Part shown: in pieces, positions 1-51,475 of the stretch
Layout: each line of letters opens with the position of its first letter
Position numbering within the stretch: position 1 is the stretch's first letter
Assembly: GCA_020350785.1 (NCBI GenBank)
Contig: CP070722.1
Coordinates: 3,507,072-3,558,546 of the forward strand
From: Gemmatimonadota bacterium
GTDB lineage: Bacteria; Gemmatimonadota; Gemmatimonadetes; Palauibacterales; KS3-K002
Length of the DNA: 51,475 nt
Reading direction: 5' to 3'
Translations under genes and position numbers: made by a program
The notes under the pieces: generated by a model
Databases searched by the model: none
Seen by the model: the letters and a program-made list of their open reading frames with translations, nothing else
Told to the model about the DNA's origin: nothing

Positions 1-351
1 GCCCACTCTGATAATGATGTCGGGGCGGACGGGCGCTCCCGGCTTGAGCAGGTCCTTGAGACCGGACCCGAGCAAGTCCATTGAGAAGAAGACGATGTCG
101 TCGTCCTTCCCGGCATAATGGATGGCGACGACGTTGGGATGTCGGAACTTGGCCGCCCGGTGCGCCTCGCGCCGAAAGTTCTCCTCGAAGACCTCGTCGT
201 AGGCGAATGCTGGTTTCAGGACTTTCAGGGCGACATCGATGTCGAGGTTGGTGTCGCGAGCTTTGTAGACGTACGCGAACCCCCCCTCGCCCAAGAACTT
301 GTCGATTCGGTAGACCGCGACGCTGCGGCCCAGAAAAATGTCACGTCTCAG
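1..351 (-). CDS. Serine/threonine protein kinase, N-terminal part (cut by window edge)
   Basis: Reading the minus strand from about 351 down to 1 gives about 117 residues of a eukaryotic-type protein kinase N-lobe. A glycine-rich loop (GEGGFAYVYKA) is followed by the ATP-binding lysine strand (VALKVLKP), an alpha-C helix with its glutamate (FRREAHRAAKFRHPNVV) and the hinge. The catalytic loop lies beyond the left edge. The start is unusual. The reading frame is continuous with the stop codon of the upstream propeller gene (TAG at 367-369), and no ATG, GTG or TTG lies between that stop and the glycine loop. CTG at 349-351, preceded at suitable distance by a purine-rich AGGGGGG, is the best start; ATT at 337-339 is the alternative. 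The gene lies 15 bp behind the propeller/TPR gene and two behind the FHA gene, so it probably belongs to one phospho-signalling operon. The kinase identity is solid; the start is uncertain. Confidence 0.85.
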   Translation of the reverse strand, partial: MRRDIFLGRSVAVYRIDKFLGEGGFAYVYKARDTNLDIDVALKVLKPAFAYDEVFEENFRREAHRAAKFRHPNVVAIHYAGKDDDIVFFSMDLLGSGLKDLLKPGAPVRPDIIIRVG

Positions 352-366
352 AGAACGATCCCCCCT

Positions 367-3294
367 CTACGACCCCGGCCTCAAATTGCCGAAAAAGCGT
401 TCCGTTTCTGGATTGTAAATGGTAACTCCGTACAACCTTTGCAGCCTGGGTATCTCTCGGCTCAGGTCGAAGCCGGGTGACACCGTGAATATGGCTCTGA
501 AAGTGTCCTCCGCCTCCTCACGCCGCCCGAAGGCATAATAGGCTGCCGCTAGCAGCTGGCGGGCGATAACCTCTTCTTCGCGGGTGAGTCCGCCCTGCGC
601 CAGCTCGTCCTCGAAGAAGGTGACGACTTGGCCATAGGCGGCGTCACGCCAATACCGTACGCCCGGGCCGACCCTTCCGCGGGTGGCGAAGACGGTGATC
701 GAATCCTCGTAAACATCGCGAAGGACCGCCACGCTGCTGGGCATCGATTCGGCATAGAGGCGCATATACTCGAGGGCGATCTCCGGCGACCCGGCATCGC
801 GCAATGTGCGGTAGATGCGGAAGGACTGGTCCACCACCGCTTCGTCTTGATAATACTCGGGCCGCGGACCCTGGCCGACGAGCCGGAGGATCTGTTGGCT
901 CGCCTCGCTGGGGTAGCCGAGCTGCAGATAGACCTCGGCCAGGCGGAAGAGGAAGGGGATGATCCGCTCGCTCGGCATCGGGATCGCCGCCGTCTGCTGG
1001 GCCCAATCGAGAGCCAGAGTGTAGTCACGGAGCTCGTACGCACTGGCGAAGCCGATGTACAGCAGGGTACTTCGCGCCGCATCGTCGGAATCTATCAACC
1101 GCCCTTCGATCAGGCGGACGATCTCGCTGGCGTCGCGCATCGCCTCCGCGTACTCGCCGCGCTCGTACTCCCGCACGGCGGCGAAGTAGCCCAGCGGCAG
1201 CGCTTCCGTCGGCTCACCCTTCACCCCTGTGATGTATCGCGGCGCGACACGCACGTAGCGCGGGACCGGCTCTGAGATGTTGGTGGAATCGAGGCGGAAG
1301 GGCGGCTCGCTCGTCGTGGCAAGCGGGCGGTAAGGGCCGCCGCTCGCGCTGGCACCCTCGATCACGTAGCTGTGGACGAAGCCCTCCGGCCCCGCACTCC
1401 AGCGCAGCACCGCTGCCCCGGCCTCATAGGCTAGCTGGATGGCGGCGATGGGCGGAAAGCTCACGTCCCAACGGTAGATCAGGGTGCGGCCCGCGCCGGG
1501 GTCGGAGAGGTAGATGTTGCCGCTCCGATCGACGTTGATCGGGCCCGGTCGCTCCAGGACGCCCTCGGCGCCCAGCTGAATCATCACGCGCTCCAGGCCG
1601 GTCTCGATCACCGTGATGCGGTGTGTCTGTCGATCGAGCGCGAACAGATTGCCCGCGTCATCAAACGTCAGTGCGGCTACCGGCCCGGTGAGCAGGTCGG
1701 GCTTCAATGGCTCCAGGCGCTCCTCGGCTATTCGTAGCTCGCCGACGGTGGTCCCGTCCTCGTTCCAGACGAAGATCTTCCCGTCGGGCGACACTGCGAC
1801 GCCGACCGGACGAGCCACCCGGTAGTCGCCCAGCAAGGACGCGAGGTCGGCGCTGAAGATCTTGATCTTGTCGTTGCCGGTGTCGGCGATGACTATGCGG
1901 CCGTCAGGCAGAACCGCCAATCCTTGCGGCCGTCGCAGGCGACGCTCGTCGTCGTATCTGTCGCCGTACGTTCCGAGCAACGCGCCGCTCTCACGCGCGA
2001 AAACGGCGAAGCGGTCGCGCCGCGAGTCGGCGATCAGTACCAGCGAGTCGGTGACCGCGGCGGCTGCCACTTCGCCGATGTCCTGGCTGAAGCGGCGCTG
2101 CAGGTGGGTCGGGTCGGGAAGGAAGATCGAGGCGCTATCGCCATAGACCGTTCGATACATCTCGACCTGCGTTCCGGTCAACGAGATGGCGCGCCTGTCG
2201 TCCTCGAGCAGGAAGCGGGGCGCTCCGTCGGGCCCATACCCGACGTCTAGCAGCGGCAGCGAGAGCGAGCGCGGCACGGTGCTGACGCGCAGGGAGAAAC
2301 GAAAGTCGGCTTGCGCTTCCAGGCGCTCGAGCGTCGCGAGTCGGATACGCTCCACCTGGCGGAGGCGGCCATCCAGGATCAACAGTCGGTCGGGCCCGAC
2401 GAATGTCAGATCCGCGGCTTCGCGGAACGAGCCACGAGCGTCGCCGGATCCGCCGTAGAGCAGGTCGTCGGTGCCGATCTCTTCGCTGCTGAACGCGTTC
2501 TTGCTGTATACCCGGCCCGACTTGCGGTCGAGCACCGCCAGCGTTCCCAGGTCGTTGACCGCCAGCGCGATCGGCTCGCTGAAGTTGGCGCCGCGGAACT
2601 GGATTTGCCGGATCACCCCGCGGGGTAGGGACTCGGACCAGGGCAATTCGGTGAACGGCGGAAGCGCGTAGATGATGTCGGCTGAGCGGCGATCGGAGAT
2701 GAAGATCCAGCCGTTGTTGCCGACGGCCAGCGCCGCCGGATCCTCGATCGTGCCCAGACCGATGTGGCGCACGAACAGCCCGTCGCGACTGAAGATCTCG
2801 ACCCCTTTGCGGCCGCCATCCAGCACGTAGAGATAGCCGGCCGGCCCGACGGTGAAGTCGATCGGCCGGTCGAGCTGCCCGGCCCGGCTACCGCTCTCGG
2901 CGATACGCCGTAACAGTGTCCCGGAGGGCCCGAAGACGAAGACCTGTTTTCGACCCTCATCCAGGACGTAGCTCTCGCCGGCGAGGACGAGGGCGAGCGC
3001 GATGGGACGATCCAGAATCTCGGCGCCGTAGTTGCGTTGATAAGCGCCCGCGGAATCATAGACCAGGATGAGGCCTTTGTCGGCTATGTGCAGGGTTCGA
3101 TCCGGCCCGAACCCCAAGGCGGCGGGCCGCTCGCTGGCGCCGGGCTGGCCCTTCTCGGGCAATTGGAAGGAGCCCTGGTCTTCGTAGACCGCCTTGGGTA
3201 CCGCCTGGGCATGCGCCAGTGTGGCGGTTCCCAGAGCCAGCAGTGCCATCCAGGCGCGGGAGGCGGGTCTCGGGATTCGGCGGATCAATTGCAC
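367..3294 (-). CDS. Secreted NHL-type beta-propeller protein with Fn3-like and C-terminal TPR regions
   Basis: About 975 residues. I place the start at GTG 3292-3294, which overlaps the end of the FHA gene by 10 bp and directly precedes a Sec-type signal peptide (RRIPRP, then hydrophobic MALLALGTATLAHA, cleavage near AHAQA). The longer upstream reading frame is only the shadow of the FHA gene. Residues of roughly 45-605 show repeated NHL/six-bladed-propeller units (patterns such as LDRPIDF..GYLYVLDGG, RRPQGLAVLPDGRIVIADT, DRSGNIYLSDPG). About 610-710 resemble a fibronectin type III domain (AVLRWSAGPEG..HSYVIE). The remainder is helical TPR-like repeats (YIGFASAYELRDYTLALDWA, RLAEVYLQLGYPSEA). 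Such proteins act as extracytoplasmic scaffolds or ligand sensors. Its position between FHA and kinase genes suggests a sensory or structural role in the same signalling unit. The exact ligand cannot be told. Confidence 0.75.
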   Translation of the reverse strand: MQLIRRIPRPASRAWMALLALGTATLAHAQAVPKAVYEDQGSFQLPEKGQPGASERPAALGFGPDRTLHIADKGLILVYDSAGAYQRNYGAEILDRPIALALVLAGESYVLDEGRKQVFVFGPSGTLLRRIAESGSRAGQLDRPIDFTVGPAGYLYVLDGGRKGVEIFSRDGLFVRHIGLGTIEDPAALAVGNNGWIFISDRRSADIIYALPPFTELPWSESLPRGVIRQIQFRGANFSEPIALAVNDLGTLAVLDRKSGRVYSKNAFSSEEIGTDDLLYGGSGDARGSFREAADLTFVGPDRLLILDGRLRQVERIRLATLERLEAQADFRFSLRVSTVPRSLSLPLLDVGYGPDGAPRFLLEDDRRAISLTGTQVEMYRTVYGDSASIFLPDPTHLQRRFSQDIGEVAAAAVTDSLVLIADSRRDRFAVFARESGALLGTYGDRYDDERRLRRPQGLAVLPDGRIVIADTGNDKIKIFSADLASLLGDYRVARPVGVAVSPDGKIFVWNEDGTTVGELRIAEERLEPLKPDLLTGPVAALTFDDAGNLFALDRQTHRITVIETGLERVMIQLGAEGVLERPGPINVDRSGNIYLSDPGAGRTLIYRWDVSFPPIAAIQLAYEAGAAVLRWSAGPEGFVHSYVIEGASASGGPYRPLATTSEPPFRLDSTNISEPVPRYVRVAPRYITGVKGEPTEALPLGYFAAVREYERGEYAEAMRDASEIVRLIEGRLIDSDDAARSTLLYIGFASAYELRDYTLALDWAQQTAAIPMPSERIIPFLFRLAEVYLQLGYPSEASQQILRLVGQGPRPEYYQDEAVVDQSFRIYRTLRDAGSPEIALEYMRLYAESMPSSVAVLRDVYEDSITVFATRGRVGPGVRYWRDAAYGQVVTFFEDELAQGGLTREEEVIARQLLAAAYYAFGRREEAEDTFRAIFTVSPGFDLSREIPRLQRLYGVTIYNPETERFFGNLRPGS

Positions 3295-3992
3295 GGGGTT
3301 GCAGGCTCCAGTTCGAGGTTCTCCAACGGTTGTGCCCCCCGCTGAAATACGAAGCGCGAGAATCCGGCAGCGATCTCGACTCCGTGATCGAGCTGTTCGG
3401 CCAGCTCGAGCGGCGCTCCCAGCAGGAGGGTGCCGTTCGTGCTGGCCAGATCCTCGATCCACCAGGTGCCTTCACGCTCTCGGATCCGGCAGTGGTGGCG
3501 TGAGACGGAGCGATCCGGGAATTGGACGTCGTTGTCGGTCGCTCGTCCGACGTTGACCTCCGGCCGCTCGACCCGGAAGACCTTGCCGCGGTGGACGCCG
3601 GCCACGACCCAGATTCGCCCGAGGACGCCATCGTGTCGGTCACGGGCGAACCGGAACTCGAGGTCGGCCAGGCCGAGGACATTCCCGTCGACCAAGACCT
3701 CGCGACTGCCGGTCGTCAAGAGACGGCCGTTGAGCGTCGTCGGCGTGCCGTCCGCTATCACATCGAGGATGTACTCGGAGCCGTCGCGCTCGATGCGCAC
3801 GTGCACCGCGGCGACGCGATCGTCGCGAATCCGCAGACTGTTCCCACGAGCGTGGCCGATCGACATCACGGGGAATGCGATGGGGATTTCCCGGTTACGC
3901 TCCGCATAGAACTGCCCGATGAGCGCTGCGCCGTTGGGCTGAGTGCGCAGTGGTCCTACTCCGGTGCGGGGAAGACCCGAATAGCCGTCCAA
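3285..3992 (-). CDS. Tandem FHA-domain protein
   Basis: A 235-residue cytoplasmic protein without signal or membrane segment, carrying two forkhead-associated folds. The second (about 130-218) is canonical, with the phosphothreonine-binding residues visible: GR at 149-150, SxxH with S163/R165/H166, and N186-G187 in STNGT. The first (about 36-115) keeps the fold pattern (MSIGHARGNSLRI, VHVRI, TLNGR) but lacks the Ser-Arg-His signature, so it is probably a structural or degenerate FHA domain. FHA domains bind phosphothreonine peptides made by Ser/Thr kinases, and a kinase gene lies two genes downstream in the same direction. The annotated start is TTG at 3990-3992; a promoter-like sequence ends only a few bases upstream, so the transcript may be nearly leaderless or the start may be further in. 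The 3' end overlaps the propeller gene. Confidence 0.85.
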   Translation of the reverse strand: MDGYSGLPRTGVGPLRTQPNGAALIGQFYAERNREIPIAFPVMSIGHARGNSLRIRDDRVAAVHVRIERDGSEYILDVIADGTPTTLNGRLLTTGSREVLVDGNVLGLADLEFRFARDRHDGVLGRIWVVAGVHRGKVFRVERPEVNVGRATDNDVQFPDRSVSRHHCRIREREGTWWIEDLASTNGTLLLGAPLELAEQLDHGVEIAAGFSRFVFQRGAQPLENLELEPATPCN

Positions 3993-3998
3993 CCCAAG

Positions 3999-4027
3999 AT
4001 GTTAGGGGGTCGGCGGTACCGGGTCAA
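3999..4027 (-). promoter_or_regulatory. Candidate sigma-70-type promoter for the FHA-propeller-kinase operon
   Basis: On the minus strand TTGACC (4027-4022) is separated by 17 bp from TAACAT (4004-3999): 5/6 and 4/6 matches to consensus. The predicted transcription start is close to 3992, right at the TTG start codon, which leaves almost no leader. This is pattern matching only. Confidence 0.4.
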
Positions 4028-4261
4028 TCAAGGCGGCCCGAACTCCGAGGGCCCCGCCGGGACTGGCCCTGGCGATCTAATCGACAGTGGCCGGGGGATT
4101 TCCGCATCACCAGCGACGCGGTAGCCGCAGGGGCAACGTGTACCTACACCATGGGGACGCTCGGAGTGCCGGCCTTCGTCCTGGGCTGTTTGGGCCGCGG
4201 ACTGGATGAGCGGTTGGCCCGTTGAGCCTCTGTTGATGGGGTCGCGCCAACCTGGGGCACG

Positions 4262-6049
4262 ATGGAGCGCATCACCGCAAGTTGGGCCGACCAGTCGCTG
4301 GGTTACCGCTCGGCGGAGCCGAGCGTGTGGCAAGAAGCTCGCTCCACCCTCCGGCGCTACTTCGGCTTCCCAGACTTCCGGCCCGGCCAGCGGGATGCGA
4401 TCGGCGCGGCCCTGAGTGGCAAGGACGCGCTCATCGTCATGCCTACCGGGGGCGGCAAGTCCTTGTGCTACCAGATTCCCGCACTCCTGCGGCCCGGTCT
4501 CACCCTGGTTGTCTCGCCGCTCATCGCGTTGATGCTCGACCAGGTGGCCGCGCTGCAGCGACGCGACATAGCAGCGGAGCTCGTCAACAGCACCCTGGCG
4601 CCCGAGGAGATCGAGGAACGCCTGGGACGCGCGGCGCGTGGAGACCTCAAGCTGCTCTACGTGGCGCCGGAAAGGTTCCAAAGTCGGCTATTCCGGCGGG
4701 CCTTGGGGGAGATGCGAGTCAGCCTGGTCGCGGTCGATGAGGCGCATTGCGTGTCGGAGTGGGGGCATGATTTTCGGCCCAGCTACCTGCAGCTTCGAGA
4801 TGTTTGGCCGAGTTTAGGGCGACCCCAGATCTTGGCGCTCACGGCGACGGCGACGCCGGAGGTCCGGCGCGACATCGTGACCGAGCTCGATCTCGACCGA
4901 CCGCGCGTCATCGTGCGCGGCTTCGACCGGCCCAACCTCTGCTGGCAAGTCGTTCGGGAGGAGAAGTTGAGCGGGAAGAGCGCGGCGTTGATCTCGCTTC
5001 TAGGTACGCGCGGCGAGGCCGCGGTGGTCTATGCCTCGACGCGCAAGATGGTCGAGGGAGTGACCGAGTTGCTGCGGGCAAGAGGGCTGGCTGCGGCCAG
5101 CTACCACGCCGGACTGAGGCGCGAGCAGCGGGCGCAGGTTCAAGAGGAGTGGACGTCGGGTCGGACACCCGTTGTCGTGGCGACAAATGCTTTCGGAATG
5201 GGGATCGACAAGGAGGACGTGAGGCGCGTCATCCATTTCCAGATGCCCGGATCGCTGGAGGCCTACTATCAAGAGGCGGGCCGCGCCGGACGGGACGGCG
5301 AGCGGGCGGACTGCATACTCCTTCACAGCTACGGCGATCGATTCACGCACGAGTTCTTCATTCGCACGGCGTATCCGACGCGCAAGGTCGTCGTCGCGAC
5401 TTACCGCGCCCTCCGCCGGGCCATGACCCGATCGCGAGGGCCGATCTTAGGCGCGCGCCTCGCGCCCAGCGTCCCCGGCATCAAGAGCGAGCGAGAGGTC
5501 TACTCGGCGCTGCGGATTCTGAAGGAGCAAGGGATCGTGGAGGACACGCGCTCGCGGCGGGGTTGCCGGGTCCGCTGGATCGTCAGCCCGGAGGAGCTGC
5601 AACGGCTGCTGGATGGAGGGTCGGAAAGCGATCGGGAATCCGCACTGAGGACGGTACTCAAGGGCCTCGCACGCGCCTCCGCCTACGGGGCGCGCCGCCA
5701 GCTTTCTCTGGCGCGTCGTGAGATCGCGCGCTGGGCGGGGGCCGACTTCGCTACCGCAAGCCGGTGTCTCGATGCCCTGCAGGAGATGGGAGTGCTGGGC
5801 TGGCGCAATGACGGTGCTAGCCCCGGTTACCTGCTCAAGGATGGCCAGAGCGAGCACGACGAGCCGCCGGTGGACTGGGAACGGGTCGCTCGGCGCCGGA
5901 CGCTCGAGCTGCGGAAGCTGCGGAGCATGGAGCGCTACGCCTATCAGGGCGGCTGCCGGCGCCGCTACCTGCTCGACTACTTCGGTGAGCGGACGGCGTT
6001 CTTTCGCTGTGCGGCCTGCGATCGTTGTAGCCGCGAGGCAATTGTCTGA
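4262..6049 (+). CDS. recQ: RecQ-family ATP-dependent DNA helicase
   Basis: A 595-residue superfamily-2 3'-5' DNA helicase used in recombination and replication-fork repair. The RecQ motif 0 region ([14 protein letters not shown]) precedes Walker A (MPTGGGKS, K67), the DEAH box (159-162, inside [15 protein letters not shown] with the RecQ aromatic loop) and the C-terminal helicase motifs ([21 protein letters not shown]). A winged-helix-like region ([20 protein letters not shown]) follows. The four zinc-binding cysteines (C565, C583, C586, C589) sit at the extreme C-terminus, after the winged-helix-like segment, and there is no HRDC domain. This differs from the E. coli order of helicase, zinc, winged helix, HRDC, and matches the shorter RecQ-like proteins of several bacterial phyla. 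It stands alone, divergent from the FHA operon and convergent with the small membrane-protein gene. Confidence 0.93.
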
Positions 6050-6139
6050 CCCTAGGCGACCGCGAGAGTCCTATCGCTTCGCCTGAGAGTCGCCACGCTC
6101 TGGTCGGCCGGGGTTCGGGTCGGGTAGGCTGGTCGCTCT

Positions 6140-6508
6140 CTATTTGCTCTCGCGTTTGCCCGCCAATTCGGCCATGCGCTCCACCGATTTGTGCATGGCG
6201 GACTTCGCATTCTCGAACTCTTCGCCGGCTCCGGCGGCGCGATTCAGCTGGCGCACCATACCGATGAACGCATCGACCTCGCGGCGCAGCTCCGGGTATC
6301 GGCGTTCGCTCGTCAAGAACGGACAGCCGCCGTAGGCGAAGCCCAGAATGGCGATGGCAAGGCCGCAGGCTACGCCGACCAGCCACCAGAACATATCGGC
6401 CACCAGCAGGAAGCTGATCAAGACGATGACGACGCCGACCAAGGCTGCCCCCAGCGGTACAGTTCGGTTGAAGATTCGGCGCCAACTGCGCTGAGTCGTC
6501 TCTGCCAT
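6140..6508 (-). CDS. Small two-TM membrane protein of unknown function
   Basis: A 122-residue protein. I chose ATG 6506-6508 over longer options because GAGGA lies a few bases upstream and the protein then begins sensibly as MAETTQRSWRRIFNRTVPLG. Two adjacent hydrophobic segments (about residues 18-60: GAALVGVVIVLISFLLVADM and FWWLVGVACGLAIAILGFAY) form a membrane hairpin. The remaining 60 residues are soluble, charged and helical (REVDAFIGMVRQLNRAAGAGEEFENAK), probably a short cytoplasmic coiled coil. I do not recognise a family. It is convergent with recQ and divergent from the pilin genes, so it seems to be its own transcription unit. Confidence 0.65.
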   Translation of the reverse strand: MAETTQRSWRRIFNRTVPLGAALVGVVIVLISFLLVADMFWWLVGVACGLAIAILGFAYGGCPFLTSERRYPELRREVDAFIGMVRQLNRAAGAGEEFENAKSAMHKSVERMAELAGKRESK

Positions 6509-6932
6509 AAGCTTCCTCGTCTGGGCGGTCGGGCGTGCTCGGCGGGATACGGACAAGGTGCAGTTCGTTCTCCGGCAGCACAAGCGTCTCTGCGGCGCGG
6601 CCGGTGGCGGCCGGGGAAAAGTATTCGCCGGCAAGGTAATAATGACCGAATCCAAAGAGCGTCGCGACCTCGATTCTGTCGAAGGGCATGCTTTCCATGT
6701 CCATTATTTGCATAGCGTTAAGCGGTATGGTCAAAGCTGGTACGCGGATTGCAACGGTTGACGTGCGGAGAGGTGGGTCGTGACGTACCTGCCGGTATTC
6801 CCGCTCCGCACCTACCGACCAGAGCTTGCAGGGGATGTAGCGGCGTCCCTGCCTGAGACCTCCGCCGGCCTGCCCTGCAAACCATCGTTCAAGCAATTGG
6901 CTGTTGGACCTACCCTTGGAGGTGTAAGCGAC
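6509..6932. other. Intergenic region between membrane protein (-) and pilin operon (+)
   Basis: A 424-bp gap between divergent genes, with a locally A+T-richer patch around 6640-6725 likely to carry the promoters of both. No tRNA, repeat or convincing extra gene is visible. Short open frames here have no ribosome-binding site or recognisable protein features. Confidence 0.5.
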
Positions 6933-7322
6933 ATGCGCATGCCTGGCCAGAGGTCACCGAGATGCGGGGCCGCGCTGATTTGCAGCGACTTCGGAGTGGG
7001 GCTTTCCGAGCTCTTGGTGGCGCTGGTGATCTTCTCGACCGCGCTGCTGGGAATCGTGGGGACCGCAGCGCGTGTGGGAGGTATCGTGAACTCCTCGCAT
7101 GTGCGGCTGAGGGCTGGTGCGGTGGCACAGCAGCAGATAGAGGAACTGCTCACGCAGCCCTACGACGCCGTCCAAAACGGCGCCGTTGTCAGAGACAACG
7201 TGCAGCTCCAATGGACGGTGAAGGAGACGGCGAGAGCGAAACAGGTCGTGCTTGCCTACCGCTATGAACTTCCGGGTGGGACGCGCAGCGACACTTTGAC
7301 GGTGGCGGTGTTGGGCTCATGA
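6933..7322 (+). CDS. Type IV pilus minor pilin, PilV-like
   Basis: A 129-residue prepilin-like protein. The start is ATG 6933, ten bases after GGAGG. The N-terminal methylation and cleavage motif reads DFG|VGLSELLVALVIFSTALLGI, with the required glutamate at +5 after the cleaved glycine, followed by the hydrophobic helix that packs in the pilus core. The C-terminal part is a small beta region (QLQWTVKE, KQVVLAYRYELPGGTRSDTL). PilV-like minor pilins act at the tip or in priming of type IV pili or pseudopili. It overlaps the next gene by 4 bp (ATGA) and starts a three-gene minor-pilin operon. A paralogue with the same end region lies at 36933. The family is clear; whether it serves a true pilus or a secretion pseudopilus is not. 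Confidence 0.8.
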   Translation: MRMPGQRSPRCGAALICSDFGVGLSELLVALVIFSTALLGIVGTAARVGGIVNSSHVRLRAGAVAQQQIEELLTQPYDAVQNGAVVRDNVQLQWTVKETARAKQVVLAYRYELPGGTRSDTLTVAVLGS

Positions 7323-8155
7323 GCAGAAGTCTGGCGAGCGAGCGTGGCAGCGGCGTGGTCGAAGCGCTGGTAGCGATGATGCTTCTCAGCGTGGTGATGG
7401 GTGCCATGGTCAGCGTCTTGATCCAACAGCAGCGCTTTTACCTGGTCACCAACGATGCGGCGAAGACGCAGGGTCTGGTGGAGCAGTTGGAGACTGGGCT
7501 CTCGGTGGAATTGATGCCGCTCAACCCCGCAGCAGGTGATGTTGTGTATGCCGCCGCGGATTCGGCCGAGTTCCGCGTTTTTCGAGGCGTGTACACGGTG
7601 TGTGACAAGCGAGCGTTGCCCAACCCCCAGATTACAGTCAGAGCGCTGACTAATGCGCTGCCGGTGGAGACCGACAGTGCGCTGGTCTACTCCAAGGGCA
7701 CCAAGGCGACCATCGACGATGACCACTGGAAGGTGGTGAGCATCGACGCGGTCTCACCTGCCATGTGTCCCGACAGCTCGCCGGGCTGGCAGGGCGTCGT
7801 CAACGAGCTTGCGGGGGTGCTGGGAGAGATCCCGATCGGGGCGCCGGTGCGGGCGTTCAATCACGGCAGCTACTGGCTGGCCACGAGGGAAGGTGGCTGG
7901 TACCTGTTGTCGGATGCGATTTCGGGTCGGCCCGCGGTGGTCAGCGGACCTTTGGCGCCGGCAGACTCGGCAGCTGCGGCGGTGCTGAGTTTCGTCTATC
8001 TGGACGACGATGAGGAGATGACGACCGACCTTGAGGAGATCGAGCGGATCGAGGTCGATGTGGGAGTGGTGGGCAGGGTGCCGACCACGCGCGGCGGCGA
8101 GCCGCTGCGCCGGGATCGAACGGTGTCGATCAAGCAGCGAAACGCGGATCGCTGA
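7319..8155 (+). CDS. Type IV pilus minor pilin, PilW-like
   Basis: A 278-residue prepilin-like protein, translationally coupled to the preceding gene by ATGA. The short basic leader ends in the cleavage motif ERG|SGVVEALVAMMLLSVVMGAM with glutamate at +5. A long mainly beta soluble domain follows, with two separated cysteines (VYTVCDKRA and PAMCPDSS) that could form a disulfide. The C-terminal stretch (DLEEIERIEVDVGVVGRV) is typical of PilW-like proteins that end by converting and comparing values along a beta-sheet. It should be assembled with the PilV- and PilX-like neighbours by the inner-membrane pilus machinery, none of which is in this window. Confidence 0.75.
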   Translation: MSRSLASERGSGVVEALVAMMLLSVVMGAMVSVLIQQQRFYLVTNDAAKTQGLVEQLETGLSVELMPLNPAAGDVVYAAADSAEFRVFRGVYTVCDKRALPNPQITVRALTNALPVETDSALVYSKGTKATIDDDHWKVVSIDAVSPAMCPDSSPGWQGVVNELAGVLGEIPIGAPVRAFNHGSYWLATREGGWYLLSDAISGRPAVVSGPLAPADSAAAAVLSFVYLDDDEEMTTDLEEIERIEVDVGVVGRVPTTRGGEPLRRDRTVSIKQRNADR

Positions 8156-8167
8156 GGAGAACCGGCA

Positions 8168-9301
8168 GTGTTGAGAGCTAGCATATTGACGCGAGACGGT
8201 TACGGTCTGCCGGCCACCATGCTTCTGATCCTGGTTTTCGTGCTGCTGGGGCTGGTCGGCCTGGCGCTGGCGCGTCATGAACTGCGGTCTCAGGTGCAAG
8301 TCACCTCGAGGGAGGTGGCGTTCTACGCGGCGGAGACGGGACTTGCCCGTGGGCTGGAGCGCTGGAGCACTCCCGATGGTCTGATCGCGGCGGGGACCAC
8401 CTGGTTGCTGGATCAAGGCCCGCTGCCCGGCGGCGCCGCTTATCGCGTTAGCGCCACCAAGCTCGACGACGGGGGCGAGGTTCATGATCTGTACGCGATC
8501 CGCTCCCAGGGTCGCGCCAAGGACGGCGAGACGCTCAGGGCCGGTCTGCTGGTGGCGACGCGGCCGGTGGAAGGTCTGTTCAAGGCGGGTCTGCAGGTCA
8601 CAGATAGCGCCACGATGAAAGGGACTGCGGACGTTTACGGCAGCGATCGGATTCCGGGCAGCTGGAACGGGGTCTTCTGCTCGGAGCTCGATGGCGATGT
8701 GCCCGGCGTGCTGATGGCGGATACGACCATGTACACGGAGAAGGGAGGGGCCGAAGTCTTGGGTAACCCCCCTCTCGATCAGGATGCCGACACGGCGGGG
8801 ATGTTCGACTTCGGTGATGTCTCGTACGGGGACATGGCGGCCGATGCCGATATCAAGCTGCCCGGCGGCACCACCATCGACGACCTGAACCCCGCGCGCC
8901 CCTCCTACAACCCAGATGGTAGCTGCGATACGTCCGACCCCAATAACTGGGGCGACCCGCTGAACCCTGGCGGAGCTTGCGCCGATTGGTTCCCGGTCAT
9001 CTACGTGTCCGGTGACCTGAACCTGGAGGCCAACTTTCGCGGGCAGGGTATTCTATTGGTGGACGGCAACCTCAGGGCGCAAGGCGGCTTCCAATTCTAC
9101 GGGGCTGTGCTCGTCAGAGGTGATTTGACCTCAGCCGGGAACTTCGAGTTCTACGGTGGTGTGAAGGCCCGGAAGTCCGACATGTCCGTCGGCACCTCGA
9201 AGATCTACTACAGCGCCTGCGTGCTGGAGCGGACCTTCAGCAAGTCGCGGGCGGCCAAGCCGCAACCTCTGATCGAGCGCCCCTGGTTCAGCCGGCGCTA
9301 G
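8168..9301 (+). CDS. PilX-like pilus assembly protein
   Basis: A 377-residue protein starting at GTG 8168 behind GGAG. The N-terminus has a PilX-type hydrophobic helix (YGLPATMLLILVFVLLGLVGLALA) without the +5 glutamate, followed by the family hallmark (SQVQVTSREVAFYAAETGLA..LERW). The C-terminal two-thirds are rich in Gly and beta turns (VIYVSGDLNLEANFRG, ILLVDGNLRAQGGF, VLVRGDLTSAGNFEFYGG), suggesting a short right-handed beta-helix as seen in bactofilin- or adhesin-like repeats. Cysteines at ELDG-proximal FCSEL, SCDTS, GACAD and SACVL could form disulfides outside the membrane. It completes the minor-pilin operon; its larger C-terminal domain would be exposed. Confidence 0.7.
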   Translation: MLRASILTRDGYGLPATMLLILVFVLLGLVGLALARHELRSQVQVTSREVAFYAAETGLARGLERWSTPDGLIAAGTTWLLDQGPLPGGAAYRVSATKLDDGGEVHDLYAIRSQGRAKDGETLRAGLLVATRPVEGLFKAGLQVTDSATMKGTADVYGSDRIPGSWNGVFCSELDGDVPGVLMADTTMYTEKGGAEVLGNPPLDQDADTAGMFDFGDVSYGDMAADADIKLPGGTTIDDLNPARPSYNPDGSCDTSDPNNWGDPLNPGGACADWFPVIYVSGDLNLEANFRGQGILLVDGNLRAQGGFQFYGAVLVRGDLTSAGNFEFYGGVKARKSDMSVGTSKIYYSACVLERTFSKSRAAKPQPLIERPWFSRR

Positions 9302-9307
9302 GAGCCC

Positions 9308-9376
9308 GAAACCGACACCCGCCGTCCCTTCCTGGTTGGGCCGAACGGCGCCTCCGGCGGTGGAAACCGACACCCG
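9308..9376 (+). repeat. 14-bp direct repeat flanking a short intergenic segment
   Basis: GAAACCGACACCCG occurs at 9308-9321 and again at 9363-9376, between the PilX-like gene and the acyl-CoA dehydrogenase. A small GCGC-TAA-GCGC hairpin follows at about 9382-9392. The repeats could be a regulator site pair or a local duplication; no function can be assigned. Confidence 0.5.
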
Positions 9377-9475
9377 ACCTAGCGCTAAGCGCAATAATTT
9401 AACATACTTATCAGCTAAGCGGGCCCTGCGCCGCGATCTGGATTGCGCGTGTCGGGCCCGGAATCAAAGGAAACC

Positions 9476-10735
9476 ATGATCGAGCTGATCAGCAGCGTAG
9501 ACGACCGCTATCTGACCGACGAGCACCGGATGCTGCGGGGCGTGGTCAGGGAGTTTGCGGAGAACGAGGTCATGCCCATCGCGCGGGAAATCGATCGGGA
9601 GGCTCGTTTTCCCTGGGACAACGTGGCCAAGATGGCGGAGTTGGGGCTGTTCGGGGTGCCGTGGCCGGAGAAGTACGGCGGAGTCGGCATGGACACGCTG
9701 GCCTCTTCGATCGTCAGCGAGGAGCTGGCGAAGTTCTGCCCGTCGCACTCTATCACGGTGGGCGCGACGATAACGCTGGCGGCGAGCCCGATCTACGAGT
9801 TTGGCAACGAGGAACAGAAACAGAGATACCTGACGAAGCTGGCCCGGGGCGAGGTGTTGGGCGCCTTCGGGCTGACGGAGCCGGAGGCGGGATCGGACGC
9901 GCAGGGGACGCAGACGCGTGCCGAGCAAAAAGGCGATCATTGGGTACTGAACGGCAGCAAGATCTTCATCACGAATGGCGGCGTGGGCGAGATCTTCGTG
10001 GCCACGGCGGTGACGGGCGAGTTACCCGGCGGACGAAAGGAGATCAGCTCCTTCATCCTTAGCAAGCCGACGCGCGATCTGGAAGAGGCGCAGCGGGTCG
10101 GTGTGGGTCATGCAGAGGACCTGAAGTATACACCAGGCTTCCGTCACGGTACGAAAGAGGACAAGCTGGGCTGGCGTGCTTCCGACACGACGGAGCTTGT
10201 CTTCGAGGATGCGATCGTTTCCAACGAAGATATGCTGGGCCAGCGTGGCGCCGGGTTCAAGAACTTCATGCGGACGCTGGACGGCGGCCGGATCAGCATG
10301 GCGGCGCACCTGCTGTGAATCGCGGAGGGTGCGCTGGGGTTCACTTTGGAGTACACGCGGGAGCGCGTGCAGTTCAACACGCGGATCTGCGACTTTCAGG
10401 GGGTCAGGTTCGACTTCGCGGATTGGTGGACGCGCATCGAGGCGGGCAAGCATCTGACGTATCACGCCGCGATGCTCCGGCAGGCGGGCAAGCCGCACAG
10501 TAAGGAGGCGGCGATGGCCAAGCTGTACTGCTCCGAGCTCGCGGCTTGGGCGACCACGAAAGCGGTACAGTTCCACGGCGGCTACGGCTACACAAGCGAA
10601 TATCCCGTGGAGCGCCTCATGCGGGATTCGAAGATAGGGGAGATCGGAGAAGGAACCTCCGAGATCCAGAGGACTGTGATAGCGCGCCATCTCCTCGGCC
10701 CGGAGATGACGGGGGGGGAGGTTGGCGCGACATGA
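9476..10735 (+). pseudogene. Acyl-CoA dehydrogenase interrupted by an in-frame TGA codon
   Basis: A 419-codon acyl-CoA dehydrogenase frame (FAD-dependent alpha,beta-dehydrogenation of acyl-CoA in beta-oxidation), starting at ATG 9476 behind AAGGA. The N-terminal helical domain and beta-domain are intact (FGLTEPEAGSDAQG, KIFITNGGVG). At 10316-10318, codon 281, a TGA stands exactly where homologues have glycine (GGRISxAAxxLG then IAxGALE). The same frame continues without any shift through EYTRERVQF, FHGGYGY and the catalytic-base motif IGEGTSEIQR (E392 by this count) to a normal end. Translation stopping at TGA would yield 280 residues lacking the catalytic glutamate. A GGA-to-TGA substitution is the simplest explanation, either real or a base-call error. 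It lies just upstream of rng. Confidence 0.85.
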
Positions 10736-10762
10736 ATGCACGGATGGTAAGAAAAGCGAAAC

Positions 10763-12274
10763 ATGAAAAGGCAGATACTAATCAGCGCGGCTCCCCACGA
10801 GACGCGAGTCGCGATACTGGAGGACAACGTCCTCGTCGAGCTCATGCTCGACCGCCCGGACGCGCAGCGGATGGTGGGCGACATCTATCTGGGGCGCGTC
10901 GAGGGCGTCCTACCGGGAATCCAGGCCGCCTTCGTTAACATCGGGACAGACAAGGCCGCCTTTCTCCACGTCTCCGATCTAGCCGACGAGGATCCGGAAG
11001 CGTCGGAGGAGGAGAAGGGCGTCAAGCGCTACCCGCCCATCCAGACGTTGATCCGGAAGGGCGAGGACATACTCGTCCAGGTGACCAAGGAGCCGATCGG
11101 GACGAAGGGGCCACGGGTCACAGCGCAGATCTCGCTGCCCGGCCGCTATCTGGTCTACATGCCGAGAAGCGAGCACATAGGGGTGTCGCGGAAGATCGAG
11201 GACCGGGAGGAGCGCTCGCGACTGCGCAGGCTGATGCGCGATGTGCTCAAGCAGGAACCGGGCGGCGTGATCGTGAGGACGGTGGGCGAAGACGCCAAGC
11301 GCAAGTCCCTGGAGCGCGAACTGCAAGGGCTGATGAAGACCTGGAAGCGGATCGAGAGCCGGGTGGCGCAGCATCAGGCGCCAGCGCAAATCCACAAAGA
11401 GGCGCACCTGGCGGCCGGCATCATTCGCGACCTCTTCAGTGAGAAGGTAGACGCGCTGATCGTCGATTCGCGAGAGATCTTCAACGAGGTCAGAGGCTAC
11501 CTCGAGGCGGTGGACCCCGATCTGATGCGGCGCGTGAGCCTGCACGAAGGCGCGGTTACGCTGTTCGACAAGTACGAGATCGAGGACGAGATCCGCCGGT
11601 CGTTCGAGCGACGGGTCGAGCTGCCGTCGGGCGGTCACATCGTGATCGAGTCCACCGAAGGCCTGGTGGCCATCGACGTGAATACCGGTCGTTACACCGG
11701 CAAGAAGGACCCCGAGAAGACGATCCTGCGCACCAATCTGGACGCGGCGCGCGAGGTCGCTCGCCAGCTGAGGCTACGGGACATCGGCGGCATCATCGTT
11801 GTCGATTTCATCGACATGGAGGACAAGGCGAACCGCGATCGGGTCATGCAGGAACTGCGACTCCACCTGAGCCGAGATCGGGCACGCACCAAAGCCTTTC
11901 AGATCTCCGAGCTGGGGCTCGTGGAGATGACCCGGCAGCGCGTTCGTCCCAGCATCTACCACACGGTCACCCGGCCCTGTCCCTACTGCAACGGCGCGGG
12001 GCGGATCGTCACGCCGATCACCGTCGTGCGGCGGATCGAGCGGGCAGTCAGGCGGGTGGCGGCGGCGCGCGAAGAGAAGCGCCTGGTCATCCGGCTGCAC
12101 CCTGAGGTCGCACTACACGTGCTGGAGGAAGAACCGAACCTGTTGCGCCGGTTGGAGTCGGATCTCAAGGTCGATATCGAGCTGCGCGACGACCCGCTGA
12201 TGCGGGCGGACGAGTTCCGGATTCTGGCCGGGCCGGCGGACGTCGACGTGACCAGTCGCTACGCGGTGGCCTGA
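10763..12274 (+). CDS. rng: Ribonuclease G/E family endoribonuclease
   Basis: A 503-residue single-strand-specific endoribonuclease for rRNA maturation and mRNA decay. The S1 RNA-binding domain occupies about 35-125 (VGDIYLGRVEGVLPGIQAAFVNIG). The DNase I-like catalytic region contains the metal-binding aspartate in IDVNTGRYTG (D305, matching D303 of E. coli RNase E) and the second aspartate in IIVVDFIDME. The zinc-link CPYCNGAG has C406 and C409. The protein ends shortly after and has none of the long disordered degradosome scaffold of RNase E, so it is the RNase G-like short form. Position immediately before rplU-rpmA is a widespread conserved arrangement. It follows the acyl-CoA dehydrogenase by 27 bp and may be co-transcribed with it. 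Confidence 0.93.
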   Translation: MKRQILISAAPHETRVAILEDNVLVELMLDRPDAQRMVGDIYLGRVEGVLPGIQAAFVNIGTDKAAFLHVSDLADEDPEASEEEKGVKRYPPIQTLIRKGEDILVQVTKEPIGTKGPRVTAQISLPGRYLVYMPRSEHIGVSRKIEDREERSRLRRLMRDVLKQEPGGVIVRTVGEDAKRKSLERELQGLMKTWKRIESRVAQHQAPAQIHKEAHLAAGIIRDLFSEKVDALIVDSREIFNEVRGYLEAVDPDLMRRVSLHEGAVTLFDKYEIEDEIRRSFERRVELPSGGHIVIESTEGLVAIDVNTGRYTGKKDPEKTILRTNLDAAREVARQLRLRDIGGIIVVDFIDMEDKANRDRVMQELRLHLSRDRARTKAFQISELGLVEMTRQRVRPSIYHTVTRPCPYCNGAGRIVTPITVVRRIERAVRRVAAAREEKRLVIRLHPEVALHVLEEEPNLLRRLESDLKVDIELRDDPLMRADEFRILAGPADVDVTSRYAVA

Positions 12275-12298
12275 AGCGGCGGCCGGGGCCCTAGGGCG

Positions 12299-12327
12299 TT
12301 GACAGCCAGGCCTGGGACGGATAGGCT
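12299..12327 (+). promoter_or_regulatory. Candidate promoter for rplU-rpmA
   Basis: A perfect TTGACA at 12299-12304 is followed after 17 bp by TAGGCT (12322-12327, three of six consensus positions). The predicted start lies near 12334, giving a leader of about 37 nt before the rplU GTG. It would allow ribosomal-protein expression independent of rng. Confidence 0.5.
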
Positions 12328-12370
12328 TGAAGGTTCTGGAAATCGCTAACACATACCGGATTGACAGGCT

Positions 12371-12955
12371 GTGACTTACGCCATCTTCAAGGCTGCCGGC
12401 TTCCAGTATAGGGCGGAACTGGGCGACGTTGTGCGCCTGCCCGCGCTGGACGTCGAATCGGGCGATACCGTCACCTTCGATGAAGTGCTCCTGGGTGCCG
12501 CCGGCGGTGATATCATGATCGGACGACCGCGGCTGGAAGGTGCCGCGGTACGCGCTCGGGTTCTGCGGCATGGCCGGGCCGACAAGATCGTGGTCTTCAA
12601 GTTCAAGCGACGCAAGAACTATCGCCGCAAGACCGGTCATCGGCAGGGTTTCACCGAGGTCAGGGTGAGCGAGATCGACCTGGGCGGCAAACACCGAGTG
12701 ACGCTGGAAGAGGTGAAGAAGCCGGCCCCGAAGAAGCCCAAGGCTGAGAAGAAGGCCGAGGCGAAGGCGGCCGCGCCCGAGAAGGCCAAGGCAGCGGCGA
12801 AGCCCAAGGCAGCGGCGAAGCCCAAGACGAAGCGGGAGGCTCCGGCCGCCAAGGCGGCCAAGCCCAAGGCCGAGGCGAAGCCCAAGGCGAGCGCGAAAAA
12901 GAAGAGCGAGGCTAAAGGCAAGGCCACCTCGAAGTCCAAGAAGAAGAAATCGTAG
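12371..12955 (+). CDS. rplU: 50S ribosomal protein L21 with long Lys/Ala/Pro-rich C-terminal tail
   Basis: A 194-residue bL21, nearly twice the usual length of about 100. The first 105 residues are a normal L21 (TYAIFKAAGFQYRAELGD, FDEVLL, FKFKRRKNYRRKTGHRQGFTEVRV), which binds 23S rRNA on the large subunit. After residue 115 the chain becomes a low-complexity tail of Lys, Ala, Pro and Glu with near-repeats of AAKPKA and ending SKKKKS. The tail is codon-rich in GCC/AAG like its neighbours, so it looks native. Such tails resemble histone H1-like or RNA-binding disordered extensions. The start is GTG 12371; the gene is 9 bp before rpmA. Confidence 0.93.
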   Translation: MTYAIFKAAGFQYRAELGDVVRLPALDVESGDTVTFDEVLLGAAGGDIMIGRPRLEGAAVRARVLRHGRADKIVVFKFKRRKNYRRKTGHRQGFTEVRVSEIDLGGKHRVTLEEVKKPAPKKPKAEKKAEAKAAAPEKAKAAAKPKAAAKPKTKREAPAAKAAKPKAEAKPKASAKKKSEAKGKATSKSKKKKS

Positions 12956-12964
12956 GGGGATCTC

Positions 12965-13219
12965 ATGGCTCACAAGAAGGCCGGTGGGTCGACCCGAAAC
13001 GGGCGCGACAGCAATCCGAAGTACCTGGGCGTCAAGAAGTATGGCGGCCAGTTCGTGCAGGCCGGCAACATCATCATGCGGCAGCGGGGCACGAAGTTCC
13101 ATCCCGGCCACAACGTGGGACGCGGCGGCGATGACACGCTTTTTGCCTTGGCTGATGGCTTCGTGAGTTTCGGGTCCCAGCGGGGACGCCGGACCGTATC
13201 GGTTGTCCCGGAGGCTTGA
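12965..13219 (+). CDS. rpmA: 50S ribosomal protein L27
   Basis: An 84-residue bL27 of normal length. It begins [20 protein letters not shown], so the N-terminus that reaches into the peptidyl-transferase centre is directly encoded with no Firmicutes-type cleaved pre-sequence. The conserved core [15 protein letters not shown] and [13 protein letters not shown] is complete. A GGGGGAT ribosome-binding sequence precedes the ATG. It closes the rng-rplU-rpmA unit and is followed by an intrinsic terminator. Confidence 0.97.
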
Positions 13220-13253
13220 GGGCTTGTCCGTCCAGCCTCCGACAGGAAAGGGA

Positions 13254-13282
13254 AGCCCGGCTCGCGCCGGGCTCTTTCGTTT
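13254..13282 (+). terminator. Rho-independent terminator after rpmA
   Basis: A perfect 8-bp stem AGCCCGGC/GCCGGGCT closes a TCGC tetraloop (13254-13273) and is followed by CTTTCGTTT. It lies between convergent rpmA and the DinB gene, whose stop is only 7 bp away. The opposite strand carries a pyrimidine-rich tail too, so it may serve both directions. Confidence 0.85.
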
Positions 13283-13288
13283 AGGCTA

Positions 13289-13798
13289 TCATTCGAAGGT
13301 CTCGTCGGCCGATGGCCCATAAGTGCCGGGAACGGGCGCACCCACCAGCCTGAGGAAGACGGTGAGCTGGCCGCGATGGTGGATGGTGTGATTGAAGAGT
13401 GTGCTGCGCACGACGCCGATGCGTGGAGCCGTGAACACCTGGTTTCCTCCTTTCAACAAGGTCCACTGCTTCCGGAAGTCCTCGTCGCTCGTCGAGCCTG
13501 CCAGCTCGCGCAACTTCGCGACGTTCTTATCGAACAGGTCGAGTATCTCGGCCACGGAACCCAGCTCTTGGGGCTGAAACGGGGGTGCGCCGGGCGGCGC
13601 GATGTCGAATTCGTCCCGGCTCAACATGACCTCTCCCCAGGCGGGCAACTCGGCGATATGTGTAGCCAGACGGGATAGGGTCATCGATTTCTCGTGCGGC
13701 CGCCAGGCCAGCTTGTCCTCGGGGATATTCTCGAGGACCTTGCGAGTCGCCGCTGCCTCCTGCTGCAGCTCGATGAGTAAGGACTCGTTGATCGCCAC
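13289..13798 (-). CDS. DinB-family four-helix protein
   Basis: A 169-residue cytoplasmic protein of the DinB/YfiT-like family. The three metal-coordinating histidines are visible: H47 in LATHIAELP and two within NHTIHHRGQL (H137, H141). DinB-family proteins include bacillithiol and mycothiol transferases and many uncharacterised metal-dependent enzymes; the thiol cofactor used here is unknown. The length is normal. The gene is monocistronic, divergent from the metallo-beta-lactamase-fold gene and convergent with rpmA. Confidence 0.85.
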   Translation of the reverse strand: MAINESLLIELQQEAAATRKVLENIPEDKLAWRPHEKSMTLSRLATHIAELPAWGEVMLSRDEFDIAPPGAPPFQPQELGSVAEILDLFDKNVAKLRELAGSTSDEDFRKQWTLLKGGNQVFTAPRIGVVRSTLFNHTIHHRGQLTVFLRLVGAPVPGTYGPSADETFE

Positions 13799-13907
13799 GA
13801 TTCACGCTCCTCCGGTGGTCAGCGAATACCCATGGGGGCGGCGAAAGTAGATGGACTTCGGCGCCGAGACAAGCGGGCGCTGCAGGCTCGATCCTCGGTC
13901 CGACTCG

Positions 13908-13936
13908 TTGCTGGGGCAGGGGTCCGGGCCTAGATT
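13908..13936 (+). promoter_or_regulatory. Candidate promoter for the metallo-beta-lactamase-fold gene
   Basis: TTGCTG (13908-13913), a 17-bp spacer and TAGATT (13931-13936) match consensus at 3/6 and 4/6 positions. The predicted start near 13943 gives a leader of about 30 nt, consistent with the ATG at 13974. Confidence 0.35.
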
Positions 13937-13973
13937 CGCGGCCTGACTCGTTCTCCTCTACCCAGACGGAAAG

Positions 13974-14918
13974 ATGCTGCGCTTCACGATGACCGCTGCC
14001 ATGTTCCTCGGCGCTGCCCTGGCCTGTGATGCGGACGTCGGCTCGGATGTCGGCACACGCCGGGCGACGCCGGTGGACCCGTCGCCTCGGACACAGATCG
14101 TCTTGCTGGGTAGCGGCACGCCGAACGCCGATCCCGACCGTTCGGGTCCTGCGGTCGCCATCGTAGTCGACGACGTGCCCTACCTGATCGACCTGGGTCC
14201 GGGTGTCGTGCGACGCGCGGCCGCCGCCCAACGGTCGGGCATCGAGGGGCTGGCCGTCCGCAACTTGCGCACGGCATTTCTGACGCACCTGCACAGCGAT
14301 CACACGTTGGGCTATGCCGACTTCATCTTCACGCCGTGGGTGCTGGAACGCGACTTGCCGGCTCAGGTCTACGGACCTAAGGGCACGATGGCGATGACGG
14401 AACACCTGCTGGCGGCCTACGAAGAGGACGTCCGCATCCGGATCGATGGCTTGGAACCTGCCAACAGCGAGGGCTACAAGGTCGAGGTTCACGAGATCGA
14501 GCCCGGCCTGGTGTTCGAGGACGAGCGCGTGCGGGTGACGGCGTTCCTTGTCGATCACGGGTCGTGGATGCAGGCGTTCGGCTTTCGCTTCGAGACGCCT
14601 GACCAGACGATCGTGCTCTCGGGTGACACGCGTCCCATCGAGCGCATCACTGAGTACTGTCAGGGCTGTGACGTGCTGATTCACGAGGTCTACTCGGAAG
14701 CCGGCTTTCAGCGGCGCGAGCCCGAGTGGCAGAGATATCATGCCAGCTTCCACACTTCAACGCGGGAGCTGAGCGCCATCGCGGGACGAGCCCGGCCGGG
14801 CCTGCTCGTCCTGTACCACCAGCTGCTTTGGGGGTCGACTCCGGATGAGCTGGTGCAGGAGATACGCCGCGGCTACGACGGTGCCGTCGCCTACGGTCGG
14901 GATCTGGATGTCTTCTGA
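13974..14918 (+). CDS. Exported metallo-beta-lactamase-fold hydrolase (RNase Z/arylsulfatase-like)
   Basis: A 314-residue protein with an N-terminal export signal (MTAAMFLGAALAC) ending in a weak lipobox-like ALAC, so it may be a lipoprotein. The fold begins at TQIVLLGSGTPNADP, the signature of the RNase Z/ElaC-like branch. The zinc motif THLHSDH (H105, H107, D109, H110) is followed by further ligands (VDHG, LSGDTRP, and HASFHTS near the C-terminus). Exported members of this branch are usually annotated as arylsulfatase- or lactonase-like, not as tRNA nucleases, because their substrate is outside the cytoplasm. The substrate is unknown. It is followed by the convergent patatin gene. Confidence 0.8.
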   Translation: MLRFTMTAAMFLGAALACDADVGSDVGTRRATPVDPSPRTQIVLLGSGTPNADPDRSGPAVAIVVDDVPYLIDLGPGVVRRAAAAQRSGIEGLAVRNLRTAFLTHLHSDHTLGYADFIFTPWVLERDLPAQVYGPKGTMAMTEHLLAAYEEDVRIRIDGLEPANSEGYKVEVHEIEPGLVFEDERVRVTAFLVDHGSWMQAFGFRFETPDQTIVLSGDTRPIERITEYCQGCDVLIHEVYSEAGFQRREPEWQRYHASFHTSTRELSAIAGRARPGLLVLYHQLLWGSTPDELVQEIRRGYDGAVAYGRDLDVF

Positions 14919-14972
14919 GATCTCAGCGCCGGCCGCTGCGGAGAGCTGCCACAGTACGGTGTCGGTAGCGTC

Positions 14973-16094
14973 CTAGTCTCCGCCGACCAAGAACCGCTCC
15001 AGCTCGCCCCAGTTACTTAGGGCATCCTCGTATCCCAGCTCGATGACCTGTCCGAGATAGGGTTGCTCGAAGATCAGGTAGCTGAGGAGTTCGGCGCCAC
15101 GGAGTCGCCGCACGCCGAGGCCGCGCAGCATCAGCTTGAGCGAACGGGGCAGGTTGTTCTGGTACCCTTCGGCTAGCTTGCCGAGGTCGCGCGAGGGGCG
15201 GATGACATGGAGTCCGACTCTCCGCAGTCCGTCGGTATTCGGTGTGCCGGGAGGCAGTAGCGCGAGCAGGCGGTTCAGGCGCTGAAGACGCTCCGCATCC
15301 CCCTCCAGGGTATCGAGGAAGACGGTGTTGAAGAGCATGCCGAGCACCCGTGCGGGCGGCGGATAGCTGGCGCTGGCGAGCTCGCGCACCTCGGAGAGGG
15401 ATGGGCTGTAGCGAGTGGAGATCGCCAGTAGACGGGTTGTACCCAAGTGTATGGCCGGCGCGAGAGGGGCAGCCTGACGAATGCTGCCATCGCCGTAGTA
15501 CTCGCCGTCGGCCATGATGGCAGGGAAGATCAATGGCAGGGCACCGGATGCCATGACGTGATCTTCGCTGATCTGGGTCCGCACACCGCAGCGGCGGGCA
15601 CGCTCCCAGGTCGGGACATCAGGAGCCCCCTGCACGAAGGTCACCGTCTGGCCGGTCGCGTAGCGTGTGGCGGTCAGCGCCAGGGCGCGCAGCCGGCCGG
15701 CGCGCACGTTATCCTCGATGCCCGCGATGTCGAGTCGTTCTTCGAGGAACTCGCGAAGCGGGGTCGTGTCGAGCAGTCCGCGCAGTTGGGGAAGCAGAGC
15801 GTTACCTCTGGCACCGAAGGCCCAGAACCAGCCGAGGCCACGCCGGCTCAGGCTGCTGAGGTCGCTACGGAATATGCGCTCGATGGTCAAGCAGGCCCAG
15901 GCGTCGGATAGGCGTTCGAGCACCTCGGCCGGCGTTCCACGATGTCCGGCGAGAAAGGCGGCGTTGATGGCGCCGGCGGAGACGCCCACGATGATGGGGA
16001 ACCGGACGTCGGGGGCTTTTTCCGCGATGTAGGAGAGTACGCCGACTTGGTAGGCGGCGCGCGCGCCTCCTCCAGTCAACACGAGTCCGTTCAT
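14973..16094 (-). CDS. Patatin-like phospholipase
   Basis: A 373-residue patatin-fold lipid acyl hydrolase using a Ser-Asp dyad. The oxyanion-hole motif GGGARAAYQVG lies at 8-18, the nucleophile elbow GVSAG has S39, and the catalytic aspartate is D202 in YYGDGS. No signal peptide is visible, so it acts in the cytoplasm or at the inner membrane face. The C-terminal extension (PRSLKLMLRGLGVRRL, then LSYLIFEQPYLGQVIELG) matches the bacterial patatin subgroup with a conserved tail. A monocistronic gene, convergent with the metallo-hydrolase. Confidence 0.9.
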   Translation of the reverse strand: MNGLVLTGGGARAAYQVGVLSYIAEKAPDVRFPIIVGVSAGAINAAFLAGHRGTPAEVLERLSDAWACLTIERIFRSDLSSLSRRGLGWFWAFGARGNALLPQLRGLLDTTPLREFLEERLDIAGIEDNVRAGRLRALALTATRYATGQTVTFVQGAPDVPTWERARRCGVRTQISEDHVMASGALPLIFPAIMADGEYYGDGSIRQAAPLAPAIHLGTTRLLAISTRYSPSLSEVRELASASYPPPARVLGMLFNTVFLDTLEGDAERLQRLNRLLALLPPGTPNTDGLRRVGLHVIRPSRDLGKLAEGYQNNLPRSLKLMLRGLGVRRLRGAELLSYLIFEQPYLGQVIELGYEDALSNWGELERFLVGGD

Positions 16095-16217
16095 CGTGGT
16101 TCGACCATGAAGTACGAATTATTAAGGGATCGATAGGGCGGGGCGACCTGCGCGACGCTCGCAATCTGGAGACGTCGGCGCCAAGGGACAAGCGGTGGGC
16201 GCCGGCCTACTTTACAG

Positions 16218-16841
16218 CTAGCGACGGGGCTGCACGTCGGTGACGTGCCAACTGGTACCTCGGCGCTGAAAGGCCATTCGCAAATCGAGCTCGACTCGCC
16301 GCCGTTCCGACGTGCGGCTGAGCCTGTAGTTCATCGTCTGCCGGACGACCGCATCGGCAGACCCGTCGTGGACGTTCAGCGCCCGTGGAGCCATGCTGAC
16401 CTGGAGCTGGTCGACTCGATCGAACCAGATCTTCAGGTATTCGAGATCGTCCGCCGGCAGGATCCCGCCGTAGACCTCGTCCCGGACGCGCTGTATGTCC
16501 TCGGCTTCCAGCGCCTGGCGATACGCATCGAGCACGGCGGCGATCTCCGCGTCGGCGCCCGAACCGACGGCTGGCAGCGCTTCGGCGGGTTGTTCGCCGA
16601 CCGCCGGCGCCTGATCCGGCACGACTGGTGCGCCGGTCAGCTGACCGACGGCGGCACGGAGGGCGGCGACCTCCCCGATCAGGCGGAGCTGTTCCGCGCG
16701 AAGCTGGGCGAGCTCGGCCTGGATGTCAGCGGCCGTTCTGGTGCCGGCGCACCCCGAGAGTGCCAATGCCAGCAGGACCGCGAGCGTTCTGGGCGGACCT
16801 GGTCGATGCCGCCCTGCGGCATGGAGTTCGGCGTTTCCCAC
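16218..16841 (-). CDS. Lipoprotein with coiled coil and NTF2-like domain
   Basis: About 207 residues. I choose GTG 16839-16841, which has GAAAGGG upstream and does not overlap the symporter stop. A signal peptide (RTLAVLLALALSGC) ends in a good lipobox LSGC. A short coiled coil (ADIQAELAQLRAEQLRLIGEVAALRAAVGQL) and a Pro/Ala linker follow. The C-terminal 105 residues look like an NTF2/SnoaL-type cone (EIAAVLDAYRQALEAEDIQRV, then alternating beta strands ending RRGTSWHVTDVQ). Such domains act as ligand or protein-binding modules; the function here is unknown. It lies 103 bp behind the symporter in the same direction. Confidence 0.65.
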   Translation of the reverse strand: MGNAELHAAGRHRPGPPRTLAVLLALALSGCAGTRTAADIQAELAQLRAEQLRLIGEVAALRAAVGQLTGAPVVPDQAPAVGEQPAEALPAVGSGADAEIAAVLDAYRQALEAEDIQRVRDEVYGGILPADDLEYLKIWFDRVDQLQVSMAPRALNVHDGSADAVVRQTMNYRLSRTSERRRVELDLRMAFQRRGTSWHVTDVQPRR

Positions 16842-16944
16842 TGTTGCCACCCTTTCGGTCGGATGTCGTACTCGGCGGGACGGCAGCTCCTGCGCGGTCG
16901 CGAGGCCGGTGCCGGCGATCGGGGCAGGCGCGGACATCAGCAAG

Positions 16945-18429
16945 TTAAGCACTGCGGCGGCTGGTCTCAATGAACTCGTTGACGTGGGGCTCCGGGAGGG
17001 GCTGGGTAAGCCGACTCACCAGCCAGAGAGTCAGGCAATTGAGCGACAACCCCACGATGCCCTCGTGCAGCCCGAAGGGACGGAATTCCGGGTACCAGAA
17101 GAGGAAGAGGGTGACCAGGGAGCCGACCAGCAGGCCGGCGATGGTTCCGGGTGCGGTGGCGCGGCGCCAGAAGAAGGCGGCGACGGTGATAGGTGCCAAC
17201 TGGACGATGGCGCCGTAGGCGGAGAGCAAGAGTGCGACGAGCGACATGCGGGTGTTCACGGCGATGTAAAAGGATGCGATGCCCACCAACACAGCGGTAA
17301 CGCGGATCAAGTGCCGTCGACCGTGGTCACCGAGGTCGCGATCGAACACGCGGCGATGCATGTCCTGGACGTAGATCGAGGCGGCCGCGTGCAGCATGGC
17401 GTCGCCCGTGGACATGCTGGCGGCCAAGGCGCCGGCACAGAACAAGCCGACCACGACCGGGGCGACGTTGGTGCTGAGGATCATGTGAGGCAGGATGAAG
17501 TCCGGCGCCGGCGGGGCCGTCTCGAACAGAACGCCGGCGAAGGCGATGAAGAAGAGAGGCAGGAGGAACAGCATGAAGGTCGGGTAGAAGACCATCGTGA
17601 GCTTGATGGTATCGTCGTCTTTCGCGGCGAAGGCCTTCATGAAGAGGTGCGGCCACATGGTGACCCCGATGGCGCTCACCAGGATAGCCGACGAGTAGGC
17701 GCCCCAGCCCCAGGGAGCGCCCGTGGCATCGAGCCCGGGGGGCGTCAGCAGTTCGGGCCGCTGCTGGGCGATCCGGGAGAACATCTCGCCGACGCCTCCG
17801 TAGAGGTGCGCCGGCAGCCAGAGGCCGAGAGCCCAGGCGACGACCAGCATGAAGATCCCCTGGAACGTATTGGTCCAGCCGACGCCCAGGACGCCGCTCT
17901 TCAACACGTAGAGCATCACGACGGCATAGGCCGCCAGGGCGCCGGCCCAAATCGGCACCCGACCATCCGTGACGGCGTTGAATACGATTCCGGCGCCTTT
18001 CATCTGCAACGCGATGTACGGGACGAAGGCGATGATGGAGACCGTCGCGATGAGGACCGAGAGCGTGGTGCTTCGAAAGCGGTGCGAGAGCAGCTCCGCC
18101 TGAGTCACGAATCCGAAGCTGCGACCGACGCGCGCGACCCAGGGACCGAGGAAGTACCAGGGGGCGAACCCCAGGAGTCCATAAGAGAGAACGTAGAAAG
18201 CAGCGCCACCGCGACTGTAGGCCCAACCCGGGGTCCCCAAGAAAGCGAAGGCGCTGAACATCATGGCGCCCATCACGAAATACATGACCAGCAGCCCGAA
18301 GCCGCGGTCGCCTGCCACGTACCCGGTGACCGTGTCACTCGCTCTTCGACCCGATATCCAGCCGACCAACAGAGAGACGGCCAGATAGCCGGCGACGACC
18401 AGTGTAACCGTGATCCAGCGCTCGATCAC
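16945..18429 (-). CDS. Sodium:solute symporter (SSS family)
   Basis: A 494-residue inner-membrane transporter with about 13 hydrophobic helices. The N-terminus (SDTVTGYVAGDRGFGLLVMYFVMGAMMFSAF) and the helix with FCAGALAASMSTGDAMLHAAASI carry the family pattern, including the small-residue and Ser/Thr cluster that forms the second sodium site. Sodium-driven uptake of an organic solute such as a carboxylate or amino acid is expected; the substrate cannot be told. It overlaps the DUF3311 gene by ATGA, the usual pairing for this subgroup, and precedes the small lipoprotein gene. Confidence 0.9.
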   Translation of the reverse strand: MIERWITVTLVVAGYLAVSLLVGWISGRRASDTVTGYVAGDRGFGLLVMYFVMGAMMFSAFAFLGTPGWAYSRGGAAFYVLSYGLLGFAPWYFLGPWVARVGRSFGFVTQAELLSHRFRSTTLSVLIATVSIIAFVPYIALQMKGAGIVFNAVTDGRVPIWAGALAAYAVVMLYVLKSGVLGVGWTNTFQGIFMLVVAWALGLWLPAHLYGGVGEMFSRIAQQRPELLTPPGLDATGAPWGWGAYSSAILVSAIGVTMWPHLFMKAFAAKDDDTIKLTMVFYPTFMLFLLPLFFIAFAGVLFETAPPAPDFILPHMILSTNVAPVVVGLFCAGALAASMSTGDAMLHAAASIYVQDMHRRVFDRDLGDHGRRHLIRVTAVLVGIASFYIAVNTRMSLVALLLSAYGAIVQLAPITVAAFFWRRATAPGTIAGLLVGSLVTLFLFWYPEFRPFGLHEGIVGLSLNCLTLWLVSRLTQPLPEPHVNEFIETSRRSA

Positions 18430-18692
18430 GGGGTCCCGTCGTGGGTCGAGGGTCTGTGTCTCTCGCTGGGGACGGGCCGGCCTGAAGACCGGGGTCTCTT
18501 CTTCTCCCAGAAGAAGAGGGCGGCCAGCGCGATGACGGCGCCGCAGATCCAGGCGACTTGCCAGAAGAGAGCGAACGGCAGGCCCAGGATGAACGGCCGG
18601 ACGCGAGCGAACGGCAAATAGCCGGGATAGGTGACCGCGATGGCCATGGCCACGAAATAGCCGATCGCGGCTGCGCGAACGAGAATGTTCAT
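18426..18692 (-). CDS. DUF3311-type small membrane protein
   Basis: An 88-residue protein with two membrane helices (ILVRAAAIGYFVAMAIAV and FALFWQVAWICGAVIALAALFFW) separated by a short loop with PFILGLPFALFW, the DUF3311 pattern. Members are routinely encoded just before sodium:solute symporters and are thought to be accessory subunits. I use ATG 18690-18692; a GTG at 18711-18713 would add seven residues. The stop overlaps the symporter start. Confidence 0.75.
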   Translation of the reverse strand: MNILVRAAAIGYFVAMAIAVTYPGYLPFARVRPFILGLPFALFWQVAWICGAVIALAALFFWEKKRPRSSGRPVPSERHRPSTHDGTP

Positions 18693-18756
18693 GGGTCTAA
18701 CCGGGGCAGCCACGAGCGCCGCGCAAATCGGGTCGTGGCTGACCCGCTCCCGATCG

Positions 18757-19539
18757 TTAGCGGCCCCTGAATTCGGGCTTGCGCTTCTCCAGGAAGGCCG
18801 CGACGCCTTCCTGCATGTCCTCGGTGGAGAAGAGGAGGCCGAACCAGGCCTTCTCGAAGCGGAGGCCGGCGTCCAGAGGCATCTGCCAAGCGGCGCGGAC
18901 GCTCTCCTTGGCGGCCTGCAAAGCTGCCGGACTCTTCTGGGCGATCATCCCGGCCAGCTCCAGCGTGCGCTGCCCTAGCTCGCCCTGCGGCACGACCTCA
19001 TCGACCAGCCCGATCTCCAAGGCTTTGGCCGCGTCGATAATCTCGCCTGTGTAGATGAGCCGCATCGCTCGGCCCTGGCCGACGAGTCGAGGGAGCCGCT
19101 GCGTGCCACCGCCCCCGGGTATGAGGCCCAGATTTGTCTCGGGCTGGCCGAGTTTCGCCTTCTCACCCGCGATTCGGATGTCGCAAGCCAGGGCCAGCTC
19201 ACAGCCGCCGCCCAGGCAGAAGCCGTTGATCATGGCGATCACCGGCTTGGGAAAGCGCTCCACGGCCGAGTAGATGTCGCCGGTCTGGATATACCTGTAT
19301 CCCTGGACGCCGGACTTGCCTTTGAACTCCGCGATGTCTGCACCGGCGATGAACGCCTTGTCGCCGGCACCGGTTATGATGGCCACGCGGACGTCATCGT
19401 CCCGGCGCAGCTCCTCTAGAGCGACAGCCAGCCCCACGCGCACCTCGGGGCTAAGAGCGTTCAGCTTGTCGGGGCGGTTGATCGTGATAGTGGCGATGCG
19501 ATCGGTCTTCTCGATCAGAACGACGTCCTTGTCAGACAT
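18757..19539 (-). CDS. Enoyl-CoA hydratase (crotonase family, PaaF-like)
   Basis: A 260-residue crotonase-fold enzyme that adds water to trans-2-enoyl-CoA. Both catalytic glutamates are present: E114 in GGGCELALACD and E134 in GQPETNLGLIPGGGGTQ. The oxyanion-hole motif AFIAGADIAEF is intact and the C-terminus ends in the normal EKRKPEFRGR helix. It is the last gene of the beta-oxidation cluster running from the TetR gene, 18 bp after the 3-hydroxyacyl-CoA dehydrogenase. This spacing and strand support co-transcription. Confidence 0.93.
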   Translation of the reverse strand: MSDKDVVLIEKTDRIATITINRPDKLNALSPEVRVGLAVALEELRRDDDVRVAIITGAGDKAFIAGADIAEFKGKSGVQGYRYIQTGDIYSAVERFPKPVIAMINGFCLGGGCELALACDIRIAGEKAKLGQPETNLGLIPGGGGTQRLPRLVGQGRAMRLIYTGEIIDAAKALEIGLVDEVVPQGELGQRTLELAGMIAQKSPAALQAAKESVRAAWQMPLDAGLRFEKAWFGLLFSTEDMQEGVAAFLEKRKPEFRGR

Positions 19540-19557
19540 ATCGTTGCCCTCCTCCTC

Positions 19558-20442
19558 CTAATCATCGGTCCATTTGTAGAACCCTTCACCCGTCTTCTTG
19601 CCGAGCTTGCCCTCGCCGACCAACCGCTGAAGCGTCTCAGGCGGCCTGAAGCGGTCGCTCCCGGTTTCCCGATAGAGGTATTCGGCTATGGCTAGCCGGA
19701 CGTCGAGCCCGACGAGGTCGGCCAATCTGAAGGGGCCCATCGGGTGGCCGTAGCCCAGCTCCATCGCGGTATCGATGTCCTCGATGCTTGCCACGCCCTC
19801 CTCCAACATGCGGGTGGCCTCCAGTCCGAGAGTGAGGCCAAGACGACTGGTGGCGAATCCTGGCGAATCCTTCACGACGATCGGAGTCTTGCCCATCGCC
19901 ACGCCGGCCGCGCGTGCGGCGGCGATTGTCGACTCATCCGTCCGCTCGGTGCGCACGATCTCCAACAGCTTCATGATGTGGACGGGGTTGAAAAAGTGCA
20001 TTCCGAGGACACGTCCGGGATCGCTGGTACCCTCGGCGATCTTCGCTATGCTGAGCGAGGATGTGTTCGAGGCGAGGATGGCGTGAGGCGGCGCAGCCGC
20101 ATCAACGTCGCTGAAGATCTTTCGTTTCAGAGCCATGTCCTCGGGTGCCGCCTCGACGACCAAATCAGCCGACTCGACGGCCTCGACCAGCCGGTTGGTA
20201 GTGGAAAGTTTCGCTAGCGCCCGCTCCCGAACCGCCGCATCGACCTTTCCGATGGAGACGCCTTTCTCGAGGTTGGCGCGGATCCGCTGAGCTGCGGTGG
20301 CGAGAACATCCGAGCTGATGTCGAAGAGTTTGACGGCGTAATCGGCCATGGCCGCGACCTGGGCGATGCCGTGGCCCATCGTACCGGCGCCGATCACGGC
20401 AACGCGCTCGACGTTCCTAGAATTCGTCTGGTTCTCTTTCAT
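19558..20442 (-). CDS. 3-hydroxyacyl-CoA dehydrogenase (3-hydroxybutyryl-CoA dehydrogenase/PaaH-like)
   Basis: A 294-residue NAD-dependent enzyme oxidising 3-hydroxyacyl-CoA to 3-ketoacyl-CoA. The Rossmann motif GAGTMGHG (18-25) and the acidic residue ending beta-2 (LFDIS) indicate NAD. The catalytic histidine sits in GMHFFNPVHIMKLLEIV, with the paired glutamate in LEIV. The C-terminal dimerisation domain (MELGYGHPMGPFRLADLVGLD) is complete. It overlaps the PaaG-like gene by 4 bp and is probably translationally coupled to it. Confidence 0.95.
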   Translation of the reverse strand: MKENQTNSRNVERVAVIGAGTMGHGIAQVAAMADYAVKLFDISSDVLATAAQRIRANLEKGVSIGKVDAAVRERALAKLSTTNRLVEAVESADLVVEAAPEDMALKRKIFSDVDAAAPPHAILASNTSSLSIAKIAEGTSDPGRVLGMHFFNPVHIMKLLEIVRTERTDESTIAAARAAGVAMGKTPIVVKDSPGFATSRLGLTLGLEATRMLEEGVASIEDIDTAMELGYGHPMGPFRLADLVGLDVRLAIAEYLYRETGSDRFRPPETLQRLVGEGKLGKKTGEGFYKWTDD

Positions 20443-21233
20443 TCGCGGCTCCCGAAGCGCGGCTCGCGCCTCTCGACGAACGCGGTCATGCCCTCGCGAC
20501 CATCAGCGGAGAAACCGCAGCGCAACTGAGCATCGAGCTCGAAGTCGAGCATCTCCTCGAGACTGGCGCCGAGGCTTCGGTAGATAGCCTGCTTGGCGAG
20601 CGCGAGCGAGAGGCGCGGTTTAGATGCCAGAGCCGCCGCCAGCTCTTGCGTCTCGTCAGTCAACTGGTCGTGGGGGACCACGCGGTTGAAGATGCCGAGC
20701 CTGTGTGCCTCCTGGGCGGGAATCATCGCGCCGGTGAAGATCAACTCCGCAGCGATGGCGGGCCCGACCAATCGCGGCAGGAAGTAAGTGCCGCCCCAGT
20801 CGGGGTGTAGCCCGATGCGATTGAAGGTCTGGCCGATCGAGGCGCGCTCGCTGGCGATGCGGATATCACAGGCGAGGGCGAGGTTGGCTCCGCCTCCGGC
20901 GGCGGGCCCGTTCACAGACGCTATCACTGGTTTGGGTGCCCTGCGAATGGAGGTGACCACGGTGCGCCCGGCCTCCACCAGACCGCGAAGGGCGTCCTCG
21001 TCCCGGCGGTCGACGATCTCTTTCAGGTAGGTCACATCGGCACCGGTGCAGAAGCCGCGGCCGGCGCCCGTGATAACCATCACGGCTACGTCGTCGCGGC
21101 CGCTCAACTCATTGACCGCGGCCGCGATCTCAACCCGCATCTGGTTGGCGAAGGAGTTGAGCTTGTCGGGACGGTTGAGGGTGATCGTTCCGATCTTGCG
21201 ATCTACACCGACGGATATGTCATTGTAGCTCAA
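20439..21233 (-). CDS. PaaG-like enoyl-CoA isomerase/hydratase (crotonase family)
   Basis: A 264-residue crotonase starting at TTG 21231-21233 (LSYNDISVGVDRKIGTITLN); no ATG is nearby and this gives standard family length. The two hydratase glutamates are replaced: GGGANLALACD has N117, and GQTFNRIGLHPDWGGTYFLPR has F137. Instead D145 of the HPDWGG motif is kept, as in PaaG-type isomerases that rearrange 1,2-epoxyphenylacetyl-CoA to the oxepin or shift double bonds. An isomerase role is therefore more likely than hydration. It is coupled to the 3-hydroxyacyl-CoA dehydrogenase downstream; a gap with a gene remnant separates it from the thiolase upstream. Confidence 0.85.
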   Translation of the reverse strand: MSYNDISVGVDRKIGTITLNRPDKLNSFANQMRVEIAAAVNELSGRDDVAVMVITGAGRGFCTGADVTYLKEIVDRRDEDALRGLVEAGRTVVTSIRRAPKPVIASVNGPAAGGGANLALACDIRIASERASIGQTFNRIGLHPDWGGTYFLPRLVGPAIAAELIFTGAMIPAQEAHRLGIFNRVVPHDQLTDETQELAAALASKPRLSLALAKQAIYRSLGASLEEMLDFELDAQLRCGFSADGREGMTAFVERREPRFGSRE

Positions 21234-21402
21234 GAGCCGAGTCTCCGTCTGCTTGTGGAAGGCCGGGCCCGTAGGATGACGCCCGGGGAAGGAGGGGGCA
21301 AGTGCCGGGGCAGGCCAGCGAGATATCTGACGCCCTCGAGGCCGAACGCCTTGATGAAACGCTCGACTCCCGGAACGGCGGCCTCTATGAAATCGACCTG
21401 TT

Positions 21403-21528
21403 TTAACTCCAGGTAGAGGCCGAGTAGTGGTTGACCAGCCGTTCGGTGAACTCGAGAACACCCCAACCGACGGCCAGGTAAACGCCCAATATTTGCGGGA
21501 CGCGGCGCCCAAACAGCTCTTTGAGCAT
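21403..21528 (-). pseudogene. Remnant of a membrane-anchored TPR/cyclase-type protein N-terminus
   Basis: Forty-one codons read MLKELFGRRVPQILGVYLAVG followed by WGVLEFTERLVNHYS and a stop. The pattern of a short basic helix followed by a membrane segment, then LVxxYS, matches the N-terminal anchor of large TPR proteins common in Gemmatimonadota-like genomes. Nothing downstream in any frame continues the expected transmembrane and TPR part. It lies in the 314-bp space between the thiolase and PaaG-like genes. It may be a decayed gene fragment or, less likely, a real single-pass microprotein. Confidence 0.4.
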
Positions 21529-21547
21529 GCCCGCTTCCCTCTGAGCT

Positions 21548-22798
21548 TCAGCCCGCCTGGCCGGCCGCTCGACTTGAAGCAACCTTCTCGCGCTCGATGA
21601 CCGTGGCGATCCCCTGACCGACACCGATGCACATCGTGCACAGACCGTAACGCGCTTCGCGCCGCCGCAGCTCGTGCGTCAGGCTGGTCATCAAGCGCGC
21701 GCCCGTGCAACCCAGCGGGTGGCCCAGGGCGATGGCGCCGCCGTTCACATTCGTTTTCTCCCAATCGAGACCCAGCTCGCGGATGCAGGCGAGCGCCTGC
21801 GCCGCGAACGCCTCATTGAGCTCCACCAGATCGAGGTCGCCCACCGCCAGCCCGGTCCGCCCGAGGACCTTGAGCGTCGCCGGAATGGGGCCGATCCCCA
21901 TGTAGTCGGGCTCGACGCCGGCGACCGCCGAACCGACGATGCGGGCGATGCCGGGCATGCCCAGCTCCTCGGCGCGCTCGCGACTCATCACCAGGAGCGC
22001 GGCGGCGCCGTCGTTCAGTCCGGATGAGTTGCCAGCCGTGACCGAGCCTTCCGGGGCGAAGGCGGGCCGCAGCGTCGCCAGCCCGTCCAGCGTCACCTCG
22101 GGGCGCGGGTGCTCATCCGCGTCGACGACCAGCGGCGGCCCCTTCCTCTGCTGCACCTCGACGGGAACGATCTCGTCTCGGAAGCGACCCTGTGCGACGG
22201 CTTCCGCCGAACGGCGTTGGCTCTCCAGAGCCAATACGTCCTGGTCCTCCCTGGAGACTTGGTAGCGTTCGGCGACCTTCTCCGCCGTAATCCCGAGAGG
22301 GACCGTCCAGTTCTCAGGCATGCTGGGATTCACGAAGCGCCAGCCCAGCACGCTGTCCTCCAGATGCGGGCGGCCGCGGGCGAACCCCTTCTCCGCCTTG
22401 AGCATCACGTAGGGCGCTCGCGACATGCTCTCGACGCCGCCGGCAATGAACACATCACCTTCGCCGGCGGCGATCGCGTGACCGGCGCTGACGATAGCCT
22501 GGAGCCCCGAGCCGCAGAGCCGGTTGACTGTCTGGCCGGCGACCTCTACAGGCAGGCCGGCGAGCAACGCCGACATGCGGGCCACGTTGCGATTGTCCTC
22601 ACCCGCCTGGTTGGTGCAACCCATGATCACGTCCTCGATCAGGTCGATCGGGACGCCGGTACGTGTCACCAGCGCCTTGATGGCGAGGGACAGCAGGTCG
22701 TCGGGGCGTAGGGCTGCGAGGGCGCCGCCGTGACGTCCTACAGGAGTGCGAACGGCGTCTACGATGAGCGCGTCACGCGGGCTGGGAGGTCGGTGCAT
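21548..22798 (-). CDS. Thiolase (acetyl-CoA acetyltransferase, PaaJ/PcaF-like)
   Basis: A 416-residue thiolase cleaving 3-ketoacyl-CoA with CoA to acetyl-CoA and a shortened acyl-CoA. The nucleophilic cysteine is C95 in [10 protein letters not shown], the catalytic histidine is H360 in [16 protein letters not shown], and the second active-site cysteine is C390 in CIGVGQG. Length is slightly above the usual 390-400 because of tails at both ends. It follows the aldehyde dehydrogenase by only 3 bp, so it shares that transcript, and supplies the final step of the beta-oxidation cluster. Confidence 0.95.
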
Positions 22799-22801
22799 GC
22801 T

Positions 22802-24247
22802 TTAGCTCAGGTCGATCCAGACGCTCTTGACCTGGGTATAGCCGTCCAGCGCGTGCATACCGAGGTCGCGGCCGAAGCCGCTCTGCTTGTAACCGCCGAA
22901 GGGGGTAGTGGGATCGTAGCGGTTGAAGGTGTTCACCCAGACGGTGCCGGCGCGCAGGCCGTGGGCGACCCGGTGGGCCTTCTTGATGTCACGGGTCCAG
23001 ACACCGGCGGCCAGCCCGTAGATCGTCTGGTTGCCGAGTGCGATGGCCTGATCCACGTCTTCGAAGGTCAACCCAGCCAGGACCGGCCCGAAGATCTCCT
23101 CCTGGGCGATCGTCATCTCCGGCTTGACCTTGTCGAACACGGCGGCCTCGACGAAGTAGCCGGGCCGGTCGACGCGGACGCCGCCTGTCAACAACTCGGC
23201 GCCCTCCGAAACGCCGGCCTGGACATAGTGGAGCACGCGGTCGAGCTGTTGCTTGGAGACGAGGGCGCCCAGGCGCGTCCCCTTATCGAAAGGATCGCCT
23301 GGGGTCATCTTCCGGGCGCGGTCCACGATCTGTTCCATGAACTCGTCGTGGATACCGGCCTCGACGAACAGGCGCGAGCCCGCCGCGCACACCTCGCCTT
23401 TGCCGTAAAAGATTCCCGTGGTCACGCCGCGTACGGCGGCCTTCAGATCGGCGTCGGCGAATACGATGTTGGGCGACTTGCCTCCCAGCTCGAGGCTGAC
23501 GGGCTTCAGCGATTCCGAGGCGGCGCGCATGATCTCCCTGCCGACCTCGGTCGAGCCGGTGAAGGCGATCTTGTCGACTCCGGGATGGCGGACCAAAGCG
23601 CCGCCGGCGCTGGGACCGAACCCCGGGACCACGTTGATGGCGCCGGCGGGAAAACCGGCTCGCGCTGCCAGCTCGGCCAGCTTCAGCGCGGTGAGCGGCG
23701 TCTCCTCTGCCGGCTTCAGTACCACGGTGTTACCGCAGGCCAGGGCAGGAGCGATCTTCCACACGGCCAGGAGCAAGGGAAAGTTCCAGGGCACGATGGC
23801 ACCGACCACGCCCAGCGGCTCGCGGCGCGTGTCGTTGAACATCCCGTCTGCGGCCGGCAGGGTCTCGCCCTGAATCTTGTCGGCCCAGCCGGCGTAGTAG
23901 CGCAGGACCGCGATGGCTTCGGGAAGGTCGATGTGTCGTGACTCGAAGTACGGTTTGCCGTTCTGGAGCGTTTCGATGCGGGCCAGGGCGTCGATGTCCG
24001 CTTCTGCGAGGTCGGCCAACCGGTGCAGGAGTCGCCCGCGCTCGCGCGCGGGCAATCGCTGCCAGGCGTCCGAGTCGAAGGCCGCGCGGGCTGCGCGGAC
24101 GGCGCGATCGATGTCGGCCTCCTTCGCTTCTGCGACCGAAGCCAGTGCGGCGGCCTCGGCGGGATTCTCGACCTCGAAGGTCGAGCCATTTGCCGAGTCG
24201 ACGAACTGGCCGTCTATGAAGAGCTGCGTCTGCAGCTGGATGTCCAT
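22802..24247 (-). CDS. NAD(P)-dependent aldehyde dehydrogenase
   Basis: A 481-residue ALDH superfamily enzyme oxidising an aldehyde to the acid. The start is ATG 24245-24247, eight bases after AGGGA. Visible active-site residues are N155 (PWNFP), E253 (LELGGKSPN) and the catalytic C287 (GKGEVCAAGSR); the cofactor lysine sits in VVLKPAEETP. The overall pattern is that of the betaine-, retinal- or phenylacetaldehyde-type dehydrogenases. In this cluster it could produce an acid for CoA activation, or remove the semialdehyde formed after ring opening as the ALDH half of PaaZ does. Both roles are inference. Confidence 0.93.
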   Translation of the reverse strand: MDIQLQTQLFIDGQFVDSANGSTFEVENPAEAAALASVAEAKEADIDRAVRAARAAFDSDAWQRLPARERGRLLHRLADLAEADIDALARIETLQNGKPYFESRHIDLPEAIAVLRYYAGWADKIQGETLPAADGMFNDTRREPLGVVGAIVPWNFPLLLAVWKIAPALACGNTVVLKPAEETPLTALKLAELAARAGFPAGAINVVPGFGPSAGGALVRHPGVDKIAFTGSTEVGREIMRAASESLKPVSLELGGKSPNIVFADADLKAAVRGVTTGIFYGKGEVCAAGSRLFVEAGIHDEFMEQIVDRARKMTPGDPFDKGTRLGALVSKQQLDRVLHYVQAGVSEGAELLTGGVRVDRPGYFVEAAVFDKVKPEMTIAQEEIFGPVLAGLTFEDVDQAIALGNQTIYGLAAGVWTRDIKKAHRVAHGLRAGTVWVNTFNRYDPTTPFGGYKQSGFGRDLGMHALDGYTQVKSVWIDLS

Positions 24248-24310
24248 CTGAGAGTCCCTTCCTCTCGAGAGAGCACGGCGCGACTGTCTGCGCTGCACAC
24301 TCGTCGCTTG

Positions 24311-25105
24311 CTAGTTGCCCTTGAAGGAGGGCTTACGCTTCTCGACGTAAGCGGCCAGGCCTTCCTTCGCGTCGCGTGACTCGAAGAGCTGTTGCTGCAT
24401 CTCGCGCTCGATGGCCAGGCCTTCGCCGAAAGGTACCTCGAGGCCGCTGCAGACGGCGCGCTTGATGCGACCCACGGCTTTCGAGGCTTTCTCCGGTGGC
24501 ACGAAGGCTTTGGCGTAGCTCATCACTTCATCCCAGAAACCGTCGGCCTCGAAGATCTGGTTGACCAGCCCCAGCTCGAGGCCTCTCTCGAAGTCGAATG
24601 TCTGACCGGTGGCCATGAGCTCGATGGCCTTCGACTTTCCGACCAGCCGGCCCAGGCGCTGTGTTCCGCCGGTCCCGGGCAGGACTCCCAGGCTGACCTC
24701 CGGCAGGCCGATCTTGCCGCCAGCGCGCTTGGCCAGGCGGATGTCCGCGGCCAGGGCGATCTCCAGGCCGCCACCGACGGTATGGCCGTTGAGGGCGGCG
24801 ATGACCAGCTTGGGGGTCTGCTCCAAACGGTTCAGCGTTTCATTGGCGTGCAGGCAGAAGAAGTACTTGAAGTAGGGATCGGATTGCTGGAGCATGTTGA
24901 TGTTCGCTCCGGCGCAGAAGAACTTCTCGCCGGCGCCGCGAATGACGATGACATGCACGCTCTCGTCGAAGCGTGCCTCGAGGATCGCATCGTCCAACTG
25001 GCGCATCATCTCGTAAGTGTACGTATTGGCTGGGGGATCGTTGAGCTCGATGACTCCGATCCCGTCAACGACCTTGTACCCCACCAGCTTGGCGTTATCG
25101 CTCAT
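24311..25105 (-). CDS. Enoyl-CoA hydratase/isomerase (crotonase family)
   Basis: A 264-residue crotonase with both hydratase glutamates, E115 in GGGLEIALAAD and E136 in GLPEVSLGVLPGTGGTQ, and an intact oxyanion motif FFCAGANINML. GGAGGGAAGG gives a strong ribosome-binding site. The N-terminal YKVVDGIGVIELNDPPANTY with Pro-Pro-Ala-Asn-Thr is typical of a subgroup found beside aldehyde dehydrogenases and phenylacetate or benzoate genes. It is the first enzyme gene after the TetR regulator, with a 101-bp gap holding a hairpin, and 63 bp before the aldehyde dehydrogenase. Confidence 0.92.
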   Translation of the reverse strand: MSDNAKLVGYKVVDGIGVIELNDPPANTYTYEMMRQLDDAILEARFDESVHVIVIRGAGEKFFCAGANINMLQQSDPYFKYFFCLHANETLNRLEQTPKLVIAALNGHTVGGGLEIALAADIRLAKRAGGKIGLPEVSLGVLPGTGGTQRLGRLVGKSKAIELMATGQTFDFERGLELGLVNQIFEADGFWDEVMSYAKAFVPPEKASKAVGRIKRAVCSGLEVPFGEGLAIEREMQQQLFESRDAKEGLAAYVEKRKPSFKGN

Positions 25106-25126
25106 CCTTCCCTCCGTTCTGGGTTA

Positions 25127-25158
25127 GCGGGCGGCTGATTTTGTGACTGATCGCCCGC
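25127..25158 (-). promoter_or_regulatory. Inverted repeat between tetR and the beta-oxidation genes
   Basis: GCGGGCG (25127-25133) and CGCCCGC (25152-25158) form a perfect 7-bp inverted repeat around an 18-base centre that itself contains two CTGAT copies. It lies just upstream of the first crotonase. It could be an operator for the TetR protein or an RNA hairpin; no U-tract follows, so termination is unlikely. Confidence 0.35.
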
Positions 25159-25206
25159 GGTGGGCTTCTCCTCCCCTCACGACCGTTTGCTGTGGCTCTC
25201 ATCGTA

Positions 25207-25848
25207 TCAGCCGACGCGGCGCTCGAGAGAAGCCGCCGGTTCGGCGCTGCTGCTGAAACCGCCGGTAAACAGTCGGAAGAGGTGTTCCGACAACCGGTCT
25301 ACCGGAATGCTGCTGCCCGGTTGGTACCCTGTATAGATCCAGTTCATCATTCCGAACAGCGCGGACGTGGCCACGTTGAGCGGGAGGACCTCGTCCGAGC
25401 CGGTGGAGCGGCGCAGTTCGCGTAGTAATTCCGTGCAGAGGTTGGAATACTCCAGCCTGAGGTCGCGGATGCGAGCTTTGTACTTCCCCTCCAACGAGTC
25501 GAATTCGTGGGTCAGCACCTTCATCGCGGCCATGTTCTGGGCGAAGAAGCCCACATGATTGCCGATCATTGCCCGCAACCGGCCCGCCGGCTCGTCGCTT
25601 CTCTTCAGCTTGTGCTTCAGGCCATCCAGCACCCGGCGCAGGCTGCGCTCCTGGATCATGAAGAGCAGCTCTTCCTTGCTGCTGAAGTAGTAGTAGAGGC
25701 CGGAGAGGCTGACGCCGGCGCGTCGTGAGAGCTCGCGGATCGAGGCATGATGATAGCCTTTCTCCGCGAAGATCTCGGCGGCGACGGCGAGCAGTCGCTC
25801 GAGCTTTTCTTCGTGCTCGGAGGTTGCGGGCAGAGTGTTTTTGGCCAT
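25207..25848 (-). CDS. TetR/AcrR-family transcriptional regulator
   Basis: A 213-residue repressor-type protein. The N-terminal DNA-binding domain is standard (AAEIFAEKGYHHASIRELSRRAGVSLSGLYYYFSSKEELL, residues about 22-62, with the recognition helix at VSLSGLYYYF). The C-terminal ligand domain is all-helical (FAQNMAAMKVLTHEFDSLEGKYKARIRDL). TetR proteins with this C-terminal type commonly sense acyl-CoA and control fatty- or aromatic-acid degradation. Its place at the head of the same-strand beta-oxidation cluster supports local regulation of that cluster. It is divergent from nfeD. Confidence 0.9.
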   Translation of the reverse strand: MAKNTLPATSEHEEKLERLLAVAAEIFAEKGYHHASIRELSRRAGVSLSGLYYYFSSKEELLFMIQERSLRRVLDGLKHKLKRSDEPAGRLRAMIGNHVGFFAQNMAAMKVLTHEFDSLEGKYKARIRDLRLEYSNLCTELLRELRRSTGSDEVLPLNVATSALFGMMNWIYTGYQPGSSIPVDRLSEHLFRLFTGGFSSSAEPAASLERRVG

Positions 25849-26069
25849 GATCGCGTACGGCGACCGCGTCAGGTTGCTCTCGGTTGTCGTTGGTTCGAAC
25901 GCTCGATCGGCCCAACCTACCCGGGCGCGCGCGGCGGTGTCAAGCCGGGGCGAGCCGTTGCGGTGTCGCGCGTCGAGTTCGCAGGTCGGGCCTCATGGTC
26001 ATCCCGGCGCCGACCGGTGGTGCTGAGGGGTTCGCGTTGCCGCGAGGCGCAGGCGCCAGTAGATTTTCT

Positions 26070-26075
26070 TATAAT
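26070..26075 (+). promoter_or_regulatory. Candidate -10 element upstream of nfeD
   Basis: A perfect TATAAT lies in an A+T-rich patch (ATTTTCTTATAATTTCGG) that stands out in this G+C-rich sequence, 64 bp before the nfeD start. No good -35 hexamer is found at 16-18 bp, so an activator-dependent promoter is possible. The rest of the 290-bp tetR-nfeD gap contains the palindrome GTTCGAAC at 25893-25900 near the tetR start, a possible autoregulatory site. Confidence 0.3.
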
Positions 26076-26138
26076 TTCGGAGCTTATGGGCGTCTGCTGC
26101 TGCGGGCGGGTCCGGGTCGGCCTTCAGGGTGAACGGAT

Positions 26139-27482
26139 ATGAATCTCAAGAGATGTGTCACGGGAATCACGCTGTTCGGAGTGCTGTTCTGCGTTCTGGG
26201 CCAGGAAGCGGCTCTGGCTCAACGAGAGGTCGTGAGGATCCCGATCGAGGGGACGATCGACAAAGGTCTGGGCCCCTTCGTCAAACGGAGCTTAGAGGAG
26301 TCGGGCGCGCGCGGTGCGCGCTTCGCGATCCTGGACATCAACACGCCGGGCGGCCGGGTCGATGCGGCCTGGCAGATCGTCGATGCGATTCAGGAGTCGC
26401 AGGTACCGGTCTACGCGTTCGTGGATCGCGCGCTGAGCGCCGGCGCGATGATCGCTCTGGCCACCGACGCGATTTACATGCGGCCCGGCGCCACCATCGG
26501 CGCCGCCACGCCGGTGACAGGACAGGGCCAGAAGGCCAGCGAGAAGATGGTGAGCGCCATGCGCTCGGAGTTCCGGGCGCTGGCGGAGGCGCGGGATATG
26601 GATCCGCGCGTTGCCGAGGCGATGGTGGATGAGGAGGTCGAGATCGACGGGGTGGTGGAGGCGGGCAAGTTGCTGACTCTGTCAGCGGACGAAGCGATAG
26701 CTCTGGGTTACGCGGAGGGCCGCTACGACACTCTGGAGGAGCTGCTCGGTGCTCTGGGCGAGCCGAACACGGCGGTGCTGACGACGAGCCCCAACTGGGC
26801 GGAGCAGATCGTCCGATTCCTAACCAACCCGGTCGTCGCGCCGCTCTTGTTGACCCTCGGTTTCCTGGGCCTTCTGTTCGAGGTCAAGACGGCTGGCTTC
26901 GGATTCGGCGGCATGGCCGGCCTGATCGGGTTGGGCCTCTTTTTCGGCGCGCACTTGATCGTTGGACTGGCCGGCTGGGAAGAGCTGATCTTGATCGCTG
27001 TGGGCCTCGTCCTCATCGCTGCCGAGGTATTCATCATACCGGGCTTCGGCGTCGCCGGGGCCCTGGGCATAGTTTCCTTGGGCTCGGGAGTCGTGCTGTC
27101 GATGCTGGGCCGCTTCCCGACCGTCATGGACTTGGGTACCGCCTTCACCGTGGTTACTGTGTCCATAGCGCTGACTGGCGCCTTCGCCTACGCCTTCCTG
27201 CGACACTTGAAGTGGAGCCGCCGGTTGGGTGGCATATTCCTGCGCGAAGCGACCACGAAGGAGTTGGGCTATGTCTCCGGTGACGTGCGGCCCGACCTGA
27301 TCGGCAAGCGAGGAAAGGCGGCGACAACGCTGAGGCCGGCCGGGGTCGGCATCTTTGGCGGCGAACGGATCGACGTGGTGAGCGAGGGGCCCTGGATCGA
27401 GGCAGGCAAGACGATCGAGATTACCCAGTCGGAGGGCTATCGCAACGTGGTCCGCGAAGTGGCTGAGGCGGCGAGCGGATAG
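26139..27482 (+). CDS. NfeD-family membrane serine protease (long form)
   Basis: A 447-residue full-length NfeD (STOPP-type). A signal peptide (CVTGITLFGVLFCVLGQEAALAQ) is followed by a ClpP/SppA-like protease domain (residues 30-210) with GGRVDAAWQI, the nucleophile S100 in ALSAGAMIAL and a candidate general-base lysine at K132 or K136. Then come about five membrane helices (LLLTLGFLGLLFEVKTAGFG onward) and a C-terminal OB-fold NfeD domain (LIGKRGKAATTLRPAGVGIFGGERIDVVSEG). Long NfeD proteins cut stomatin/flotillin-type partners; the neighbouring gene is exactly such a flotillin-like protein, 67 bp downstream. Confidence 0.92.
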   Translation: MNLKRCVTGITLFGVLFCVLGQEAALAQREVVRIPIEGTIDKGLGPFVKRSLEESGARGARFAILDINTPGGRVDAAWQIVDAIQESQVPVYAFVDRALSAGAMIALATDAIYMRPGATIGAATPVTGQGQKASEKMVSAMRSEFRALAEARDMDPRVAEAMVDEEVEIDGVVEAGKLLTLSADEAIALGYAEGRYDTLEELLGALGEPNTAVLTTSPNWAEQIVRFLTNPVVAPLLLTLGFLGLLFEVKTAGFGFGGMAGLIGLGLFFGAHLIVGLAGWEELILIAVGLVLIAAEVFIIPGFGVAGALGIVSLGSGVVLSMLGRFPTVMDLGTAFTVVTVSIALTGAFAYAFLRHLKWSRRLGGIFLREATTKELGYVSGDVRPDLIGKRGKAATTLRPAGVGIFGGERIDVVSEGPWIEAGKTIEITQSEGYRNVVREVAEAASG

Positions 27483-27549
27483 CCGATTGGGAGACGTGTA
27501 GATAAGGATGGGTCGGAGAACGTTGCGTCTTACATAAGGAAGAAAGCAC

Positions 27550-28554
27550 ATGGAAGAGCTCTTTGGCGGCATCTCTCTGATTCTGATGCTCGCCGGTTTC
27601 GCGGTGCTCACGTTCATTCTGTGGATGGTCCCCGTGCGCCTCTGGATCACGGCGCTGGCGTCGGGCGCCTATGTGCCACTGACAACCCTGATCGGCATGC
27701 GGCTGAGGCGCGTCAGTCCGGCGACGATTATCTACCCGCTGATTGCGGCCACCAAAGCAGGCTTGCGTCTGAGCATCACGGACCTCGAGGCCCACTACTT
27801 GGCCCGCGGCAACGTCGAAAACGTAGTCAACGCGCTGATCAGCGCCGACAAGGCGAACATCGACCTGGACTTCCAGCGTGCTGCGGCCATCGATTTGGCG
27901 GGTCGTGATGTACTTGAGGCTGTCCACGTTTCGGTGAACCCCAAGGTGATCCAGACGCCGAGGGTCGCAGCCGTCGCAAAGGACGGGATTCAGCTGATCG
28001 CCATCGCACGGGTGACCGTGCGGGCTAACATCCACCGCCTGGTCGGCGGCGCAGGCGAGGAGACGATCCTGGCCCGGGTGGGGGAAGGGATAGTCTCGAC
28101 GATCGGCTCGGCCGACTCGCACAAGGCCGTCCTGGAGAACCCCGACTCCATCTCCAAGACTGTATTGGAGAAGGGGCTCGACTCTGGAACCGCCTTCGAG
28201 ATCTTGTCTATCGACATCGCCGACGTCGATGTGGGCAAGAACATCGGCGCCGAGCTACAGACCGATCAGGCCGAGGCGGACAAGCGGGTCGCCCAGGCGA
28301 AGGCGGAGCAGCGGCGCGCCATGGCCGTGGCTATGGAACAGGAGAAGAAGGCGCTGGTCGAGGAGATGCGGGCGCGGGTCGTCGAGGCGGAGGCGCAGGT
28401 GCCGCTGGCGATGGCCGAGGCCTTTCGGGCCGGCAATCTTGGGGTGATGGATTACGCCCGCTACCGGAACGTGGTGAGCGACACGCAGATGCGGGAATCG
28501 ATCGCCGAAGGCGGGCGCGAGCTTCCGCGCGGCCGTGGCGAGGGTTCGAACTAG
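27550..28554 (+). CDS. floA: Flotillin-like protein FloA
   Basis: A 334-residue SPFH-superfamily protein of the FloA (YqfA, UPF0365) type. A single N-terminal hairpin-like hydrophobic stretch ([20 protein letters not shown]) is followed by the diagnostic region [23 protein letters not shown] and [15 protein letters not shown], the SPFH core, and a long Glu/Ala/Arg coiled coil ([32 protein letters not shown]). The end [22 protein letters not shown] is family-typical. FloA organises membrane microdomains and is usually paired with NfeD, as here. A GGAAGAAAGC ribosome-binding region precedes the start. Confidence 0.96.
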
Positions 28555-28581
28555 TGGCAAACTGAGCGGAGCCCGGGGTCG

Positions 28582-29322
28582 ATGGACGAATTCTTCGGCA
28601 TCATCATCCTGATCATCATCTTCAGCGTGCTGGAGCGGGCGCTGAAGGGCGCGAAGGCGAAAGGGCAGCCGGGTGCGCCTGCCGAAGGCGAGGAGGCCGC
28701 CGGCTCCGAGCGGCCGCTGGGCTTGCCGAGCAAGCTGGAGGAGATGATCGCCGAGGAGCTGGGGATAAATCTCGAGCGGCGTCCTCGGATCGAGGCGCCG
28801 GAGAGCGCGGAAGCCACCCCTGGGCCTCCGACGTTGCCCGCAGCGGCCCAGGCGGCGCCTCCGTCCGGTACCCGCGCGGTGGTCCATCCGAGCGCGCCAC
28901 GCCTGCCCGAGGCGGAGCGAAGCAGTCTCGAGCGAGGCGCGGAAGCGGCCCGGGCCCGCCGGGCAGCCACCCTGAGGCGCCGGACCGAGCCGGTCCGTGC
29001 GCCGTTGTCGGTCGACCAGGCAATGCCGGGCGAGCAGGGGACTCCATTCTCGCGGGAGGAATGGGGCACTCGCGAGCGCGGTCGCCCCGTCTCGCTGGAG
29101 GAGCCGCGCCGAGCAGAGGACCACGAGCGTTTCCACGAGCGCTACCAAGTGCCGCAGCCCGTGGCCTCGCATGACGAGTTCCAGACGCGCTACGTGGACC
29201 GCCAGCGGCGCCGCGCGCGCCGGCTGGCGCCAGCGGCGTTGCCGGACGAGCCGGGTTGGAGTGACGTGAAGCGGGCCATCATCTGGGCGGAGGTTCTGGG
29301 TCCGCCCAAAGGGCTCGAGTAG
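28582..29322 (+). CDS. FloA-associated single-TM protein of unknown function
   Basis: A 246-residue protein with one N-terminal membrane helix (FFGIIILIIIFSVLERAL), a conserved amphipathic helix (LPSKLEEMIAEELGINL), a long low-complexity Pro/Ala/Glu/Arg linker, and a short conserved C-terminal box (WSDVKRAIIWAEVLGPPKGLE). The C-terminal box resembles that of small proteins encoded beside FloA or membrane proteins in several diderm phyla; I give it no function. It starts 27 bp after floA and is followed by the glycosylase gene, so it likely belongs to the NfeD-FloA transcript and could link that microdomain to a cytoplasmic partner via the C-terminal box. Confidence 0.75.
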   Translation: MDEFFGIIILIIIFSVLERALKGAKAKGQPGAPAEGEEAAGSERPLGLPSKLEEMIAEELGINLERRPRIEAPESAEATPGPPTLPAAAQAAPPSGTRAVVHPSAPRLPEAERSSLERGAEAARARRAATLRRRTEPVRAPLSVDQAMPGEQGTPFSREEWGTRERGRPVSLEEPRRAEDHERFHERYQVPQPVASHDEFQTRYVDRQRRRARRLAPAALPDEPGWSDVKRAIIWAEVLGPPKGLE

Positions 29323-29373
29323 TCGGCCGGCGCACGCGCTTCCTTGGCCGCGATTTCCAGGTCAGGCTGGGAG

Positions 29374-29958
29374 ATGCGAGAGGCGCGGGCGCTTCTGCGC
29401 CGCGATCGCGCCTTTCGGCCGATCATCGACAAAGTTGGTTCGATCGAGCTGCGAGTGCGGCGCCCGTACTTCTGGACGCTGTGCTCGGCAATCATCGCGC
29501 AGCAGGTTTCCAGCGCCGCGGCCCGCACCATCATCGCACGCGTACGGGCCCTCTATCCGGAGCTTCGGCTTCCCGATCCGGAGTCGATTCTGGCGACCAC
29601 GCCGGCGCGCTTGCGCGAAGTGGGGGTCTCGCGCCAAAAGGCCCGCTACCTTCAGGCGTTGGCCGAGGCGTTCGCCCGCGGCAGCCTGACCGGCGTGCGT
29701 TTCTCGCGCCTCTCCGACGAAGAGATCCTGGAGCGCCTGATGGCGATCGTGGGAATCGGGCGCTGGACGGCGGAGATGTTCCTGATCTTCTCCATGCGCA
29801 GACCGGACGTCTTCCCAGTCGACGACCTGGGAGTGCGCCAGGGTATGAAACGCTTCTTCCGAGTGGCCGAGGTCCCCGACATGGTTCGCCGCGCCGAGCG
29901 GTGGCGGCCCTACCGGACGGTCGCCTCGCTCTACTTGTGGCGTGGCCTGGAAACCTGA
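29374..29958 (+). CDS. DNA-3-methyladenine glycosylase II-type (AlkA-like) protein
   Basis: A 194-residue HhH-GPD superfamily DNA glycosylase that removes alkylated bases. The helix-hairpin-helix reads LMAIVGIGRWTAEMFLIFSM, followed by the catalytic aspartate loop DVFPVDDLGVRQG. The CSAIIAQQVSSAAA helix is the expected N-terminal family signature. I start at ATG 29374 (MREARALLRRD), where homologues begin; TTG 29344 would add ten residues. There is no iron-sulfur cluster motif and no AlkA N-terminal beta domain, so it is the short form. It is 51 bp behind the FloA-associated gene, probably a passenger in the same transcript. Confidence 0.9.
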   Translation: MREARALLRRDRAFRPIIDKVGSIELRVRRPYFWTLCSAIIAQQVSSAAARTIIARVRALYPELRLPDPESILATTPARLREVGVSRQKARYLQALAEAFARGSLTGVRFSRLSDEEILERLMAIVGIGRWTAEMFLIFSMRRPDVFPVDDLGVRQGMKRFFRVAEVPDMVRRAERWRPYRTVASLYLWRGLET

Positions 29959-29986
29959 GACGTCAGACTTTGAGGAGAAAGACCGC

Positions 29987-31624
29987 ATGCCGATACTCCG
30001 CAGATTGGCTCTTGCAACCGCCCTTAGCGGGCTCTGTCTGTTGCCGACGTCGGACCTCGCCGCGCAGGAGGTCGAGCAGGAGGGGCAGGAGGTCGAGCAG
30101 GCTCCCGACCGCCGCCCCGGCGAAGGGGTCGGGCCGTTTCAGCGGCTGATCATTCGTGGGGCCACGGTGATCGATGGGACGGGCGCGCCGCCCCGCGGGC
30201 CGATGGACATCGTGGTAGAAGGGAATCGCATCGTCGAAGTGAGGAGCGTCGGTGTGCCGGGGGTACCGATCGATGATGAGAACCGACCACAGGAGGCGAC
30301 GCGAGAGATCGATGCCGAGGGCATGTACCTGCTCCCGGGCTTCGTGGACACGCATGCGCACGAGGGCGGTCGAGCGCAGGGCACACCGGCCGAGTACGTC
30401 TACAAGCTTTGGATGGCGCATGGCGTGACGACGGTCCGAGATCCAGGCTCGGGGAACGGCGTGGAGTGGACGCTGGCAGCGCGCGAGCGGAGCGCGCGCA
30501 ACGAGATCGTGGCGCCGCGGATTTTCGTGTACGTTCGGCCGGGGATGGGTTGGGAGGACGTTCCTGTCACCACGCCGGAGGCGGCGCGCGAGTGGGTGCG
30601 CTGGGCGGCGCGTGAGGGGGTCGACGGGTTGAAGTTGGGCTCCCACGACCCCGAGATCATGGCGGCTCTGATCGATGAGGCGAAGAAGCATGGGCTGGGC
30701 ACGCAGGCGCATCTGGGCCAGACGGGCGTTGCTCGCATGGACGCGCTGGATGCGGCGCGCCTGGGGTTGGGCTCGCTGGAGCACTGGTACGGACTTCCGG
30801 AGGCGCTGTTCGATGATCGTACAGTGCAGGACTTCCGCTTCGACTACAACTACAACGACGAGTACCACCGGTTCGGCGAGGCGGGGCGTCTTTGGAAGCA
30901 GGCGGCGGCGCTCGGCAGCGATAAGTGGCGGTCTGTGATCGATGAGTTCTTGGAGCTGGGCTTCGTGCTCTCCCCGACGCTGACCATCTACGAGGCTAAC
31001 CGTGACGTGCAGCGGGCGCGCGAGGCCGACTGGCACGACACCTATACGCTGCCCTCGCTGTGGGAGTTCTACCAACCCAGCCGCTCCAGCCATGGCTCGT
31101 ATTGGTTTAGCTGGACCACGCAGGACGAGATAGAGTGGCGGCGCAACTTCCGGATCTGGATGAGCTTCCTCAACGACTACAAGAACGCCGGCGGCCGCGT
31201 CTGCACCGGCTCTGACTCCGGCTTCATCTACAAGCTCTACGGGTTCGACTACATCCGCGAACTGGAACTGCTGCAGGAGGCGGGCTTCCACCCGCTGGAG
31301 GTCATCCGGGCGGCGACGTTGTGCGGTGCTGAAGTCCTGCACGAGCCGAAGGGGAAGGCCATCGAGTTCGGGATCATCCGGCCGGGGCTGCTGGCCGACC
31401 TGGTGCTGGTCGAGGAGAACCCCGTGGCGGACCTGAAGGTGCTGTACGGAACTGGGGCGATACGACTGGATCCGGAGACCGGCGAGCCCAGACGCGTCGG
31501 CGGCGTGCGGTACACCATCAAGGACGGGATCATCTATGACGCCAGGCAGCTTCTGGAGGACGTTGCCGAGCTGGTGGAGCGCGCCAAGGCCGACCGAGCT
31601 ATAGCGACCGGTGAGGGTGGCTGA
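29987..31624 (+). CDS. Secreted metal-dependent amidohydrolase
   Basis: A 545-residue amidohydrolase-superfamily enzyme with a Sec signal peptide (RRLALATALSGLCLLPTSDLAAQ). ATG 29987 is preceded by GAGGAG. All binuclear-site ligands can be placed: H123 and H125 in DTHAHEGG, a carboxylation-type lysine K216 (DGLKLGSHD), H242 (TQAHLGQTG), H266 (SLEHWYG) and D410 (CTGSDSGF). The small N- and C-terminal beta-domain (LIIRGATVIDGTGA..PMDIVVEGNRIVEV) is complete. Exported enzymes of this type act as imidazolone/prolidase-like peptidases; the substrate is unknown. A Gln/Glu-rich linker (QEVEQEGQEVEQ) follows the signal. Confidence 0.9.
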   Translation: MPILRRLALATALSGLCLLPTSDLAAQEVEQEGQEVEQAPDRRPGEGVGPFQRLIIRGATVIDGTGAPPRGPMDIVVEGNRIVEVRSVGVPGVPIDDENRPQEATREIDAEGMYLLPGFVDTHAHEGGRAQGTPAEYVYKLWMAHGVTTVRDPGSGNGVEWTLAARERSARNEIVAPRIFVYVRPGMGWEDVPVTTPEAAREWVRWAAREGVDGLKLGSHDPEIMAALIDEAKKHGLGTQAHLGQTGVARMDALDAARLGLGSLEHWYGLPEALFDDRTVQDFRFDYNYNDEYHRFGEAGRLWKQAAALGSDKWRSVIDEFLELGFVLSPTLTIYEANRDVQRAREADWHDTYTLPSLWEFYQPSRSSHGSYWFSWTTQDEIEWRRNFRIWMSFLNDYKNAGGRVCTGSDSGFIYKLYGFDYIRELELLQEAGFHPLEVIRAATLCGAEVLHEPKGKAIEFGIIRPGLLADLVLVEENPVADLKVLYGTGAIRLDPETGEPRRVGGVRYTIKDGIIYDARQLLEDVAELVERAKADRAIATGEGG

Positions 31625-32130
31625 GAACCCGGACGGCCGAGGCCAGGGGTTGACGTGGCTGACAGGCGATGGGACCTTGTGGGGGATTTCCTCGTGGCCT
31701 CAAGCTCGATCTGGCGAGAAACGAAACGGCCCCGGCCAGGAGGCCGAGGCCAGCTTTCCAGTCAACACTCATTGTGTGGCGGCTGACCCGGTACCGGGAG
31801 TAGGCGACCGAGCCGGATGGAGGGACTGTTCCTACCTGCTGCCCAAAGCAGGCGCCGCCACACTATGCTTACCCTTTTGCCTCCCTCTTTAGACGCTCCG
31901 AACCGTCTCGAGGTTGCCGGCTCCTAGGCTGGCCGCAGGGGCTTTCTGCTGTTCTCTTACCTATGTAATAACCCGCTGACGGTCCGCCAGGTTCCAGATC
32001 GCTGCTCCGATGCGAGTCCGTCGACGTCCGTCCAACAGGAAGAGAGGGAGTATCGCCCTCCGGGGCACTCGCCCTCTATTCTCTACGTTGGGGTGCTCGG
32101 CTCAGTTTCGGGGGTCTGCGGCTGGCCGGA
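31625..32130. other. Intergenic region with a structured element but no gene
   Basis: A 506-bp stretch between the convergent amidohydrolase and thioesterase genes. I find no protein-coding frame with a ribosome-binding site. The base-paired element at 31774-31863 is the only clear structure, and base composition is more even than in flanking genes. Confidence 0.5.
31774..31863. other. Possible structured RNA element with 10-bp closing helix
   Basis: GTGTGGCGGC (31774-31783) pairs perfectly with GCCGCCACAC (31854-31863), plus two more pairs after a one-base mismatch. Inside are a CCCG-GTAC-CGGG hairpin (31787-31798), a CCTGCT/AGCAGG hairpin with a six-base loop (31835-31852) and an alternative GTAGG/CCTAC helix (31800-31804 with 31831-31835). 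Together they make a three- or four-way junction of 90 nt. The strand is undetermined. It lacks a T-arm motif, so it is not a tRNA, and I do not match it to a known riboswitch. An extended terminator or a small mobile repeat is also possible. Confidence 0.4.
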
Positions 32131-32559
32131 TCAGCTTTCCAGCGCATCTAACTTCGTTCGCACGGCGTCCGGTATCGGGACCACTTTCCGCGCCACGTAG
32201 TCGTAGGAGACCACGATGCCGGTACCCTCGGCAACGACTGTGTTCTGAGTCTCAGATACCACCTCGTACGCCTGGGTGAAGCGATCCTCCGCAACGGCCG
32301 TCGCCCGGGTTCCGATCAGAGCGGTGTCGGGATAGAAGAGCGGTCGGCGAAAACGGCAGTGGGTCGAGTGCAGAATCGCTCCCACCTTGTCGCGGTCGTA
32401 CGATTCGAGGAAGCCGCAGCGCTCCAGGTAGCGGATGCGGGCGGACTCGAAATAGCGAAAGAGGACCGTGTTGTTCACGTGACCGTACGCATCCATCTCG
32501 CCCCACTGGACCGGGATGCGTATGACGACGGGGAAGTCGGCGAGCAGTTCTTCGGCCAA
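32131..32559 (-). CDS. Acyl-CoA thioesterase (4HBT hotdog fold)
   Basis: A 142-residue single-hotdog thioesterase hydrolysing acyl-CoA. The signature is VQWGEMDAYGHVNNTVLFRYFESAR, with D23 at the catalytic aspartate position and the long central helix following. LHSTHCRFRRPLFYPD is the second strand block, typical of FadM/YbgC-like enzymes. It is soluble and of normal length. It lies 99 bp downstream of the mini-protein gene in the same direction. Confidence 0.9.
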   Translation of the reverse strand: MAEELLADFPVVIRIPVQWGEMDAYGHVNNTVLFRYFESARIRYLERCGFLESYDRDKVGAILHSTHCRFRRPLFYPDTALIGTRATAVAEDRFTQAYEVVSETQNTVVAEGTGIVVSYDYVARKVVPIPDAVRTKLDALES

Positions 32560-32658
32560 CGAGTTCCTCCCAAATACTAGGGGAAGGCGCGACTGACGGT
32601 GGGCTTGCAGGCGAGCGCAGCGGGTTTGAAGTAACGCCGGCGGATCAACTCGCCGGCG

Positions 32659-32754
32659 CTACTTGCGCTTACGTCGCTTGTGAAGCTCTTTGCGCTTCTT
32701 GCGCCCGATCTTGCGTCGTCCGGACTTCTTCAGCTTTGGTCTTTTGCGACCCAT
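32659..32754 (-). CDS. 31-residue basic protein, AURKAIP1/COX24-like
   Basis: A tiny gene encoding MGRKRPKLKKSGRRKIGRKK followed by RKELHKRRKRK, with 21 Lys or Arg among 31 residues. The spacing of basic residues with the KKRKELHKRRK core resembles the AURKAIP1/COX24 domain found in bacterial and mitochondrial small-subunit ribosomal mini-proteins. A well-matched promoter lies about 55 bp upstream of the start. Alternatives are another extra ribosomal peptide or nucleoid-binding peptide. Automated callers would easily miss it because of length. Confidence 0.7.
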   Translation of the reverse strand: MGRKRPKLKKSGRRKIGRKKRKELHKRRKRK

Positions 32755-32809
32755 CTCGTGTCGGGTTGAAGGAACACTCGGTTAGAATCGTATCCCGCTG
32801 CGGCCTGCG

Positions 32810-32837
32810 AATATACACGTGTTCAAGGAAGTGGCAA
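32810..32837 (-). promoter_or_regulatory. Promoter for the COX24-like gene
   Basis: On the minus strand TTGCCA (32837-32832), a 16-bp spacer and TATATT (32815-32810) each match consensus at 5/6 positions. The predicted start near 32803 gives a leader of about 50 nt. This is one of the best promoter matches in the window. Confidence 0.55.
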
Positions 32838-33331
32838 TGCCGACGGGGTCAGGGGGAGATGGCCGGTCGGGCGGGCCTGCAAACATCAGTTTACCTTGGC
32901 CGTTGCGCTGCGAATCGTTGTAGGCTCAGCAGGCCGAGCTGGAAACTGGCCTGCCGCGCATTCACGGTTGTATCTTGGGAAAGCCCTGAACGCCTGGTTT
33001 ACCCACGAATCCTGAAGCCGGCTCGGCGGAGGGACCGCAGGGCCATGCCACTGCGATGGTAAGTGCTGGCCAGCACTGAGGAGCGTCAGGATGGATGTCG
33101 CTGGTCATGACGAGCCCATGGTGGCTGCTCCTCAGCGCCGTATCGAACCCTACCTTGGACTTTCCCGGTTGCTCCGCCTGCGGGGCGTGACGTGTGTGGG
33201 CGGGGCGCCCTTTCTTTTCCCCAGACGTCCGGAATTCGGGGCCAGACTGGTCAGCGGCCGGGTCGCGACCTCGGCACCCATCTGGCTCTCAGGCTCGAAA
33301 TTGTTTGCCCAGCAGGAAAAGGAGTATCGAG
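32838..33331. other. Intergenic region upstream of the glycosyltransferase
   Basis: About 490 bp without a supportable gene. A 7-bp hairpin GCAGGCC/GGCCTGC with a 12-base loop lies at 32929-32954. The region should contain the promoter for the glycosyltransferase, but I see no strong match. Confidence 0.4.
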
Positions 33332-34252
33332 ATGGAGGCCCCCCGCGTAACCATCGGCTTGCCCGTCTACAACGGCGAGCGTTTCCTTGGCGAAACCATC
33401 GAGTCCATCCTGTGTCAGACATTCACTGACTTCCTGCTCGTATTGTCCGACAACTGCTCGACGGACCGGACGTGCGAGATCTGCCAGGCCTATGCAGATA
33501 AGGATGAACGAGTGAAGTACGTCCGCCAAGCGACGAACGTCGGCGCGGCGGAGAACTACAACTGGGCGTTCAAAGAAGCGCGCAGCGAGTTCTTCAAGTG
33601 GGCGGCCGCCGATGACCTCCTGGGGCCGGACTTTCTTCGCAGGTGCATCGAAGTCCTGGACGGCGACCCATCGTTGGTCATCGCCTACGCGAAGGCGCGG
33701 TTCATCGACACCGACGGCAAGCCGCTGGAGGTGCGGGATCTCGGCTGGCACCTCGTGAGCGAGTGGCCCGCCGAGAGGCTCGCCTACGTTCTCTCACACG
33801 GGCACTGGTGTAACGTTGTCTTCGGCGTAATCCGCAGGGAGGCGCTGGCCCGCACGTCGCTGATCGCCGACTACCCTGGGCAGGACTACCGCCTGCTGGG
33901 CGAGCTGGCGCTGATAGGGAAGTTCTACGAGGTGCCAGCGCCGCTCTTCCTGCGCCGTCTGCATCAAGGGGCCTCCAGCCAGAATACCGAGCTTGACTGG
34001 CAGTTGGAATTCTTCACGCCGCAGAAGGAGGATCGAATCTGTCTTCCGCGTTGGTCGCGCAGCATCGATCATGCGCGGACGATCGCCGGGGCGGATCTGC
34101 CGCTCCGTGACAAGCTGAGGCTCGAGCGCATACTGTTGCGGGAGATGCGTTGGAAACGTGACAAGTTGGCCGGCGAGGTTCGATCGGCCCTGCGTCAGAT
34201 CGTGTTGGGCAACACGAGGCACGGCCGGTCGTCGAAATCACACAGCCACTGA
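33332..34252 (+). CDS. Family 2 glycosyltransferase
   Basis: A 306-residue inverting GT-A glycosyltransferase. ATG 33332 stands eight bases after AAGGAG. The family pattern is VTIGLPVYNGERFLGETIESILCQTF, the nucleotide-sugar site VLSDNCSTDRT, and the metal-binding acidic pair D94-D95 in WAAADDLLGPDF. There is no transmembrane helix, so it is a cytosolic or peripheral enzyme, probably transferring a sugar to a polysaccharide or lipid-linked acceptor. It is alone, with no other polysaccharide genes next to it; the downstream gene is convergent. Confidence 0.9.
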   Translation: MEAPRVTIGLPVYNGERFLGETIESILCQTFTDFLLVLSDNCSTDRTCEICQAYADKDERVKYVRQATNVGAAENYNWAFKEARSEFFKWAAADDLLGPDFLRRCIEVLDGDPSLVIAYAKARFIDTDGKPLEVRDLGWHLVSEWPAERLAYVLSHGHWCNVVFGVIRREALARTSLIADYPGQDYRLLGELALIGKFYEVPAPLFLRRLHQGASSQNTELDWQLEFFTPQKEDRICLPRWSRSIDHARTIAGADLPLRDKLRLERILLREMRWKRDKLAGEVRSALRQIVLGNTRHGRSSKSHSH

Positions 34253-34284
34253 TCGACTGGCGGAGTGACCGAGATACCCGCCGG

Positions 34285-36153
34285 CTACTGGGTGGCGACG
34301 GCGCGCAGGCGGCGCGGCGGCCCGGGAGGCACGAGGTCCACGTCGTCGGTGTCGGGGTGCACGACGACGGTGTACATGCTGCCGGCCCCCACGACGCTGG
34401 GCACGTTGCTACCCAAAGTGACCGGGCCGGCGGGGAAATGCTTGAGATAGATGCTGAAGGTGCCGGCGGCGCTCTGCATCTCTGCGGTCGTGTGAACGAA
34501 GCCGCCCGTCAGCCAGGCCGGTCTCGGGATGCGGTCATCGTGAGCCACATAGAGGATGATGTCGCGTGACGCCTCGCAGGTGAGAAAGCTTGCGGACCCC
34601 GGGACGGCGTTTCTGTCGGCGTAAGGCGTCGCGACGTAGATGCGGCCGGCCAGCTGCTGCGGGAATGATTCGAGGTTTATCGCGCCGTCCGTGTACTGCT
34701 TTGCTCCGACGCTCAGCCCTTCCTCTGCGACACGGTAGGCGCTGCCGGACTCGGCGATGCAGTTGAAGATCAGCGAATCGTCGGGCGCGAACGTGGTGGC
34801 CGAGGCCTGATCGCTCAAGGGGCCCTCCAGGTCGTCGCCATTAACGGCGGAGACACGGTAAGAATAGGCCGTGCTGGGCGCCAACCCGATGTCGGAGAAA
34901 GCAGGCGGCCCCGAGGTACCGACCAGCGTCCCGTCCCGATAGACCCGGTATTGACTGATTCCGCTTTGCGGATCGCTCGCCGCGCTCCAGGACAGGTCGA
35001 TCCGGGTGGAGGTGACGGCAGCAGCGATAAGGTCGGTCGGCGTAGAAGGCGCCGTAAGATCGGTGATCTGGAAGCGACAGCCAACGCTGTCCCAGGAGTT
35101 GGAAGTGAGGCCGACGAGCACGCAGTCCTGACCGTCGGCGCCCAGCCACTTGGGGCCAAAGTTGCCGAACGAGAACGTGCGTGGAAGTGCACCTTCAGGG
35201 GGTGCGTTCGGGTCGTTCCCCGGCCAGCCGAATTCCTTCGTCACCAGCGTCCAGGGGCCCCAGGGTTGTGGCGCCTCCCAGATGGCGATGTTACCGAGGT
35301 CGCGAGCGGTGTGGTTGGTCACCATGACGTATCTCTGCAGACCCGGCAGATAGAGCACGCTGCTGCGCATCACGCCGTCGGCATCCTCTAGCACGGGCAC
35401 GCGGCTCGCTATCGCTCCCCACTGGGGATCGCTGCCGCTGAAACCGACGACCCACTCCCAGTTTGCCGTGTCGGCAAAGGCCTCACCGGCGGCCGGCGCC
35501 CGCGCCAGCCAAATCACGCCCGGCTTCTGCACATCCCAGAGCGTGGGGTCGGCGATCCGTATGGTGTAGACGTAGACGAAGCCGTCGCTGTTGGCCGAGT
35601 AGTTTTGGCCGTAGTTGATGAAGAAAGGCAGACCGGGGCAGCCGACACAGCCCTCCAAGCGGCTGTCGGGGAAAACGTTCTCCTCCCACGTCGCTGCCTT
35701 GCTGGTGCTGCGGATGATCTGCTTCCATTGGAACGCCCCCGTTTGGCCAGCCAGAGAGCGCCAGGCGTAGAGGTTGCCGTTCAGGCAGAGAATCGACGTG
35801 GACTTCCCATTGAAGGTAGCAGGGTTCTCGGCGTCCTTGCCCCCCCAGACGTTGTGACCGGTAAAGCTCTCGTAAGGCCCTTCGATGCGCGCGAACCCCA
35901 ATGAGACCATGCCGTCTGTCTGAGAGCCGCCAAAGCCGCCGCCATCGCCCCAGCTTGCATACTGATGGCCGTCCTCGCACCAGGTCAGCGGCCAGCCCTC
36001 CGAGCCCGGCGCCAAACGGCGGAGGGTCTCCCAGTCGAAGCTTATCCCGGTGATGCGGAACTCGCTCTGTCCCAGCGCCGGACTCGGTGCGGCGACGGCA
36101 GCGAGAAGCGAGAGGCCGATAGTGGCCCTGCTCAGGCGCTCGAGTTGGCTCAT
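34285..36153 (-). CDS. Secreted DUF4185-like/Fn3 multidomain protein
   Basis: A 622-residue exported protein (signal IGLSLLAAVAAPSPALGQ). Residues of about 30-380 look like a five-bladed-propeller region of DUF4185/glycosidase type (WPLTWCEDGHQYASWGDGGGF, SILCLNGNLYAW, RSSVLYLPGLQRYVMVTNHT, GPWTLVTKEFGWPG). One fibronectin type III domain follows (about 383-475, PTDLIAAAVTSTRIDLSWSA). A C-terminal beta domain (residues about 490-600, NLESFPQQLAGRIYVATPYADRN) resembles a small carbohydrate-binding-like module. Four paired cysteines suggest disulfides. It probably recognises or processes an external glycan, but no catalytic residues can be named. It is coupled by ATGA to the Fn3 lipoprotein gene before it. 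Confidence 0.65.
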   Translation of the reverse strand: MSQLERLSRATIGLSLLAAVAAPSPALGQSEFRITGISFDWETLRRLAPGSEGWPLTWCEDGHQYASWGDGGGFGGSQTDGMVSLGFARIEGPYESFTGHNVWGGKDAENPATFNGKSTSILCLNGNLYAWRSLAGQTGAFQWKQIIRSTSKAATWEENVFPDSRLEGCVGCPGLPFFINYGQNYSANSDGFVYVYTIRIADPTLWDVQKPGVIWLARAPAAGEAFADTANWEWVVGFSGSDPQWGAIASRVPVLEDADGVMRSSVLYLPGLQRYVMVTNHTARDLGNIAIWEAPQPWGPWTLVTKEFGWPGNDPNAPPEGALPRTFSFGNFGPKWLGADGQDCVLVGLTSNSWDSVGCRFQITDLTAPSTPTDLIAAAVTSTRIDLSWSAASDPQSGISQYRVYRDGTLVGTSGPPAFSDIGLAPSTAYSYRVSAVNGDDLEGPLSDQASATTFAPDDSLIFNCIAESGSAYRVAEEGLSVGAKQYTDGAINLESFPQQLAGRIYVATPYADRNAVPGSASFLTCEASRDIILYVAHDDRIPRPAWLTGGFVHTTAEMQSAAGTFSIYLKHFPAGPVTLGSNVPSVVGAGSMYTVVVHPDTDDVDLVPPGPPRRLRAVATQ

Positions 36154-36509
36154 CTCTCCGGTAGCTCCACGCTGACCTCGACCGCCGGCTCGCTCACGTT
36201 ACCCCGCGTGTCGATCGCCAGGACGGTAAAGTAGTAGACGCCCGGTTCGAGGTCCCGGACTGTCCAGGTCGTCACGATCCCGACATCGCGGCTCACCGAG
36301 TTCTCCGGCGCGAGCGGAGACGTGCGCCCGTAAAGCACGCGGTAGCCCGCCAGGTCGTCGACCGGCGAGCCATCCGCGCTAGCGGCGGGTGCCTCCCAGA
36401 CGAGCGTAACCGAGTCGATTCTGTCAGGCTGAGCGGGGTCGCTCTTGCCGCACACAGCGACCACTAGGCACAAGAGAAGAACCGGCGAATATCGCCAGTA
36501 GCCTTTCAT
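36150..36509 (-). CDS. Exported single-Fn3-domain protein, possible lipoprotein
   Basis: A 119-residue protein starting at ATG 36507-36509 behind GAGGAG. The signal (YWRYSPVLLLCLVVAVCGKSD) ends at a cysteine in an imperfect lipobox VAVC. The rest is one fibronectin type III domain (SVTLVWEAPAASADGSPVDDLAGYRVLYG, WTVRDLEPGVYYFTVLAIDT). The stop overlaps the start of the DUF4185-like gene by 4 bp, so the two are made together and may form a surface complex. Confidence 0.75.
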   Translation of the reverse strand: MKGYWRYSPVLLLCLVVAVCGKSDPAQPDRIDSVTLVWEAPAASADGSPVDDLAGYRVLYGRTSPLAPENSVSRDVGIVTTWTVRDLEPGVYYFTVLAIDTRGNVSEPAVEVSVELPER

Positions 36510-36932
36510 CGATGACGGCTCCTCGAAAACGCGTAATCGCACACGACGGTCCCGATGTGGGGGACGTCTGGAGACGGTCATTCACGCGGGCTGTCGTAAT
36601 CCCTCGACCCCTGTCGGGGCACGAGGGTTGGCAGGCCTTGCAATAGCAAAGTCCGTTCCTCGGGCTTCGAATCTACCGAAGAATTTATGAGAATGATAAT
36701 TAGGCGTCTTGATCTCAAGTTGTTTCTCTCGACTGCCGGCCCAATGTGTTGTCTCCAAGCCACATGACACTCGCCAGAGCGACCGGGCGGCATTTGCCAT
36801 GGACGGTGGTCCGTGCTACTATTGTGATGCGTCCGGGTGCGACAGACTTCTGTGCCGGATGTGACTAGTTTGCCTTGGCAGTCGTCTACAAACGTAAGGC
36901 CGGGGAAAAGTAGCCGAGCATGAGGGTCGACA
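36510..36932. other. Intergenic region upstream of the second pilin gene
   Basis: A 423-bp gap between divergent genes. It contains the pilin promoter at 36794-36822 and a locally A+T-rich patch at 36680-36725 that may drive the Fn3 genes. The short open frames here have no recognisable protein character. Confidence 0.5.
36794..36822 (+). promoter_or_regulatory. Promoter for the second PilV-like gene (extended -10)
   Basis: TTGCCA (36794-36799, 5/6), a 17-bp spacer and TACTAT (36817-36822) preceded by TGC make an extended -10 promoter. The predicted start near 36829 leaves a leader of about 100 nt before the pilin ATG. Confidence 0.55.
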
Positions 36933-37283
36933 ATGAGCCGGTTGGGTAGCAGAGGCGGCTTCTCCGTCACGGAGGTGCTCATCTCCGTGGTCGTGATCGC
37001 CATTGGGGTCGTAGGGCTGACCTCGGCGATAGGGCTGGCGTCTGCCGAGATGCGGCTGGGCCAGCGCGACACCGAGTTGTCGATGCTCATGTCCGATCAG
37101 CTGGAGCTGATCAAGGCGACGGACTACGAGTACGTGTCCTCCGGCGAGCGGATCGAAGGCCCCTACCAGCTCTCTTGGAGCGTGCAAGGCAGCGACCCGA
37201 AGCGGGTGGTCCTGGTGGCGCGGCATTCGTTTGAAGAAGGGCACTCCAGGGCCGACACGGTCGTCGTTTACCTCACTCGATAA
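36933..37283 (+). CDS. Type IV pilin-like protein, PilV-like paralogue
   Basis: A 116-residue prepilin-like protein. The cleavage motif SRGG|FSVTEVLISVVVIAIGVVGL is textbook, with phenylalanine +1 and glutamate +5. The soluble part contains one helix (MRLGQRDTELSMLMSDQLELIKATDYEYV) and a small sheet ending KRVVLVARHSF..RADTVVVYLTR, the same end pattern as the PilV-like protein at 6933 (KQVVLAYRYEL..SDTLTVAV). GAGGG precedes the start by seven bases. Unlike that copy, it stands alone, without PilW or PilX partners, before the tamA gene. Confidence 0.8.
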   Translation: MSRLGSRGGFSVTEVLISVVVIAIGVVGLTSAIGLASAEMRLGQRDTELSMLMSDQLELIKATDYEYVSSGERIEGPYQLSWSVQGSDPKRVVLVARHSFEEGHSRADTVVVYLTR

Positions 37284-37503
37284 GCTCCCAGCAAAGCGGG
37301 CCGCTTTCGGCCTTGTCTTGTCAGATCGGCTCGCTGATCTTGCAGCCGTCCATCATTATATCACTGACGCAGGGCCTCGCGGGGCCTAAATTGCTCGCCC
37401 GGTGAGGCGCAAGCTCTGGAGCACGCCTCGGGCGCGACAGGCTGACCCGCTGGGCTGAGCCTCAGGCGGGGGGCTGTGGCCGCCAGGAGATGACTCATCT
37501 GGA

Positions 37504-39255
37504 GTGACCAAGCTGGTGATGCGACGGATAGCCGGACCGGTCCTCGCGACTTTACTGATTGCGGCGCCCAAGCTGGAGGCGCAGACGGCGCGGCTCAGGG
37601 TCGAGCTGGAGGGCTTGCGGGGCGGGGCAGCGGCCAACGTTCGAGCGGCAGCCGGTATCTTTGGCGCCGCGCGCGGCGGCCGACTTCCCACATCGCAAAT
37701 CGAACGGCTGCACGCGCGGGCGCCCGAGCAGATAGAGTTGGCTTTGCGGCCGTTTGGATTCTACCGGCCGAGCGTCCGCTCGGAGCTCCGAACCGATGGG
37801 AGGACCTGGGTCGCACGCTACGTGGTCGACGCGGGTCCGCCGCTGCTCCTGAGCCGGGTGGATGTAGCGGTGAGCGGCGAGGGCGAGGACGACGCCGAGT
37901 TGCTCGCGGCTGTTCGGTCTTTCCCGTTGGCCGCGGGGGACACGTTGCGGCACTCGCTCTACGAGGTTGGCAAGCGTTCGCTGGCCGGCATCGCCGCCGA
38001 GCGCGGCTACCTCGATGCCGTGTTCGATACCAGCGAGATTCGGATCGACCTCGAGGCCTACAGGGCGGAGATCGCCCTGCACCTGGCGACCGGCGCCCAG
38101 TATCTCTTCGGCCCGGTGAGTTTCAATCAGGATCTGGTGGACCGGCGGCTGCTGGAAGGCTACCTGAGTTTTCAGCCCGGTGACACCTTCGCATTGTCCA
38201 AACTGCTCGAGACCCAGCGGAACCTCAGCTCGAGTCCCTATTTCAGCCAGGTGGAGGTTCGCCCTGATACCGCGGTCGAGGGTTGGCAGGTGCCCATTGA
38301 GATCGACTTTCTGCCACGCAAGCGGCAGCGCTACGAGTTCGGGCTGGGTTACGGTACGGACACGGGTTTTCGCGGGCTGATCGAGGCCGATTTCCGGCGC
38401 CTCAATCGTAGGGGGCACAATGCCACCGTGCGGTTGGAGGTCGCGCAGATTCGCAGAGTGCTGGCGATTCAGTACCGTTTCCCACCGACCTTCCCGCAGA
38501 CGGCGACCTACGCGCTTCTCATCGGCTTGGGTGATTTCAGCCCCACCTGGAGCACCAGCCTCGTCGGCTCCCTGGGCGTGAGACGCAGCCAGGCGCGAGG
38601 GCCGCTTCACGAGACGCTCTCGCTGTCTTACGAACTGCAGAAGTTCACGATCGCGGAGCAGGACGGCAACGCCCGCCTCCTGACACCGGGAGCGACGTGG
38701 ACGTGGACTAAGGCGGAGGACCGAGTCCGGCCTCAGAATGGCCTGCGCCTTCAGGGCGGCGCTTTCGCGAGCCTGAAAGAGTTGCTTTCCAGCACGACCT
38801 ACCTGCAGCTGATCACCTCTGGGAGGTTTATCCGCGGGCTGGGCTCGCGCTTGCGTCTTCTGGGCCGGGCGAAGGCGGGCTGGACGTACTGGACGGACTT
38901 CAGCCAGCTTCCGCCCTCCGTCCGATTCGTGAGCGGCGGAGACAATTCGGTTCGCGGTTATTCTTATGAATCGCTGGGCCCGCGCGACGAGGAAGGTCGC
39001 CTCCTGGGTGGAGATATCCTGGTGGAAGCGAGCCTCGAAGTCGACTACGCGATAAAGAACCAATGGGCCCTCGCGCTCTTCGGCGATGCGGGCAACGGTC
39101 TGGACTCGCTCGGCGACCTGCATTTGGCCCATGGTGCCGGTGTCGGAGTGAGGTGGTTCTCGCCGGTTGGGCCCGTGCGCCTCGACTTGGCCTACGGTTT
39201 CGATGAGCCGAGCAAAGAGGTTCACGTTCACTTCACGATGGGGCCGGATATCTGA
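37504..39255 (+). CDS. tamA: Translocation and assembly module TamA (Omp85 family)
   Basis: A 583-residue outer-membrane protein with a signal peptide (RRIAGPVLATLLIAAPKLEAQ). POTRA-type repeats span roughly 30-270 (LARALRPFGFYRPSV-type helix-strand units, RSLAGIAAERGYLDAVFD, LSKLLETQRNLSSSPYFSQVEV). A 16-stranded barrel follows, with FVSGGDNSVRGYSYESLGP marking the family lid/loop region and a terminal strand VRLDLAYGFDEPSKEVHVHF. With TamB it inserts outer-membrane or surface proteins or moves lipids. The start is GTG 37504; GTG 37516 or ATG 37519 are alternatives because the ribosome-binding site is poorly placed. It is 3 bp before tamB. Confidence 0.9.
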   Translation: MTKLVMRRIAGPVLATLLIAAPKLEAQTARLRVELEGLRGGAAANVRAAAGIFGAARGGRLPTSQIERLHARAPEQIELALRPFGFYRPSVRSELRTDGRTWVARYVVDAGPPLLLSRVDVAVSGEGEDDAELLAAVRSFPLAAGDTLRHSLYEVGKRSLAGIAAERGYLDAVFDTSEIRIDLEAYRAEIALHLATGAQYLFGPVSFNQDLVDRRLLEGYLSFQPGDTFALSKLLETQRNLSSSPYFSQVEVRPDTAVEGWQVPIEIDFLPRKRQRYEFGLGYGTDTGFRGLIEADFRRLNRRGHNATVRLEVAQIRRVLAIQYRFPPTFPQTATYALLIGLGDFSPTWSTSLVGSLGVRRSQARGPLHETLSLSYELQKFTIAEQDGNARLLTPGATWTWTKAEDRVRPQNGLRLQGGAFASLKELLSSTTYLQLITSGRFIRGLGSRLRLLGRAKAGWTYWTDFSQLPPSVRFVSGGDNSVRGYSYESLGPRDEEGRLLGGDILVEASLEVDYAIKNQWALALFGDAGNGLDSLGDLHLAHGAGVGVRWFSPVGPVRLDLAYGFDEPSKEVHVHFTMGPDI

Positions 39256-39258
39256 GCG

Positions 39259-42200
39259 ATGGGTAGAGCACGGCGCCCTTTGAGATGGATGGTCGGTGCG
39301 ATCGCTGCCCTGGCACTGCTGATCGCCGTCGCATCCATCCTCTTGTTGACCACTCGACCGGGGGCCCGGCTCGCCGTGAACCTGATCGCAGATAGGCTGC
39401 CTGTCGCCCTGATGGTCGCAGACGTCCGAGGACGGCTGATCGGACCCCTCGAGCTGATAGATGCCAGGCTGGTACTAGATGGCGTGGACCTCGAGGCTGA
39501 CGAGCTAGTCATCGCTTGGCGGCCGCTGGCGATCTTGCGGAGACGGGTACACCTGGAGAGCGTTCGTATTCACGGATTCCGGATCACGGTGCAAGAGGAA
39601 GGAAAAGAGGCGGCCGCGCCCGACGCCATCCAGGCGTCGTCGACCAGCCCGCCCGATACTGCGGGCATCGCGCTTCCGATAGAGGTGATCCTGGATGCAC
39701 TTCAGCTTCGCGATGGATCGCTTTCCATACCCGAGGTGCTCGAAGCTCGTGACATAACGCTGCAGGCCAGCGGGACACTCGAGTCCTACAAGGCCGAAAT
39801 CGAAGCGGCCGTGGAGCTGTTGGACTTTCCCGCAATGCGGTTGGGCGCGGCGGGTAGTGGAACTCTAAACGGGATCGTGCTGCGGTCGACCCTAACGGGC
39901 GCGCTGAAAGGCGAGCTTCGAACGTGGGGTTCGGTCTCCTGGAAACCGCAGTTGACGTGGGACATCGAAGTGGAGGGTGATACGCTCGTTGCTGCAGCCG
40001 TCGCGCCGAACCCCGAGGAGTGGCCCGGCCGGCTGTCTCTGCGGGGACGTACGCGTGGACGTCTGGAGGCTGACCGGCCGCTCGTTTGGATCGAAGTTGA
40101 CACGCTTCAGGGTTCTCTGCGCCGGCAACCGCTTGCTGGCCGGCTCTCGGGCGGCATCGACGGGTCCGAGTACGAGCTTGCGACCGTCAGCTTGGATTGG
40201 GGGAATATCCGCATCGCTGCGCAGGGCGGCCTCTCCCCCGAGCGGCTCGCCCTGGATTTTACGCTCGATGTGCCCGATATGGGCGCCGCTTTACCCCGCT
40301 CCTCGGGCTCGGTAACGGCTTCCGGCAAGCTGTCCGGCTCGCCGTCAGCACCGCAGGTGAAGGCGGCGCTCCGGGCGCGGGAATTGACGGTCGACCGGTT
40401 CGAGCTCGATTCGGTTCGGGCGCTCGTTGACGTGGATTGGGCGGAGCGGAGCCGGAACGAGGTCCAGCTGGCGCTCAGCGGGCTGCGGGTTGCGAACCTG
40501 GTCCTTGATTCGCTGAGCCTAATGGTGCAGGGCTCGAAGGAGGGCCACCAGCTGGACGCCCGAATCGCGAGCGAACGGGCTGACGTCGAGCTTCGAGCTA
40601 CTGGCGCTCTGCGCGGGGAGAGCTGGAAGGGTGAGATCCAATACTTCAGCCTCGAGACGGCGCGGGTTGGCGACTGGCGGCTGGTTGACGCCGTACGACT
40701 CGACGCGGGCAGAAGGGCGGTGGATCTAGGCGAATTATGTCTGGCGGACGAAGATGCTCGGCTCTGTGTCACGGGGTCGTGGGGCGCCGATGATTCCTGG
40801 CGGCTCTCCTCTTCTCTGGAGCAGGTGCCGCTCGAGTTCATCGGCGCATTCCTACCCGGCGGTTGGTCGGCGAGCGGCAAGCTGAGCGGCTCGGCCGTTG
40901 CGGCGGGAGGGGCGGCGCGTGTCGAAGTGGCCGCAGTCGAGCTGCGCTCGGGGCCAGCGGTGTTCGGGCACATGGGCGGAGCACGGGAGACCGTGCTGAG
41001 CTTGGCCGAGAGCGAAATAGCGATCCACTTGGATCCTGATAGCCTCTCCGGCGACATCGGCATCGTCTTGGCCGATTCGAGCGGGGCTGCGGCCGGCGTG
41101 GTCACGGCGTCCGCTCACCTCCCACCCGTCGACGCGCTCACGCGAAAGGCCCAATCGGAAGGGCTTGTCGAGGCCCTGAGTGATGATGGGCGGCTCTCGA
41201 TAACGATCGAAGACGTTCTGTTATCTCTGATGGACGAATACCTGCCCCAGGGGATCAGTTTTCACGGCTCGCTGAACGGCGCGCTCTCCGCTAGGGCGTT
41301 GGCCGATGGTTCGCTGGCCGCGCGGCTCGAGGTGGTACCGGACGATGTGAGCCTCGTACGCGCGGTGGGCGAAGAAGTCCGCATCTTGCGGTTCGTGGAA
41401 CCGACGATCGAAGCGCGCGCAGACGCCGGAGGTGTGCGCGGCCACCTGAGCCTGGCCGTGGCCAGGCCTGACAGTGCGCCGCACGCGATCCTGGCGATCG
41501 ACGTGGCGTTGCCCGAGTACACCAACCTGGCTCAGCCGATCGGCGCGCAGTCGTTGGAGGCGGAGGTCACCGGCTCGATCGACTTGAGCCTCGTCGATGC
41601 GGTGCTCGAGGATATCTCCAATTCACAGGGTCGGCTGGAGATCGACCTCGCGGCGCGCGGCACGGTCAGCGATCCGGATTACTCCGGTGAATATCGCCTG
41701 AGTGGAGACACCGACGTACCGGGTCTCGGGATTCAGCTACGGGACATCGAGCTGACGGCGGAAGCCGCTCGCGAAGGCGTACTCGACATCACCGGAGGAC
41801 TCGTCTCCGGGGATGGCCGTCTGGAGATCGTGGGCACGGCGCCAATAATACCCTCGCCCGACAACCCAGGGCGGCTGTTGATTCGAGGCGAGCGTTTTCT
41901 GGCGGCCCAGACCGATCAGGTCAGCTTGATAGTTTCGCCGAGCCTGGAGATACAGTGGACGGGCACGGCGATCGACGTCACGGGCGAGGTGACGATTCCG
42001 CGGGCGACGATCGAGATTCTCGAGATCCCCGAAACGCCCGAAAACGTCTCGAAGGACGTGGTCCTGGTGGGGGGCGAAGAAGGCCCGCGCAGGCCGCTCG
42101 ACATCTTTGCGAACATTCGCTTGGTCCTCGGCGATGAGATCCTCTTCAAAGGCTTTGGAATTACCACGAACATCGAGGGCTCGATTCAGATGACCGAGCA

Positions 42201-42795
42201 GCCGGACGTCGGGACCCGAGGCCGCGGCGAGCTCGTACTGCGGGAGGGGACCTACCGGGGCTACGGCCAGAACTTGACCATCGATCCGGGACGCCTGGTG
42301 TTCGCCGGACCCGTCGATGATCCGGGCGTGGAAGTGAGGGCGTACCGCCGGGCGAGTGACGGGACGAGGGCGGGCTTCACGATCGGCGGGACGCTCAAGT
42401 CCCTCGATGTCCAGGTGTGGTCCGAGCCCATCATGTCGGAGTCCGCGGCGCTATCCTACGTACTGTTCGGCCGGTCCGCCGAGCAGGGTTCGGAGGCGGA
42501 GCGGCAGCAAGCCGGAAACGCCGCCGCGTTACTGGGTGGCAACATCCTCGCAGCAGCCATGGCGCAGCAGGTCGGCCTCGATGAGGCACGGATCGAAACC
42601 GGTGCCAGACAAGAGGACGCCGCCTTCTTCGCCGGCAAGTATCTATCGCCCAAGCTCTACGTCGCGTACGGGGTCGGTCTTTTCGAGCCGATCGAGGTCA
42701 TACGCGTACGCTACCTCATCTCCCGGAGGTTCACGCTCCAGGCCGAAACAGGCTCGCGTGATAGCGGCGACATCCTATTCAGGATCGAGCGCTGA
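39259..42795 (+). CDS. tamB: Translocation and assembly module TamB (AsmA-like/DUF490)
   Basis: A 1178-residue inner-membrane-anchored protein spanning the periplasm. One N-terminal helix (MVGAIAALALLIAVASILLL) is followed by the AsmA-like start (RPGARLAVNLIADRLPV), then about 900 residues of repeating beta strands that make a hydrophobic groove. The C-terminal DUF490 region is clear (LRGRGELVLREGTYRGYGQNL-like strand pattern, GRLVFAGPVDDPGVEVRAYR, MSESAALSYVLFGRS, YLSPKLYVAYGVGLFEP). It works with TamA in lipid or outer-membrane protein transport. The two genes are separated by three bases. Its 3' end overlaps the convergent DUF6265-like gene by 17 bp. Confidence 0.92.
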   Translation: MGRARRPLRWMVGAIAALALLIAVASILLLTTRPGARLAVNLIADRLPVALMVADVRGRLIGPLELIDARLVLDGVDLEADELVIAWRPLAILRRRVHLESVRIHGFRITVQEEGKEAAAPDAIQASSTSPPDTAGIALPIEVILDALQLRDGSLSIPEVLEARDITLQASGTLESYKAEIEAAVELLDFPAMRLGAAGSGTLNGIVLRSTLTGALKGELRTWGSVSWKPQLTWDIEVEGDTLVAAAVAPNPEEWPGRLSLRGRTRGRLEADRPLVWIEVDTLQGSLRRQPLAGRLSGGIDGSEYELATVSLDWGNIRIAAQGGLSPERLALDFTLDVPDMGAALPRSSGSVTASGKLSGSPSAPQVKAALRARELTVDRFELDSVRALVDVDWAERSRNEVQLALSGLRVANLVLDSLSLMVQGSKEGHQLDARIASERADVELRATGALRGESWKGEIQYFSLETARVGDWRLVDAVRLDAGRRAVDLGELCLADEDARLCVTGSWGADDSWRLSSSLEQVPLEFIGAFLPGGWSASGKLSGSAVAAGGAARVEVAAVELRSGPAVFGHMGGARETVLSLAESEIAIHLDPDSLSGDIGIVLADSSGAAAGVVTASAHLPPVDALTRKAQSEGLVEALSDDGRLSITIEDVLLSLMDEYLPQGISFHGSLNGALSARALADGSLAARLEVVPDDVSLVRAVGEEVRILRFVEPTIEARADAGGVRGHLSLAVARPDSAPHAILAIDVALPEYTNLAQPIGAQSLEAEVTGSIDLSLVDAVLEDISNSQGRLEIDLAARGTVSDPDYSGEYRLSGDTDVPGLGIQLRDIELTAEAAREGVLDITGGLVSGDGRLEIVGTAPIIPSPDNPGRLLIRGERFLAAQTDQVSLIVSPSLEIQWTGTAIDVTGEVTIPRATIEILEIPETPENVSKDVVLVGGEEGPRRPLDIFANIRLVLGDEILFKGFGITTNIEGSIQMTEQPDVGTRGRGELVLREGTYRGYGQNLTIDPGRLVFAGPVDDPGVEVRAYRRASDGTRAGFTIGGTLKSLDVQVWSEPIMSESAALSYVLFGRSAEQGSEAERQQAGNAAALLGGNILAAAMAQQVGLDEARIETGARQEDAAFFAGKYLSPKLYVAYGVGLFEPIEVIRVRYLISRRFTLQAETGSRDSGDILFRIER

Positions 42796-43141
42796 ACGCG
42801 CCGAGTCGAACGAGCCTTCCAGTAGCAGGTGGACTCAGCCCCCAATCGGGTTCGGCGCCACCATCGATTCGAGCCACCAGTGATCCGCCTCTGTCGAGCC
42901 GGTAGGTGATGCGCTTCGGGTAGTCGTGCTCGGGGTTCTCGAAGACGGCGCGCTTGTCCGAACTTTCGGCCAGCCGGAAATCGTCAACGGACCTGATGCC
43001 ACCGGAATAAGGCCTGAGCACGACGCCAGCGCTGTCCGCCACGATCGCGGTGAACACGTACTGGACGGTCTGTCCGTCGACGAGATAGCGTGTGTACGAG
43101 GTTGATGGAGGGCGAGCGATCCCGAGGTTGAACCACTCCAC
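42779..43141 (-). CDS. DUF6265-like protein, apparently N-terminally shortened
   Basis: A 120-residue frame starting at GTG 43139-43141. The conserved box AVFENPEHDYPKRITYR with flanking QYVFTAIVADSAG and SLVARIDGG matches the C-terminal half of DUF6265-type beta-barrel proteins. The usual N-terminal tryptophan and helix (a W-x-x-x-D-G block) are missing, although a short stretch in another frame just upstream (EFGDFWRGDGPGN) could be part of it, so a frameshift or a decayed start is possible. It is tail-to-tail with tamB, sharing 17 bp. Function is unknown. Confidence 0.55.
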   Translation of the reverse strand: MEWFNLGIARPPSTSYTRYLVDGQTVQYVFTAIVADSAGVVLRPYSGGIRSVDDFRLAESSDKRAVFENPEHDYPKRITYRLDRGGSLVARIDGGAEPDWGLSPPATGRLVRLGAFSARS

Positions 43142-43242
43142 GGTGTCAGTGTATCATTGACGTTCCCTGGACCGTCTCCCCGCCAGAAATCGCCGAATTC
43201 CCGGAGGACTGGAATTGTGAGATTCCGTACCTGGGGAGAGCT

Positions 43243-44412
43243 ATGACACTGCGAACGATGCTCACGACGCTCTTGATCCTCGCGTTGACAACGGGTGGCA
43301 GATGCCTGGAGGAGTCGACGGCACCACAGGAGGGCGAGGGGCCCGGCCAGGCGCCGGCACCGCCTACGCTGTCGAACGCCGTCCTGCGCTCGCCCGAGCC
43401 CATCTGCAGCCGACCGAGCACGATCGTGTGCGAGGACTTCGAGACGAGCGGGGCTTCGGATTGGAACGACTACAAGGACAACAACTTCAACGTCCAGAGC
43501 GACGATGCCTTCGGCGGCGAGCGCTCGCTGCGGCAGCGTTACGATTTGGGACAGGTGGGCGCGGGCTGGCTGGCCTGGTTCTTCGGCGACCACCCCAACG
43601 GCGGCGTGCGCGGCGGAGAACGTTTCGAGGAGGTCTACTTCCGGTTCTACCACAAGTTTCAGCCGGGCTGGCCGGACAGCTATCCGCCGAAGGTGGCGCG
43701 GATTCGCAGTCACTTTATCGATGGGGGCTGGCGCTTCGCCTGGGCGGAGCATCTCTGGATCAGCCGCAGCCGTTCCAGGGGAACGCCGGCGTCGGATCCG
43801 ATGAGCCGGATCGCCGCGCCGGACGGCACCGAGTACCTGGACGACGCTGAGCGCCGGTGGCTGGGCAACAAGCCGCTGGATCTGCGCTTCGCGGAGCGTG
43901 ACGGCGAGTGGGTGGCGATCGAGATGCGGGTGAAGCTGAACACGCCGGGCCAGGACGACGGCGAGATCACCTATTGGGCCGACGGCAAAGTGGTGCTGCA
44001 GCGCGAGGGCCTGAACATCAGGGGCGCCTACACCGCGACGACGATCAACGTGGCGATGCTCGATACGTACTGGAACGGGGGCGCCGTCGAGGAGGGATTG
44101 AAGCGCTGGTACGACAACGTGGTGGTGGCGACGGAGCCCATCGGATGTGCCGGCTTCAGCGTCAGTAAGTCGGGGTTGGAGAGGCAGGGCGCCTGGCAGC
44201 TCCAGATCGCGGCGGCCGCGGACGAAAGCTCGCTGGTCTGGGATTCCGGCACGATTCAGGGTGCTGGGGACGAGGTTGTAGTCTCGGAGTCGACGGGAAC
44301 GTTCAGCGGCGGGCGACGCTGCGTGTATCCGTCGGAGGCGCCTTTCATGCGGGCGCGTCAGGCTGTAGGGAGTAGCTGGTCGGAGTGGTCAGACTGGGCG
44401 CCGATGTTCTGA
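43243..44412 (+). CDS. Secreted jelly-roll polysaccharide-lyase-like protein
   Basis: A 389-residue exported protein (signal TLRTMLTTLLILALTTGGRC). The central domain, residues about 60-310, has the concanavalin-like jelly-roll of PL14/heparin-lyase-type enzymes: VCEDFETSGASDW, a strand block EEVYFRFYHKFQPGWPD, RWLGNKPLDLRFAERDGEWVAIEMRVKLN and WADGKVVLQREGLNIRG, ending in TYWNGGAVEEGLKRWYDNVVV. The C-terminal 80 residues form another beta domain (ESSLVWDSGTIQGAGDEVVV). Five cysteines outside the signal could form disulfides. It may cut or bind an acidic polysaccharide; catalytic residues cannot be assigned with confidence. It is divergent from the DUF6265-like gene. Confidence 0.65.
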   Translation: MTLRTMLTTLLILALTTGGRCLEESTAPQEGEGPGQAPAPPTLSNAVLRSPEPICSRPSTIVCEDFETSGASDWNDYKDNNFNVQSDDAFGGERSLRQRYDLGQVGAGWLAWFFGDHPNGGVRGGERFEEVYFRFYHKFQPGWPDSYPPKVARIRSHFIDGGWRFAWAEHLWISRSRSRGTPASDPMSRIAAPDGTEYLDDAERRWLGNKPLDLRFAERDGEWVAIEMRVKLNTPGQDDGEITYWADGKVVLQREGLNIRGAYTATTINVAMLDTYWNGGAVEEGLKRWYDNVVVATEPIGCAGFSVSKSGLERQGAWQLQIAAAADESSLVWDSGTIQGAGDEVVVSESTGTFSGGRRCVYPSEAPFMRARQAVGSSWSEWSDWAPMF

Positions 44413-44472
44413 GGAGCGATCGGAAGTTCCGACGGCGTTCGGTCGCCGACTTGCCTGGGCCAATTCGAAGCC

Positions 44473-44501
44473 TTACGAAGAATTCGACTCCGAGCTATAG
44501 T
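44473..44501 (+). promoter_or_regulatory. Promoter for the peroxiredoxin gene
   Basis: TTACGA (44473-44478), a 17-bp spacer and TATAGT (44496-44501, 5/6) predict transcription from about 44508. This argues for translation from ATG 44545 and against the earlier ATG at 44503, which would lie before the transcript starts. Confidence 0.5.
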
Positions 44502-44544
44502 TATGCGTCAATCTAAGTCTGCGAACGTTCAACAAGAGAGGATC

Positions 44545-45126
44545 ATGCGAAAGCTACTCGTGCGCGCATTCGTCCTCGGCCTGGCGATCGCCCTGGCGGC
44601 GGTTGGCGGTGTGGCGTCGGCCCAGGCTCAGGGGCCTGAGCCCTTGGAGTTAGGCGCCGTCGCGCCGGATTTCTCGCTGCCGGCGGCTACGCGCGATGGG
44701 GTTCTGGAGAGCCCCATCAAGCTCAGTGACTACAAAGGCAAGACCGTCGTCCTCGCCTTCTTCTTCAAGGCGCGGACCGGTGGTTGAACGATCCAGATGC
44801 ATTCGTACCGTGATCAGTACGCACTGCTATTCAATGGTGGAGAGGACGTCGTCCTCATCGCCATCAGCGCCGACCCGATAGAGGAGTTGGCCTCCTGGGC
44901 GCGGGAGGATGACTTTCCGTTCCTCATGGCCAGCGATGCCGACACGAAGGTGGGCACGGCGTACGGGGCCTTGGCGAGCCGGGCCGGGATGACGAACCGC
45001 AACTTGTTCGTGGTGGGGCCCGATGGTAAGATCGCCTATCGGGCGACGCCCTTCCGCGAGATCGACCCGACGGCGTATACCGAGCTGGGCGAGGCGATCG
45101 ATCGGCTGGCGCCAGGGGAAAGATAG
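44545..45126 (+). CDS. Exported selenocysteine-containing peroxiredoxin (AhpC/TSA family), UGA at Sec81
   Basis: A 193-residue AhpC/TSA peroxiredoxin if the TGA at 44785-44787 is read as selenocysteine. A signal peptide (LVRAFVLGLAIALAAVGGVASAQAQ) sends it to the periplasm. The thioredoxin-fold start (GAVAPDFSLPAA, KLSDYKGKTVVLAFFFKA) leads into RTGG-U-TIQMHSYRDQYALL. The UGA sits exactly at the peroxidatic-cysteine position of the (P)xxxTxxC motif, with the threonine three before it; the usual proline at -7 is phenylalanine. The frame then continues intact (DVVLIAISADP, NLFVVGPDGKIAYRA). No cysteine exists in the mature part, so it would be a one-Sec enzyme needing an external reductant. Reading it as two genes fails: the second half has no ribosome-binding site. 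The neighbours TlpA and CcdA-like are plausible reductants. Confidence 0.8.
44794..44826 (+). promoter_or_regulatory. Candidate bacterial SECIS element
   Basis: Directly behind the TGA, CGTAC (44804-44808) pairs with GTACG (44817-44821) around the eight-base loop CGTGATCA; CAG (44794-44796) and CTG (44824-44826) can extend the stem across an asymmetric internal loop. The conserved guanosine is at the second loop position (44810), 22 nt after the TGA. Loop-G position, loop size and distance agree with bacterial SECIS rules. Confidence 0.65.
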
Positions 45127-45193
45127 GTAGAGGCAGAGATAGAAATTACGCCTGCGGGCGGTGGGGCGGCGACTCCCGCGAGTCCGACGCGCT

Positions 45194-45703
45194 CTACCGC
45201 CCCATTATTTTCTCCAAGGCCGCCACGATCTTCTGGTCCTCAGCCACGCCGGTGTAGGCCACCTGGCCCTGACCATCCAAGATCACGATGTAGGAGGTAG
45301 ACGGCGCCTGGAAGGCGCGAACCGCGGCACCGTCCCCATCCCAGAGCACGCGGCCCGGCATCTCATGATCTGCCAGATGCCGGCGCACCCGGCGCACACT
45401 CTGGTTCACCGCCACGGCGACGATCAAGAACTCTACATCGGAACCGAAACGAGCGTAGGCGGCCGCCAGCTCGGGCTCGAGCGCCTTGCAGACGGGGCAC
45501 CAGGTGGCCCAGAACTCCAGGAGCACGGGCTTCTTGCCGTAGTACGCGCCCAGGTCGACGGCGGCGCCGTCGAGATCCTCGACCTGGGCCGCCGGGGGCG
45601 TCGCGCCCAACGGCAGGCCGATCTGGTCCTGCGCCGCTGCGGGGTGTGCCAAAGCCGCGAGCAGCGCGAACGATGCTGCTGCGCTTCGCCATCCAGTCAT
45701 CAC
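45194..45703 (-). CDS. TlpA/ResA-like periplasmic thioredoxin
   Basis: A 169-residue thioredoxin-fold protein with a signal peptide (AAASFALLAALAHPAAAQ) and the redox motif WCPVC (C69, C72) in LLEFWATWCPVCKALEPEL. The cis-proline region is PSTSYIVILDGQG. Proteins of this group keep periplasmic thiols reduced, for example in cytochrome c maturation or as donors to peroxiredoxins. It overlaps the CcdA/DsbD-like gene by 4 bp and converges with the selenoprotein peroxiredoxin gene 68 bp away. The three genes suggest one redox relay across the inner membrane. Confidence 0.9.
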   Translation of the reverse strand: MMTGWRSAAASFALLAALAHPAAAQDQIGLPLGATPPAAQVEDLDGAAVDLGAYYGKKPVLLEFWATWCPVCKALEPELAAAYARFGSDVEFLIVAVAVNQSVRRVRRHLADHEMPGRVLWDGDGAAVRAFQAPSTSYIVILDGQGQVAYTGVAEDQKIVAALEKIMGR

Positions 45704-46401
45704 AACACCAGGCCCACCTGAATGAAGTAGTACTCGGCCACCGCCAGCAGGATGAGGCCGGCGATCTTCTTGACCCAGATCAGCCAGCTGCCCGATTTGG
45801 GCAGCGCGGCCAGCGCGCCCGAGAAGATGCCGACCACAGCCAGCAGCGCCGTCATGCCCAGCGAGAACACGAACAGGTAGAGAAACCCGAGGACGGCGCT
45901 GCCGGTTCCTGCGACCCAGGTCAGGACCGCCGCGAAGGCGGGCGCCCCGCAGGGCGCGGCGACGATCCCGGAGGTGGCGCCCAAGAGGAAGGCCGCCGGC
46001 AGCGATCCGCCGCGCAGACCGCTGGCCCAGGCCACGAGGCGGCTGGGCGCGGAGATGGGAATCACATCGAGCATCGCCAGCCCGAAGAGGAGGAGCAGGT
46101 TGCCGATGGCGAGTCGTGCCCAGGGGCTGGCGCTGACGGTGCCGAAGAGCGAGCCAGTCAGCCCGGCGACCAGGCCGAGGACGGCGTAGAACATCGCCAG
46201 GCCGGTCACGTAGGTGAGGGTGAGCCGGACGGTGCGGGCCCGGGAGCCGCCCGGGCCGGCGCTGCCGCCGATCACGCCCACGGTGATCGGGATCATCGGG
46301 TAGATGCAGGGCGTCAGGCTGGTCAGGACGCCGGCGCCGAACAGCAGTGCGAGAGCGAGTAGGGGCTGGCTCTGCAGCGACTCGCTGAGGCCTTGAGCCA
46401 T
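45700..46401 (-). CDS. CcdA/DsbD-type membrane electron carrier
   Basis: A 233-residue inner-membrane protein with six or more helices. The paired redox cysteines are C32 in SLTPCIYPMIPIT and C151 in IVAAPCGAPAF, the DsbD-beta/CcdA signature. It carries electrons from cytoplasmic thioredoxin to periplasmic thioredoxin-like proteins. The N- and C-terminal soluble domains of full DsbD are absent; the coupled TlpA-like gene can supply that function in trans. The start is ATG 46399-46401; the longer upstream frame has no signal or membrane character. It is divergent from the TPR lipoprotein gene. Confidence 0.88.
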   Translation of the reverse strand: MAQGLSESLQSQPLLALALLFGAGVLTSLTPCIYPMIPITVGVIGGSAGPGGSRARTVRLTLTYVTGLAMFYAVLGLVAGLTGSLFGTVSASPWARLAIGNLLLLFGLAMLDVIPISAPSRLVAWASGLRGGSLPAAFLLGATSGIVAAPCGAPAFAAVLTWVAGTGSAVLGFLYLFVFSLGMTALLAVVGIFSGALAALPKSGSWLIWVKKIAGLILLAVAEYYFIQVGLVL

Positions 46402-46664
46402 GGCAGCGGCTGGGAGAACGGTTGTGGACACGACGTTATGTAAGGGACTGCGAGCAAGGGGGCAAGTCACGGCAGAGCAGGCGATGGCTGGGGCCAAACA
46501 GATGCCTGGACAAGAAGCTTGCGCGCGGCCGGGTGAATAGTGATCTTATTGGGTTCCCATGATAGTGCGAGTCCGGCGGTCCCAGCCCGCCTCGCGGGGC
46601 ATACCGCCGAAGTCAGCTGAGCGCCTAGCTGTTGGCTCTGAGTGCGCAAACTCAAGGAGGTATC

Positions 46665-48188
46665 ATGAGAAGGAAGATTCATCCGGTGGTCGCCCTAATG
46701 GCCGTCTTGTCGATGGCCGGCTGCGCCCAGGAGGAGGCGGAGAACACGGTCGAGATGGCCGCCGCCGCCGCCAACGTCACCATGCTGATGCCGGTCAGCA
46801 CGGAGTCGTCGGAAGCGCTGGATCAATTCATGCAAGGCCAGCGTGCAGCCGATATGGGGCGCGCCGACGACGCGCGGCCATACTTCCAGAAGGCGGTCGA
46901 GCTCGATCCGGATTTTGCGTTCGGCTATCTGAACGCCGCCGGCGCTGCCAACTCGGTCGCCGAGTTTGAGAAGAACTTGAAGATGGCGGTCGAGCATGCG
47001 GCCGGCGCGAGCGAGGCGGAGCGGCTGTTCATCGAGATCGTGGAGCGGGGCAACAACAACGATACGCAGGGACAGCTGCAGGCGGCCCAGCAGCTTGTCG
47101 AAGTCGCACCCGCCAGCCCCCGCGCCTGGCTGGCGCTGGCGAACGTGCAGAGCGCGATGGGTAATGAGGAGGAGGCGCGGGCCACGATGATGAAGGCGAC
47201 AGAGATCGCCCCTGACTTCGTCCCGGCGCATATGGCCCTGGGCAACTCTTACGTGTTTACGGAGCCTCGCGACCTCGCCAAGGCGCAGGAGCACATGGAG
47301 AAGGCCGTCGAGCTGGAGCCGAACGAGGCGGTGCCGCACGACCTGTTGGGCGACTGCTACCGGGCCCAGAACATGTTGCAGCAGGCGGCGGAGGAGTACA
47401 CCCGGACGGCCGAGCTGGACCCGACCTCGGGCAACGGATTCCAGCAGCGCGGCCACGTGCACTCGTTCCTGGGCAACTACGACCAGGCACGCGCCGACTA
47501 CGACGCCGCGATTCAGCTGGAGAAGGGTACGAACAACGAGGCCGCCTTCGCGGTCTATCGCGCGCTCGTGAACGTCCATGAAGGGAACCCCAAGGCTGCC
47601 ATCGACGAACTGGAAGGTCTGGCCGGCGGAATCGACGCCATGGGTATTCCCGAGCCCACGGGCTTTAAGATCTTCGCGCTCAACAACGCGGCCCAGATCG
47701 CGCTGCACCACAAGATGATCCCCGAGGCGGAGCACGCTCTGCAGCAGCATGCTGATCTGCTGATGCAGCAGGCGCAGCAGATCGGAACCCCTGCCGCGGA
47801 CCGCGATGCGCGCTCGACGGTCGCTCTGTTCGGCGGCTACCTGGCGGCGAACAAGGGCGACTACGAGACCGCGACCGCGAAGGCCCAGGAGTTCATGACG
47901 ATCGTGGAGCCGAACACGAACCCACGGAAGAACGAGCCGGCCCAAGCGCTGCTGGGTTACGTGAGCCTGTTACAGGGTGATTTCGACGGCGCGATCACGC
48001 ACTACGAGCAGTCCAACCCAAACAACATCTATACGACCTACTATCACGCGATGGCGCTGGAGGGCGCGGGCCGAGCCGAGGAGGCCAAGACGCTCTATCA
48101 GCGGGTTGCGACTGAGAACTTCAACAGCGCAGGCCTCGCCCTGGTGAAGAAGGACGCGATGGCGAAGGCCGAGATGGCTTCGATGTAG
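46665..48188 (+). CDS. TPR-repeat lipoprotein
   Basis: A 507-residue lipoprotein. The start ATG 46665 lies behind a perfect AAGGAGG, and the signal PVVALMAVLSMAGC ends in the lipobox MAGC. From about residue 45 to the end it is a regular array of TPR units (ALDQFMQGQRAADMGRADDARPYFQKAVELDP, ALANVQSAMGNEEEARATMMKATEIAP, LLGDCYRAQNMLQQAAEEYTRTAELDP, RGHVHSFLGNYDQARADYDAAI). It is a periplasmic or outer-membrane scaffold, possibly for envelope assembly. A strong hairpin follows the stop, and the expression signals suggest a well-expressed protein. Confidence 0.85.
   Translation: MRRKIHPVVALMAVLSMAGCAQEEAENTVEMAAAAANVTMLMPVSTESSEALDQFMQGQRAADMGRADDARPYFQKAVELDPDFAFGYLNAAGAANSVAEFEKNLKMAVEHAAGASEAERLFIEIVERGNNNDTQGQLQAAQQLVEVAPASPRAWLALANVQSAMGNEEEARATMMKATEIAPDFVPAHMALGNSYVFTEPRDLAKAQEHMEKAVELEPNEAVPHDLLGDCYRAQNMLQQAAEEYTRTAELDPTSGNGFQQRGHVHSFLGNYDQARADYDAAIQLEKGTNNEAAFAVYRALVNVHEGNPKAAIDELEGLAGGIDAMGIPEPTGFKIFALNNAAQIALHHKMIPEAEHALQQHADLLMQQAQQIGTPAADRDARSTVALFGGYLAANKGDYETATAKAQEFMTIVEPNTNPRKNEPAQALLGYVSLLQGDFDGAITHYEQSNPNNIYTTYYHAMALEGAGRAEEAKTLYQRVATENFNSAGLALVKKDAMAKAEMASM
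48147..48165 (+). repeat. 19-bp repeat, copy 1 (3' end of TPR gene)
   Basis: AAGAAGGACGCGATGGCGA inside the codons for VKKDAMAK at the end of the TPR gene is repeated exactly at 49717-49735, about 1.55 kb away. Confidence 0.7.
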
Positions 48189-48212
48189 CTCGGTCAAGTT
48201 GGGAGGTCGTGG

Positions 48213-48246
48213 ACTGCCCGCCCCGCCAAGTTGCGGGGCGGGCAGT
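48213..48246 (+). terminator. Strong hairpin after the TPR gene
   Basis: A perfect 14-bp stem ACTGCCCGCCCCGC/GCGGGGCGGGCAGT with a six-base loop CAAGTT lies 24 bp after the stop. No U-tract follows, so it may be a processing or stability structure, or a terminator that acts without uridines. Confidence 0.6.
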
Positions 48247-48526
48247 TCGCATCCTGCGGATTGCGCAGGGCGCCCAATATCGCAACCTGACCAAGCCGAA
48301 CTCACACACAAGCTCGCACAGCCAAACAAGAAGTGGTCGGCCGGTGCGACTCTGGCTTTGCTGGGTAGGCCGCACCGCCGCCAGTTGGGCTGAAGAGTGC
48401 CATCGGTGGCGAATTCTTCCGGCCGTGTTGAGTGCTTGTTATCTTGCGAGTGACTCTCTCACGCACGACTAATCGACAGCTTGTGGCATAGCGTGGAACT
48501 GGCAAGAACTGCGGGGCGCGAGTTTG
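48247..48526. other. Intergenic region before the formylglycine-enzyme-like gene
   Basis: About 280 bp with no gene. An imperfect inverted repeat around GTGACTCTCTCAC (about 48450-48462) is the only visible feature and may be a regulator site. Confidence 0.4.
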
Positions 48527-49687
48527 ATGCTTAGCGGCGCGAGTAAAGTGCAGCGCCAGAACAGGCGACGGGCGCTGGCGATGGCCGGTGTCGCTGGCGT
48601 CGTCATCGTGGCCATGAGTGGCTATCTCTATCTGAAGCAGCGTACCGGGACGCGCGCGGAGCTGCAGATGACGTTTCGCCGTGACATCGATACGGATGTG
48701 CAGGCAAGTTACAGAGCGCTGCTGAGCCTCGTGCGGGACTTCGGCGAACCCTCCGCGGAGGCTTTCGGCGGTGCCGTGCAGGAATACGCGGCTTCGCTGT
48801 TTGCCGAAGGGCCGCTGGCCACGGATACGACGGAAGCTATCACGGCCATCGAGGAATTGCGGGTCATCGAAACTGTCTACCCGGCCTTCATGGCGAACAG
48901 GGAGGCTTTTGGCGCGATCGCCTACCGGCTGGAGAGCATCGGCGCGCGAAATGATGATCTGCGAGCTCGCGCCCATCGAGTCGCAGCAGAGGTTCGACAG
49001 AGGTTCATCGAGACGAGCGAACTGGCTGATCTCAAGGCTCAAGACGACCCCCTCAACAAGGGCATTTGGATCAAACCTGGTAGTTTCAGGATGGGCGGCG
49101 AACGTCAGACGCGCTTGTCCGCTGGTTTCTACATACAAGAGCACGAGGTGACGAACGAGGAGTATCGGCGCTTCGACTCGACCCACAGATTCCGTGAAGG
49201 GATGGAGCGGCACCCCGTCGGCAATGCGACTTGGTACGAGGCGATGGCCTACGCGGCGTGGCTCGGCGGTAGCTTGCCCACGGAGGCGCAGTGGGAGCTT
49301 GCCGCGCGGGGGACTGGCGGTCGGACGTATCCGTGGGATAGCGATGAGGCACCGACCTGCGAACACGCCCAATACGGCGGTTGTCCTGGCGGTGGGACGG
49401 TAGAGGTCATGTCCGCCGCGCGCGGGGCAACGCCCGAGGGGGTTTACGACCTGGCAGGCAATGTGTGGGAGTGGGTGAGCGACTGGGAAGCAGAAGCCTA
49501 CGAAGCAGCAGACTCGGTTGACCCGCGCGGCACGGAAACCGGCGCCTATCGCGTGTTGCGGGGCGGTTCGTTCGACTATGATGTGAGCTACCTGCGCGCG
49601 TCGTTTCGCGCCGGCTCCTTCCCCGAGTTCACGATCGGCAGCTCCGGGTTTCGGGTCGTGTGGCAGTTGGCGGCAGGAAAAGACTGA
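48527..49687 (+). CDS. Membrane-anchored formylglycine-generating-enzyme-like (SUMF1/EgtB-fold) protein
   Basis: A 386-residue protein with a basic N-terminus and one membrane helix (AMAGVAGVVIVAMSGYLYL), a coiled-coil-like linker (about 45-175), then a C-terminal FGE-sulfatase domain (about 180-386): GIWIKPGSFRMGGE, FYIQEHEVTNEEYRRF, GNATWYEAMAYAAWLGGSLPTEAQWELAARG, GVYDLAGNVWEWVSDW and YRVLRGGSFDYDVSYLRASFR. FGE-like proteins modify sulfatases or act as non-enzymatic binding modules. The two cysteines in CEHAQYGGC are not placed like the copper-binding pair of true FGE, and there is no iron-binding histidine trio of EgtB type, so a non-catalytic role is likely. The start is ATG 48527. Confidence 0.8.
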   Translation: MLSGASKVQRQNRRRALAMAGVAGVVIVAMSGYLYLKQRTGTRAELQMTFRRDIDTDVQASYRALLSLVRDFGEPSAEAFGGAVQEYAASLFAEGPLATDTTEAITAIEELRVIETVYPAFMANREAFGAIAYRLESIGARNDDLRARAHRVAAEVRQRFIETSELADLKAQDDPLNKGIWIKPGSFRMGGERQTRLSAGFYIQEHEVTNEEYRRFDSTHRFREGMERHPVGNATWYEAMAYAAWLGGSLPTEAQWELAARGTGGRTYPWDSDEAPTCEHAQYGGCPGGGTVEVMSAARGATPEGVYDLAGNVWEWVSDWEAEAYEAADSVDPRGTETGAYRVLRGGSFDYDVSYLRASFRAGSFPEFTIGSSGFRVVWQLAAGKD

Positions 49688-49714
49688 TCTTGGGGCCCGG
49701 ACCCTCGGCGTTGT

Positions 49715-49915
49715 TCAAGAAGGACGCGATGGCGACCCCAGGCCGATCGCAATCAGCCAGGTGATCAGGATCGGAAATAGCTGCTCAACGATGATCAATC
49801 CGACGGCAGTGTTCAGTAGCAGAACCAGGACGATGTACCCAACTCTCATTCCTGCGAGCAGGACTGTATGGATGGTCTTCTCCGGGCGCGGCAGGTATGA
49901 CGCGTTCAACTTCAT
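49715..49915 (-). CDS. Small membrane protein (possible)
   Basis: A 66-residue frame starting ATG 49913-49915. A charged N-terminus (MKLNASYLPRPEKTIHTV) is followed by two hydrophobic stretches (VGYIVLVLLLNTAVGLIIV and LFPILITWLIAIGL). No family is recognised. Its 3' end covers the second copy of the 19-bp repeat, so the last residues may be a by-product of a duplication. Whether it is expressed is uncertain. Confidence 0.4.
   Translation of the reverse strand: MKLNASYLPRPEKTIHTVLLAGMRVGYIVLVLLLNTAVGLIIVEQLFPILITWLIAIGLGSPSRPS
49717..49735 (+). repeat. 19-bp repeat, copy 2
   Basis: AAGAAGGACGCGATGGCGA, identical to 48147-48165. Read on the plus strand it gives FKKDAMAT, resembling the end of the TPR lipoprotein (VKKDAMAK). 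This suggests a remnant of a second TPR gene's 3' end left after a duplication. Confidence 0.65.
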
Positions 49916-50093
49916 ACGTGGCACTCTGGAACTCACCGCGAGCGGCACGGGTCGATGACGGGCGGCCCGCGCCCGCGCCTCAGGTCCCGATACTCGCCGA
50001 AGACGTTCAGGCGCCAACAACGGCCCGAGTTTGAGATCACCGGGCTGACCCCGGGGCGTTCTCGGTGGCCTACCAGCAAGCGGGCGATGCGAC

Positions 50094-50099
50094 TATACT
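50094..50099 (+). promoter_or_regulatory. Candidate -10 element of the tRNA-Leu gene
   Basis: TATACT (5/6) lies 19 bp before the mature 5' end of the tRNA. The hexamer 17 bp upstream (TACCAG) is a poor -35. Position and sequence make it the best promoter candidate for the tRNA. Confidence 0.4.
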
Positions 50100-50118
50100 A
50101 CTGGTCGCCTTTTTAGAA

Positions 50119-50202
50119 GCCCGGGTGGCGGAACCGGCAGACGCGTCGGACTCAAAATCCGATGGGCTTCGGCCCTTGAGGGTTCGAGTCCCTCCCCGGG
50201 CA
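50119..50202 (+). tRNA. tRNA-Leu (CAA anticodon)
   Basis: The acceptor stem GCCCGGG (50119-50125) pairs with CCCGGGC (50195-50201) with discriminator A at 50202. The D-arm region has GTGGCGGAAC..GGCAGACG. The anticodon stem TCGGA/TCCGA encloses the loop CTCAAAA, giving anticodon CAA (50153-50155), which reads UUG. A long class II variable arm (TGGGCTTCGGCCCTTGA) and the T-loop GGTTCGAGTCC are present. The 3' CCA is not encoded. Confidence 0.95.
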
Positions 50203-50646
50203 CTCAGACACAGCGTTTCGCTTGACGTTCACGCATCGTCGGGTTGGCCTTGGCGCTGGCTTTGCGCCAGACCCACGACTTTGCGGGTCTCCTTCGCGTC
50301 GAGTGCGCCCGCCAGTCTTCCAACGGCTGCGACGGTAAAGACATTGCCATTCTTCCTCAATGCTGTCCTTCTATAGCCCCTTATGGCTTCTCAGTTATCC
50401 CTAAACCATTTCTGCATTCGCCCGGTCGCCGCCCAACAGGCGCCGAGTATACCATGCCAGGTCGATCCCGGGGGACAGGAGGATACCTGCCCGCCCGCCG
50501 GTCCTCTCTCTTCTTGGCGTGGGCGTGGACCTGTAAGTAACTGTACAATAGGGACTTGTGTTTAATAATTCTTGTTTTTGATTGACGCCTCATTTATCTT
50601 ACTCCGTTCTTCGTGCCCAAATTTGCCCCAACCAAAGGAGTACCCC
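50203..50646. other. Intergenic region between tRNA-Leu and the last lipoprotein gene
   Basis: A 444-bp gap whose last 100 bp are clearly A+T-rich (TAATAATTCTTGTTTTTG). TTGTTT (50572-50577), 17 bp, TATCTT (50595-50600) is a weak promoter candidate for the lipoprotein gene; TACAAT at 50544-50549 is a further -10-like sequence. No further tRNA or gene is seen. Confidence 0.4.
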
Positions 50647-51174
50647 ATGAAGAGGAGCTTGATCGCGCTCGTCGCCCTCGGTTTGTTCGCCGTCGGCTGT
50701 GAGCAAACGGAACCGACGATGCCGGATAGCCTCGGCCTGATGCCTCAGGCGAACACGGGACCCGTATTAAGCCGTGCGTACGTGGGCAGCCCAGATGCTT
50801 TCGGACCGGGCGGCGACGCCAATTTCTCGCTTATCGCGCTCGCGAAGGCCGATGGTAGTGTGACGGGGCAATACCACGATCAGTTCGCGGGGGGCGTCGG
50901 CGTCCACATTGCTGTAGATTGCCTTACGATTGTCGGGAACGAAGCGTGGGTCAGCGGTGTGATCACGAATTCGCGCTTAGAATTCCTCCTAGGCAGGGCG
51001 GCAGCCACGCGGGTAGCCGACAACGGCAGATCTGCCAACGATCCTGCGGATCAGATCAGCTTCACGTTTATTGGCGGCGGCTTCGGTCTGCCCGATGACT
51101 TCACCTGCGGGGATACACCCGACTTTCCACTGCAAGACGTATCCGAGGGACAGGTCGTGGTTGTGTCGAGCTGA
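50647..51174 (+). CDS. Small lipoprotein of unknown function
   Basis: A 175-residue lipoprotein starting at ATG 50647, seven bases after AAAGGAG. The signal MKRSLIALVALGLFAVGC ends in the lipobox AVGC. The mature part is mainly beta (NFSLIALAKADGSVTGQYHDQF, GVHIAVDCLTIVGNEAWVSG, DQISFTFIGGGFGLPDDFTCG), with two further cysteines that may form a disulfide. The pattern of a colourless beta-barrel with VTGQYHD and EAWVSGVI resembles proteins often seen as surface lipoproteins of unknown role. It has its own terminator and stands alone. Confidence 0.8.
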   Translation: MKRSLIALVALGLFAVGCEQTEPTMPDSLGLMPQANTGPVLSRAYVGSPDAFGPGGDANFSLIALAKADGSVTGQYHDQFAGGVGVHIAVDCLTIVGNEAWVSGVITNSRLEFLLGRAAATRVADNGRSANDPADQISFTFIGGGFGLPDDFTCGDTPDFPLQDVSEGQVVVVSS

Positions 51175-51230
51175 GGTGATGATGATCCGGAGACTTAGAA
51201 GACCTTCGGTGCACTCCAGAGACCTGACCA

Positions 51231-51262
51231 GCGCCCCGGCTTCTGCCGGGGCGCTTCGTTTC
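51231..51262 (+). terminator. Rho-independent terminator after the lipoprotein gene
   Basis: A perfect 10-bp stem GCGCCCCGGC/GCCGGGGCGC with a TTCT loop (51231-51254) followed by TTCGTTTC. The TTCGTTT tail is shared with the terminator behind rpmA. Confidence 0.85.
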
Positions 51263-51475
51263 CCGGCAAGTCGCCCAGAACCGCGCAGCAGCGTGCAATT
51301 CCATGTAGCATAGACTACGCCACCCCTTGAGCTTTGGAATGGTGAAAGGTCTCCGCCGGGATGAAACGTTGACCTGAATGGCCCAGGGGGTAATGTGAGA
51401 GTTGTGCCGGTAACGCTGTGATCCCTAACATTACTTTCGCCGACGAGCGCTTGGGTGGGATGAGCGGAAATCGGC
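51263..51475. other. Right-end region with no visible gene
   Basis: The last 210 bp contain no supportable coding frame or RNA; a gene may begin beyond the edge. Confidence 0.4.

Follow-up and report, generated by a model that had tools for sequence, protein, structure and literature searches.

An in-frame UGA gene that very likely encodes an exported single-selenocysteine peroxiredoxin in Gemmatimonadota

The window analyzed here, a 51,475-nucleotide stretch of DNA from a Gemmatimonadota bacterium, contains a peroxiredoxin reading frame with one internal TGA, followed on the opposite strand by two genes for redox proteins. The features of the locus are listed below.

44545..45126, plus strand: gene for a putative exported, selenocysteine (Sec)-containing peroxiredoxin (193 aa; UGA = Sec81; TAG stop at 45124-45126)
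44545..44622, plus strand: putative signal peptide, MRKLLVRAFVLGLAIALAAVGGVASA, judged by eye
44764..44766, plus strand: codon TTC for Phe74, at the canonical proline of the PxxxTxxC motif (Phe or Tyr in 47 of 50 Sec rows of the alignment)
44785..44787, plus strand: UGA codon for Sec81, the predicted peroxidatic residue (21 of 22 close homologues also have TGA here in the alignment)
44803..44822, plus strand: putative SECIS hairpin (arms 44804-44808/44817-44821; loop CGTGATCA at 44809-44816, with G44810)
45194..45703, minus strand: gene for an exported TlpA/ResA-type thioredoxin-like protein (WCPVC), the likely reductant (Pfam Redoxin/Thioredoxin)
45700..46497, minus strand: gene for a membrane electron carrier of the CcdA/DsbD_TM type (Pfam DsbD_TM, E 7.7e-42); it overlaps the tlpA-like gene

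The reading frame of the peroxiredoxin opens with an ATG at 44545, contains a sole TGA at codon 81 (44785-44787) and closes with the TAG at 45124-45126. Readthrough of the TGA gives a 193-aa product, residues 37-165 of which match the Pfam AhpC-TSA family (E 1.6e-27). A preliminary description had proposed an AhpC/TSA fold between these coordinates, broken only by a TGA at the codon of the peroxidatic cysteine; the coordinates and the codon proved to be exact, and the fold is supported by the Pfam match. The residues around the TGA (TGGUT) correspond to TPGCT in PrxQ/BCP proteins, such that the TGA replaces the peroxidatic cysteine codon. The active-site motif PxxxT/SxxC(U) is represented by T78 and Sec81, its proline position being occupied by Phe74, and the invariant Arg152 is also present. 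No cysteine occurs elsewhere in the 193-aa protein, and the mature protein contains neither another Cys nor another Sec, which bears out the earlier statement that further cysteines are lacking. The AlphaFold2 model has a mean pLDDT of 86.8, and the top PDB matches in Foldseek were BCP and AhpE peroxiredoxins. Judging from the signal peptide recognized by eye, the protein is presumably exported; hydrophobic N-terminal stretches ending in AxA/AQ-like sites also occur in its homologues.

A scan of bacterial genomes recovered 22 close relatives at 52-77% identity, almost all of which are labelled Gemmatimonadota. The aligned codon is TGA in 21 of these and TGC in one, and the sole sense alternative in close homologues is Cys (TGC or TGT, in some lineages), as would be expected from the preliminary description, which had proposed aligning homologues in search of Cys at codon 81. 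Conservation of the protein is strong on both sides of the TGA, and cysteine is absent from every Sec row examined. One relative filed under another phylum (L026) is probably misbinned, since its N-terminus, length and identity match those of a Gemmatimonadota contig (L027). Within the phylum, 311 of the 395 genomes drawn contain a match (E<=1e-25), and most of these matches have a single in-frame TGA. Among the approximately 150 best phylum matches listed, nine had no stop and the remainder one TGA; in three of the nine stop-free genomes a second, TGA-bearing copy was located nearby. In three Gemmatimonadota genomes (loci L204, L205 and L207), copies of the Cys and Sec forms lie close together, and these Sec copies retain the motif proline.

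The same DNA could be read as two genes, the first for a short secreted peptide and the second for an independent protein that starts at ATG 44797. This ATG is conserved, and gene callers would be expected to split the frame there, as had been predicted. The earlier remark that the downstream half has no ribosome-binding site holds only approximately, as a weak GGTGG lies ~12 nt before the ATG. However, T82 and Q84, which are situated between the TGA and the ATG, are invariant in 21 aligned homologues, and reinitiation at ATG 44797 therefore does not explain the gene. Moreover, the Met is also conserved in the Cys forms, in which the frame is continuous, and a split would run through the active site of the thioredoxin fold. 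Two separate genes are thus hardly credible.

The region behind the TGA is conserved at the level of its codons. Codons +6 to +11 (GCG TAC CGT GAT CAG TAC) are each found in 49-50 of 50 non-redundant TGA genes; elsewhere in the 90-codon stretch, only the TGA itself and the codons of Met and Trp, which have one codon each, are similarly fixed. In the ten Cys genes the region varies, CGT being replaced by CGC in 8 of 10 and GAT by GAC in 7 of 10. The consensus fold, GCGTAC-(CGTGATCA)-GTACGC, lies 22 nt after the UGA and has G at loop position 2, and the hairpin previously described at this distance from the TGA, with guanosine at the second loop position, is indeed present in the window (G44810). 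The fold agrees with the published bacterial SECIS model, which calls for a G in the first two loop positions, a loop of 3-9 nt, a stem of 4-16 bp and a spacing of 16-37 nt (PMC13188914): the loop measures 8 nt, and the stem has 5 bp in the window and 6-7 bp in relatives. The next pair outwards is formed between two wobble positions; it reads T-A, C-G, G-C or A-T in 43 of the 50 genes (shuffled mean 23.6), a count that ties for the highest among 2278 pairs of variable third positions. Pairs beyond this covarying outer pair were looked for in the Sec-gene alignment and were not found. Together, the fixed codons and the covariation argue strongly for a selenocysteine insertion element.

The copy in the window is weak when taken alone, because an Ala-to-Ser substitution (GCG to TCG) abolishes the lowest G-C pair (44803-44822, now T.C), which is kept in 49 of the 50 TGA genes. 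Folded by itself, the hairpin has a minimum free energy of -7.0 kcal/mol (z 0.39), a stability no higher than that of shuffles; the same 48-nt stretch in the other Sec homologues that were folded is in every case at or below -8.9 kcal/mol. The window value slightly misses the SECIS limit of -7.5 kcal/mol, which is a search threshold and not an absolute requirement, and a subset of genes fail the bacterial model (PMC13188914). Since the window's own copy has lost this pair, it is its relatives that suggest a SECIS function for it. The SECIS prediction recommended in the preliminary description is in this sense upheld by comparison across the 50 TGA genes.

The same genome encodes selA (558 bits), selB (372 bits) and selD (378 bits), all above the NCBIfam cut-offs. 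The selD gene (L101, G000:C1:23901-24821) itself carries an in-frame TGA at GAG-U-ACK, its active site, and is a second gene in the genome with a TGA at a known Sec site; its product is probably a selenoprotein as well. Of the four sel genes for which a search had been suggested, only selC was not recovered intact in this gapped assembly, whether by the Rfam model, by ARAGORN near selA, selB and selD, by a pattern search with a spacer of about 34 nt or by DNA similarity. The best Rfam selC hits in the genome were ordinary tRNAs such as Ser and Leu, and a pattern hit at 1499821-1499861 resembles an isolated 3' half of a tRNA close to a gap in the assembly. A 30-nt 5' piece of selC was located at G000:C1:622470-622499 (L156 1501-1530; L220 about 9971-10000), with 28 of 30 positions matching. 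This piece ends at the anticodon stem, ~740 nt before an assembly join, and no 3' half was found in the genome; the "single contig" assembly consists of contigs joined by runs of 100 N.

Among the relatives, a tRNA-Sec match above the gathering score was obtained in 35 of 40 genomes. In one of them (G001, L144), an integrase-like ORF (486-1496, plus strand; Pfam Phage_integrase 24.2 bits, below the cut-off of 27.1) abuts the 3' end of selC (1497-1592, minus strand). In a further relative, G003, gaps in the assembly divide selC. The arrangement in G001 suggests that selC serves as an integration site in this family, and integration may explain the breaks in selC. The selA gene was detected in 27 of the 28 searched genomes with the Sec form and was missing in three of the five whose only copy is the Cys form, two of those three being 82-83% complete.

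Two further readings of the TGA can be weighed against these data, and each could draw on the lack of an intact selC in the assembly. In the first, the TGA, which is one base from TGC and TGT, would be a nonsense mutation in a pseudogene or a miscalled cysteine codon. The same TGA, however, recurs in dozens of genomes that were assembled independently and in which the downstream frame is conserved, and fixation of the codons that follow it is confined to TGA genes. For the peroxiredoxin family as a whole this explanation is refuted by the homologues, and for the window it is extremely improbable. In the second, the UGA would be read as another amino acid, by near-cognate readthrough with tRNA-Trp or in a reassigned code, and any such readthrough would look alike in the DNA. 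This is very unlikely given that the position is that of the peroxidatic Cys, with Cys as its sole sense alternative in close homologues, and that selenocysteine genes and a SECIS-like hairpin are present.

It is therefore considered very likely that 44545-45126 constitutes a single gene and that its product is an exported AhpE/PrxQ-type peroxiredoxin with one selenocysteine, inserted under SECIS direction, and with TlpA-CcdA as its likeliest reductant. What can be read directly in the DNA is the recoded frame together with its conserved element, the linkage of the genes, the lack of Cys and the machinery for Sec except selC. The probable selenoprotein of the preliminary description is thereby supported by the presence of selA, selB and selD, by the TGA of the homologues and by a SECIS-like element recognized from synonymous-site conservation and covariation. 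The phylum-wide occurrence of the family, the replacement of the motif proline and the adjoining CcdA-TlpA pair go beyond that description.

Knowledge of selenocysteine peroxiredoxins with a TxxU motif goes back at least to 2005 (PMC1088965, PMC13188914). The window protein resembles the known type (COG1225 / PF00578, TxxU) in its predicted peroxidatic Sec and in the SECIS behind the UGA (PMC1088965; PMC13188914), whereas the Gemmatimonadota form is apparently exported, is free of Cys, mostly has Phe or Tyr in place of the motif proline and is distributed phylum-wide. It shares Sec with PrxU (NF040737, Eubacterium acidaminophilum type), but scores only 62.4 bits against a cut-off of 270; its score for PrxQ/BCP (NF006960), 62.8 bits, is likewise below the cut-off of 140. 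AhpE of M. tuberculosis is similar in several respects (~32% identity, TM-score of 0.85 to 1xxu, a single redox residue and no resolving Cys), although BCP structures score as well as AhpE 1xxu for the window protein. In contrast to the window protein, AhpE employs Cys and not Sec, keeps the motif proline, and its matched sequence has no signal peptide.

The motif proline of peroxiredoxins is near-universal and shields the peroxidatic residue. In the 50 Sec rows, the first motif position is Phe in 36, Tyr in 11 and Pro in 3, while all ten Cys rows have Pro (Pro versus Phe/Tyr by Sec/Cys form, Fisher p 3.8e-9, the rows being related and not independent). In a tree rooted with distant peroxiredoxins as the outgroup, the Cys rows are scattered among the Sec rows, also inside the large Sec/Phe clade; the tree contains five changes of label between Sec and Cys, of which at least three are forced by well-supported branches. 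A 2006 survey recorded five Cys-to-Sec conversions for peroxiredoxin and none from Sec to Cys (PMC1794560); the present tree suggests that reversion from Sec to Cys has also happened. One tentative explanation, somewhat more apt to fail than to hold, is that Sec frees the peroxiredoxin from the motif proline, which gives way to Phe or Tyr, and that Cys revertants had to regain Pro. Were this true, Sec would buy release from an active-site constraint and not just speed; possible gains would be an altered substrate pocket or, in the oxidising envelope, resistance to over-oxidation. Close Sec and Cys versions of this one-residue peroxidase, which consistently differ at one active-site position, also provide a natural experiment on the reasons for selenium use. 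A set of distant loci from Chloroflexi, Desulfacinum and others (L042, L045, L049-L055, L059) carry CFYPGDFTFV-TGA-PTE and are probably PrxU-type selenoproteins. These PrxU-like loci keep the motif proline (CFYPGDFTFVU), which most Gemmatimonadota Sec forms do not.

The tlpA-like and ccdA genes of the window are situated downstream of the peroxiredoxin gene and convergent to it. Among the 46 Sec loci with enough flank, TlpA is downstream and convergent in 32 and CcdA is nearby in 29. In the ten Cys loci, the TlpA-CcdA pair was nearby in one, and TlpA was downstream and convergent in none. This linkage points to an electron route from CcdA through TlpA to the Sec-peroxiredoxin. A similar pathway layout is known from Caulobacter crescentus, in which the membrane carrier ScsB, the exported thioredoxin-like protein TlpA and the exported Cys peroxiredoxin PprX remove peroxide in the envelope (PMC5403849); in the proposed route CcdA would replace ScsB, and the peroxiredoxin would use Sec.

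According to the proposed mechanism, SelB with Sec-tRNA would decode the UGA at 44785-44787 as selenocysteine under the direction of the 44803-44822 hairpin, and the resulting Sec-peroxiredoxin would be exported. By analogy with its family, its selenolate would reduce peroxide and be converted to selenenic acid. Because the peroxiredoxin has no resolving Cys, an outside reductant would be required; the selenenic acid would be reduced by an outside thiol, most likely that of the exported TlpA-like protein from the adjoining gene, which would in turn be recharged across the membrane by CcdA.

The electrons might instead be supplied by a low-molecular-weight thiol or by another exported redoxin. 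The one-Cys relative AhpE of M. tuberculosis is reduced by mycothiol or mycoredoxin (PMC8945050), and no TlpA homologue was found in the examined flank of 14 of the 46 Sec loci; TlpA is therefore not the partner everywhere, unless it is encoded elsewhere. On the other hand, the convergent tlpA-like gene in 32 of the 46 loci, usually accompanied by ccdA, and the TlpA-type donor of the Caulobacter precedent (PMC5403849) favor the neighboring gene. Such an alternative donor is accordingly rated as unlikely, albeit with an appreciable chance of being correct.

Exported Cys peroxiredoxins were already known (PMC5403849). Two reviews searched for these points mention neither Gemmatimonadota nor peroxiredoxin export, and a literature search, which was not exhaustive, found no paper on a Gemmatimonadota Sec-peroxiredoxin family or on Gemmatimonadota selenoproteins. 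As far as could be found, two features are new: an exported family without Cys that spans the phylum, and the almost complete disappearance of the motif proline from its Sec forms. The UGA stops gene callers, and the enzyme would consequently be truncated or split in most Gemmatimonadota annotations. Its recognition would extend selenium use to a phylum unmentioned in the reviews, and to peroxide defence outside the cytoplasm.

Other genes of the window were also annotated. Directly upstream of the peroxiredoxin, 43243-44412 encodes a protein that matches a polysaccharide lyase family (Pfam PF21294, E 7.3e-9); a homologue of this protein was not found beside the peroxiredoxin in the loci of relatives. 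A TamB-like protein of 1178 aa (Pfam TamB, E 2.3e-49) is encoded at 39259-42795. Farther along, a formylglycine-generating-enzyme-like (FGE-sulfatase) protein at 48524-49687 is followed by a tRNA-Leu (CAA) at 50119-50203.

Follow-up and report, generated by a model that had tools for sequence, protein, structure and literature searches.

A selenocysteine peroxiredoxin gene linked to tlpA and ccdA suggests a selenium-based envelope peroxide defence in Gemmatimonadota

The window analysed here, 51,475 nucleotides from a Gemmatimonadota bacterium whose 4.09 Mb genome is a single contig and whose closest relatives in a genome scan are also Gemmatimonadota, carries neighbouring genes for a selenocysteine (Sec) peroxiredoxin, a TlpA-like thioredoxin and a CcdA-type membrane electron carrier. 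The peroxiredoxin gene has a Sec codon followed by a SECIS hairpin and encodes no cysteine, and the three genes are linked and co-occur across relatives. We consider it likely that together they specify an envelope peroxidase that works with a single selenium and has its own electron supply, in which electrons would run from CcdA to TlpA to an exported peroxiredoxin, and on to peroxide by way of a selenide-sulfide step.

The peroxiredoxin gene (44545..45126, plus strand) encodes 193 residues when its TGA is read as Sec, and its reading frame is broken by this single TGA at 44785 only. The product matches PF00578 (AhpC-TSA; E=1.6e-27, 96 bits against a cut-off of 26) and was placed in a 22-member alignment. 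Its AlphaFold model (mean pLDDT 87) gave fold matches with Z of 20-23, the closest solved structure being AhpE of Mycobacterium tuberculosis (Z 23.1, rmsd 1.7 over about 149 residues, 32% identity). With a peroxidatic residue and no resolving cysteine, the protein is of the 1-Cys, AhpE-like kind; the resolving cysteine is absent from every Sec and Cys homologue read (99 genes), in which extra cysteines lie almost only in the leader. The first-pass annotation had described a peroxiredoxin without a resolving cysteine, and this holds for the window protein and for all of these homologues. Since none of them has such a residue and the closest fold is that of the 1-Cys AhpE, an outside reductant is needed. 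Membership of the PrxU family was rejected, as the score against NCBIfam NF040737 (62.4 bits) falls far under the curated cut-off of 270 bits. A predicted signal sequence, MRKLLVRAFVLGLAIALAAVGGVASA (44545..44622, plus strand; cleavage near ASA/QA), was read by eye and appears in the model as a low-confidence N-terminal helix. Nearly all homologues have a hydrophobic leader, in some with a lipobox-like LAC/IAC-G. At three loci (L160, L161 and L162) a lipobox-like cysteine stands at the leader end of the Sec peroxiredoxins, and from this motif such proteins may be membrane-anchored lipoproteins.

A genome scan with exact peptide seeds recovered 22 Gemmatimonadota homologues at 52-77% identity, with TGA at the aligned codon in 21 and TGC in one. 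The same scan found no homologue above 37% identity outside Gemmatimonadota, and distant kin may have escaped it because the seeds were exact. Further searching brought the total to 96 loci (one pair near-identical) and 99 peroxiredoxin genes, 89 with TGA (Sec), 10 with TGC or TGT (Cys) and none in a third state. In the window the codon is that of residue 81 (44785..44787, plus strand) and closes the active-site motif FKARTGGU (residues 74-81; 44764..44787, plus strand), in which comparison with the homologues shows Phe in place of the classical Pro. A SECIS hairpin begins 18 nt from the UGA in all 89 Sec genes. Its stem in the relatives is GCGUAC/GUACGC around the loop CGUGAUCA; all 89 genes keep the inner five pairs and 88 of them the sixth as well, the sole exception being the window, whose copy (44803..44822, plus strand) has 5 bp and is without the outermost pair. 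The next pair outward (offsets 17/38) links the wobble positions of two codons and shows covariation (G-C 22, C-G 22, U-A 18), being paired in 63 of the 89 genes against 26.6 in shuffles (0 of 20,000 as high). The Arg and Asp codons of the loop are CGT and GAT in 86/89 Sec genes each, while the Cys genes mostly have other codons at this site and several have lost the stem. Folding of the UGA-proximal 48-60 nt in single sequences, that of the window among them, gave no significant z-score and nothing stabler than shuffles (of one set of six, L181 is ignored for a stretch not beginning at UGA); the case for the SECIS therefore rests on conservation and covariation.

The window genome encodes SelA (558 bits) and SelB (372 bits). 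Its tRNA-Sec was not found by family, pattern or DNA searches, by Rfam at the SelA and SelB loci, or by ARAGORN on about 0.8 Mb that included 3,900 N; the genome sequence has runs of N, and the gene may be masked, missing or divergent. A sister genus (G165) has a tRNA-Sec with anticodon TCA, and of 61 genomes sampled from the phylum about 42 give a strong match. Three genomes with only the Cys form (G033, G037 and G044) are without a strong match, and a fourth genome, G006, has the Cys form yet keeps the tRNA. That the tRNA was not found would favour reading the TGA as an assembly error or a plain stop codon, and the peroxiredoxin gene as broken. However, the same codon is TGA in 89 of the 99 genes and is accompanied by a conserved, covarying hairpin, the coding sequence is conserved on both sides, and SelA and SelB are present, so that we give a broken gene a negligible probability; conservation and SECIS covariation rule out an ordinary stop or pseudogene. 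With a conserved in-frame UGA aligned to Cys in homologues and a SECIS downstream, the gene is that of a selenoprotein and the UGA is, on comparative sequence evidence, a selenocysteine codon. Gene callers halt at UGA, and the enzyme is thus easily annotated as two broken fragments.

The two partner genes lie on the minus strand, tail-to-tail with the peroxiredoxin gene and 67 nt from it, and this convergent arrangement means that the three are not one operon. The gene nearer to it (45194..45700) encodes a TlpA/ResA-like thioredoxin of 168 aa, assigned by profile match (best PDB profile match 2yp6) and by a thioredoxin fold with WCxxC, and predicted to be exported from its leader only. Its WCPVC dithiol site (45488..45502, minus strand) has W67, C68 and C71, all invariant in 20 sequences. 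In several groups (TlpA genes of loci L140, L205, L208, L217 and L018) the position that corresponds to the cis-Pro preceding the TTS/STS motif holds Thr, Leu, Gln or Ala, which is a rare change in thioredoxin folds. The second gene (45700..46401) encodes 233 aa that match PF02683 (DsbD_TM; E=5e-42, 144 bits), with 5vkv, a CcdA, as the sole match of a profile search against the PDB. It consists of the membrane domain alone, with one cysteine per half (Cys32 and Cys151, both invariant in 20 sequences), as in short CcdA carriers; it is not a DsbD or ScsB with fused periplasmic domains, and scores 144 bits against a DsbD model cut-off of 330. The ccdA stop (TGA, 45702-45700) and the tlpA start (ATG, 45700-45698) have one base in common in a TGATG overlap (45698..45702, minus strand), and the two genes are probably translationally coupled. 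The first-pass annotation had them "fused translationally by ATGA": the reading frames do overlap, but the junction is TGATG and the products are two separate proteins, so "overlapping" is the proper word. It was otherwise right about the locus, having recognised all three genes with the peroxiredoxin tail-to-tail to the pair, a periplasmic WCPVC thioredoxin (the motif and a signal sequence are seen) and a membrane protein with the DsbD-beta cysteine pair. Around the trio lie, upstream of the peroxiredoxin, a gene for a secreted protein resembling polysaccharide lyases (43243-44409) and a large TPR-repeat lipoprotein-like gene adjoining ccdA (46665-48185), neither of them a conserved neighbour, and an FGE-sulfatase-domain protein (48524-49684) with weak similarity, under curated cut-offs, to EgtB and the selenoneine synthase SenA.

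When the neighbourhood was compared among relatives, as the first-pass annotation had proposed, the trio was complete at 49 of the 96 loci, far beyond chance; the contrary pattern that it had named, a peroxiredoxin never near TlpA or CcdA, was not seen. The genes are tail-to-tail at 48 of these loci and head-to-head at one (L027, a Cys form). At three further loci TlpA holds its usual position next to a contig end, one locus could not be evaluated, and in the stretch read the other 43 show neither TlpA nor CcdA. Seven family-level groups within the class keep the trio while its flanks vary, and since no flanking gene is common to more than 10 of the 48 trio loci, this is not merely frozen synteny. 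Where the peroxiredoxin is not adjacent, the ccdA-tlpA pair is intact elsewhere in 20 of 20 genomes (one cut by a contig end), and it is found with Cys forms too. A plasmid match in Gemmatirosa (L107) has a peroxiredoxin homologue with no TlpA or CcdA within 4 kb.

The link extends to whole genomes. Comparing the lists of genomes with the peroxiredoxin and with this CcdA, among 298 genomes 222 have both, 23 the peroxiredoxin only, 4 CcdA only and 49 neither; the corresponding counts of genera are 82, 5, 1 and 31. With ancestry corrected for by family strata at the genus level, 69.2 genera with both would be expected against the 82 observed (P = 1.6e-13 for 82 or more). The two genes have been gained and lost together, with co-loss across several families. 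The 23 genomes with the peroxiredoxin and without this CcdA, at the threshold used, include some that are nearly complete; in these, and at the 43 loci with neither partner nearby, the peroxiredoxin must depend on other reductants. The control gene ccmF was found in 283 of the 298 genomes.

We infer the following cycle for the trio. The peroxiredoxin would be made through UGA recoding, exported by means of its signal sequence and, once outside the cytoplasm, would reduce hydrogen peroxide or organic peroxides, residue 81 being converted to a selenenic acid. Because the peroxiredoxin has no resolving cysteine, Cys68 of the TlpA-like WCPVC site would attack the oxidised Sec81 to give a mixed selenide-sulfide, which Cys71 would resolve. 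Oxidised TlpA could then be re-reduced by CcdA through Cys32 and Cys151, with electrons drawn from cytoplasmic thioredoxin.

The partner pair could instead be a general or cytochrome-related reductase, acting in haem attachment or in Sco/oxidase maturation, with its place beside the peroxiredoxin an inherited gene order lacking any direct functional link. Homologues of TlpA and CcdA have such roles elsewhere, an example being the reduction of ScoI by the TlpA of Bradyrhizobium (cited in PMC8945050); genomes with the peroxiredoxin at a different locus still keep the pair, and the window genome has just one other, weaker DsbD_TM protein. We nevertheless think it unlikely, for CcmF is kept in all 43 genomes of the class that lack both the peroxiredoxin and this CcdA, the ccm operon of the window genome carries its own CcmG, the peroxiredoxin is absent from only 4 of 226 CcdA-bearing genomes, and the trio has no conserved flanking genes. 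After the CcmF control, cytochrome c maturation is not favoured as the main role of ccdA-tlpA; the co-occurrence, the control and the separate CcmG tie the pair to the peroxiredoxin instead, with a side role in maturation possible.

Peroxiredoxin-based relays are known in general, and a sensor would have a partner pair that looks alike: the oxidised Sec peroxiredoxin would hand oxidising equivalents to TlpA for a stress signal or for disulfides, in place of clearing peroxide. No dedicated receiver gene is conserved beside the trio, however, and CcdA-type carriers are reductive, which makes such a role very improbable. It also seems quite unlikely that reduction of the Sec peroxiredoxin falls to a low-molecular-weight thiol or to a different thioredoxin of the periplasm while TlpA and CcdA serve a separate, co-selected envelope stress target. 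The 23 genomes without this CcdA speak for it, as does AhpE, the closest structure, which is reducible by mycothiol with mycoredoxin (PMC4360819), but the trio is the only widely common neighbour set, and the peroxiredoxin and CcdA were lost together in several families.

The active site itself has changed along with the use of selenium. From PxxxTxxC to F/YxxxTxxU, Phe or Tyr occupies the Pro position in 83 of the 89 Sec forms and Pro in four, while Pro is retained in all 10 Cys forms; in the window, the Thr and Sec of the PxxxT/SxxC(U) signature are present with Phe in place of Pro. Since a 2026 review describes PxxxTxxU as highly conserved in Sec peroxiredoxins (PMC13188914), the F/Y motif departs from the described pattern. 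The gene tree requires seven changes between Sec and Cys and nine for F/Y. Nearly all independent pairs comparing Sec/Cys with F/Y/Pro point in the same direction, though the test is not significant after correction for ancestry because only three pairs are well supported. One genus (g30) has tandem peroxiredoxins, one Cys and one Sec (L196 6701-7809, L197 6996-8104, L202 6385-7499), and the Sec copies keep the classical Pro. It is an evenly balanced possibility that these proteins form a new catalytic subclass of peroxiredoxins, exported, Sec-only and Cys-free, with the otherwise universal Pro replaced by Phe or Tyr alongside the change from Cys to Sec, phylum-wide and fed by a dedicated CcdA-TlpA pair. 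The replacement is a natural experiment on how an active site adapts to selenium, with Sec and Cys paralogues side by side in one genus.

The distribution points to a defence against peroxide that is based on selenium, lies outside the cytoplasm and extends through the phylum: most of Gemmatimonadota, which is little studied and common in soil and sediment, retains the three genes. Selenium peroxidases outside the cytoplasm raise the question of what reduces them, and the three genes encode a complete and testable answer. Our literature search found no description of a Gemmatimonadota Sec peroxiredoxin. What we did not find described is a Sec enzyme, predicted to be exported, at the end of such a relay, its occurrence in nearly all of Gemmatimonadota and the replacement of the active-site Pro.

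PrxU of Eubacterium acidaminophilum is a bacterial Sec peroxiredoxin of the COG1225/Bcp type (PMC9312934, PMC13188914), with the same AhpC-TSA fold, Sec at the peroxidatic position and TxxU motif; unlike it, the window protein is predicted to be exported, belongs to a group with F/Y for Pro, scores 62 bits against the PrxU cut-off of 270 and is tied to TlpA and CcdA. M. tuberculosis AhpE, reduced by mycoredoxin-1 or mycothiol (PMC4360819), is the closest solved fold and likewise has no resolving cysteine, and its recycling by an external dithiol sets a precedent in mechanism for a reductant from outside, although it has Cys, keeps Pro in its motif and belongs to a cytoplasmic or membrane-associated mycothiol system. 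The extracellular reducing pathway CcdA-Etrx-MsrAB2 of pneumococcus (Saleh et al. 2013, PMC3914529) likewise combines a separate short CcdA with a TlpA-type thioredoxin to feed an envelope stress enzyme, and 2yp6, the best PDB profile match of the window TlpA, is named in that study; but it ends at a methionine sulfoxide reductase where the window has a peroxiredoxin, and it does not involve selenium. The first-pass annotation had proposed a selenium version with separated subunits as a new variant: the exported selenium peroxidase at its end would be new, but a separate carrier with a thioredoxin partner is a layout already known from the pneumococcal pathway. Its Caulobacter precedent is sound, ScsB-TlpA-PprX being a pathway that reduces peroxide in the cell envelope (Cho et al. 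2012, in the account given by PMC5403849). There, as in the relay proposed here from genes, a membrane carrier passes electrons to a TlpA-like thioredoxin and on to an envelope peroxiredoxin; unlike that pathway, the trio has a short stand-alone CcdA and a Sec peroxiredoxin without a resolving cysteine, PprX being compared by its description only.
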